Part shown: positions 1 to 30,469 of the stretch, in pieces
Position numbering within the stretch: position 1 is the stretch's first letter
Layout: every line of letters begins with the position of its first letter
DNA from: a virus
Reading direction: 5' to 3' (one strand)
Length of the DNA: 30,469 bases
Virus record (IMG/VR): IMGVR_UViG_3300009154_000186
Location: 1 to 30,469 of that record
Translations under genes and position numbers: made by a program
Notes under the pieces: generated by a model
What the model was told of the DNA's origin: nothing
The model's database searches: none
The model's input: only the letters and a program-made list of their open reading frames with translations

Positions 1-61
1 CTGGTAGCGCATTTGGTTTGGGACCAAAGGGTCGGGAGTTCGAATCTCTCTACTCGGACCA
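1..61 (+). tRNA. tRNA-Pro(TGG), 5' end cut by window
   Basis: Anticodon loop TTTGGGA between TTTGG and CCAAA gives anticodon TGG. The T arm is GGGAG/CTCTC around TTCGAAT, and CCA is encoded at 59-61. The acceptor 5' strand and part of the D arm lie outside the window. Confidence 0.9.
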
Positions 62-83
62 GTAAATAAAACGAAAGGCTATA

Positions 84-521
84 ATGTTAGCAGATAATTT
101 AAAAACCTTATTGGCTACAAGTTTTAGCCTTTACTTAAAAGCAGCAAATTTTCATTGGAACGTAGAAAGCCCAAGCTTTCCACAGTATCATGAATTTTTT
201 GGTGATTTTTATGCTGACATTTATGAAAGCATAGACCCTATTGCAGAGTATATTAGAGCACTAGACACGTATACTCCAGCAAGTTTGACACGATTTACAG
301 AATTAACATTAATTGAAGACCAGATAGGACAACTTCCAGTAATGGAACAGTTCTCAGAACTCTTAGCAGATAGCATGACCTTGTTGACATTTTTAATTGA
401 AACATTTAAGGTAGCTAGTGCAGAGAATCAACAAGGTATTGCCAATTTTATTGCAGAACGTATTGACGCTATGCAAAAGCACAACTGGATGATTCGCAGC
501 ATTTTAAAAACTGCAAAATAA
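84..521 (+). CDS. dps: Dps/ferritin-like DNA-protection protein
   Basis: A 145-residue protein with the Dps signature: an N-terminal helix with FHWNV (His near residue 24), then the HEFF, ESIDPIAEYIRALD ferroxidase-type helix. In the family these residues lie at the intersubunit iron site, where iron is oxidised with peroxide while the dodecamer protects DNA. The length is slightly short for Dps (about 155-170), with no long Lys-rich N-terminal tail. The start is supported by GAAAGG 8 bases upstream. It sits between tRNA-Pro and tRNA-Ala, so it probably shares their transcript. A phage copy would plausibly protect replicating DNA from oxidative damage; that role is inferred. Confidence 0.85.
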   Translation: MLADNLKTLLATSFSLYLKAANFHWNVESPSFPQYHEFFGDFYADIYESIDPIAEYIRALDTYTPASLTRFTELTLIEDQIGQLPVMEQFSELLADSMTLLTFLIETFKVASAENQQGIANFIAERIDAMQKHNWMIRSILKTAK

Positions 522-525
522 TATT

Positions 526-600
526 GGGGGATTGGCGTAATTGGGAACGCAGTAGCTTTGCAAGCTTCAGTCAGGAGTTCGAATCTCCTATTCTCCACCA
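526..600 (+). tRNA. tRNA-Ala(TGC)
   Basis: Acceptor GGGGGAT pairs with ATTCTCC (two G-T wobbles). The anticodon loop TTTGCAA gives TGC. The anticodon stem GTAGC/GCTTC has one T-T mismatch. T arm AGGAG/CTCCT around TTCGAAT. CCA is encoded at 598-600. Confidence 0.92.
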
Positions 601-603
601 ATT

Positions 604-656
604 TTAGGGTAAATATTTTCAAATAAGTTATTTAATAAAACGAAAATAAAACCCTG
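604..656 (+). other. Nested weak hairpin between tRNA-Ala and terminator
   Basis: Complementary blocks nest around 620-640: TAGGGT with ACCCT, ATTTTC with GAAAAT, and AAATAA with TTATTT. No gene is seen. It may be leader or spacer structure for the terminator that follows; the function is unknown. Confidence 0.35.
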
Positions 657-657
657 T

Positions 658-683
658 AAAGGGGCTTCGGCCCCTTTATTTTT
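658..683 (+). terminator. Rho-independent terminator
   Basis: Stem AAAGGGGC/GCCCCTTT (658-665 and 670-677) with a TTCG tetraloop, followed by ATTTTTAT. It would end the Pro/Dps/Ala transcript. No clear promoter is seen between it and the next gene, so readthrough may feed downstream. Confidence 0.92.
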
Positions 684-692
684 ATGTAACTT

Positions 693-777
693 GGATGCGT
701 AGGAAAATTGGTAACCCCAGTAAACTGTAAATCCACCGCCTCTGGCACTGCTGGTTCGATCCCAACCTGTGGAGCCA
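693..777 (+). tRNA. Degenerate tRNA-Tyr(GTA)-like gene
   Basis: About 85 bases with a D-loop TTGGTAA, an anticodon loop CTGTAAA (GTA, Tyr), a long variable region as expected for bacterial tRNA-Tyr, a T-loop TTCGATC and a terminal GCCA. However, the acceptor 5' strand GGATGCG does not pair with the 3' strand CTGTGGA. The anticodon stem GTAAA/TCCAC has two A-C mismatches and the T stem GCTGG/CCAAC has one C-A. It is probably a decayed tRNA. A functional tRNA would need editing or repair. Confidence 0.55.
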
Positions 778-802
778 TTTTTAATTTTAACAAGGAAAAT
801 CT

Positions 803-976
803 ATGAATGATAATGATGATTTGTGGTCTGATGAAGATAATACGGTAACTATTAACTTAACTGATGAAGAGTTTTTAACTATTGCAAAAATGGCGCATGA
901 TTTAGATATTACATTTAACCAAATGGTAAATAGAGCATTAGCTGAATTTTTAGTATCTAATAATGAGTGCGACTGA
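803..976 (+). CDS. Small conserved phage protein, possible ribbon-helix-helix
   Basis: 57 residues, not in a longer frame: an acidic N-terminus, a beta-like segment (TVTINLT), then two helices (DEEFLTIAKMAHDLDITFNQ and MVNRALAEFL). This strand-helix-helix pattern resembles ribbon-helix-helix proteins, and similar small proteins recur in tailed phages without known function. AAGGA lies 8 bases before the ATG. Its TGA overlaps the next ATG (TGATG), so the two are translationally coupled. Confidence 0.75.
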   Translation: MNDNDDLWSDEDNTVTINLTDEEFLTIAKMAHDLDITFNQMVNRALAEFLVSNNECD

Positions 977-1197
977 TGCCTTGTATAAAATGTGCCAATG
1001 GCAAATACAAATATGGTGAGCAAGGCAACTGTCAGTATGATACACTAGCGTCTTGTAAAGCAGCGGCAGCTGCAATACACATTGATAAACCAAGTGGTCC
1101 ACATCAAGCAATTCCAGTGCCTGCTCCAGATAGTGCACCTGCAACAAATAGTATGAGAGAAGACTTAGGTTATATGTTGCAGGAACAATATAAATAA
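976..1197 (+). CDS. Small conserved phage protein with Cys-rich N-terminus
   Basis: 73 residues. Start chosen at ATG 976, which overlaps the upstream TGA; an in-frame GTG at 967 is less likely. The N-terminal half has CIKC followed by a KYKYGEQGNCQYDTLASC segment, a cysteine and aromatic pattern of a type seen in small phage proteins. The middle is Pro/Ala rich and the C-terminus is short and helical. The four cysteines could bind a metal, but no function is known. It ends one base before tRNA-Ser. Confidence 0.75.
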   Translation: MPCIKCANGKYKYGEQGNCQYDTLASCKAAAAAIHIDKPSGPHQAIPVPAPDSAPATNSMREDLGYMLQEQYK

Positions 1198-1285
1198 GGA
1201 AGTATGGGTGAGTGGTTAAGCCAGCAGTTTGCTAAACTGTCGTTCCGTAAGGGGCGCGTAGGTTCGAATCCTACTACTTCCGCCA
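1198..1285 (+). tRNA. tRNA-Ser(GCT)
   Basis: Acceptor GGAAGTA/TACTTCC is perfect. Anticodon loop TTGCTAA gives GCT. It has a long variable arm (CGTTCCGTAAGGGGCG) and a T arm GTAGG/CCTAC. CCA is encoded. It abuts the stop codon of the preceding CDS and lies 8 bases before the next ATG. Confidence 0.95.
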
Positions 1286-1293
1286 TTAAAATT

Positions 1294-1770
1294 ATGAAAA
1301 AACTAAACTTAGAAGAAGCAAAAGCCTTTATTAAAAATCAAAGTTTTGAAAGCAAGATTTATTTAGGTGCTGATTCAGAAAGATTTAATATAAACGGCGT
1401 ATGGTATGCTGATTATATTACTGTTATTGTAGTACATATTGATGGCTGTCATGGTTGTAAAGTATTTGGCGAAGTAGTCAGAGAACGCGACTATGATCAA
1501 AAGAAAAATAAGCCTGCTATTAGGCTAATGAATGAAGTTTACAAAGTAAGTGAACTTTTCCAAAATTTGGCAGATTGTCTAGAAGATCGACACGTAGAAG
1601 TGCATCTAGATATAAATCCAAATGAAATGTATGGCAGCAGTTGTGTAGTGCAACAAGCTATAGGTTATATTAGAGGCACTTGTAATATAGTACCAATGGT
1701 AAAACCAAATGCATTTGCTGCCAGTTATGCTGCTGATAGGTTTAAACACGTTAGAGCCATGGCTGCATAA
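1294..1770 (+). CDS. RNase H-like protein, YkuK/DUF458 family
   Basis: 158 residues. The N-terminal region IYLGADSERFNI followed by WYADYITVIVVH resembles the first strands of the RNase H fold with an acidic active-site residue (D in GADSE). A second acidic cluster is VEVHLDINPNE. This pattern matches the predicted RNase H-related nuclease family of Bacillus YkuK, which recurs in phages; activity is unproven. Its ATG follows the tRNA-Ser CCA by only 8 bases with no Shine-Dalgarno, and the same 18-base start context occurs again at 4416-4433. Confidence 0.7.
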   Translation: MKKLNLEEAKAFIKNQSFESKIYLGADSERFNINGVWYADYITVIVVHIDGCHGCKVFGEVVRERDYDQKKNKPAIRLMNEVYKVSELFQNLADCLEDRHVEVHLDINPNEMYGSSCVVQQAIGYIRGTCNIVPMVKPNAFAASYAADRFKHVRAMAA

Positions 1771-1773
1771 TTT

Positions 1774-1847
1774 GTTGAAGTTAGTGTACTGGTTGCACCG
1801 CTGTCTGTGAAACAGCTAGAGAGGGTTCGATTCCCCACTTCAACCCA
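1774..1847 (+). tRNA. tRNA-His(GTG)
   Basis: Acceptor TTGAAGT/ACTTCAA plus an extra G at -1 facing C73, the identity signature of tRNA-His. Anticodon stem GCTGT/ACAGC with loop CTGTGAA gives GTG. The T stem is weak (GGG/CCC plus an A-C mismatch) and one base short. CCA is encoded. Confidence 0.9.
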
Positions 1848-1882
1848 TATTTAAAGGTACTAACAAGTGCATTTAAATATGG
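1845..1882 (+). repeat. Inverted repeat starting at the tRNA-His CCA
   Basis: CCATATTTAAA (1845-1855) is perfectly complementary to TTTAAATATGG (1872-1882). Inside, after a G-A mismatch, GTAC/GTGC pairs around the loop TAACAA. The stem includes the tRNA's own CCA. No T-run follows, so it is not a standard terminator. Confidence 0.75.
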
Positions 1883-1903
1883 AAGCAATCTGCTTTCATC
1901 AAT

Positions 1904-1977
1904 GCCGATATAGCTCAGTGGTAGAGCACTCGCTTGATAAGCGATAGATAGTGGTTCAATTCCACTTATCGGTACCA
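1904..1977 (+). tRNA. tRNA-Ile(GAT)
   Basis: Acceptor GCCGATA/TATCGGT (G1-T72 wobble), D arm GCTC/GAGC, anticodon loop TTGATAA (GAT), T arm AGTGG/CCACT around TTCAATT. C27 faces T43, one mismatch. CCA is encoded. Confidence 0.94.
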
Positions 1978-1983
1978 CTTAAC

Positions 1984-2057
1984 ATCTCGATGGTGTAATG
2001 GTAGCACAAGAAACTCCAAATCTCTTGGCGGGGGTTCGATTCCCTCTCGGGATACCA
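1984..2057 (+). tRNA. tRNA-Trp(CCA)
   Basis: Acceptor ATCTCGA/TCGGGAT, anticodon loop CTCCAAA (CCA), T arm GGGGG/CCCTC around TTCGATT, encoded CCA. The anticodon stem AGAAA/TCTCT has one A-C mismatch. It lies 6 bases after tRNA-Ile. Confidence 0.92.
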
Positions 2058-2072
2058 AAACAAGGAAATATT

Positions 2073-2297
2073 ATGCAAGGATTTAACAGCCAGGGAGTTC
2101 CTGATTACATGAACCAAACTCCAGATGCACGTATGCGACAAGCAGCAGAAACTGATGATTTGCCTATACTAAAGCCAGTACAAGGATTTAACAGCGATGC
2201 AAGTACTAGTCATGAAGGTGATTTGGGCGGCGTTGTAATGAGCACGCAAACTTATAATGATCCATCAGAAACAAGTAAACTTGACTCAAATTCGTAA
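2073..2297 (+). CDS. Hypothetical small phage protein
   Basis: 74 residues, start supported by AAGGA 7 bases upstream. The sequence is Gln/Asn/Ser/Asp rich, with QGFNS appearing twice (near residues 2 and 37), and looks low in regular structure. No domain is recognised. It lies between tRNA-Trp and tRNA-Cys on the same apparent transcript. Confidence 0.6.
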   Translation: MQGFNSQGVPDYMNQTPDARMRQAAETDDLPILKPVQGFNSDASTSHEGDLGGVVMSTQTYNDPSETSKLDSNS

Positions 2298-2302
2298 GTT
2301 AT

Positions 2303-2376
2303 AAAGGTAGAGCCAGTTGGACGGGCACTGGATTGCAAATCCATGGAAGCAGGTTCGATTCCTGTTACCTTTTCCA
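2303..2376 (+). tRNA. tRNA-Cys(GCA)
   Basis: Acceptor AAAGGTA/TACCTTT, D arm GCC/GGC, anticodon loop TTGCAAA (GCA), T arm GCAGG/CCTGT around TTCGATT, discriminator T, encoded CCA. The anticodon stem has a C27-T43 mismatch. Confidence 0.93.
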
Positions 2377-2389
2377 ATAATAATAAAAT

Positions 2390-3010
2390 ATGTCACAAGA
2401 TAAAACAACTAACGGTTTGTTTGATTTTCCCAATAGCAGCAGTGGTATTATATCTGCCAAAGCTATTGGGAATATTTATGAATTTTACTTATCAGGCAAT
2501 ATTGAAGAACCTGATGCTTATATAGACTGGTTTGATACTATTCGTCATGCTACACAACGGGATGTTGTTAAAATTTACATAAACAGTTGCGGTGGTGATT
2601 TATATACCGCTATTCAATTTATGCGGGTTTTATATGACACAGATGCCACAGTAGTTTGCAGCGTGGAAGGTGCTTGTATGAGTGCTGCAACCATGATTTT
2701 TATGTGTGCAGACGAACATGAAGTAACACCTCACTCAACTTTTATGTTTCATAACTACAGTGGCGGAACATTTGGTAAGGGCGGTGAAATGATTGACCAA
2801 CTGCATCATGAACGCAAGTGGTCAGCAAAACTAATGGGAGATGTTTACAAGCATTTCCTGTCAGATGAAGAAATAGCCTCTATACTAGATAACAAAGATA
2901 TTTGGATGGATGGTGAGGAAGTTGTTCTAAGAATGAATATTAGACTAGAACAAATTGATTTAGAAATCGAAAAGGAAAACCAAAATGGCAACAAAACCCA
3001 AAAAACCTGA
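2390..3010 (+). CDS. ClpP-like serine protease (S14 family)
   Basis: 206 residues with the ClpP/crotonase fold pattern: an oxyanion/substrate segment INSCGGDLYTA (residues 64-74), catalytic Ser98 in GACMSAATM, catalytic His121 in STFMFHNYSGG, and a downstream Asp in LDNKDIWMDGEE that fits the third triad position. The length matches ClpP. Phage ClpP-like proteins often act as prohead proteases, but no capsid gene is nearby, so the substrate is open; alternatives are a cytosolic protease or a partner of host ClpX. The ATG comes 13 bases after the tRNA-Cys CCA with no Shine-Dalgarno. Confidence 0.85.
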   Translation: MSQDKTTNGLFDFPNSSSGIISAKAIGNIYEFYLSGNIEEPDAYIDWFDTIRHATQRDVVKIYINSCGGDLYTAIQFMRVLYDTDATVVCSVEGACMSAATMIFMCADEHEVTPHSTFMFHNYSGGTFGKGGEMIDQLHHERKWSAKLMGDVYKHFLSDEEIASILDNKDIWMDGEEVVLRMNIRLEQIDLEIEKENQNGNKTQKT

Positions 3011-3065
3011 AAAAGCCCCAATGCCAATGCCAGCCCCAAAACCTGCAAAACCCATGAAGTATTAA
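2985..3065 (+). CDS. Very small Lys/Pro-rich protein
   Basis: A 26-residue frame overlapping the end of the ClpP-like gene by 26 bases. AAGGA sits 10 bases before its ATG. The product is almost entirely Lys, Pro, Ala and Met. The good ribosome site and the fact that it fills the gap before tRNA-Gly suggest it is real; no function can be assigned. Confidence 0.45.
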   Translation: MATKPKKPEKAPMPMPAPKPAKPMKY

Positions 3066-3074
3066 TATATTAGT

Positions 3075-3148
3075 GCGTGGTTAGTTTAATGGTAAAATCA
3101 GACGTTGCCAACGTTTAGTTAAGGGTTCGATTCCCTTACCCCGCACCA
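3075..3148 (+). tRNA. tRNA-Gly(GCC)
   Basis: Acceptor GCGTGGT/ACCCCGC with one T4-C69 mismatch, anticodon stem AGACG/CGTTT with loop TTGCCAA (GCC), T arm AAGGG/CCCTT, encoded CCA. Confidence 0.92.
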
Positions 3149-3161
3149 GCTAAATTTAAAC

Positions 3162-3190
3162 TTGAATTATCAATTAAACTTTGTTATAAT
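3162..3190 (+). promoter_or_regulatory. Sigma70-type promoter, extended -10
   Basis: TTGAAT (3162-3167), a 17-bp spacer ending in TGT, then TATAAT (3185-3190). It drives the CDS at 3215 and the tRNAs behind it. Confidence 0.85.
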
Positions 3191-3214
3191 AATTTATCTT
3201 AACGAGGCTAAACA

Positions 3215-3439
3215 ATGAAAAAACAGTTTAAAATACCTTCACTATCGCCACAAATTCCCAGCACACGACAAACAACCAGACTGCCAAGCCGTGTTACCCC
3301 TGGTGGTGATACTGCGCTTAAAGCTGCAAAAGTTTATACAGGCGACCAAGTAGTGGGTATAAGCATAATTCATAAAAGTTGTTTACAACCTATTTTCAGC
3401 AGACAAGAAGCAGTAGATGCTGCTTCAATGCGTCGGTAA
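3215..3439 (+). CDS. Conserved small phage protein
   Basis: 74 residues. The N-terminus is basic and Ser/Pro rich; the C-terminal half holds KVYTGDQVVGISIIHKSCLQ and ends in EAVDAASMRR. This C-terminal pattern (YTG, VxGIxxxHKS, MRR) recurs in small proteins of many tailed phages, function unknown. It has its own promoter at 3162-3190 and a GAGG ribosome site 8 bases upstream. tRNA-Gly(TCC) follows after five bases. Confidence 0.8.
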   Translation: MKKQFKIPSLSPQIPSTRQTTRLPSRVTPGGDTALKAAKVYTGDQVVGISIIHKSCLQPIFSRQEAVDAASMRR

Positions 3440-3444
3440 ACCCA

Positions 3445-3518
3445 GCGGGGTTCGTATAGTGGTAATACCTTAGCCTTCCAAGCTAATGCGAAGAGTTCGA
3501 TTCTCTTACCCCGCTCCA
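3445..3518 (+). tRNA. tRNA-Gly(TCC)
   Basis: Acceptor GCGGGGT/ACCCCGC perfect, anticodon stem TTAGC/GCTAA with loop CTTCCAA (TCC), T arm AAGAG/CTCTT around TTCGATT, encoded CCA. Confidence 0.96.
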
Positions 3519-3521
3519 AAT

Positions 3522-3596
3522 GCATCCTTAACTCAGCGGTAGAGTGTCTCCTTTACACGGAGAAAGTCGGCGGTTCGAACCCGTCAGGATGTACCA
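3522..3596 (+). tRNA. tRNA-Val(TAC)
   Basis: Acceptor GCATCCT/AGGATGT (G1-T72), anticodon stem TCTCC/GGAGA with loop TTTACAC (TAC), T arm GGCGG/CCGTC around TTCGAAC, encoded CCA. It lies three bases after tRNA-Gly(TCC). Confidence 0.96.
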
Positions 3597-3690
3597 TATA
3601 AAAACACATTATAGTGACGCATGAGCAGGTCATTAACTTCCGCTGGTTACGTCAATCGTAAGTGAGTGAAGATAGTGTGTTTTTATATGG
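3594..3690 (+). ncRNA. Structured RNA element between tRNA-Val and tRNA-Asp
   Basis: A 19-bp stem pairs 3594-3612 with 3672-3690 (one T-G wobble). It starts at the CCA of tRNA-Val and ends at the first two bases of tRNA-Asp. Inside, TGACG (3615-3619) pairs with CGTCA (3650-3654), and AGCAGG pairs with CCGCT (bulged A) around a 10-base loop. The core stem AAAAACACAT/GTGTGTTTTT matches the tmRNA intervening stem AAAAACGCAT/GTGCGTTTTT with a compensatory change. It may be a terminator-like or processing hairpin or an independent small RNA; the role is not known. Confidence 0.6.
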
Positions 3691-3764
3691 CTTTAAAGTG
3701 TTCACGGACGCACGCCACACTGTCACTGTGGAAGAGTGGGGATCGTTACCCCCTAAAGCCGCCA
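3689..3764 (+). tRNA. tRNA-Asp(GTC) with unusual T-loop
   Basis: Acceptor GGCTTTA/TAAAGCC is perfect, D stem GTGT/GCAC, anticodon stem CCACA/TGTGG with loop CTGTCAC (GTC), encoded GCCA end. The T-loop reads ATCGTTA rather than TTCGAAT-like, so the usual T54-A58 pair is replaced by A54 and T58. T49 faces C65. Confidence 0.88.
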
Positions 3765-3771
3765 CGTATTT

Positions 3772-3846
3772 GCGCTTTTAGTAAAATGGATATTACACAA
3801 CGCTACGAACGTTGGAGTGGAAGTTCGATTCTTTCAAAGCGCACCA
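3772..3846 (+). tRNA. tRNA-Arg(ACG)
   Basis: Acceptor GCGCTTT/AAAGCGC perfect, D stem GTAA/TTAC, anticodon stem CAACG/CGTTG with loop CTACGAA (ACG), T arm GGAAG/CTTTC around TTCGATT, encoded CCA. Its 3' half is duplicated at 4063-4094. Confidence 0.95.
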
Positions 3847-3863
3847 AGTTATAGAGAATAGTA

Positions 3864-4040
3864 ATGAATGATGATTTAATTTTTAGATTACGTAAACGTG
3901 CCGAAATACGTAGACAAATTTCATCCAGAAAATCTGTTCAAGAAGGTAAACCTGATAGAATTGCTGATCTACTAGAAGAAGCAGCAAATATAATAGAATT
4001 GTTGGAGAGTGAACAGGATGGTAATGCAGCAGATTGCTAA
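3864..4040 (+). CDS. Small conserved phage protein (DRIADLLEEA type)
   Basis: 58 residues: a basic helix (FRLRKRAEIRRQI), a linker (SSRKSVQEGKPD), then an amphipathic helix RIADLLEEAANIIELLE. The second helix is a very common motif in small early phage proteins of unknown function. A weak GAGA lies upstream of the ATG. It sits between tRNA-Arg and a copy of that tRNA's 3' half, as if inserted or left behind by a duplication. Confidence 0.75.
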   Translation: MNDDLIFRLRKRAEIRRQISSRKSVQEGKPDRIADLLEEAANIIELLESEQDGNAADC

Positions 4041-4062
4041 CCTATCACCAAGTTAAATCAGT

Positions 4063-4094
4063 GAGTGAAAGTTAGATTCTTTCAAAGCACACCA
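4063..4094 (+). pseudogene. Orphan 3' half of tRNA-Arg (tRNA remnant)
   Basis: 29 of 32 bases match 3815-3846 of tRNA-Arg (variable region, T arm, acceptor 3' strand, CCA). No acceptor 5' strand or anticodon arm is present, and T-loop position C56 is A. Similarity continues past the CCA into AAGT..AGTAATG with small deletions. It is a partial duplication, not a working tRNA. Confidence 0.75.
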
Positions 4095-4099
4095 AGTAT

Positions 4100-4147
4100 G
4101 GAAAGTAATGCAGCGGGAATAGGGTTCGACTCCTCTGCTTTCTGCCA
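4100..4147 (+). pseudogene. 48-base tRNA-like minihelix, probable deleted tRNA
   Basis: GGAAAGT pairs with GCTTTCT (7 bp, two wobbles), followed by G and CCA, and a T-loop TTCGACT sits in a poor T stem (TAGGG/CCTCT). Only about 13 bases stand where the D and anticodon arms should be. It is most likely a tRNA that lost its middle; a CCA-ended minihelix RNA is possible but unproven. Confidence 0.5.
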
Positions 4148-4153
4148 AATATT

Positions 4154-4184
4154 AACCATGGCTTTAAGCAAGCCATGGTTTTTT
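4154..4184 (+). terminator. Rho-independent terminator
   Basis: Perfect stem AACCATGGCTT/AAGCCATGGTT (4154-4164 and 4170-4180) with a 5-base loop, followed by TTTT. It closes the Gly-to-Arg tRNA unit, and a new promoter follows at once. Confidence 0.93.
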
Positions 4185-4202
4185 GCGTTTAAAAATTGCC
4201 AC

Positions 4203-4231
4203 TTGATTGTGCCGTTTAAAAATGTTATAAT
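4203..4231 (+). promoter_or_regulatory. Sigma70-type promoter, extended -10
   Basis: TTGATT (4203-4208), 17 bp ending in TGT, TATAAT (4226-4231). It lies 13 bases before tRNA-Leu and restarts transcription after the terminator. Confidence 0.85.
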
Positions 4232-4243
4232 TGTTATTCAAAA

Positions 4244-4327
4244 ACCAGAGTGGTGGAATGGTATACACAGCAGACTTAAAATCTGCCGCCGCAAAGCATA
4301 TGGGTTCGAATCCCGTCTCTGGTACCA
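4244..4327 (+). tRNA. tRNA-Leu(TAA)
   Basis: Acceptor ACCAGAG/CTCTGGT perfect, anticodon stem GCAGA/TCTGC with loop CTTAAAA (TAA), a long variable arm (CGCCGCAAAGCA), T arm ATGGG/CCCGT, encoded CCA. Confidence 0.96.
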
Positions 4328-4332
4328 GATAC

Positions 4333-4409
4333 GCGCTGATAGCTCAGTTGGTTAGAGCAGTGGACTCATAATCCATTGGTCGTGGGTTCAAGTCCCTCTC
4401 GGCGTACCA
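4333..4409 (+). tRNA. tRNA with CAT anticodon, probably tRNA-Ile2 (reads AUA)
   Basis: Acceptor GCGCTGA/TCGGCGT, D arm GCTC/GAGC, anticodon loop CTCATAA in GGA/TCC, T arm around TTCAAGT with one T-T mismatch, encoded CCA. The GACTCATAATC core, TTGGTCG and GGTTCAAGTCC match the minor isoleucine tRNA whose C34 becomes lysidine, more than elongator or initiator Met. ATA codons are common in the window's genes, which would give it a use. The identity is an inference. Confidence 0.85.
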
Positions 4410-4424
4410 AACTAAATTAAAATT

Positions 4425-4712
4425 ATGAAAAAATTAATTGCAGCAAGTTTACTAGTGTTATTTACAGCAGTTGCTAATGCAGAAGCTTTTACAGCAACAA
4501 AACCAATTCTTTGCGGTGAAACACAAGAAGTACTAGAATCCTTAAAAGATTTTAAGGAAACTATTGTGTATGCAGGCATTAATGCTGATAATCACTTAAT
4601 AAGTGTATGGGTTAATCCTTCTGCACAAACTGCTACAGTTACTGAATCTAATAATCAAATAACTTGCATATTAACAATAATCAATAATTTAAAATACAAA
4701 GAAATTTTTTAA
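4425..4712 (+). CDS. Secreted or periplasmic hypothetical protein
   Basis: 95 residues with a clear signal peptide: MKK, a hydrophobic core (LIAASLLVLFTAV) and a cleavage site ANA-EA at about residue 20. The mature part is about 75 residues with two cysteines (CGET and TCILT) that could form a disulfide. No family is recognised. The ATG is 15 bases after the tRNA CCA and lacks a Shine-Dalgarno. It shares an 18-base start context with the CDS at 1294. Confidence 0.75.
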   Translation: MKKLIAASLLVLFTAVANAEAFTATKPILCGETQEVLESLKDFKETIVYAGINADNHLISVWVNPSAQTATVTESNNQITCILTIINNLKYKEIF

Positions 4713-4721
4713 GGAACTAAA

Positions 4722-5576
4722 ATGAAAATCGCAGTTTGTTCAGACTTGCACTTAGAGTTTGACACATTAACACTAGAAAATACGGAAAATGCCCAAGTTT
4801 TGATCTTGGGTGGAGATATTTGCGTGGCTGCTGATTTGTTGGTCAGAGACGATGCTGGCATTTTTGACAGATTTGATCGTAGTGCAGCACTACATGAGTT
4901 CTTTCAAATGTGCTGCCGTAACTTTAGTCACGTTGTATATGTTGCTGGCAATCACGAACACTACAATGGTGACTATGCCAAAACTTTTACAATTTTGCGC
5001 GATAGACTGGCTTACTTGCCTAACCTACACATCTTAGACAAACAAACATTTGTGTTAGATGACGTTACCTTTATTGGCGGCACGCTGTGGACTGATATGA
5101 ACAATGAAGATAGTATGACCTTACGTCATATTAAAGGCATGATGAATGACTTTCGTTGTGTTAAAAACAGCAGTCGTGAAGTTAACTTCAAAGACTACGA
5201 AGGTAAGTTTCATACTCGCGCAGCTACCTTTTCACCAGAAGATGCTGTTGTAGATCACAAATTAATGATAGCTTATATTGCTGAAATTATTTTAGGCAAG
5301 TTTGACAAAAAGTTTGTGGTTGTTGGGCATCATGCTCCTAGTAAGGCATCAACTCATCCTCGCTATAAGCACGAAGAATTAATGAATGGTGCTTATAGCA
5401 GCGATCTAGATGACTTTATAATTGATCATCCACAAATCAAATTGTGGACTCATGGTCACACTCATGAAGACTTTGACTATCAAGTTGGCTCAACCAGAGT
5501 AGTTTGCAATCCACGTGGTTACGCAAACTATGAAGATCGTGCTGACAAGTTTCAGTTAAAGTTTGTAGAAGTATAA
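4722..5576 (+). CDS. Calcineurin-like metallophosphoesterase
   Basis: 284 residues with all main motifs of the two-metal phosphoesterase fold: DLHLEF (residues 8-13), LGGDICVA, VAGNHEHY, VVGHHAPS and THGHTHEDFDY. AAGGA precedes the start. The substrate is unknown; these phage enzymes may hydrolyse phosphodiesters or phosphoproteins. It differs from the gp47-like nuclease at 19651, which has an ATPase partner. It ends two bases before the tmRNA acceptor piece, so it may be cotranscribed with it from 4203. Confidence 0.85.
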   Translation: MKIAVCSDLHLEFDTLTLENTENAQVLILGGDICVAADLLVRDDAGIFDRFDRSAALHEFFQMCCRNFSHVVYVAGNHEHYNGDYAKTFTILRDRLAYLPNLHILDKQTFVLDDVTFIGGTLWTDMNNEDSMTLRHIKGMMNDFRCVKNSSREVNFKDYEGKFHTRAATFSPEDAVVDHKLMIAYIAEIILGKFDKKFVVVGHHAPSKASTHPRYKHEELMNGAYSSDLDDFIIDHPQIKLWTHGHTHEDFDYQVGSTRVVCNPRGYANYEDRADKFQLKFVEV

Positions 5577-5578
5577 TT

Positions 5579-5643
5579 TATTGTTGTATGAAGCAACGAG
5601 AACTGTGTCTTGGACGGGGGTGCGAATCCCCCCACCTCCACCA
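5579..5643 (+). ncRNA. ssrA: tmRNA acceptor piece
   Basis: T arm GGGGG/CCCCC around TGCGAAT, acceptor 3' strand CACCTCC, discriminator A and encoded CCA at 5641-5643. The 5' end is set only by the upstream stop codon at 5576; a small GTTG/CAAC hairpin lies at its start. This piece would be charged with alanine. Confidence 0.88.
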
Positions 5644-5721
5644 AAAACGCATCTGCCAGTCGCCCTGGTTGTATGGTACTATTCTAGAAATGAGGTTCAA
5701 GTCCTTTGGTGCGTTTTTGAT
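5644..5721 (+). other. ssrA: tmRNA intervening segment with tRNA-like features
   Basis: This segment joins the two mature ends and should be removed. Its ends pair (AAAAACGCATC with GGTGCGTTTTT). With A5640-T5721 and the acceptor stem this makes one helix of about 20 bp broken only by a C-A mismatch, with CCA inside it. The interior has a tRNA-like T-loop (GAGG, TTCAAGT, CCTT) placed correctly before the 3' strand, but no acceptable anticodon arm, suggesting tRNA ancestry or mimicry for RNase P and 3' processing. Confidence 0.75.
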
Positions 5722-5886
5722 GGGGGTGCATAGTTTCGACAGGGCAAGTAGTAACAGAGTGGACAACACATCAGAGCAGATGTTAAAACTAAACAAAAGT
5801 AAACGCAAACGACTCACAGTTCGCATTAGCAGCTTAAACACTGCTTAGGGTTTCGACAGGTTTCCTCGTAACAGAATAACCTGTCA
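5722..5886 (+). ncRNA. ssrA: tmRNA coding piece with ANDSQFALAA tag
   Basis: It begins GGGGGTGCATAGTTTCGACAGG, a typical tmRNA 5' end. The resume codon is GCA at 5805, after AGTAAAC; the tag is A-N-D-S-Q-F-A-L-A-A with stop TAA at 5835-5837. The last four residues, ALAA, are the usual ClpX-recognised end. The 3' part forms hairpin GACAGGTT/AACCTGTC (5855-5862, 5878-5885), then ATTTTATT, which may define the end or terminate transcription. Confidence 0.92.
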
Positions 5887-5911
5887 TTTTATTAACTAAA
5901 CTAAAGAAAAT

Positions 5912-6184
5912 ATGAAATTTTTAATTTGCCCAATTCCCAGTGATGAAGTAGAGTTTGTTGATTTGCGCTTTACCAGTCCTAAAGGTACTCATTATAGCTA
6001 TGAAGTAGCATATGAAGAAAACGAAATGATTACTATTACAGACACACTTGGACGCAGTGTTCCAATGGATATTTCTGAAGTACCTGCACTGCTTAAAATT
6101 CTAACAAAGATTGTAACTTATCAACATGAAAAACAAAATGTTGATCGAGTGCTGCTGAGTTTTTTAGCTCGGGGCAGTGAGTAA
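5912..6184 (+). CDS. Hypothetical phage protein
   Basis: 90 residues, mixed strand and helix by appearance: a beta-rich N-terminal half (VDLRFTSPKGTHYSYEVAY, then MITITDTLGRSV), a helix around residues 54-72 and an Arg/Leu-rich end. No domain is recognised. It is the first gene after the tmRNA and has a weak AAAGAAA ribosome site. Confidence 0.7.
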   Translation: MKFLICPIPSDEVEFVDLRFTSPKGTHYSYEVAYEENEMITITDTLGRSVPMDISEVPALLKILTKIVTYQHEKQNVDRVLLSFLARGSE

Positions 6185-6213
6185 TTTTAGTGTATATTTT
6201 AATTGGAGGTTAA

Positions 6214-6600
6214 ATGGCTAAAACAAGTAGTAAATCAAAGACTTCACAGTACGCAAACTACAAATCTAGTAAGCGATGGGAAGCAAACCGTAAACGCAAG
6301 TTAGAAAAAACGCTTAAATCTCAGCCGAACAACGAACAAGTAAAACGTGCTTTAAAAAATATACAGTATCGCAGACGCATTCCCACAACCAAAATATGGT
6401 CTAAAACTTGGATCAACACCGCCAAAATATTTAAACTATTTGAAGGCAGGTTTGATCCTGCTATTATGAGCTCTAACGCTGAAGTGGCAAAAACAGCGCT
6501 TCAAAAGAACCGCAAACAGCGCCAATACACACCCAAAAACAGTGATGTAAAAAATCCTTTTAGCATTGCCGCAAGAACTAGTCTAGGTGGCAGTGTATGA
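6214..6600 (+). CDS. Basic conserved phage protein
   Basis: 128 residues, very rich in Lys and Arg in the first 60 (many SK, RK and KRK clusters), then a segment WSKTWINTAKIFKLFEGRFDPAI and a Ser/Thr/Asn-rich tail. The charge suggests nucleic-acid binding. Strong GGAGG ribosome site. Its TGA overlaps the next ATG (ATGA), so the two are coupled. The function is unknown. Confidence 0.75.
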   Translation: MAKTSSKSKTSQYANYKSSKRWEANRKRKLEKTLKSQPNNEQVKRALKNIQYRRRIPTTKIWSKTWINTAKIFKLFEGRFDPAIMSSNAEVAKTALQKNRKQRQYTPKNSDVKNPFSIAARTSLGGSV

Positions 6601-6848
6601 CAGTATTTGAATGGTATTTATTATTTTGTTTAACTACTGGCATGGCAGCAATATATGAGCTGTTAATGCCCGTGTTTCACAAAGAAGTTGAAGTTAGTGG
6701 AAAAGTAGATAATGTATTTACAATTAGTGCAACCTTTTTTATAATCACAGTGTTAATAGCTCCATTAGTATTTTTTAGCTGTATCTCACCACGAATGGGC
6801 GAAGTGTTTAGGGAAAACCTACATGTAGGGTTGTTTCCAAAACAATAA
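6597..6848 (+). CDS. Small two-helix membrane protein
   Basis: 83 residues with two hydrophobic helices, about 5-25 (WYLLFCLTTGMAAIYELLM) and 43-63 (ISATFFIITVLIAPLVFF), separated by a short charged loop. It overlaps the preceding gene by four bases. It could be an inner-membrane accessory or superinfection-type protein; the lysis holin is a different gene at 27232. Confidence 0.65.
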   Translation: MTVFEWYLLFCLTTGMAAIYELLMPVFHKEVEVSGKVDNVFTISATFFIITVLIAPLVFFSCISPRMGEVFRENLHVGLFPKQ

Positions 6849-6859
6849 AAATTTTAATA

Positions 6860-6888
6860 TTGACTTTTAAACTATACACCAGTATAAT
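6860..6888 (+). promoter_or_regulatory. Sigma70-type promoter (upstream of a pair)
   Basis: TTGACT (6860-6865), 17 bp, TATAAT (6883-6888). Its -35 is the closest to consensus in the window. A palindrome covers the expected start site. Confidence 0.85.
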
Positions 6889-6891
6889 ATA

Positions 6892-6910
6892 TTTTCCTTT
6901 TACAGGAAAA
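6892..6910. promoter_or_regulatory. Palindrome over the transcription start, possible operator
   Basis: TTTTCCT and AGGAAAA are perfect inverted arms around TTTAC, starting 3 bases after the -10 box. The position fits a repressor site; as RNA it would be a hairpin at the 5' end of the transcript. No regulator is identified. Confidence 0.45.
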
Positions 6911-6932
6911 CTTTAATTAATTAAATATTAAC

Positions 6933-6961
6933 TTGAATTAAATCTTAATTTATTGTATAAT
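6933..6961 (+). promoter_or_regulatory. Sigma70-type promoter (downstream of a pair)
   Basis: TTGAAT (6933-6938), 17 bp, TATAAT (6956-6961), feeding the CDS at 6993. Confidence 0.85.
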
Positions 6962-6992
6962 TATTCTTTAATGACACTCAAAGGAAAACAAA

Positions 6993-7265
6993 ATGCAAGT
7001 TATCTCATTTAAATATACTAAAGCAGATCGTTCAGTTTCTGATCGAGTACTTGCAGTAATGGTAAAACCAAATACCATGTATGAAGGTATTGACATTTCA
7101 GAGTTAGCAAACGACTTTCAAGCAATGTTTGTTCTTGAAATGAATAATGCATATGAGGACTATTTAGCTAAAGTTGAAGCGATCAAAGCCGAGCATGACG
7201 TTGTTCATAACTATCGCCGCTTTGACCCATTGAAAATGACTGAAGTTATTAGAGAAGAAATTTAA
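6993..7265 (+). CDS. Conserved phage protein, unknown function
   Basis: 90 residues. It opens with a strand ISFKYTKADRSVSDRVLAVM, a pattern common to a family of small phage proteins, then NTMYEGIDISELANDFQAMF and a helix ending in HDVVHNYRRFDPLKMTEV. The strand-helix layout recalls small beta-barrel or WYL-like domains, but that is not secure. AAGGA is 10 bases upstream, and the gene is served by the two promoters before it. Confidence 0.78.
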   Translation: MQVISFKYTKADRSVSDRVLAVMVKPNTMYEGIDISELANDFQAMFVLEMNNAYEDYLAKVEAIKAEHDVVHNYRRFDPLKMTEVIREEI

Positions 7266-7327
7266 TATTTAAACCTGCTCTTAGCAGAACACTAAACCAA
7301 TCAATTTATTTTAAACAGGAAACAATC

Positions 7328-7684
7328 ATGGCATGGACTGAAGAAGACAAACAAAAAGCAATCGACACTTACCTTGAAGGAGAGCCTACTCCTGAAAATT
7401 CAACAGAACTGATTAAATCCATTGCTGACGACCTGAATCAATCAGCAAACGGTGTTCGTATGGTGCTTGTACAAGCAGGCGTTTATGTCAAAAAAGACGC
7501 AACAGCATCTGGAACTAAAACTAAAACAACTACTACTGGCGACAAACCTGCTCGTGTTAGCAAAGAAGATTCAATTGCAGCATTGCGTACAGCATTGACT
7601 GATGCTAACAAACCTGTTGACGAAGACATTTTGTCTAAATTGACTGGCAAAGCAGCAGTTTATTTCTTAAGCGTAATCAAGTGA
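7328..7684 (+). CDS. Myb/SANT-like DNA-binding protein, single repeat
   Basis: 118 residues. The N-terminal 55 form a Myb/SANT-type module: AWTEEDKQKAIDTYL, then an HTH-like SIADDLNQSANGVRMVLVQAGVYV. A Thr/Lys linker (61-75) and a short helical C-terminal domain (DSIAALRTALTDANKPVDEDILSKL) follow. It is related in pattern to the four-repeat protein at 11106. AGGAAA ribosome site, strong terminator directly behind. Probably a regulator or nucleoid-type protein of the phage; the role is inferred. Confidence 0.75.
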   Translation: MAWTEEDKQKAIDTYLEGEPTPENSTELIKSIADDLNQSANGVRMVLVQAGVYVKKDATASGTKTKTTTTGDKPARVSKEDSIAALRTALTDANKPVDEDILSKLTGKAAVYFLSVIK

Positions 7685-7687
7685 TTT

Positions 7688-7711
7688 AAGGCAGCCTAGG
7701 CTGCCTTTTTT
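7688..7711 (+). terminator. Rho-independent terminator
   Basis: Stem AAGGCAGC/GCTGCCTT (7688-7695, 7700-7707) around CTAG, followed by a T-run. It closes the Myb/SANT unit begun at 6860-6961. Confidence 0.95.
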
Positions 7712-7727
7712 GTTTCTAAGGATTAAA

Positions 7728-8354
7728 ATGGCAACTAAAAAACGCAACGAACTAGAACAAGAGTTAATGACTGACGCTAATATCTTGCGTGTTATTAACT
7801 TGCTTGAACCTAAAGATATAAACACAAAACCTATTATCAAAAAAGATGCTTGCCAGATTCTTGGTATGGCATACAATACTACACGCCTCGGCTCTATTAT
7901 AGAAGAATTTAAAGCTAAACGTTTGCGCGATGCACAGCGCAGAGCCGCACTACGTGGCAAACCCGCCACTCAAGATGAAATTTGTTATGCAATTCAAGAG
8001 TATTTACAAGGCGAAACAATTGATGCTATATCAAAAGCCACTTATAGAAGCGCAAGCTTTATTAAAACAATTTTAGAAAAATATGCTGTACCCATCAGAG
8101 CCACAAGCCACGACTATTTTAAACCTGAACTTATCCCAGATGAAGCTACTCGTGAACGCTTTAATGTTGGAGAAGTCGTCTATAGCGCACGATATGATTC
8201 TACCGCACGCATCGACTCAGAACAACCTCATCCACACTATGGTTGGGTCTACCGCATTTGGCTTCTTGCAGACAAGTGGAAACAATCAGCGTATCAACCA
8301 GTAGAAGAGCTAGCAAGCTTAGAACACCTAAGACAACTAGGAGTGCGTGTATGA
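7728..8354 (+). CDS. Conserved phage protein with HTH-like segments
   Basis: 208 residues. Start chosen at ATG 7728, preceded by AAGGA. Two stretches look like DNA-binding helices: KKDACQILGMAYNTTRLGSIIEEF (about 39-62) and ISKATYRSASFIKTILEKY (about 103-121), with a very basic link between them (KAKRLRDAQRRAALRGKP). The C-terminal part (VGEVVYSARYDSTARI, YGWVYRIWLL) is beta-rich. Related proteins occur in other phages without known function. It is coupled to the next gene (ATGA overlap). Confidence 0.75.
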   Translation: MATKKRNELEQELMTDANILRVINLLEPKDINTKPIIKKDACQILGMAYNTTRLGSIIEEFKAKRLRDAQRRAALRGKPATQDEICYAIQEYLQGETIDAISKATYRSASFIKTILEKYAVPIRATSHDYFKPELIPDEATRERFNVGEVVYSARYDSTARIDSEQPHPHYGWVYRIWLLADKWKQSAYQPVEELASLEHLRQLGVRV

Positions 8355-8647
8355 GTGAAGAAGTTTTGTACGAAAAATTAATTTACGAAAATCAAGATAA
8401 GTTCTATCAACTAAAACTTGTGGTAAATGAGTTTAAAGAAAAACAATATGTGCATATTCGCAAATACTTTCAAACTTATGAAGGTGACTATCAAGCAAGT
8501 AAAGAAGGCGTATCTATGGAAGCAAGTATAAATAATATATTTAGCTTGCTTGATGGATTGATTGAAATATGCTCAAAAGAAGAAGCAACTGATCTTATAA
8601 ACGAATATTTTAAGAATAAAATTACTGACTTGAATAAACCCCTTTAA
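8351..8647 (+). CDS. Possible PC4-like ssDNA-binding protein
   Basis: 98 residues; start at the ATG overlapping the upstream TGA. The central part VHIRKYFQTYEGDYQASKEGVSMEASI resembles the PC4/p15 pattern of a beta-sheet with R-K-Y, a gap and K-x-G-V/I-S, followed by a helix. PC4-type proteins bind single-stranded DNA in transcription or replication. The match is partial, so an unrelated phage orphan is possible. No terminator follows; promoter 8630-8658 overlaps its last codons. Confidence 0.55.
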   Translation: MSEEVLYEKLIYENQDKFYQLKLVVNEFKEKQYVHIRKYFQTYEGDYQASKEGVSMEASINNIFSLLDGLIEICSKEEATDLINEYFKNKITDLNKPL

Positions 8648-8658
8648 TATGTTATAAT
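8630..8658 (+). promoter_or_regulatory. Sigma70-type promoter, extended -10
   Basis: TTGAAT (8630-8635), 17 bp ending in TGT, TATAAT (8653-8658). It drives 8683 and the first ligase gene. Confidence 0.85.
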
Positions 8659-8682
8659 ATTTCTTTAAGAAAGGGAATAATC

Positions 8683-9324
8683 ATGAAACCAACAATCGCA
8701 ATTTTTATTCACAATCCTTGGTGTGAAACTGAGTGTGGCTTGGCTATGGCTGTGTCTTTTTCCAAATATTTTAATGTAAAAACCATCGGCATTGAAGACC
8801 TACACACAGATTTTTTAGCTACAGTAGATGTATTAGCATTTCCTGGTGGTATGGGCGATAGTGATGATTTTCACAGTGTATTCACCGCTGAGCAGATCAA
8901 AGCTGTTCAAAATTACGTTGCTGCTGGTGGTAAATATTTTGGTATATGTATGGGTGCTTACTGGTCAGGACCAAACTACTTTAATGTGGTAAGTGATCTA
9001 GAATTAGAACAGTATATTGCTCAACCAACTGCAGATGTTATAACTGATGGTGCAACAGTAGCTAATGTAACTTGGAACAATGTTCCTTATAGTATGTACT
9101 TTTATGATGGTTGTACTATACTCGGCAACAACATGGAAGTTATAGCTACATACGCTAATGGTGATGCCATGGCTGCCATTCAAGGCAATGTTGGCATGAT
9201 TGGTTGTCACCCAGAAAGCCAAGAATGGTGGTTTGTTGAAGGTGGAATGGACAAAGTTTTATACAACAAAGTACACTCTGAACTAATGTGTGATTTTGTA
9301 CAACGATTGATTGATAATGAATAA
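8683..9324 (+). CDS. BPL_N / class I glutamine-amidotransferase-like protein
   Basis: 213 residues with a flavodoxin-like start (IAIFIHNPW), VDVLAFPGGMGDSDDF, a nucleophile elbow GICMGAYW (Cys near residue 88) and GMIGCHPESQEWW (His near residue 171). This combination of Cys, His and CHPE matches the N-terminal biotin-protein-ligase-like (BPL_N) branch of the amidotransferase/DJ-1 superfamily. The substrate is unknown. It has its own promoter and GAAAGGGA ribosome site and overlaps the ligase gene by 8 bases, so the two are made together; why is not clear. Confidence 0.75.
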   Translation: MKPTIAIFIHNPWCETECGLAMAVSFSKYFNVKTIGIEDLHTDFLATVDVLAFPGGMGDSDDFHSVFTAEQIKAVQNYVAAGGKYFGICMGAYWSGPNYFNVVSDLELEQYIAQPTADVITDGATVANVTWNNVPYSMYFYDGCTILGNNMEVIATYANGDAMAAIQGNVGMIGCHPESQEWWFVEGGMDKVLYNKVHSELMCDFVQRLIDNE

Positions 9325-10270
9325 ACTTAAACAATTCTTAGATTCGGCTGCTTTAGCATATTATGCAGGCAGCCCGTTTATCAGTGATGAAACTTTTGAT
9401 CGCTTGGCAGAGTCTATTGGCTACAACGAGGTAGGCGCACGTCAACATGAAAACATCAAAAAACATTTCAACCAAATGTTTTCTTTGCAAAAATACTATG
9501 AAAATGAGGGTGAAGCCCCTTTAAAAGATATAAAAAATATTGCTATTACCCCTAAGCTTGACGGTGCTGCCATTAGCATTTTATATGTAGATGGCAAGCT
9601 TTGTCAAGTTCTAACTCGTGGCAATGGCATCGAAGGCACAGATATTACAGATAAGTTTATAGCTAGAAAAGACTTAGTGCCACTAGAAGTTTCACGCAAA
9701 GATGTTTTTCAAGTAACTGGTGAAATTGTAGCCCCTAAGCTGATACCAAATAGCAGAAACTACGCTGCTGGTTCTTTAAACTTAAAAAGTTTAGAAGACT
9801 TTTGTATTAGAGGCATAAGTTTTTATGCATATGGCGTCTATCCAAGTTTATCAAAAACTTTTGATGAAGACATGGTTAACTTAGAATCTTTTGGGTTTGA
9901 AACTGTATATGCAAAAGACTTACATAATATTTATCCTTGTGATGGTTTGGTTTATCGTATTAATGATAATAAAATATTTGAAAGCCTTGGTTATACTGCA
10001 AAGCATCCAAGAGGCGCATATGCTAGAAAAGAACGTCAACAAGCCGTTGAAACAAAACTAATTGATGTAGAATGGCAAGTTGGCAAAAGCGGTAAGGTAA
10101 CACCAGTAGCAATACTAGAACCAGTAAAAATTGAAGACAAAGTTATTACTAGAGCAACTTTAAATAACCCAGGTTTTATTGAAAGTTTAGGAATTTGTAT
10201 TGGTGATACTGTTGCCATAGCTTTAGCTGGCATGATTATCCCTCAAGTGCTGCATAAAGTAGATGCTTAA
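9317..10270 (+). CDS. ligA: NAD-dependent DNA ligase, N-terminal half (adenylation and OB)
   Basis: 317 residues. Start chosen at ATG 9317, inside the upstream gene. Domain Ia is present (AYYAGSPFISDETFD, residues 14-28), which binds NMN of NAD+. The adenylation motif is K80-L-D-G, then TRGNGIEGTDIT, TGEIV, and the OB-fold end ITRATLNN ... GDTVAIALAGMIIPQV. The protein stops exactly where bacterial LigA continues into the zinc finger; the rest is encoded at 10355. Split NAD ligases are known in some phages such as T5. It seals nicks, including Okazaki fragments. Confidence 0.92.
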   Translation: MNKLKQFLDSAALAYYAGSPFISDETFDRLAESIGYNEVGARQHENIKKHFNQMFSLQKYYENEGEAPLKDIKNIAITPKLDGAAISILYVDGKLCQVLTRGNGIEGTDITDKFIARKDLVPLEVSRKDVFQVTGEIVAPKLIPNSRNYAAGSLNLKSLEDFCIRGISFYAYGVYPSLSKTFDEDMVNLESFGFETVYAKDLHNIYPCDGLVYRINDNKIFESLGYTAKHPRGAYARKERQQAVETKLIDVEWQVGKSGKVTPVAILEPVKIEDKVITRATLNNPGFIESLGICIGDTVAIALAGMIIPQVLHKVDA

Positions 10271-10303
10271 TATTTCCTTGCCCCTGGCATGAAAAAAATA
10301 CGC

Positions 10304-10332
10304 TTGTCACAGATATTATTTTCATGTATAAT
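10304..10332 (+). promoter_or_regulatory. Sigma70-type promoter between the ligase halves
   Basis: TTGTCA (10304-10309), 17 bp, TATAAT (10327-10332). The transcript would have a leader of about 16 bases before 10355. Confidence 0.85.
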
Positions 10333-10354
10333 AGTCACTTAAACTGAACACAAA

Positions 10355-11113
10355 ATGCAAAAGATTTTTATACCAACTCAATGTCCCTGCTGTTCTTATA
10401 CGCTGGAAACAGTCAATGAACAACTGTTTTGTAGAAATTTAGCTTGTGATGCACAGCTTGGTAAAAAACTTGAACATTTTTGTAAAGTGTTACAGATAAA
10501 GGGCTTTGGTCCTAAAACTATAGAAAAGTTAAATCTAAGAGATATAACAGAAATATTCTATCTAGAGCTACCAGACGTGTCTGCAGTTCTTGGAGAAAAA
10601 ACAGCAGTAAAACTATTAGATGAAATTGAAAGAGCTAAACAGGCAGACCTTGCCACAGTACTTGCATCTTTCTCTATTCATTTAATAGGCGCTACAGCAG
10701 CAGATAAGATATGTAAAGTGGTTTCTTCAATTGAAGAAATTACTGCAGATGCTTGTAAGCAGGCAGGGCTTGGAGATAAGGCAACAGCCAGTTTGTTAGA
10801 CTGGTTAGAGCTAGAGTATCCAGAAATGAAAGAGTTTTTACCTTTTTCATTCAAATCTACTGTAAAAATAGTTGACACAAACGCTAAAAAAGTTTGCATT
10901 ACTGGTAGATTGAAGTCTTATAAAAAGAAAGCCGACGCTGAGGGTGCTCTCAAAGCCGCAGGCTACATTCTAGTAGATTCAGTTACAAAATCAACTGACT
11001 ATCTAATAGATGAGGAAGACAAAATGTCAGCAAAAAGAGAAAAAGCCGTTCAATACGGAATCAAAATTATAACCGATATAAATGTTCTATTGAAAGAAAT
11101 TAAAAATGACTGA
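10355..11113 (+). CDS. NAD-dependent DNA ligase, C-terminal half (Zn finger, HhH, BRCT)
   Basis: 252 residues. A four-Cys zinc finger (C10, C13, C26, C31), then helix-hairpin-helix repeats (IKGFGPKTIEKLNL near 49-62; SFSIHLIGATAADKICKVV), and a C-terminal BRCT domain (KVCITGRLKSYKKKADAEGALKAAGY with SVTKSTDYLI). This is the DNA-binding part of LigA as a separate protein, expected to assemble with the 9317 product. It has its own promoter, so the two parts can be made in different amounts. It overlaps the next gene by 8 bases. Confidence 0.92.
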   Translation: MQKIFIPTQCPCCSYTLETVNEQLFCRNLACDAQLGKKLEHFCKVLQIKGFGPKTIEKLNLRDITEIFYLELPDVSAVLGEKTAVKLLDEIERAKQADLATVLASFSIHLIGATAADKICKVVSSIEEITADACKQAGLGDKATASLLDWLELEYPEMKEFLPFSFKSTVKIVDTNAKKVCITGRLKSYKKKADAEGALKAAGYILVDSVTKSTDYLIDEEDKMSAKREKAVQYGIKIITDINVLLKEIKND

Positions 11114-11849
11114 AAAAGCTAAAAAGTGGTCTGACGAAGCTGTTGCCGAATTAACCAGTATTGTTGGTAAAAGTGGCGCAGTAAGTGTCGAGCAGGTTGA
11201 GCAAGCAGCCGAAGCATTGGGTGTAACAGTTCGTTCAGTTGCTTCTAAACTGCGTCAACTAGACCGCGAAGTTGCTTCTATGGCAAAAGAAAAAGTATCT
11301 GCCTTTACCGAAGTAGAAAGCAATTCTCTTCACAAGTTTGTTACCAATAACAGTGGTGAATACACTTATAAAGAAATTGCAGAAAGCTTTGCTGGCGGTA
11401 AGTTTTCCGCAAAACAAATTCAAGGCAAATTGCTTGCTCTTGAGTTGACAGGTGATGTAAAGCCTGCTGAAAAAGTTGAAGTTGCTCGTACTTACACAGA
11501 AGCAGAAGAAGCTACTTTTATTAAGATGGCTCAAGCGGGTAAGTATATTGAAGAAATTGCAGTTACATTAGGTAAAACAATTCCTTCTGTTCGTGGTAAA
11601 GCACTCAGCTTAACACGTAAAAATTTGATTGACAAGATTCCAGCACAGCGTGATAGCCATGCTAAGAATACCGTTGATCCAGTTACTGCTCTTGGTTCAA
11701 AAATTACAACAATGACTGTTGCAGAGATTGCAGCAGCAGTTGATAAAACTGAGCGCGGTTTGAAAACTCTTTTAACTCGTCGTGGTATTAGTGTAAAAGA
11801 CTATGACGGCGCAGCTAAAAAAGCTAAAGCCGAAGCAAAAGCAGTTTAA
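11106..11849 (+). CDS. Four-repeat Myb/SANT-like DNA-binding protein
   Basis: 247 residues with four tandem helix-turn-helix repeats of about 45-50 residues: starts at W8 (WSDEAVAEL), F67 (FTEVESNSL), Y130 (YTEAEEATF), and a shorter one near 196-235 (MTVAEIAAAVDKTERGLKTLLTRRG). Repeats 1-3 open with aromatic-S/T-x-E and end in an IA..L....SV..K...L recognition-like helix. The C-terminus is Lys/Ala rich. Likely a DNA-binding regulator or packaging/nucleoid factor; the target is unknown. It is translated with the ligase C-terminal half and closed by a strong terminator. Confidence 0.8.
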   Translation: MTEKAKKWSDEAVAELTSIVGKSGAVSVEQVEQAAEALGVTVRSVASKLRQLDREVASMAKEKVSAFTEVESNSLHKFVTNNSGEYTYKEIAESFAGGKFSAKQIQGKLLALELTGDVKPAEKVEVARTYTEAEEATFIKMAQAGKYIEEIAVTLGKTIPSVRGKALSLTRKNLIDKIPAQRDSHAKNTVDPVTALGSKITTMTVAEIAAAVDKTERGLKTLLTRRGISVKDYDGAAKKAKAEAKAV

Positions 11850-11866
11850 TCATTAAATTGATTTTG

Positions 11867-11900
11867 GGTCGGGAGTTATTATTGACTCCCGACCTTTTTT
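11867..11900 (+). terminator. Rho-independent terminator
   Basis: Stem GGTCGGGAGT/ACTCCCGACC (11867-11876, 11885-11894), 8-base loop, then TTTTTT. Only 10 bases separate it from the next ATG, and no promoter lies between, so the replication genes may depend on readthrough. Confidence 0.95.
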
Positions 11901-11910
11901 ACTTTAAGCT

Positions 11911-12210
11911 ATGAAAATAACTATTACATATCACGACAATGAAGCGTTAACTGTTGAAGAAGTAGTGCAACAAGCTGTACACAATTATGGCAAAAATACT
12001 AGAGTAGATATTATGCCTGAATCTACAAAACCGCACGATTTAATCTATTTTGGATTACAGCAGATTATAACACATCAACAACTAGGTTTATTATTTGATG
12101 ATAAATTTAGTTATCAAAGCAGTATTCAAAAACTTAGAAATGAAACTCTTTTTAAACTACAAGAGATTTTAGATCAAGTTATTATTGATAACGAAAGCAA
12201 GGTAGTTTAA
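11911..12210 (+). CDS. Hypothetical phage protein
   Basis: 99 residues: an N-terminal strand (MKITITYH), a helix with EEVVQQAVHNYG, then helical segments (LIYFGLQQIITHQQLGLL and SIQKLRNETLFKLQEILDQVI). It heads the replication operon and its TAA overlaps the helicase ATG (TAATG). This position fits a helicase-associated factor, but no family is recognised. Confidence 0.65.
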   Translation: MKITITYHDNEALTVEEVVQQAVHNYGKNTRVDIMPESTKPHDLIYFGLQQIITHQQLGLLFDDKFSYQSSIQKLRNETLFKLQEILDQVIIDNESKVV

Positions 12211-13586
12211 TGGATATTAGTGCAGTTGTTCTAAATAAGTTACTTACTGAGAAAAACTTAGATGTTTGGAGTAAGTTAAAATTAGCATTTTTGGATCCTG
12301 CCTACTCTTCGGTTTATAGTTTAATAAATAAGTACTATGATAAGTATAGTACTATACCATCGTTTGATGATTTAGAAGCTACTGCACGGGAGGGTTTGGC
12401 ACAAAAAACGCTAGCTACTCTTAGGCTTATTGATGACACGGATGTTAATGCAGAAGTTGCATTAGATGCATTAATAGATCAGTATACTCAAAATCAGTGT
12501 ATAAATTTACTAGATAAATTTATAGATAAATTACCTATCTATGACAGCACAGAGATAAAAGAAAATCTAGCGAGTATAGTACTAACCTTGGATGAAAAGA
12601 CTCTGACAACAGAAGGTGTATACACCATGTCAGATATTTTACTGTTTATCCGACCAGATGAGCTTGCTAAAACACGAGTACATCTTGGATTAAACAATAC
12701 TTTTGACTCTGTACTTGGCGGCGCTGCTAGACAAGAATTAATATTAATTGGCGGCAGACGAGGTTCTGGAAAGTCTATTACTTGTAGTAATATTATGATT
12801 AATCAATACGAGAGTGGTAACTCTTGTATATACTTTACGATTGAAATGATTGCTCATGAAACGCTACAACGAAACATGAGTATTTTAGCCAATGTAAACC
12901 ATCAAAACTTAAAAAATAACACCCTTAGTGATGATGATATTTTAAAAGTTGTAAAAGCCAGAGCAGGAATGTATTCAGATGCAGACCATTTGGTAAAAGA
13001 ATATTTAAAAGATAGAGATCGTTTTAAGTTTGAAGAAACTTTGACAAAAACGTGTGCTCTAAAAGAAGATAATCAAATGGTTATTATAGATGATAGAGCA
13101 CTTAGCTTAAGTTCTATTGATCTACATTTGGGGAAAATGAAAGCTAGATTTGGTGATAACTTTAATGTGGCAGTAATTGATTATTTAAATCAAATTGTAG
13201 TTGAAGGTGCTAGCCAGTTTGATTGGCAACCACAAGTTATTATATCAAAGAAACTAAAAGAATTAGCAAGAAAATATGATATTGTTATTGTAAGCCCCTA
13301 TCAGATTGATGATAAGGGTGAAGCGCGTTTTGCTAAAGGTATTTTAGATGCAGCCGACATTGCTTTACTAATGGAACCAAACAGTAAAGAAGACAACGCC
13401 ATGAGTTTTGAAACTACAAAGATTCGTGGTGCTAAAGAGATGAGATTTACAAGTGGTATGGATTGGGATACTTTAAGAATTAGCCCTATATCTATAGAAA
13501 AACCGCAACAAGCAGAAAAAGAAAAAACAAAAATTAAACGAGCAACAACATCAGAAGAACCTGCTGACTTACCTTGGAATACATAA
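12210..13586 (+). CDS. DnaB-type replicative DNA helicase
   Basis: 458 residues. An N-terminal helical domain is followed by the RecA-like core: Walker A GGRRGSGKSIT (about 182-192), YFTIEM strand motif, Walker B region NVAVIDYLNQI (about 322-332), then KKLKELARKYDIVIVSPYQ with the sensor Gln, and an Arg-finger-like RFAKGILDAADIALLM. This arrangement is that of SF4 hexameric helicases of phages. It unwinds the fork and is coupled to the primase gene by a TAATG overlap. Confidence 0.92.
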   Translation: MDISAVVLNKLLTEKNLDVWSKLKLAFLDPAYSSVYSLINKYYDKYSTIPSFDDLEATAREGLAQKTLATLRLIDDTDVNAEVALDALIDQYTQNQCINLLDKFIDKLPIYDSTEIKENLASIVLTLDEKTLTTEGVYTMSDILLFIRPDELAKTRVHLGLNNTFDSVLGGAARQELILIGGRRGSGKSITCSNIMINQYESGNSCIYFTIEMIAHETLQRNMSILANVNHQNLKNNTLSDDDILKVVKARAGMYSDADHLVKEYLKDRDRFKFEETLTKTCALKEDNQMVIIDDRALSLSSIDLHLGKMKARFGDNFNVAVIDYLNQIVVEGASQFDWQPQVIISKKLKELARKYDIVIVSPYQIDDKGEARFAKGILDAADIALLMEPNSKEDNAMSFETTKIRGAKEMRFTSGMDWDTLRISPISIEKPQQAEKEKTKIKRATTSEEPADLPWNT

Positions 13587-14437
13587 TGAGTGATCCTGTA
13601 CTAGATTTATTAAAAGATAAAGGTGTTAGTTTTTCTATTTCTGGTAAAGACTATGTTACAAAATGTTTTAATCCAGAGCACGAAGATAGATCACCTTCAT
13701 TCCGAATAGATAGACTAACAGGTGTAGCGCATTGTTTTAGTTGCGGATTTAAAACTAACATTTTTAAACACTATGGGCTACTAACCAATAACCTGTCTAT
13801 AAAAACAGTAAAACTCAAAGAAAAACTAAAAACTTTGCGAGAAAGCACAAATGGACTTGAAGAACTTGACGGCGCCAAACCCATAACACAAACATTTAGG
13901 GGCATAAGCGTACAAACATTAAAATACTTTAAAGCATTTGACACAGATAGAGTTGAACAAATGCTTGATCGTATTGTGTTTCCAATTACAGATATTCGTG
14001 GAAAAACTGTTTGTTATGTTGGTCGTCATACCATGAGTAGTGGAAATCCCAGATATGTAAACTACCCTAGTGGTGTTACTATTCCCTTATTTCCCGCAAA
14101 ACTAGGTTCACAGTATAAAACTATGGTTTTAGTAGAAGGTATATTTGATATGCTTAACTGCTTTGACAAAGGATTACAAAATGCTGTGTGTACTTTTGGC
14201 ACAAGTAAATTACTAAAAGATGTTTCAGAAAAGCTATTTCCTTATAAAGTAATGGGTATTGAAAAAATATTTATACTTTATGACGGAGATGATGCAGGTC
14301 GTGAAGCCGCAAAAAAGATAAAACCCCTAATTGAACAAGCTGGATTTATTGTAGAAGTTATTGATCTACCTGAAGGACAGGATCCAGGTGTGTTAGGGCA
14401 AGAAGATATAGACTCATTAATTGAATATACAAAATGA
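13586..14437 (+). CDS. DnaG-type DNA primase
   Basis: 283 residues; the start ATG overlaps the helicase stop. A CHC2-type zinc-binding domain is at the N-terminus (C27, H32, C50, C53 in KCFNPEHE and HCFSCG). The Toprim domain follows: LVEGIFDML (about 182) and ILYDGDDAGREAA (about 231). It lacks the C-terminal helicase-binding domain of bacterial DnaG, as usual for phages. It makes RNA primers for the lagging strand with the helicase upstream. Confidence 0.92.
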   Translation: MSDPVLDLLKDKGVSFSISGKDYVTKCFNPEHEDRSPSFRIDRLTGVAHCFSCGFKTNIFKHYGLLTNNLSIKTVKLKEKLKTLRESTNGLEELDGAKPITQTFRGISVQTLKYFKAFDTDRVEQMLDRIVFPITDIRGKTVCYVGRHTMSSGNPRYVNYPSGVTIPLFPAKLGSQYKTMVLVEGIFDMLNCFDKGLQNAVCTFGTSKLLKDVSEKLFPYKVMGIEKIFILYDGDDAGREAAKKIKPLIEQAGFIVEVIDLPEGQDPGVLGQEDIDSLIEYTK

Positions 14438-16719
14438 ACAAAATTGCAATTATAGATAAAGCTCCAAGTCGTAATAAGTATGAAAGTTATTTCAAATTCG
14501 CATTTGATTTATTTCACATGAGTTCTGTACCAATTACAAAATTACTGAAAAAAGACGTTGACTTAGTAGTTGACCTAGATCAGTATGAGTTTGTTATATT
14601 GGTCGGCAGCGAAGCTGCAAAAGAATATGCAAAAATTAGTAGTATTACTAATTATGCAGGACAACTAATGCATGATAAATTTATCTGTATTAGCAATCCA
14701 GCAATGTTGCATTTTAAACCAGAAGGCAAACCAGATTTTGATCGTGCAGTTGATCGTATACACAAGTATATTACTAAAGAACTCACTAACAATGTTTTAA
14801 CTGGCGAGTACAATGGCATTACTAGCACTAAAGAGGCAAAAACCGCTTTGCAAGAAGCATACGACAATGCAAATTACTTTGTAACAATGGATACTGAAAC
14901 TAATTGTTTGTATCCCAGAGACGGGCATATTTTAGGACTGTCCATAAGCTATAAAGATAAACAAGGTGTGTATATTAATGCAGATTGCTTAGATGAAGAG
15001 TGTATGCAACTGCTTGAAAAAATAATTGCAAAATATCACGTTGTATTTCACAACATGAAGTTTGACGTTAAAATGATTGAGTATCACCTAGGACTAAAGT
15101 TTGATCGCAGTAGAGTACATGACACAATGTTGTTACACTATGTACTAGACGAAAATGACAGTCATGGATTAAAACAACTGGCATTAAAGTACACAGATTA
15201 CGGCGATTATGACAGTGAACTAGATAGTTTTAAAAAGACATACTGTGCTGCAAACGGTGTACTAGTAGATGACTTTACTTATGATTTGATTCCTTTTGAT
15301 ATACTGGCAAAGTATGCTGCCGTTGATACTGCTGTAACTTATACTTTATTCAACAAATTTTGGCCTGCAGTACAAAAGAACGCAAAACTTCTTTCTGTAT
15401 ATAACACACTACTAATTCCAGGCACATTATTTTTAATGGATATGGAAGAAGTGGGTATACCAATTGACAGATTGCGAATGACACACGCAGAAGATTACTT
15501 AGATTTTTGCGTTGTAGAAGCAAAACAAGAAATTTATAAGTTTGAAGCCGTAAAAAAGTTTGAACAAGATAGTGGAGTAATCTTTAATCCAAACAGTGTG
15601 CAGCAACTTAGAAAAGTATTATTTGACTATGTAGGACTAACTCCAACAGGCAAGAAAACAAGCACTGGTGCTATATCAACAGATGCAGAAGTTTTAGAAG
15701 AACTATCTGAAGAACATCCACTACCAGCAGCTATTTTAAAAGTACGAAAGCTAGGAAAGATTAAAAATACGTACATAAGTAAAATTTTACCTGAACTGGA
15801 CAAAGATGATAGAATTCGCACTAATTTTAACCTTATTTTTACCACATCTGGTCGTTTATCAAGTAGCGGCAAATTTAATGCTCAACAAATTCCACGAGAT
15901 GACCCAATCATTAAAGGATGTATTCGAGCTCCACTTGGCTATAAGATTGTAAGCCAAGACTTGGCAACTGCAGAAATGTATTATGCTGCGGTATTAAGTG
16001 GCGATCGTAACTTACAACAAGTTTTTATTTCAAAAGGCGACTTTCACTCAACTATTGCTAAAATGGTGTTTGATTTAGTTTGTCAAGTAGAAGATGTTAA
16101 AAAGCTGTTTGCTGATAAGCGTCAAAGTGCTAAAGCTATTTCGTTTGGTATTTTGTACGGGTCTGGTCCACAAAAGGTATCAGATACAGTGTCTAAGTCA
16201 ACTGGAGAAACATATGGTGTTGAAAGAGCAAAAGATGATATTAAGGCCTACTTTACAAAGTTTAGTGGTCTTAAAAGCTGGCTTAACAGTCGCAAAGAAT
16301 TTATTGAACAAAATGGTTATACTTATAGTTTTTTTGGGCGCAAGCGCAGGCTTGTCAATGTGTTTAGCTCAGATAAAGGTATTGCCGCCCATGAGGTTAG
16401 GTCAGGCATCAACTCAGAAATCCAATCTATTGCTAGTGATGTAAATTTACTTGCAGCAATAGATACTGCCAATGAAATTGCCAATAAAAAACTAGACGCT
16501 AAAATCTTTATGTTAGTGCATGACTCAATAGTTGCCTTAGTAAAAGATGAAGACGTTGAACAGTACTGTGAAATCTTAAAAAGAAATACACAAAAAGACA
16601 GGGGTTGTTCTATTAAAAACTGCCCAATAGGGGTAGATCAAGATATAGGGCAGGATTATAGTTTTGGAAAATTTGATAAATATTACCAACTTACAGACAA
16701 TACACTTTCCCGTATTTAA
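14434..16719 (+). CDS. Family A DNA polymerase with 3'-5' exonuclease
   Basis: 761 residues. The first about 120 residues form an extra domain with VILVGSEAAKEY and ICISNPAMLHFKPEG, reminiscent of the uracil-DNA-glycosylase fold. The exonuclease domain has FVTMDTETN, VVFHNMKFD and KYAAVDTAVTY. The polymerase domain has motif A VSQDLATAEMY, motif B RQSAKAISFGILYGSG and motif C MLVHDSIVAL. There is no 5' nuclease domain; that function is the separate gene at 22914. It is the phage replicase, coupled to the primase by an ATGA overlap. Confidence 0.94.
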   Translation: MNKIAIIDKAPSRNKYESYFKFAFDLFHMSSVPITKLLKKDVDLVVDLDQYEFVILVGSEAAKEYAKISSITNYAGQLMHDKFICISNPAMLHFKPEGKPDFDRAVDRIHKYITKELTNNVLTGEYNGITSTKEAKTALQEAYDNANYFVTMDTETNCLYPRDGHILGLSISYKDKQGVYINADCLDEECMQLLEKIIAKYHVVFHNMKFDVKMIEYHLGLKFDRSRVHDTMLLHYVLDENDSHGLKQLALKYTDYGDYDSELDSFKKTYCAANGVLVDDFTYDLIPFDILAKYAAVDTAVTYTLFNKFWPAVQKNAKLLSVYNTLLIPGTLFLMDMEEVGIPIDRLRMTHAEDYLDFCVVEAKQEIYKFEAVKKFEQDSGVIFNPNSVQQLRKVLFDYVGLTPTGKKTSTGAISTDAEVLEELSEEHPLPAAILKVRKLGKIKNTYISKILPELDKDDRIRTNFNLIFTTSGRLSSSGKFNAQQIPRDDPIIKGCIRAPLGYKIVSQDLATAEMYYAAVLSGDRNLQQVFISKGDFHSTIAKMVFDLVCQVEDVKKLFADKRQSAKAISFGILYGSGPQKVSDTVSKSTGETYGVERAKDDIKAYFTKFSGLKSWLNSRKEFIEQNGYTYSFFGRKRRLVNVFSSDKGIAAHEVRSGINSEIQSIASDVNLLAAIDTANEIANKKLDAKIFMLVHDSIVALVKDEDVEQYCEILKRNTQKDRGCSIKNCPIGVDQDIGQDYSFGKFDKYYQLTDNTLSRI

Positions 16720-17224
16720 AATAGGAATACACGAGCCTCAGATAGATAACGGGCTTGTGTATTACTATGCTGAAAGAGAACGACACGAAAAGTCAGAGTC
16801 TGTTAAAACTATAAAGTATACTATACTAGATGACAGAAACATACCACATGATACCCTAAGCCGCCGCAGATTGGTGCTAAAAAACCAAGCTGTTCCACTA
16901 GCCAAGCTAACCAATGCCTTATACTTTTTGGGCGATTTAATAAAACTGGCCGATAGAAAAACTTGGTTTATTGATAGTGTAGGCATTATATTTCGTTATA
17001 AAAAATCAAATCGCGCACGTTTAACTTTTCACAAAATAGAAAACTTAATACCCATACCAACTGGCGGAGTCGTAGTTCAGTGTGTGGATATAACAACTAG
17101 ATTTAAAGCTCTTTATCCACCAAAACCAGACAAAACTCATGTGGGCGTACTAACATTTCAAAAAAATCATATACTATATGGTTTTTACGACCAACACTAT
17201 GATAGCACTTGGAGAATGATTTAA
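16664..17224 (+). CDS. Hypothetical phage protein
   Basis: 186 residues if it starts at TTG 16664 (AGGA 9 bases before), overlapping the polymerase end by 56 bases; no ATG exists near the start. It contains LVYYYAERERH, NALYFLGDLIKLADRKTWFIDSVGIIFRYKK and a C-terminal VVVQCVDITTRF, and looks like a mixed alpha/beta domain. It is not recognised. Its TAA overlaps the ATG of the UvsW-like helicase, so it belongs to the recombination/replication operon. Confidence 0.65.
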   Translation: MENLINITNLQTIHFPVFKIGIHEPQIDNGLVYYYAERERHEKSESVKTIKYTILDDRNIPHDTLSRRRLVLKNQAVPLAKLTNALYFLGDLIKLADRKTWFIDSVGIIFRYKKSNRARLTFHKIENLIPIPTGGVVVQCVDITTRFKALYPPKPDKTHVGVLTFQKNHILYGFYDQHYDSTWRMI

Positions 17225-18516
17225 TGCCCAAAGCAGTACTTTCAAACCGAATATACTTAGACACAACCCCTGAACTAACGCAACAGCTAATCAGAACACT
17301 AACTTACAAAATTAAAAAAAATATTCCAGGTGCTACCCACTTCAGTCAGTTTGAAATTATTAAAAATTTCAAATTGGTAGGCAAAAACGTTATTACTATT
17401 CCAATAGGCAGAACTGATTTAATCCCTAAAAACTTTGAAATCATTGACAAACGCATAAATCAAGAAATGCCATTTCCTGTGCCAAAATTAAATTTACGAC
17501 CCGATCAGCAAATAGTTTATGACGCTGTTTCAGATACGTGTTTTATTAATGCCATGGTAGGTTGGGGAAAAACGTTTTGTGCGCTGCATATAGTACGAAA
17601 ATTGGGCAAAAAAACACTTATTGCGTGTCACAACACCATGCTGCGAGATCAGTGGATTGAAGAAGCTAAAAAGATCTATAATATGCCTATTGGCATAATT
17701 GGCAGCGGCCACTTTGATATAGATCATGCACTAGTAGTTGGCAACATACAAACACTAACTAAAATCTTGCCGCAAATCAGCAAAGAATTTGGCACAGTAA
17801 TCATTGATGAAGCACACCACTGTCCTGCAAGTACTTTTACTAGTTTTATTGACGGCATGCATGCTAGATATAAAATTGGCTTAAGTGGTACAATGAGCAG
17901 AAAAGACGGCAAACATATTTTGTTTAAAGATTTTTTTGGTTTTCAACTGCATCAGCCACCAAGCTCAAACACAATGACTCCCATAGTACAAATTGTACAA
18001 ACTGGTGTGAGTTTAGCACAAGGCGAGCCTTGGGTTAAAAAAATGAATATCTTACAGTATGATCCTGACTACCAACAGTTTATTGCACGAGTAGCAAAAC
18101 TGCAAATAGATAAAGGTCACAAAGTATTAATTATTGCAGATAGAGTAGAATTTTTACAACAAGTGGGAGAACTAATTGGCAAAGACTGTGTGTGTATTAC
18201 TGGGGGCACAACTTATGAAGAAAGAACTGCCCTTAAACAACAAGTGGAAAACGGAGAAAAAAGCTGCATTGCTGGCAGCCGCCAAATCTTCTCAGAAGGC
18301 ATCTCAATCAACATACTCAGCTGCGTTATCTTGGCAAGTCCCATTGCAAACGACGCCTTACTAGAACAAATAATTGGGCGAATAATGCGTCAACATGAAA
18401 ACAAGCTTCAACCAGTTGTACTTGATATGAATTTTAGCGGTCCAAGCGACAAAAAACAAAACAAAGAACGACTTGCCTTTTATTCACGAAAAGGTTGGCA
18501 AGTGGTGGGAACATAA
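17224..18516 (+). CDS. UvsW-like SF2 DNA helicase
   Basis: 430 residues; start at ATG 17224 overlapping the upstream stop. Motifs: Q-like LRPDQQIVYDA, Walker A MVGWGKTFCA (about residue 116), TLIACHNTMLRDQW (Ia), IIDEAHHC (II), LSGTMSRKD (III), IIADRVEFLQQV (IV), GISINILSCVILASP (V) and QIIGRIMRQHE (VI). The layout matches T4 UvsW and related phage recombination helicases, which remodel forks and branched DNA and resolve R-loops. Confidence 0.9.
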   Translation: MPKAVLSNRIYLDTTPELTQQLIRTLTYKIKKNIPGATHFSQFEIIKNFKLVGKNVITIPIGRTDLIPKNFEIIDKRINQEMPFPVPKLNLRPDQQIVYDAVSDTCFINAMVGWGKTFCALHIVRKLGKKTLIACHNTMLRDQWIEEAKKIYNMPIGIIGSGHFDIDHALVVGNIQTLTKILPQISKEFGTVIIDEAHHCPASTFTSFIDGMHARYKIGLSGTMSRKDGKHILFKDFFGFQLHQPPSSNTMTPIVQIVQTGVSLAQGEPWVKKMNILQYDPDYQQFIARVAKLQIDKGHKVLIIADRVEFLQQVGELIGKDCVCITGGTTYEERTALKQQVENGEKSCIAGSRQIFSEGISINILSCVILASPIANDALLEQIIGRIMRQHENKLQPVVLDMNFSGPSDKKQNKERLAFYSRKGWQVVGT

Positions 18517-18524
18517 ATTTACAC

Positions 18525-18553
18525 TTGTGTTACCTATAAAATTATGTTATAAT
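18525..18553 (+). promoter_or_regulatory. Sigma70-type promoter, extended -10
   Basis: TTGTGT (18525-18530), 17 bp ending in TGT, TATAAT (18548-18553). It drives 18574 and the SSB gene. Confidence 0.83.
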
Positions 18554-18573
18554 ACTTATGTCAGAGAGGCACA

Positions 18574-18954
18574 ATGGCTTTATTTTTTAACTTAAAGGTT
18601 TTAGAATCTCAATGTGGTACAAATGCAGATAAGTTTATTGCTTTACTTGAATACCACTACACAGGCAGATTGGCAAACAAAAAGTCAAAGTATAAGCCCA
18701 GCAGCATACCACTGGCAGGAAGTAGTTACATTCTACACCCAAAGCCTTTATTTGAAGACTTGTCAACAGACATTTTATATAAAGTACAATACATAAAATT
18801 GGCAGCATATAGAGATTACAGTTTATATAAACTTTACAAATACAAGGCACTAGATACTTCATATTTTCCAGATATAAAATATGACGCAATTAAAAACAAT
18901 CCGTTGTTAACAATAACACAAAAAGAAATTAAATTTAAATACGAGGAAAACTAA
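18574..18954 (+). CDS. Conserved phage protein, unknown function
   Basis: 126 residues, Lys and Tyr rich. Recognisable conserved stretches include LFFNLKVLESQCG near the start, DILYKVQYIKLAAYRDY (about 70-86), SYFPDIKYDAI and a final NPLLTITQKEIKFKYE. Similar proteins occur in other tailed phages with no assigned role. A GAGAGG ribosome site and its own promoter precede it, and the SSB gene follows after 3 bases, suggesting a link to replication. Confidence 0.75.
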   Translation: MALFFNLKVLESQCGTNADKFIALLEYHYTGRLANKKSKYKPSSIPLAGSSYILHPKPLFEDLSTDILYKVQYIKLAAYRDYSLYKLYKYKALDTSYFPDIKYDAIKNNPLLTITQKEIKFKYEEN

Positions 18955-18957
18955 AAA

Positions 18958-19593
18958 ATGGCATTAGCATTTACACAAACAAAAGGCAAAGCAATTAAAA
19001 GCTCATACGAAGCATACGCTTACAAAGACGGTGAAAATACTGTTAGACTAGTTGGTGGCATTTTACCCAGATATATTTACTGGTTAAAAGGTACAAATAA
19101 CAAAGATATTCCAGTTGAGTGCCTTGCTTTTGATCGTGAAAAAGAAAAGTTTACAAATACTGAATACGATCATGTTCCTGACTATTACGCAGATAAAAAA
19201 TGCAGCTGGAGCTACTCTGTAAACGCACTAGTTGATGGCAAAGTAGTTGTTTTAAACTTAAAGAAAAAATTGTTTGAGCAAATTTGCAGTGCAGCAGAAG
19301 ACTTAGGTGATCCTACTGATCTTGACACAGGCTGGGATGTAGTGTTCAAACGAGTTAAAACTGGGCCGCTTGCATTTAATGTTGAATATACACTATCAGT
19401 TTTGCGTTGCAAAAAGCGCGCACTAAGCAAAGAAGAAAAAGCAATCGTTGAACAAGCCGTTGCCATTGATGAAAAATTTCCTCGTGCTACCGCTGATGAA
19501 GTTAAAGCCACTCTAGATCGACTGTCTGCAGGTGCAGAAGAAAGTAATGATAGTGGTGTTGACGCTGAATCAGTTAGTGATTTAACACAATAA
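18958..19593 (+). CDS. Single-stranded DNA-binding protein (phage type)
   Basis: 211 residues. The core holds NTVRLVGGILPRYIYWLKG, VECLAFDREKEKF, aromatic residues spread through the likely OB-fold (YYADKKCSWSYSV) and GPLAFNVEYTLSVLRCKK. The C-terminal 25 residues are acidic (EESNDSGVDAESVSDLTQ), the usual protein-docking tail of phage SSBs. It would coat ssDNA and recruit polymerase and recombination enzymes. AGGA ribosome site, own promoter and a strong terminator behind suggest high expression. The family assignment is by pattern. Confidence 0.78.
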   Translation: MALAFTQTKGKAIKSSYEAYAYKDGENTVRLVGGILPRYIYWLKGTNNKDIPVECLAFDREKEKFTNTEYDHVPDYYADKKCSWSYSVNALVDGKVVVLNLKKKLFEQICSAAEDLGDPTDLDTGWDVVFKRVKTGPLAFNVEYTLSVLRCKKRALSKEEKAIVEQAVAIDEKFPRATADEVKATLDRLSAGAEESNDSGVDAESVSDLTQ

Positions 19594-19597
19594 AGTC

Positions 19598-19632
19598 AAG
19601 CCCCTTGGATTTAGGTTCAAGGGGCTTTTTGC
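19598..19632 (+). terminator. Rho-independent terminator
   Basis: Stem AAGCCCCTTG/CAAGGGGCTT (19598-19607, 19618-19627) with a 10-base loop and a T-run. It separates SSB from the recombination nuclease genes. Confidence 0.93.
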
Positions 19633-19650
19633 GCTGAAAAGAAAGAATTA

Positions 19651-20607
19651 ATGAAAATACTATTTACAGCAGATATACATATAAAACTAGGTCAAAAAAA
19701 TGTGCCAATAGACTGGGCACTTAACCGCTACAAATTGTTTATAGAACAGCTGCAACAAATTCAATCAAGTTGTGATTTACTAGTGCTTGGCGGTGATGTA
19801 TTTGATCGTATGCCCACTATGGATGAGTTGGAAGTTTACTTTGATCTAATAACTTCAATAACAATTCCTTGCATTATTTATGCAGGCAATCATGAAGCCT
19901 TAAAGAAAGACACTACATTTTTTAGTTATTTAAAGCGTAGCACTACTAGACTTAACAGTTTAGTAACAGTAATAGATGATTATTACCAAATAGAAAATAT
20001 GGATTTTATTCCATACAATAAACTAAAAGAATTTGAAAAAGCACCGCATTTAACACACGGTGACATTTGTTTTACACACGTTCGTGGCGAGATTCCACCC
20101 CATGTTAAACCTGAAATTGATTTGACACTATTTGATCGCTGGCAAGTGGTCCTTGCAGGCGATTTGCATAGTTATGATAATTGCCAACGCAACATACTAT
20201 ATCCTGGAAGCCCTATCACTACCAGTTTTCATCGCAACAGGGTTGATACAGGCGTTATCGTGTTTGATAGTACTACGCAGGCCCATGAGTGGATAAAGCT
20301 AGAGCTTCCGCAACTTATTCGTAAAACTATTCGTGCAGGCGATGCTATGCCAGCTACTGAATACGACCACACAATCTATGAAATTGAAGGTGATATGGCT
20401 GAATTAGGCTCATTAGCCGATAGTAGTTTAATAGATAAAAAAGTTGTAAAACGTCAATCTGATACAGCACTAATACTAGACCCTAACATGACTCTGGCAG
20501 CTGAACTTCAGGAGTATTTAACTTACATACTTCAACTTCCAGAAAAAACTGTTGAAGACATAGTACAAGTTCTAAATAATAACTTAGATAAGATTGCAAT
20601 AGAATGA
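19651..20607 (+). CDS. Recombination nuclease subunit, gp47/SbcD-like
   Basis: 318 residues with calcineurin-type motifs: TADIHIKLGQ (residues 6-15), LVLGGDVFDR, IIYAGNHEAL, ICFTHVRGE and VVLAGDLHSYD, followed by YPGSPITTSFHR, a signature of Mre11/SbcD. It forms the nuclease half of the complex with the ATPase encoded next (four-base overlap). In T4 the pair (gp47/gp46) resects ends for recombination-dependent replication. Weak ribosome site AAAGAAAG. Confidence 0.92.
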   Translation: MKILFTADIHIKLGQKNVPIDWALNRYKLFIEQLQQIQSSCDLLVLGGDVFDRMPTMDELEVYFDLITSITIPCIIYAGNHEALKKDTTFFSYLKRSTTRLNSLVTVIDDYYQIENMDFIPYNKLKEFEKAPHLTHGDICFTHVRGEIPPHVKPEIDLTLFDRWQVVLAGDLHSYDNCQRNILYPGSPITTSFHRNRVDTGVIVFDSTTQAHEWIKLELPQLIRKTIRAGDAMPATEYDHTIYEIEGDMAELGSLADSSLIDKKVVKRQSDTALILDPNMTLAAELQEYLTYILQLPEKTVEDIVQVLNNNLDKIAIE

Positions 20608-22412
20608 TAACTTTTAAAGAACTAAGATGGAGTAATGCTTTTTCTTATGGCACAGATAATACAGTTACACTTAATGGCAGTCCGCTAACACAAATTGTTG
20701 GTAAAAATGGGCATGGAAAAAGTTCCATAGCCTTAATCATAGAAGAAGTATTATACAACCAAAACAGCAAAAAGATTAAAAAAGCAGATATTCTTAACAG
20801 ATACACTAAAGATAAAAATTATACAATAGAACTTGACTTTGATAAAGATGGAGTAGAGTACTGCGTTAAAACCACAAGAACTAGCACAAGCTCAACTGTA
20901 AAACTCTATCGTGATGGCATAGATATTAGCAACCACACTGCTACAGGAACTTACAAAGCTCTTGAGTATATAATAGGTTACGATCATAAAACTTTTAGTC
21001 AAATTGTGTATCAAAGCAGCGTGGGATCGCTTGAGTTTTTAACAGCAACTGATACTGCACGAAAAAAGTTTTTGATAGATTTGTTAAATTTAAACATTTA
21101 CACAAAAGCTAGTGATGTATTTAAAAACTTAGTTAGTGATGCTAATAAAACTGTTGATGCAATACAAACAAAAATTGGTACAATAGAGTCTTGGATTAAA
21201 AAATATCAAAACTTTGATTTAACACCAAAAGAACCAGTTGAAGAGCCTGAAGCCCCCACAGAGCTGGTTTCAGAGCTTAATACAAAAACAAATGAATTAA
21301 AAAATATTGAAACTACCAATAAAAAGATAATAACCAATAACAAATACAAAGAACTGCTGTCCAAAATAAAAATTGGAGCTGCGCCAAGCGAGCCGCCAAC
21401 AAGTGATAAAATAAATTCCTTAAAAGTTGACTTAGCGGTGCTCAAAAAAGAACTGCAAGAAGGCGGTAAACTAGCAGCAAAATGTAGCGAACCTATTAGT
21501 ACTTGTGTTACTTGTAAGCAAACCATTGACAATACCACAATGTATTCAATGGCAGAAGATTTTAGAAATAACAGAAGACCAGAACTAGAAAAAGAAATAG
21601 TTAAATTAACTGTTTTCATAGAAGATGCTGAAAGTAGAACCAAAGACTGGAAAACGCATAATGATAAAGTTCTAGAAATAGAAAAGTATCATGCTTTAAT
21701 TGATACAGACATTAGTGAAAAATTAACTGATAAAGATTTACTAATAGAAGAAATAAATAATCTAGAAGAAATTATAAACAATATAAATACAAGAATTAGT
21801 AATGCACGAAACGCAAATAAAAGTATAGCAGAGCATAATTCCAAAATTTCTGTAGTTTCAGAACAAATGGATTCTATGAAAAAGGATCTTAAAGAGCTGA
21901 ATGCAGAATTAGTAGTAAAAGTAAGTGAACTAACTAATCTGCAAGTTTTAGTAAAAGCATTTTCAACAACAGGTTTGGTTGCTTATAAAATTGAGTGCTT
22001 AGTCAAAGATCTAGAAAGTTTAACTAACGAATACTTAGCTGAACTAGCAGACGGCAGATTTCAGATAAGTTTTAAAATAACCAGTTCTGATAAATTAAAT
22101 GTAGTAGTTACTGATAATGGTAACGATATAGATATTATTGCTTTAAGTAGCGGAGAACGCGCAAGAGTAAATGTATGTACTTTGCTTGCAATACGTAAAC
22201 TAATGCAGTCTTTATCTAATTCTAGAACTAACTTATTGATATTAGACGAAACAGTAGAAAATCTAGATGCAGAAGGTAAAGAGAAGTTAATTGAAGTATT
22301 ATTAAAAGAAGAAAATCTTAATACATTTTTAATATCTCATGGCTTTAGTCATCCACTACTAGAGAAACTGCAAGTAACAAAATCAAAAAATATGTCAAGG
22401 ATAGAAGCATGA
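20604..22412 (+). CDS. Recombination ATPase subunit, gp46/SbcC-like
   Basis: 602 residues, SMC/Rad50 type: Walker A GKNGHGKSS (33-41), Q-loop region YQSSVGSLEFL, two long coiled coils broken by a zinc hook TCVTC (about residue 300), ABC signature LSSGERARVNV (about 515) and Walker B LLILDETVENLD (about 545), then the H-loop ISHGFSH. It drives and gates the 19651 nuclease. It is shorter than bacterial SbcC (about 1000) but normal for phages. The start overlaps the nuclease stop. Confidence 0.94.
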   Translation: MITFKELRWSNAFSYGTDNTVTLNGSPLTQIVGKNGHGKSSIALIIEEVLYNQNSKKIKKADILNRYTKDKNYTIELDFDKDGVEYCVKTTRTSTSSTVKLYRDGIDISNHTATGTYKALEYIIGYDHKTFSQIVYQSSVGSLEFLTATDTARKKFLIDLLNLNIYTKASDVFKNLVSDANKTVDAIQTKIGTIESWIKKYQNFDLTPKEPVEEPEAPTELVSELNTKTNELKNIETTNKKIITNNKYKELLSKIKIGAAPSEPPTSDKINSLKVDLAVLKKELQEGGKLAAKCSEPISTCVTCKQTIDNTTMYSMAEDFRNNRRPELEKEIVKLTVFIEDAESRTKDWKTHNDKVLEIEKYHALIDTDISEKLTDKDLLIEEINNLEEIINNINTRISNARNANKSIAEHNSKISVVSEQMDSMKKDLKELNAELVVKVSELTNLQVLVKAFSTTGLVAYKIECLVKDLESLTNEYLAELADGRFQISFKITSSDKLNVVVTDNGNDIDIIALSSGERARVNVCTLLAIRKLMQSLSNSRTNLLILDETVENLDAEGKEKLIEVLLKEENLNTFLISHGFSHPLLEKLQVTKSKNMSRIEA

Positions 22413-22864
22413 CAGTAGACTCCAGAGCAAAAGGTGCAAGAGCAGAAACAACAGTTAGAGATTTATTAAGAAAAATAACTGGATTACAGTGGGAACGAGT
22501 ACCTAGTTCTGGCGCTTTAGACCCTAAGCACGGGCTAAAAGGCGATTTGTATGTGCCTAATGAAAATAACTTGTACTCAGTTGAAGTAAAACACTATGAA
22601 CAAGATCACTTAACAAGTAGCATACTTACTGCTAAAGATCCGCAACTATTAACTTGGTGGGAACAAGCAGTAAGGCAAGGCAAGCAAGTTAAAAAACAAC
22701 CGCTGTTAATTTTCAAACACGACAGGTCTAAAATATTTTGTGCTTACAGTGATCTGCCTGTTGGTGGCTACAAGTTTATGACAATTAGTGCAAAAGACTA
22801 CGAGTTCTCAGTTGCGCTACTAGAAGATTTTATAGAACATGAAGCTCCAAAATTTATAGCTTGA
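22409..22864 (+). CDS. PD-(D/E)xK nuclease, resolvase-like
   Basis: 151 residues. An N-terminal basic helix (SRAKGARAETTVRDLLRKI) is followed by WERVPSSGALDPKHGLKGDLYV and YSVEVKHYE: the D of GDLY and the E-x-K form the usual catalytic set. Later QLLTWWEQAVRQGK and KQPLLIFKHDR fit the core. This pattern suits phage Holliday-junction resolvases and related endonucleases. Its position directly after gp46/gp47 (ATGA overlap) supports a recombination role. Confidence 0.78.
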   Translation: MTVDSRAKGARAETTVRDLLRKITGLQWERVPSSGALDPKHGLKGDLYVPNENNLYSVEVKHYEQDHLTSSILTAKDPQLLTWWEQAVRQGKQVKKQPLLIFKHDRSKIFCAYSDLPVGGYKFMTISAKDYEFSVALLEDFIEHEAPKFIA

Positions 22865-22889
22865 AAAATAAACAAAAAAGTGTTATAAT
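22861..22889 (+). promoter_or_regulatory. Sigma70-type promoter, extended -10
   Basis: TTGAAA (22861-22866, overlapping the upstream stop codon), 17 bp ending in TGT, TATAAT (22884-22889). It drives the exonuclease, dUTPase and reductase genes. Confidence 0.85.
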
Positions 22890-22913
22890 AAATATTAAAA
22901 ACTGAGAAACACC

Positions 22914-23768
22914 ATGACTAAAACATTTCAAGAAATTACAACAGCCGATAACAGCACACTAATGATTGTGGATAGCTTAAACTTAGCTTTTAGATATAAG
23001 CATAGTGGTGCAGTAGATTTTGCAGAAGACTACATGAGAACTGTAGAAAGTCTTAAAAAATCTTATAAAGCAGATAAACTGATAATTGCTGGTGATGTTG
23101 GTTCCAGCAGTTACCGCAAGGCTCTTTATCCAGAATACAAACAAAATCGCAAAGATAAATACGCAGATCAAACAGAACAAGAAAAACGTGAATTTGAAAT
23201 ATTTTTTGAAGAAGTGCAGTCTATATTAACTGATTACGAAAATCAAGAAAAGTATCCTGTAATTCGTTTTAGAGGTGTAGAAGCAGATGATATTGCGGCT
23301 TACGTAGTAAGTAAAAGAAAAAAACACAATTTAAAACAAATTTGGCTAATTTCTAGTGATAAAGATTGGGATTTGTTAGTACAGCCTGAAGTATCAAGAT
23401 TTAGCTATGTTACACGCAAAGAAATAACACATGACAACTGGGGCGAGCACTATGACTTTTCCCAAGATGAGTATATTTCAATTAAGTGTTTAACAGGCGA
23501 TACTGGTGATAATGTTCCTGGTGTTCCTGGTGTTGGTCCAAAACGTGCTTTGCAGCTAGTACAGCAGTATGGCAGTACTTATGATATTATTGCAGCACTG
23601 CCTATTGCCAGCAAATATAAATATATTGCTGCACTAAATGAATTTGGCGTAGATAACTTATTGTTAAACTATAAATTAATGGATTTGGTTACACACTCTG
23701 AAGAAGCTTTGGGTGTAGAAAATTGTAAAATAGTAGATAAAATTTTAGAAAAGTATATAAATGAGTAA
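22914..23768 (+). CDS. 5'-3' exonuclease (FEN/RNase H type)
   Basis: 284 residues with the FEN fold acidic residues: IVDSLNLAFR (first Asp), a helical-arch region with YRKALYPEYKQNRKDKY, VEADDIAAYV (about 124-133), SSDKDWDLLV, and the helix-3-turn-helix GDTGDNVPGVPGVGPKRALQLV (about 195-216). It removes RNA primers and 5' flaps, supplying the 5' nuclease that the polymerase at 14434 lacks. It overlaps the dUTPase gene by 8 bases. Confidence 0.92.
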   Translation: MTKTFQEITTADNSTLMIVDSLNLAFRYKHSGAVDFAEDYMRTVESLKKSYKADKLIIAGDVGSSSYRKALYPEYKQNRKDKYADQTEQEKREFEIFFEEVQSILTDYENQEKYPVIRFRGVEADDIAAYVVSKRKKHNLKQIWLISSDKDWDLLVQPEVSRFSYVTRKEITHDNWGEHYDFSQDEYISIKCLTGDTGDNVPGVPGVGPKRALQLVQQYGSTYDIIAALPIASKYKYIAALNEFGVDNLLLNYKLMDLVTHSEEALGVENCKIVDKILEKYINE

Positions 23769-24237
23769 TTTTATAAATATTAATCGAGACTACGATCACA
23801 ATCGTGGAGTAGCCGTAAAACAAACAGTTGAGTGCCGAGTAGATAGCGCTGAATTTTTACCGCAACGTGCCAATCGCACAGATGCTGGCGCAGATTTAAT
23901 GAGCACTGAAACTTGTGAGATTTATCCCAACGAACAAAAAATGATTGATACTGGGGTAGCGGTAAAAATTCCAGAAGGCTATGCAGGTTTTGTTTTTAAC
24001 AGAAGCAGTCAGGGAAAAAAGGGAATTACTATCCCTCACTCAGTAGGCGTTATTGATAGTGATTATCGTGGAAATATAAAAATAATTTTAAAAAATATCG
24101 GCGAAGATCGTTATGAAATAAAACGTGGAGACAGAATTGCACAACTGGTAATCATGCCAGTTTTGTTCGTTGATTTTGTAGATGCATGGAATGACACAGA
24201 ACGTGGTACTGGCGGATTTGGTAGTACTGGTACATAA
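23761..24237 (+). CDS. dut: dUTP diphosphatase
   Basis: 158 residues with the five dUTPase motifs: 1 DAGADL, 2 FNRSSQGKKG, 3 GVIDSDYRGNI, 4 RGDRIAQLV, 5 RGTGGFGSTG. It hydrolyses dUTP to dUMP, keeping uracil out of DNA and giving the precursor of dTTP; the enzyme is a trimer. The 36-residue N-terminal lead is slightly long. It lies next to ribonucleotide reductase, a coherent dNTP-supply pair. Confidence 0.96.
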   Translation: MSNFININRDYDHNRGVAVKQTVECRVDSAEFLPQRANRTDAGADLMSTETCEIYPNEQKMIDTGVAVKIPEGYAGFVFNRSSQGKKGITIPHSVGVIDSDYRGNIKIILKNIGEDRYEIKRGDRIAQLVIMPVLFVDFVDAWNDTERGTGGFGSTGT

Positions 24238-24246
24238 AGGAAATAG

Positions 24247-26211
24247 ATGACAGTAAGTACAAGAGCGCAAGTTATTACGCGCAGAACATATAACAGACCC
24301 ACCTCAGACGACGGCAAACAGTTTGAAACATGGCAAGAAACAGTAGCCAGAGTTATTGATCATCAAGAATGGTTGTGGCAACGAGCAGTTGATCGTGATT
24401 TAAATGACTTAGAATATGCAGAACTCTACGACCTTGAACAGCTTATGCTAGATCGCAAAGTGCTAATGAGTGGTCGTACACTTTGGCTGGGTGGTACAAA
24501 CGTAGCCAAAACACGTGAAGCTTCACAATTTAACTGTAGTTTTACAAATGTAGAAACAGTTTATGATGTAGTAGATGTATTATGGCTGTTGCTACAAGGT
24601 TGCGGGGTAGGGTTTAAACCAATTGTTGGTACATTAAACGGCTTTTCAAAGCCAATTAAAAATATCAAAACAGTTCGTAGTACGCGTATTAATAAAGGCG
24701 GAAACGAGCACAACACAGAAACTTGGGATGCAGAAACAGCTACTTGGACACTGCAAATTGGTGATAGTGCAGAAGCTTGGGCCAAATCTATTGGCAAACT
24801 GCTAGCAGGTAAATATCCAGCAAATACGCTGGTATTAGATTTTAGTCAATTACGCCCCGCAGGGGAAAGGTTAAAAGGTTATGGTTGGATTTCTTCGGGC
24901 GATAGCGCAATTAGTACTGCTTATCTTGCTATTGCCAATATACTTAATGGTCGTGCTGATAGTTTACTGTCTAGGATGGATATTCTGGACATTGTTAATC
25001 ATCTTGGCACTATTTTATCCAGTCGCCGCAGTGCTGAAATTGCCCTTTTTGACTACGGACAGCCAGAATGGGAAGAATTTGCGGTAGCTAAAAAAGATTG
25101 GTGGTTGCATAATAATGCACACCGCACACAGTCAAATAACAGTTTAGTATTTAAAGAAAAACCACTACGTGCAGACTTAGAACGCATTTTTTCAATGATG
25201 CAAGAAGCTGGCGGAAGCGAACCAGGATTTATAAATGAAGTTGAAGCCTTACGACGTGCCCCTTGGTTTAAAGGAGCAAATCCCTGCGTTGAAATCTTAC
25301 TCGGAAATAAAAGTTTCTGTAACCTTACCGAAACTGACATTGCCAAGTTTAAAGGAGACACCGCTGGTTTGCACAATGCCATCAGATTGGCAGCTAGAGC
25401 AAACTACAGACAAACTTGTGTGGACCTCAAAGACGGAATATTACAAGAAGCTTGGCACTTAAATAATTACTTTATGCGTTTGTGCGGGGTTGGTTTAACA
25501 GGTATTGCAATGCGACCAGATATGGGCAGCTATGATTATGAATACCTAAAACGCACAGCAACAGGTGCTGCTATTGGAATGGCTCAAGAATTAGGTTTAC
25601 CTAGCCCCAAAAATATCACTTGTGTTAAGCCCTCAGGCACACTAAGCAAAATCATGGATACTACTGAGGGTGTTCACAAACCGCTTGGCAAGTATATTTT
25701 TAATAATGTGCAGTTTAGTAAGCATGATCCAGTAGTAGAAAAACTACGCGAAGCAAACTACAGAGTGATCAACCACCCAGTAGATGATTCAGGAGTGTTA
25801 GTAACTTTTCCAGTAGCTTGGGACGGTGTGCCTTTTGACAATGTTGCAGGTAAAGAAGTTAATCTTGAAAGTGCAGTAGTACAGCTAGAACGATATAAAC
25901 TATTGCAAACATCATGGAATCAACAAAATACTAGTGTAACAATTAGTTATGACCCTGCAGAAGTACCTACAATTATTGATTGGCTGTTAGTTAACTGGGA
26001 TTGTTATGTAGGCGTTAGTTTTATCTATCGTACAGACCCAACTAAAACAGCAAAAGATCTTGGTTACTTATATCTTCCACAAGAAGTAGTAAGTGAGCAA
26101 AGTTACAACGACTATGTCGTTACCCTAAAACCAGTAAATTTAGATGAGGCAAATAGCTTTGATGAAATTATTGGAGAAGAATGTGCAACGGGCGCTTGCC
26201 CAATTAGATAA
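24247..26211 (+). CDS. nrdJ: Class II (adenosylcobalamin-dependent) ribonucleotide reductase
   Basis: 654 residues, resembling the monomeric ribonucleoside-triphosphate reductase. The first active Cys is in ASQFNCSF; the radical-site loop is GANPCVEI with the second Cys further on in NKSFCNLTE; CVKPSGTLSKIMDTTEG is the conserved phosphate/dimer region; the C-terminal redox pair is ECATGAC (CxxxxC), close to the end, for reduction by thioredoxin or glutaredoxin. No small subunit is needed, but cobalamin must come from the host. AAGGAAAT ribosome site. It makes dNTPs for phage replication. Confidence 0.92.
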   Translation: MTVSTRAQVITRRTYNRPTSDDGKQFETWQETVARVIDHQEWLWQRAVDRDLNDLEYAELYDLEQLMLDRKVLMSGRTLWLGGTNVAKTREASQFNCSFTNVETVYDVVDVLWLLLQGCGVGFKPIVGTLNGFSKPIKNIKTVRSTRINKGGNEHNTETWDAETATWTLQIGDSAEAWAKSIGKLLAGKYPANTLVLDFSQLRPAGERLKGYGWISSGDSAISTAYLAIANILNGRADSLLSRMDILDIVNHLGTILSSRRSAEIALFDYGQPEWEEFAVAKKDWWLHNNAHRTQSNNSLVFKEKPLRADLERIFSMMQEAGGSEPGFINEVEALRRAPWFKGANPCVEILLGNKSFCNLTETDIAKFKGDTAGLHNAIRLAARANYRQTCVDLKDGILQEAWHLNNYFMRLCGVGLTGIAMRPDMGSYDYEYLKRTATGAAIGMAQELGLPSPKNITCVKPSGTLSKIMDTTEGVHKPLGKYIFNNVQFSKHDPVVEKLREANYRVINHPVDDSGVLVTFPVAWDGVPFDNVAGKEVNLESAVVQLERYKLLQTSWNQQNTSVTISYDPAEVPTIIDWLLVNWDCYVGVSFIYRTDPTKTAKDLGYLYLPQEVVSEQSYNDYVVTLKPVNLDEANSFDEIIGEECATGACPIR

Positions 26212-26220
26212 TAAATAAAA

Positions 26221-26412
26221 ATGACAACACCAAATAACGAAACCGTATTATTTTTGCAACTTTCAGTAGAAGAAATTAACCAAATACTTGCAAGTTTGCA
26301 AGAGCTGCCAGGAAAAATCTGTAATCCACTTACACAAAAAATTCATGAGCAAGCAAAAGGTCAATTAAATCCAGAAGTTACTGAAGTTTCCAAAGAAATA
26401 ACAGCAGAATAA
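26221..26412 (+). CDS. Small conserved phage protein
   Basis: 63 residues; the core LQLSVEEINQILASLQELPGKICNPLTQKIHEQA is helical and of a kind found in many phages next to replication genes, function unknown. It may aid assembly of a complex through its Leu-rich helix. It has no Shine-Dalgarno and lies 9 bases after the reductase stop. It is the last plus-strand gene before the convergent terminator. Confidence 0.78.
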   Translation: MTTPNNETVLFLQLSVEEINQILASLQELPGKICNPLTQKIHEQAKGQLNPEVTEVSKEITAE

Positions 26413-26448
26413 AAAAAGCCGCATAACTTAAAAGTTATGCGGCTTTTT
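26413..26448. terminator. Bidirectional terminator between convergent operons
   Basis: Almost perfect hairpin: AGCCGCATAACTT and AAGTTATGCGGCT with a very short loop, flanked by A-run and T-run, so it serves both the plus-strand reductase unit and the minus-strand lysis/PhoH unit. Confidence 0.95.
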
Positions 26449-26458
26449 TGTTTGCTTA

Positions 26459-27163
26459 TTAATTTCTATATGCTTGAATAATTTGTTTACACATTTTAGA
26501 TCTGACTATATCCTCATCTAAGAATCTAACAATTTCAATACCTTTTATACCTTCAAGTCTTGTTACTGCGTCTGACAAACCTGAATTAGGAATATCTGCT
26601 TGCTCAATGTCTCCACTAAGAATCATTTTACAATTTTTTCCAATTCTGGAAAGCATCATTTTCATTTCTTCACGAGTGCAGTTTTGAGCTTCGTCTACTA
26701 GCACAATGCAATTTTCAAAAGTAGCTCCACGTAAAAATCCAAGTGGAGTAGGTTCTATATCTTGAGACTTTAGTGCATAATCATAAAAACCTTTGCCAAG
26801 ACATTTTGTAAATATACTATCAAAAGGCATTAAATAAGGTGCATACTTTTCATCTATACCACCTGGTAAAAATCCTAAACCTCTGCCAACTTCTACATTT
26901 GGTCTGGTTAGTATAATTTTATTTACTTTGCGGTAGTAAAGTTGGCTGGCTGCATAACTTGCAGAAATATATGTTTTACCAGTACCTGCACTGCCAACAC
27001 CAAAAATAATATCATTTTCGTGTATTGCTTGTAAGTACTGTTGTTGTATAAAGTTTAAAGGTTCTACTTCTTTAAAAGATTGATAACGCGTATCTGGCAC
27101 TAAACCTTCTACTTCATCACATCTGTTATCTTTATTTTTTCTGGATTTTTTTCCACTTGACAT
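26459..27163 (-). CDS. phoH: PhoH-like ATPase
   Basis: 234 residues. Start set at ATG 27163 with GAGGA 6 bases before it; an upstream in-frame TTG at 27175 is less likely. Walker A GVGSAGTGKTYIS (about 53-65), RPNVEVGRGLGFLPG (a PhoH signature), Walker B IVLVDEAQNC, and LSGDIEQAD. PhoH proteins are common in phages; they are P-loop ATPases proposed to act in RNA or phosphate-stress metabolism. The last gene of the minus-strand unit. Confidence 0.92.
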   Translation of the reverse strand: MSSGKKSRKNKDNRCDEVEGLVPDTRYQSFKEVEPLNFIQQQYLQAIHENDIIFGVGSAGTGKTYISASYAASQLYYRKVNKIILTRPNVEVGRGLGFLPGGIDEKYAPYLMPFDSIFTKCLGKGFYDYALKSQDIEPTPLGFLRGATFENCIVLVDEAQNCTREEMKMMLSRIGKNCKMILSGDIEQADIPNSGLSDAVTRLEGIKGIEIVRFLDEDIVRSKMCKQIIQAYRN

Positions 27164-27185
27164 ATAATTCCTCAATAATGTAATA

Positions 27186-27206
27186 AAAGAAAAACCATTT
27201 TTCTTT
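27186..27206 (-). terminator. Possible weak terminator between holin and PhoH
   Basis: AAAGAAAAA (27186-27194) and TTTTTCTTT (27198-27206) pair around CCA, giving a T-rich tail on the minus strand. The stem is all A-T except one G-C, so it is weak; partial termination is possible. Confidence 0.35.
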
Positions 27207-27231
27207 TTACTTGTTAACAGCTGTTTTTCTC

Positions 27232-27540
27232 CTATTTTGTTTCACTAGAAGAATCACTGCTTGTTAATGAGGCAATTTTTTCTTTTGTACGACCAAATGC
27301 AGCGATACCAAGAACAGCACCCATTGCAATATGATATAATCCAGCACCTTGTAGGGTGATTGGTTGCCATTGTGTTTGGACACTACCATGATTTAATGCT
27401 TGTAATAAACTCCAAAGTATTGGAAATAATACAAAATCAGCAATGCAAGTTGCCATATAACTCCAACCCATCATTGGACGCCATTTAGTATTCATCCAAT
27501 CTTCTTTTTGTTGTTCACTTTTTGTAATTTCTTGACCCAT
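27232..27540 (-). CDS. Holin
   Basis: 102 residues; start at the second ATG (27540), which is 6 bases from AGGAA. A polar N-terminus with KWRPMMGWSY, then two membrane helices (about 26-50 and 68-88) and a Ser-rich charged tail. The W-R-P-x-x-G-W opening is typical of a phage holin family. Holins form the inner-membrane lesion that releases or activates the endolysin; this fits the neighbouring endolysin and spanin genes. It overlaps the preceding gene by 26 bases. Confidence 0.75.
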   Translation of the reverse strand: MGQEITKSEQQKEDWMNTKWRPMMGWSYMATCIADFVLFPILWSLLQALNHGSVQTQWQPITLQGAGLYHIAMGAVLGIAAFGRTKEKIASLTSSDSSSETK

Positions 27541-28288
27541 AAGCATTTCCTTTTAGTTCTCTATGTGGAAGTATATCATACCCATATTGTGGATATTTTT
27601 GTTGTCTGTCATATGCAACTGCTAGCATTAAACCAGCAAATGTAAACATTACTATTAATATGCTAATACCAAATATAACTTGTTCAGTTAATTTACGATT
27701 TCTTGCTAGCCGTCTAGCTTCTGCTACACGCAATCGTTGCATTTGAATGGCAACCAAACTTTTTTGTTCTTTGCCAATCTTTACCATCATTTCATTTACT
27801 TCAGTCCAAAGTGCCCCTAACTCAGGCGGACATTGATAAATCATTAATTCTTGTAGCTCAGTACCCATTTTTTCCAATTGTTTACGCATCAGCACACGCT
27901 GTAGTGCACGTTTGCCTAAACTACTATCACCCGTATAAATTTCTGTACGACTACGACGTTCTTCTTCTTCAAGTACTGCTATACATCTATAGTAGTTATC
28001 ATAGTAAGTACCTAAATGTTCACCAATTTGTTGATAGATATTAGTAGTATCTCCATCGTGCTTATTTAATTCAATAACGCGATTTTTTTCTTGAATGTAT
28101 TGATTTCGTTGTTCTGCGCTAGCTGGTTTATCTGCAGGATGTTTTTTATGAAATTGATCTTCTAAGTCTTTTAGAACACTTTTGACATCACCAGCTGCAC
28201 CTTTTATATCTTTGTAAAGTTTACATCCAGCTTTAACAGCACTTACAGCACCATTAGCCAAAGCAAAAAGTGTTACTGGATCAATCAT
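27515..28288 (-). CDS. C-terminally anchored membrane protein, unknown function
   Basis: 257 residues: an MIDPVTLFALANGAVSAVKAGCKLYKDIKG opening, a long charged helical middle (residues 40-190, many E/K/R, likely coiled coil), one membrane helix near 205-226 (VIFGISILIVMFTFAGLMLAV), and a short tail. Proteins with this MIDP start occur beside lysis or tail genes in other phages with no set role. AAGGGG ribosome site; the ATG overlaps the Rz stop. Confidence 0.7.
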   Translation of the reverse strand: MIDPVTLFALANGAVSAVKAGCKLYKDIKGAAGDVKSVLKDLEDQFHKKHPADKPASAEQRNQYIQEKNRVIELNKHDGDTTNIYQQIGEHLGTYYDNYYRCIAVLEEEERRSRTEIYTGDSSLGKRALQRVLMRKQLEKMGTELQELMIYQCPPELGALWTEVNEMMVKIGKEQKSLVAIQMQRLRVAEARRLARNRKLTEQVIFGISILIVMFTFAGLMLAVAYDRQQKYPQYGYDILPHRELKGNAYGSRNYKK

Positions 28289-28860
28289 AGCAACCCCTTC
28301 TTAGCAGATTCGTATATTTGTTTTTGAGTTTGATACCACTCTTGCCAAGCTTTTAGTTTTTCTGTTAATTCATAATAAGTGGCATAATTAACTACTACTG
28401 TGTCAAGTAGTTCACTGGCTTTAACTGTACTGGAGGCTCCAGCAGTGTCTCTGGCACTTTGGGCCACGGCATTTTGACTGGCACTGTTGTGGAGCATGAC
28501 TGCAGACTCAGGCAAAACACAACTGCTATCAAGCTCTTTAACAACCACTTGTTGTAAAATATCTCTGTTAACATATTCAATCTCTTTTACTTTTTTAATT
28601 TTAGTTACTGTTTTGGTCTGTATTTCTTGATTGGCTTGTGTAGACTGTTGTTCAATTACAGCTGCTTGCTTTTCAAGTTCAGCAACTTTTTCTTTCCAAG
28701 ATTGTTGGCTACTAAACCAACTCAAACAAAACACGCAAAAAATTACTGCCAAAAAATTATAGTTGCGCCATTGCTGACTCCAACTGGTGGCAACAGCAAT
28801 ACTACTAAAAATTAATAGTGTCCAATATATCCAATTGGGAATGTATTCTAATAACCACAT
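28285..28860 (-). CDS. Inner-membrane spanin (Rz-like)
   Basis: 191 residues: two N-terminal hydrophobic helices (about 10-27 and 35-51), then a periplasmic coiled coil (WKEKVAELEKQAAVIEQQ onward). The o-spanin gene lies inside it in another frame, the classic Rz/Rz1 nesting. It would span the periplasm with Rz1 to fuse the membranes in the last step of lysis. It abuts the endolysin stop and overlaps the next gene by 4 bases. Confidence 0.8.
   Translation of the reverse strand: MWLLEYIPNWIYWTLLIFSSIAVATSWSQQWRNYNFLAVIFCVFCLSWFSSQQSWKEKVAELEKQAAVIEQQSTQANQEIQTKTVTKIKKVKEIEYVNRDILQQVVVKELDSSCVLPESAVMLHNSASQNAVAQSARDTAGASSTVKASELLDTVVVNYATYYELTEKLKAWQEWYQTQKQIYESAKKGLL
28395..28574 (-). CDS. 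Outer-membrane lipoprotein spanin (Rz1-like), nested in Rz
   Basis: 59 residues from ATG 28574 (GAGA just upstream; a TTG at 28580 is less likely). N-terminal lysines, a hydrophobic stretch (SLIAVVFCLSL) and a lipobox LQSC with lipidated Cys27, then a 33-residue mature part rich in Pro (VPVKMPWPKVPETLLEPP). This is the o-spanin plan. It lies fully inside the Rz-like gene in a different frame. Confidence 0.8.
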   Translation of the reverse strand: MLTEIFYNKWLLKSLIAVVFCLSLQSCSTTVPVKMPWPKVPETLLEPPVQLKPVNYLTQ

Positions 28861-29462
28861 TAGATCACCTGTTTGATATGATTAAAATGTTTTATACGAT
28901 CTTCTAAACCTATAAAACCACCATTAATTTTTTTGGTAATTGCTTTCATATCTTCGTTGTCAGCTAGCAGATTAAGATTATTGGTTTTCCAAAACCAACA
29001 AGCACTTTCTAATGCACCTGCTGTAGTACCCAAATAAACTACAGTTTCTGCAACTGTTTTATTTATGGCTTTACTGAAGTTTTCGTAATTTGCTTTACCT
29101 GTTAGTTGAATAACTCCACGACCACAATGACGATAACCATCACCAGATGCCTCTGGACCATTACCCATGCGGTTGGCATATACACGATTGGCTATACATT
29201 CAGGTTTGCGAGCGTACTCAGCTGCTTGCTCTGCAGTAAAGTATTTTGCAAATGTTTTCTGCAAACCTTCTGCTGAGTAATTTAAATTTTCTTTTAGTGC
29301 AGTAAAACCAGCAGACTCATGAATGCATTGTGCTAAAAAACAACTGATTCTGTTTTTTGTGTTAATTTCATATTTTGGTAATAATAAATTAAGTGCTGCT
29401 AACCACTCTGCTTGATTTTTGTTTTGTGGAATAATTTGTTTTAGTTGTTCTGCTGAAATCAT
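28860..29462 (-). CDS. Endolysin, GH19 (chitinase-like) muramidase
   Basis: 200 residues with the GH19/lysozyme-like plan: catalytic Glu49 in CIHESAGF, second region LKENLNYSAEGL, then NRMGNGPEASGDGYRHCGRGVIQLTGKANYENF. Similar proteins are endolysins of many phages of Gram-negative hosts. No signal sequence, so release needs the holin. It overlaps the gene before it by 4 bases and ends next to the Rz start, giving an endolysin-Rz/Rz1-membrane protein-holin lysis cassette. Confidence 0.9.
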   Translation of the reverse strand: MISAEQLKQIIPQNKNQAEWLAALNLLLPKYEINTKNRISCFLAQCIHESAGFTALKENLNYSAEGLQKTFAKYFTAEQAAEYARKPECIANRVYANRMGNGPEASGDGYRHCGRGVIQLTGKANYENFSKAINKTVAETVVYLGTTAGALESACWFWKTNNLNLLADNEDMKAITKKINGGFIGLEDRIKHFNHIKQVI

Positions 29463-30232
29463 TGCTTTGCTCTTTCTGCTTGTATATGTGCAGCTTTATC
29501 ACGTGCCCATGACTGACCTGCATCACCACCCCAAAGTCCCCAAGCTACACGACCTGCACTGGGATAACCTTTTTCACCTGGACTAAATCCTTCAGCTTTT
29601 TTGTCAACTTCATGACGGCTGAAAAAACTATGCATACGCATAACTGTGCTTTCAGTTAAGTTATCACCACGAACCAGTTGATTTGCTCGTGCCAATCCTA
29701 CTGCAGTACCACCACGATGACCTTCTTTATGCCAGTCTAGAGCACGTTGTGCTTCAGTTGCCATGCTGCTAGTAGGTTTGTAAGTTTCAGCACTTTTGGT
29801 TGAATTGCTCCAACCGTCTTCATCTAAGTAATCTTCAGGTTGAATACTATCTTGGCTGCTACAACTTTCCCAGTCATCACAAGTGCGCAGTGCTGTACAA
29901 GTTATTGCCCAACGAGTGCAGTAACCAACTGGCATGTCTGTAATATCTGCCCAACTTGGTGTTACTGGCAACTCACTGGGTTTTAGTGTGGCACCGCCTC
30001 CAGCAGTTATACACTGCATGCTAGCACTGTCAGTTTTGTAATTTTCACAATTTAAACACAGTTGTGTTCTGGCAACGCCTTCTGCAACATTCCACAACTC
30101 CATTTTGTCACCCCAAAACAGTGTGTTGGGTTGACGCGGATCTGCGGGGCCTAGGTTAGCTAGTTGTATAGCTTGTATGTGATTTGCTAAGTTTACTGAT
30201 TTGTAAACTGTGGCTACTGGACACTCTGTCAT
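29459..30232 (-). CDS. Two-part phage protein with Cys-rich middle and conserved C-terminal domain
   Basis: 257 residues. The N-terminal part ends in a cysteine-rich region (LCLNCENYK, then MQCI, GYCTRWAITCTALRTCDDWESC), at least eight cysteines, suggestive of a metal or Fe-S cluster site. The C-terminal 100 residues (TEAQRALDWHKEGHRGG, STVMRMHSFFSRHEVDKK, GYPSAGRVAWGLWGGDAGQSWA) match a domain seen at the end of several phage head or peptidase proteins. Function unknown. The stop overlaps the endolysin start and the start overlaps the glutaredoxin stop. Confidence 0.7.
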   Translation of the reverse strand: MTECPVATVYKSVNLANHIQAIQLANLGPADPRQPNTLFWGDKMELWNVAEGVARTQLCLNCENYKTDSASMQCITAGGGATLKPSELPVTPSWADITDMPVGYCTRWAITCTALRTCDDWESCSSQDSIQPEDYLDEDGWSNSTKSAETYKPTSSMATEAQRALDWHKEGHRGGTAVGLARANQLVRGDNLTESTVMRMHSFFSRHEVDKKAEGFSPGEKGYPSAGRVAWGLWGGDAGQSWARDKAAHIQAERAKQ

Positions 30233-30462
30233 GGTAAAGCCTTTTGTAAGTATGTTTTAAGTTCCGTAAACCCGCCTATTAAAACACCATCAATAAAAAT
30301 TTGAGGCACTGTACGCGCACCAGGAACCGCCTGTTGTAGATCTGCTATACTAGCCGTGGTATCAATGTTACGTTCTATAACTTCAATTGACTTGGCTTGT
30401 AATAGCTGTTTTGCTTGTGTGCAATATGCACAATTGTTTTTACTCCAAATTATTGCTTTCAT
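30229..30462 (-). CDS. Glutaredoxin
   Basis: 77 residues, normal for a phage glutaredoxin. Active site CAYC (residues 11-14), TVPQIFIDG with cis-Pro, and GGFTEL for glutathione binding. It could reduce the class II ribonucleotide reductase CxxxxC tail (24247) or the Cys-rich protein next to it. The first gene of the minus-strand unit within the window; its promoter would lie outside. Confidence 0.95.
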   Translation of the reverse strand: MKAIIWSKNNCAYCTQAKQLLQAKSIEVIERNIDTTASIADLQQAVPGARTVPQIFIDGVLIGGFTELKTYLQKALP

Positions 30463-30469
30463 GTTTACC

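Follow-up and report, generated by a model that had tools for sequence, protein, structure and literature searches.

The window, a 30,469-base IMG/VR virus record, carries a gene that a first-pass annotation had read as a phage-encoded, two-piece tmRNA with its pieces in permuted order. This locus raises two questions: whether the gene is a genuine tmRNA, and what lies in the intervening segment (IVS) between its two pieces.

The phage and its tmRNA gene

Replication genes in the window belong to phage families (a DnaB-like helicase, an SbcC-like nuclease subunit, and a ribonucleotide reductase), and the nearest relatives of its DNA polymerase are from T5-like phages (~49% identity). An NAD-dependent DNA ligase appears to be split into two frames, 9311–10270 (adenylation and OB) and 10355–11113 (BRCT), both on the + strand. 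A sequence at 694–777 (+) resembles a tRNA-Tyr (GTA) with a long variable arm and is unreported by ARAGORN and Rfam.

ARAGORN called a permuted tmRNA in the window with the tag ANDSQFALAA, the tag that had been predicted. The covariance check proposed by the first-pass annotation was run with cmscan and returned two models above their cut-offs: RF04321 at 5582–5837 (+) (115.5 bits against a gathering score of 47, E = 3.8e-22) and RF01850, beta_tmRNA, at 5519–5891 (109.1 bits against a cut-off of 84, E = 1.3e-32). A chance match to tmRNA is excluded by these E-values. The boundaries first assigned to the gene (5579–5886) are correct to within a few bases. The RF01850 alignment covers model positions 1–331, and the final hairpin of the model is absent from the window sequence. 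The parts of the gene are as follows.

5582–5643, + strand: acceptor piece, with the T arm, the acceptor 3' strand CACCTCC, A, and CCA (cmscan RF04321 and RF01850, ARAGORN)
5644–5721, + strand: IVS, cassette family E2 (fold, CCA-anchored stem score)
5722–5891, + strand: coding (mRNA-like) piece, starting with GGGGGTG at the expected RNase P site and with a terminal hairpin at its end (cmscan beta_tmRNA)
5805–5837, + strand: tag reading frame, ANDSQFALAA and stop (ARAGORN, coding part 255–287 of the gene)

Read from the sequence, the acceptor CCA lies at 5641–5643. The acceptor stem claimed earlier forms between GGGGGTG (5722–5728) and CACCTCC (5633–5639) and contains a G3-U70 wobble (G5724 with U5637, also read from the sequence), the pair recognized by alanyl-tRNA synthetase. 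The tag frame has a hydrophobic tail of the -ALAA type, then a stop. Judged on its sequence, the gene is an authentic permuted tmRNA and belongs to the betaproteobacterial type.

We searched for SmpB in 18 related phage contigs of 54–327 kb and found none, using a search that was positive in 10 of 14 control genomes; the phage tmRNA therefore presumably works with host SmpB. Processing and alanine charging would most likely be carried out by host enzymes, and together with host SmpB the RNA would rescue ribosomes and add the tag ANDSQFALAA. A ClpP-like protease is encoded a few genes away at 2390–3010 (+) (phrog_1827, E = 3.8e-63; Pfam CLP_protease, E = 6.5e-11). Because ClpP partners degrade tmRNA-tagged proteins, the closeness of this gene to the tmRNA may be more than a coincidence.

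A 2022 survey of sequenced phages counted 53 two-piece tmRNAs, 50 of which came from marine or aquatic samples; like the first-pass annotation, it proposed that phage tmRNA tags host proteins (PMC9004378). Novelty of the phage tmRNA gene itself (Melnitz type) was considered and rejected, as such genes are already published (PMC9004378); the first-pass identification of a phage two-piece tmRNA was correct, but the gene is not a new kind. A pattern scan identified permuted tmRNA genes in at least 119 IMG/VR contigs.

The intervening segment of the window

The IVS, initially taken for a plain spacer, does not fit that description: it is 78 nt long, ~50 nt beyond the beta_tmRNA consensus (~29 nt in the RF01850 alignment), has a fold of its own, and belongs to a set in which cores are swapped. 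The fold consists of an outer stem (5642–5653 with 5708–5719), a D-arm-like hairpin (5655–5669), and a T-arm-like hairpin (GAGG-TTCAAGT-CCTT, 5692–5706; T-arm-like sequence GGTTCAAGTCC). The CCA-anchored stem score is 10.5, against a shuffled maximum of 7.5; thermodynamic folding alone was uninformative, with z-scores near 0. The E2 core also occurs in L098, L100, L111, L154, and L155, each time as a tmRNA IVS. It was seen in tmRNAs only, and no inter-tRNA copy was found.

A nested tRNA was considered for this segment and rejected, there being no ARAGORN or Rfam tRNA match at 5644–5721. By its fold and these searches, E2 is tRNA-like in shape yet not a tRNA.

A related element between two tRNAs

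All intervening segments were compared with all fetched DNA. In this comparison, window positions 3601–3684 align over 84 nt, at 80% identity, with the intervening segments of three other tmRNA loci (L038, L045, and L055; E values down to 1.6e-15). The matching element (E1) lies between two tRNA genes, and a shorter stem occurs elsewhere in the window.

3522–3596, + strand: tRNA-Val(tac), upstream flank of E1 (ARAGORN)
3594–3690, + strand: stand-alone cassette, family E1, CCATATAAAAACACATT-core-AGTGTGTTTTTATATGG (similarity to tmRNA IVS, covariation, stem score)
3689–3764, + strand: tRNA-Asp(gtc), downstream flank of E1 (ARAGORN)
1845–1882, + strand: short CCA-anchored stem after tRNA-His, CCATATTTAAA-loop-TTTAAATATGG (stem score)

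E1 starts with the CCA of tRNA-Val, ends with the first two G of tRNA-Asp, and has a core of two covarying hairpins. Its CCA stem score is 16 (shuffled maximum 8.5). The element at 1845–1882 scores 12.0 (shuffled maximum 9.0) and seems to be such a stem in which a short loop replaces the core. The T loop of the tRNA-Asp (3689–3764, +) is unusual, reading GATCGTTACC where GGTTCRANTCC would be usual, and T loops like it recur in L132, L220, L238, and L253.

The E1 core pattern is present at 35 viral loci besides the window, and every viral copy (the 35 loci and the window) is either a tmRNA IVS or lies directly after a tRNA CCA. There were no exact E1 matches in 84,980 species genomes, a result that ties the element to phages rather than to a host origin, and a class-wide search with an E1 model, run without a positive control, gave no match. 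Rfam (4227 models) produced only chance-level partial overlaps with 3594–3690, up to E = 5, and no match to two other cores up to E = 1. Y RNA/YrlA (RF02553) matched at chance level at a tRNA pair only (21 bits against a cut-off of 69). Neither E1 nor E2 had a match in 50,697 cultured phage records.

Covariation was analyzed in ten E1 copies that had been found without use of the core letters. Across these copies, 98.5% of cells are paired, compared with 34%–43% in slid controls, and 13 pairs are changed on both sides, a level that none of 500 shuffles reached. The two core hairpins alone are 99.4% paired with six pairs changed on both sides; three of 500 shuffles reach six pairs, and none reaches the cell number or the score. 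The loop letters ATGAGCAG are constant in all ten copies though the surrounding helix changes. Control-backed covariation covers E1 only, with weaker support in one five-sequence family (L179, L183, L242, L247, and L256), in which AGTCTTGCAAGC is kept, the helix varies, and six pairs are changed on both sides. These alignments indicate that at least one family, E1, is under selection for both structure and loop letters.

Exchange of cores within the tmRNA slot

IVS lengths across the phage tmRNAs are 60–90 nt, a range set by the choice of search pattern. With few exceptions the IVS folds as a hairpin closed by an outer stem of the form AAAGCATATT...AATATGCTTTTGAT, and the interiors fall into ~42 unrelated sequence families. 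In a full scan, 33 further tmRNA genes share the exact 55 flanking bases of the window. These 34 tmRNAs, with the window included, have a similar outer stem and seven unrelated core families, and among them the tag ANDSQFALAA is combined with four different cores. Two pairs (L031/L063 and L049/L087) are 100% identical over 60-nt flanks on both sides and have cores at 0.38–0.41. Unrelated cores occur in 190 of 254 closely related tmRNA pairs. No stand-alone copies of one IVS family, F0, were seen in 30 loci.

These results bear on whether the window simply holds an ordinary phage permuted tmRNA, with a long IVS that reflects lineage variation and an incidental resemblance to the inter-tRNA element. 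Permuted tmRNAs do vary in IVS length, and a nominally archaeal IVS even holds a tRNA-Ala (PMC11915505). This account is contradicted by the 84-nt match, with its 80% identity and its compensatory changes, and by the seven unrelated cores inside identical flanks, and we consider it very improbable.

Four of 84,980 species genomes match the tmRNA pattern with a 60–90 nt IVS (L156, L157, L158, and L159). L156 and L158 are bacterial MAG contigs with a phage IVS: that of L156 also occurs, letter for letter, in the viral set, and that of L158 is closely related to a different IVS of the set. The outer stem is missing from L157 and L159. The L158 genome has the sole permuted tmRNA above the cut-off among 73 genomes of its class, which makes misbinning of phage DNA the probable origin of the contig. 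When 21 IVS families were searched against the 50,697 cultured phage records, the single match was to Xanthomonas phage Kintu (43 nt at 95%). In this cultured phage (L177), the region at 1240–1620 is unannotated, precedes a tRNA-Trp, and apparently contains several hairpin RNAs, one of which has the core of the L017 tmRNA IVS.

Stem-anchored elements across viral contigs

A pattern describing the stem only (CCAT...CACATT, 38–68 nt, AGTGTG...ATGG) matches at least 119 viral contigs. Read backwards, it had no matches in 20 records, compared with 19 for the forward pattern. The letters that the pattern specifies are necessarily constant, and the outer-stem letters are partly imposed by the searches; the seven free stem positions pair at 91.7%, against an arm-shuffled mean of 78.8% and maximum of 80.5%. 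The stems in tmRNAs (GCAYATT) differ somewhat from those between tRNAs (CACATT).

The fetched loci contain 142 distinct elements. The start of 96 of them coincides exactly with the CCA of a tRNA called by ARAGORN, in most cases tRNA-Lys(ttt). The other 46 have no ARAGORN tRNA at the CCA; some of these are at a contig edge and some follow degenerate tRNAs or other CCA-ending RNAs. Downstream, 74 of the 142 have a tRNA within 60 nt, and in 41 of these the first base of the tRNA is exactly at the terminal GG of the element. In a 96-kb contig (L132), one tRNA cluster has three elements whose outer stems are identical and whose cores differ.

Such ends could also belong to small mobile DNA (MITE-like or homing cassettes) with inverted ends recognized by a recombinase and tRNA 3' ends as targets. 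The similar inverted ends, the precise insertion after CCA, and the several copies per genome, including the three with identical stem arms in L132, are as expected of such elements. Changes in one arm are, however, compensated in the other, a sign that pairing of the RNA is under selection. No duplicated target sites were noticed. Mobile elements share their interior, unlike the unrelated cores of this set, and the position of the IVS slot is dictated by the tmRNA. A mobile DNA origin is therefore judged improbable.

Other RNAs were observed in the same islands. In L218, a GOLLD RNA (2633–3098) has CCACCA as its last bases and is directly followed by a CCA-anchored cassette (3103–3190), and the cluster also has tRNAs and a permuted tmRNA. 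GOLLD (RF02032) had no match in the window. An RNA-like sequence, GAGGACYGGGATTCC...CAGCAACACTG..CCA, is not called as a tRNA and recurs upstream of cassettes (L132, 3520–3593; L211, before 691; L214, before 11484; L220, before 277 on the minus strand). This sequence is possibly another unannotated RNA of phage tRNA islands.

Taken together, the tmRNA IVS and inter-tRNA sets contain ~127 core families, most with a single member. Two of the 127 (E1 and the L029 family) occur in both contexts, and one of the L132 cores belongs to the L029 family. Identical tRNA-Lys and tRNA-Met genes surround unrelated cores in L189 and L264 (0.46; random, 0.48), and the tRNA-Lys/tRNA-Met junction of L208 is an empty slot with a 4-nt gap. 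Several stand-alone cores contain T-arm-like sequence. None of 23 stand-alone core families matched the 50,697 cultured phage records.

The stems might do no more than direct processing (as RNase III or RNase E sites, for instance) or spacing, around neutral cores that recombine occasionally and have no function. Consistent with this, the outer stem is the most constant part, the cores are extremely diverse with mostly single-member families, and slots can be empty (L208) or short-looped (window 1845–1882). Neutral filler does not readily explain why E1 and the L179/L183/L242/L247 family keep their loop letters while their helices change compensatingly, or why E1 and the L029 family turn up in settings as unrelated as the tmRNA and several tRNAs. 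We regard the neutral reading as doubtful, while giving it some weight.

Swappable RNA cassettes as the preferred reading

The explanation we favor, with a probability of roughly 60%, is that the window has a genuine permuted tmRNA whose IVS is one of a wider class of swappable phage RNA cassettes; the tmRNA anatomy, the slot position, the E1 covariation, and the core exchange are read directly from the sequences. Each cassette would be a hairpin occupying the space from the CCA of one tRNA-like RNA to the first base of the RNA that follows. Its outer stem would resemble those of other cassettes, and its core, about 35–70 nt long, would be interchangeable and have a fold of its own. The rules of tRNA processing, with an RNase P site at one end and CCA at the other, are established. 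Since the cassette ends coincide with the mature ends of the flanking RNAs, tRNA processing would excise the cassette exactly: host RNase P would cut at the downstream 5' end, 3'-end nucleases would trim up to the CCA, and maturation of the flanking tRNA or tmRNA pieces would free the cassette as a closed small hairpin RNA. Cores would pass from one phage to another when recombination takes place in the stems or in the adjoining tRNA or tmRNA sequences.

We infer that the cassettes are expressed, excised, and functional as cargo. Because cores change within identical flanks and at least one family is selected, a cargo role for the released RNAs is more probable than one as filler. The diversity of cores in otherwise identical slots suggests cargo acting on variable host factors, such as decoys or anti-defense RNAs. 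An anti-defense or host-takeover RNA is our leading guess, as phage tRNA islands host unexplained stable RNAs and are known sites of counter-defense (PMC11555353, PMC13096335). No direct link between the cassettes and any defense system was found.

More broadly, phages of aquatic bacteria may keep a large, undescribed repertoire of small structured RNAs (~127 core families in this sample) that are housed as swappable cassettes with a shared CCA-anchored stem in tRNA spacers and in the tmRNA IVS, released by tRNA processing, selected for diversity, and most likely used in anti-defense or host takeover, a generalization that we hold tentatively and at slightly less than even odds. The apparently new elements are the exchangeable, structured IVS cassette and its kinship to inter-tRNA elements, possibly a new class. 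Constant-stem, variable-core elements in phage tRNA clusters were absent from the literature searched, a scope that left out preprints and many subscription papers. The consulted passages of the 2022 account of phage tmRNAs likewise describe neither IVS cassettes nor modules shared with tRNA spacers (PMC9004378).

The IVS of two-piece tmRNAs, hitherto seen as waste, would gain a possible role as a cargo slot, and an RNA module of a type present in both would link tmRNA to phage tRNA islands. Should the cores have a function, the tRNA clusters of phages would amount to dense banks of swappable small RNAs and be a place to seek RNA-based counter-defense. The claim is directly testable because the slot and module ends are defined to the base.

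Comparison with known systems

The window gene resembles the two-piece tmRNAs of Alphaproteobacteria, Betaproteobacteria, and Cyanobacteria (RF04321, RF01849–RF01851) in its permuted order, two paired pieces, tag frame, and tRNA-like acceptor end with G3-U70. It differs in the IVS, which is ~29 nt in the bacterial beta consensus and 78 nt with an exchangeable structured core in the window. The OM43 phage Melnitz, like the window, combines a complete permuted ssrA with tRNA genes, but that ssrA gene is of the alphaproteobacterial type and associated with a riboswitch, unlike the window gene (PMC9004378). The permuted tmRNA of the nominally archaeal GCA-2688965 has a tRNA-Ala inside its IVS, a case described as unique, and shares with the window an RNA module lodged in the IVS (PMC11915505). 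That module is one intact tRNA, whereas the phage modules are many non-tRNA cores with a common stem.

T4 rnaC/rnaD, GOLLD, and ROOL are, like the cassettes, non-coding RNAs of unexplained function in phage tRNA islands. Each is one defined RNA, of 119–139 nt for rnaC/rnaD and hundreds of nucleotides for GOLLD and ROOL; exchangeable cores in a common stem are seen for the cassettes. In Escherichia coli, 3'ETS-leuZ is a tRNA spacer fragment that is freed by tRNA processing and acts as a sponge small RNA. It is a mechanistic precedent for a released spacer RNA but does not form a conserved hairpin cassette.

Follow-up and report, generated by a model that had tools for sequence, protein, structure and literature searches.

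Permuted tmRNA genes of bacteria (alpha- and betaproteobacteria and cyanobacteria; Rfam families RF01849, RF01850, RF01851 and RF04321) place the acceptor half before the coding half, with an intervening segment (ITS) between the two. Such genes have already been published for phages (PMC9004378), and the family has been reported to comprise 11,946 unique permuted sequences (PMC11915505). The maturation of the resulting two-piece tmRNA is usually told in one sentence, according to which RNase P and probably tRNase Z process the precursor, as stated in a review that also cites the two-piece maturation of the Caulobacter permuted tmRNA (PMC3985003). In Orientia, Northern blots resolve the precursor together with forms of ~80 nt and ~240 nt, and cleavage takes place in the connecting loop (PMC7335160). 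For the one-piece pre-tmRNA of E. coli, RNase P generates the 5' end, and RNase III or RNase E, followed by RNase T/PH, the 3' end (PMC3968760).

Two further systems resemble the locus described here. In the permuted tRNA genes of red and green algae and of Thermofilum, the acceptor stem is likewise closed by the intervening sequence, whose removal is probably the work of RNase P and tRNase Z, but the tRNA halves are then ligated via a circular intermediate, whereas the pieces of tmRNA stay unligated (PMC3978253). The acceptor stem is also extended in RNase P precursors whose leader pairs with the RCCA; at least two such pairs slow the reaction of the E. coli enzyme, yet they are unwound in the active complex (PMC9433436). 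Unlike in those precursors, the pairing considered here amounts to 12-14 pairs, is continuous with the 3' trailer and covaries.

A permuted tmRNA gene in a phage fragment

The window, that is, the whole stretch of 30,469 bases analyzed here, is a phage fragment with a tRNA array (ARAGORN) and with genes for a ClpP-like protease, DNA polymerase A, a primase, a helicase, a D5-like regulator, SbcC/SbcD and ribonucleotide reductase, a content which resembles that of T5-like phages and suggests a placement among them. It encodes a circularly permuted (two-piece) tmRNA (Table 1), which matches the Rfam model RF04321 (tmRNA_permuted) over the full model length with 115.5 bits (E 3.8e-22; gathering threshold 47) and the beta_tmRNA model with 109.1 bits, and which ARAGORN reports as tmRNA* (permuted) at 5551-5928 with the tag ANDSQFALAA. 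The acceptor half lies upstream of the coding half, with the ITS between them; the 7-bp acceptor stem has a G-U as its third pair (the alanine identity pair G3-U70) and is followed by the discriminator A and CCA, and the tag frame ends in a Clp-type degron (ANDSQFALAA*). The T-arm, the G-U identity pair, the CCA, the D-loop and the tag frame are shared with the bacterial permuted tmRNAs, from which the gene differs in its longer ITS, with 78 nt after the CCA. As permuted tmRNA in phages and thousands of permuted sequences are already on record, the gene is another member of a known family. Comparable genes occur in the phages Melnitz and Mosig (PMC9004378), in Marzo and its relatives, in Rb1 and in vB_Af_QDWS595; Melnitz carries a glutamine riboswitch with its permuted tmRNA, whereas none was seen in the window in an Rfam scan.

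The ClpP-like gene lies ~2.6 kb upstream of the tmRNA gene, between tRNA genes, such that a phage tag and a protease are found on one contig; the tags of trans-translation are normally Clp substrates. Position 55 of a T-loop is usually U. In the T-loop TGCGAAT of the window (5621-5627) this position is G, as it is in 47 of 77 viral permuted tmRNAs.

Table 1. Features of the permuted tmRNA locus and neighboring genes in the window
Feature	Position	Strand	Basis
ClpP-like protease gene	2390..3010	+	Pfam CLP_protease E 6.5e-11; phrog_1827
Metallophosphoesterase gene, directly upstream of tmRNA	4722..5576	+	PF00149 E 1.9e-9
Permuted tmRNA gene, RF04321-matched core	5582..5837	+	Rfam RF04321; ARAGORN
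T-arm of acceptor piece, GGGGG-TGCGAAT-CCCCC	5616..5632	+	sequence; RF04321 alignment
Acceptor stem 3' strand, CACCTCC	5633..5639	+	sequence, RF04321, fold
Discriminator A and encoded CCA (CCA = 5641-5643)	5640..5643	+	sequence; RF04321 alignment
Extension helix 5' arm: A-T, CxA mismatch, 12 pairs	5640..5653	+	fold; covariation
ITS, 78 nt, predicted to be removed	5644..5721	+	between CCA and acceptor 5' strand
T-arm-like motif TGAGGTTCAAGTCCTTT in ITS, possible tRNA remnant	5691..5707	+	only in window, L114, L121
Extension helix 3' arm, ends UUUUUGAU	5708..5721	+	fold; A(-2)U(-1) before expected RNase P cut
Acceptor stem 5' strand, GGGGGTG	5722..5728	+	sequence; RF04321
D-loop motif GTTTCGAC of tRNA-like domain	5733..5740	+	sequence; RF04321 alignment
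Tag reading frame ANDSQFALAA*	5805..5837	+	ARAGORN coding part

The acceptor stem continues into the intervening segment

The stretch 5633-5728 has the layout CACCTCC-ACCA-(78 nt)-GGGGGTG, from which the mature 3' end of the acceptor piece is expected after 5643 and the 5' end of the coding piece at 5722. Both expected ends lie within a continuous helix. Its base is formed by the seven pairs of the acceptor stem, including the 3:70-type G-U; beyond these follow the pair A5640-T5721, a mismatch of C5641 with A5720, and 12 further pairs of 5642-5653 with 5708-5719, one of which is T-G. The preliminary description of the locus had proposed just such a helix, running from the acceptor stem through the ITS and enclosing the CCA within about 20 bp, and both sequence and fold bear it out: all pairs were found, 20 in total with one mismatch, and the minimum free energy fold of 5633-5728 is identical to it (-36.3 kcal/mol, z -4.5; none of 200 dinucleotide shuffles reached the native energy). 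The extension helix is also present in the fold of the whole gene. A chance hairpin is ruled out by this z score together with covariation above that of shuffled alignments.

The evidence for covariation comes from viral relatives, which were gathered via the neighboring metallophosphoesterase and with patterns that fixed only the tRNA-like parts and left the ITS free, and from bacterial genes obtained by one pattern scan and from a genome sample of the phylum of a Herbaspirillum genome. In an alignment of the arms of 25 distinct phage relatives (A1), 91.0% of the cells are paired, a share that falls to 44-58% once the 3' partner is displaced by 1-3 columns; two-sided, compensatory cells number 31, where shuffles predict 8.1, and the alignment has a covariation score of 0.249, compared with 0.118 after shuffling (reached in 0 of 500 shuffles). 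A separate count of double changes in nine ITS pairs yielded 29 cells in the phage A set (7.5 shuffled), 28 in the phage B set (8.9), 20 in bacteria of beta type (9.8) and 61 in those of alpha type (23.4), none of which was reached in 1000 shuffles; the labels alpha and beta reflect how the samples were drawn rather than a tree, and the shuffle tests on the arms ignore shared ancestry. At the level of sequence comparison, these counts show the pairing of the extension helix to be under selection.

A property of the permuted form

The check on related phages that the preliminary description had proposed did not refute the helix. If the ACCA is counted into its length, the ITS spans at least 28 nt in 74 of 81 distinct viral cases, and 69 of these 74 form an extension helix in register; among 48 distinct bacterial ITS, 44 reach this length and 35 form the helix in register, a count that may be slightly too low because the ends of the ITS may be placed wrongly in a few of the bacterial loci (e.g. 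L170). Beyond C74 the helix extends by a median of 14 pairs in viruses and of 11 in bacteria, to be added to the seven pairs of the acceptor stem. The same ITS pairing is found in the cultured phages Xanthomonas phage Rb1, Stenotrophomonas phage Marzo and Alcaligenes phage vB_Af_QDWS595 and, with two bases bulged out and the register shifted, in Pelagibacter phage Mosig, in all of which the loops are unrelated to that of the window in sequence and length. Even the closest relative (L002), whose neighboring protein is 88% identical, has an unrelated loop of 102 nt and retains the helix.

Is such pairing a general feature of tmRNA precursors? Among 29 distinct one-piece genes from the order of a Herbaspirillum genome, not one has a helix between leader and trailer, and the paired fraction (0.286) compares with 0.312 in shuffled controls. 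This rules out leader-trailer pairing as general to all tmRNA, and the helix thus belongs to the permuted form. This form can nevertheless do without the helix, which is missing from some permuted genes with very short ITS (14-27 nt) and from nine of the 44 bacterial ITS of at least 28 nt. With its presence in most permuted tmRNA genes of phages and bacteria, it is not a one-off of the window and looks like a normal feature of maturation.

Two bacterial loci may be mentioned here. One permuted tmRNA (L193; C7 3477-3808 of G066) has an ITS of 119 nt and no extension of the acceptor stem. A Herbaspirillum genome (G001; L127:853-923) contains a standard tmRNA (C5:36484-36846) in addition to a permuted one (C11:400802-401025), the latter ~2.3 kb from a phage-type integrase, and this permuted copy may reside on a prophage or island.

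The structure lines of the Rfam models RF04321, RF01849 and RF01850 (the general, alpha and beta permuted models) draw the ITS as an unpaired loop, and no mention of the extension helix was found in the literature covered, the scope of which did not extend to Keiler 2000, Gaudin 2002, Sharkady & Williams 2004 and Mao 2009. As a maturation feature of permuted tmRNA the helix is apparently unannotated, and we do not claim its first description. Entering it as pairs would improve the covariance models of the family.

Base pairs around the expected cut sites

In the viral helices, of which 66 were compared, the end proximal to the acceptor stem follows a recurrent pattern. The discriminator A pairs with U(-1) in all of them, C75 pairs with G(-3) in 64, and C74 faces A(-2) in 60, although a mismatch at C74 is expected for three of four bases even without selection. 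Pairs 3-6 beyond the CCA are mostly A-U (88-97% for pairs 3, 5 and 6), and G-C pairs are frequent only from pair 7 onward. A rule by which A73 and C74 are never both paired holds in the phage A set, where full A73-C74-C75 pairing occurs in 1 of 22, and fails in the alphaproteobacterial type (4 of 22) and the beta type (4 of 9; Azoarcus). Given full pairing in these bacterial ITS, the mismatch is a feature of the phage lineages and not a rule of the family.

At N(-2)N(-1), just upstream of the point where RNase P is expected to cut, 63 of 69 helix-bearing viral segments have AU (AT in DNA), and bacterial members are more varied (GC, GU, AU, AC, CU, AA). The optimal leader dinucleotides of the E. 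coli enzyme include A(-2)U(-1), and G(-2)U(-1) or G(-2)G(-1) occurs in 23 of 87 pre-tRNAs of this species (PMC9433436). Together with this dinucleotide, the window provides a 7+5 bp stack of acceptor and T stems, a T-loop and an ACCA, all features of an RNase P substrate, and cleavage by the enzyme is predicted on this basis.

Maturation model and alternatives

What could the helix contribute to maturation? We propose, with a probability of roughly three in four, that it is a conserved clamp which draws both halves together as an acceptor stem, after which tRNA enzymes of the host open and cut it. With the halves encoded in the wrong order, the 3' (acceptor) half would be transcribed first; the arms of the ITS would zip up as a hairpin and lay GGGGGUG onto CACCUCC as soon as it is transcribed, and the precursor would fold into one long helix that rises from the acceptor stem. 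The proximal end of the extension should be weak because of the A-U pair, the CxA mismatch and the A-U-rich pairs beyond the CCA, and it is this end that host RNase P would open, cutting before G5722. A host 3' endonuclease of the RNase E, III or Z/BN type and exonucleases would trim the acceptor piece to its CCA at 5643. The 78-nt loop would be discarded, and the two pieces would stay paired as the working tmRNA, tagging stalled proteins with ANDSQFALAA. The preliminary description had gone further, taking the continuous stem to imply processing unlike that of ordinary CCA-ended precursors. This part is not supported, as the helix is found in most of the sampled bacterial permuted tmRNA genes; since two-piece maturation is known in bacteria and E. 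coli RNase P unwinds leader/RCCA pairing (PMC9433436), ordinary tRNA enzymes suffice in principle, and nothing in the helix calls for an entirely separate way of processing. A conserved helix that holds both mature ends, with an RNase P-friendly dinucleotide at the expected cut, presents a concrete and testable substrate problem.

An alternative would see in the long helix mainly a site for RNase III, which would cut the stem of ~20 bp first and leave RNase P and exonucleases to tidy the ends. The length of the stem in the window, with 20 pairs and a single mismatch, and the median lengths in viruses and bacteria would suit this enzyme, which is moreover among those named for the 3' ends of E. 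coli pre-tmRNA (PMC3968760). However, it is at the RNase P site, rather than at a fixed internal cut point, that the conserved A(-2)U(-1) and the mismatch are located, and arm length and loop vary widely, so that we regard RNase III as unlikely to be what the helix is chiefly for. Still more doubtful is that the arms are kept by descent only, as a functionless pairing in a short, hairpin-forming ITS that is easily retained. Related sequences do share much of their arms, the first four bases of the ITS are fixed as ACCA, and short ITS without a helix exist; yet the loops turn over completely while the arms still pair, double changes exceed those of the shuffles in all four sets (with none of the 500 or 1000 shuffles reaching the observed values), sliding the partner strand destroys the signal, and no such pairing is seen in one-piece genes. 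Covariation largely refutes this reading, which we consider very improbable.

The ITS of the window could also be the remnant of a tRNA that was inserted into the tmRNA, with its T-arm and a 7-bp stem, ACGCATC/GGTGCGT, as the elements cut by RNase P and RNase Z; the CCA would on the same reading be released by a cut in the manner of an upstream tRNA at about 5646/5647. The motif TGAGG-TTCAAGT-CCTTT (5691-5707) indeed adjoins GGTGCGT, ACGCATC begins 3 nt past the CCA, a G-U of the T-stem is replaced by A-U in L121, a weak tRNA-like match (mascRNA, 20 bits) is obtained, and a tRNA-Ala inside the ITS of another permuted tmRNA has been reported (PMC11915505). An intact tRNA was nevertheless not found, either by ARAGORN or with RF00005, which has no match up to E 10 in 5638-5722. 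As to a decayed one, the highest-scoring local alignment to tRNAs reaches 26, and shuffles go up to 25; no other ITS family contains the T-arm motif, and the helices of these families are the same. We thus deem a tRNA origin highly unlikely, if somewhat less so than retention by descent.

Reading frames within the intervening segment

Reading frames in some phage relatives point to the ITS as a site at which phages may carry extra genes. In eight contigs (L274:9648-9852, L275:1948-2152, L279 and five more), an ITS of 179 nt is filled by an open reading frame of 50 aa (MKYKIVVKTGDKTFVK...), which starts at the end of the 5' arm and stops in the 3' arm; a nested frame of this kind is also present in L059:5395-5590. 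For this protein, PHROGs and the phage collection yielded no homologue. Its two most different versions are separated by a dN of 0.19 to 0.22 and a dS of 0.83 to 0.87 (dN/dS about 0.2), and in one pair 20 of 36 differences fall on third positions. Tentatively, and with the odds against it, one may extend the clamp model to a general, selected and undescribed clamp, whose weak hinge lies at the site of RNase P and whose loop phages use as a gene pocket that holds, in some lineages, a real small protein gene. If this were true, there could be mutual exclusion or regulation between tmRNA maturation and the translation of the nested gene. Further candidates are found in other loci. The 196-nt ITS of L292:588-809 contains a frame of 47 aa behind a strong Shine-Dalgarno sequence (AAGGAGG), which encodes one likely membrane span and ends in a UGA of the 3' arm of the extension helix, and shorter frames occur in L268 (26 aa), L257 (22 aa) and L002 (about 32 aa).
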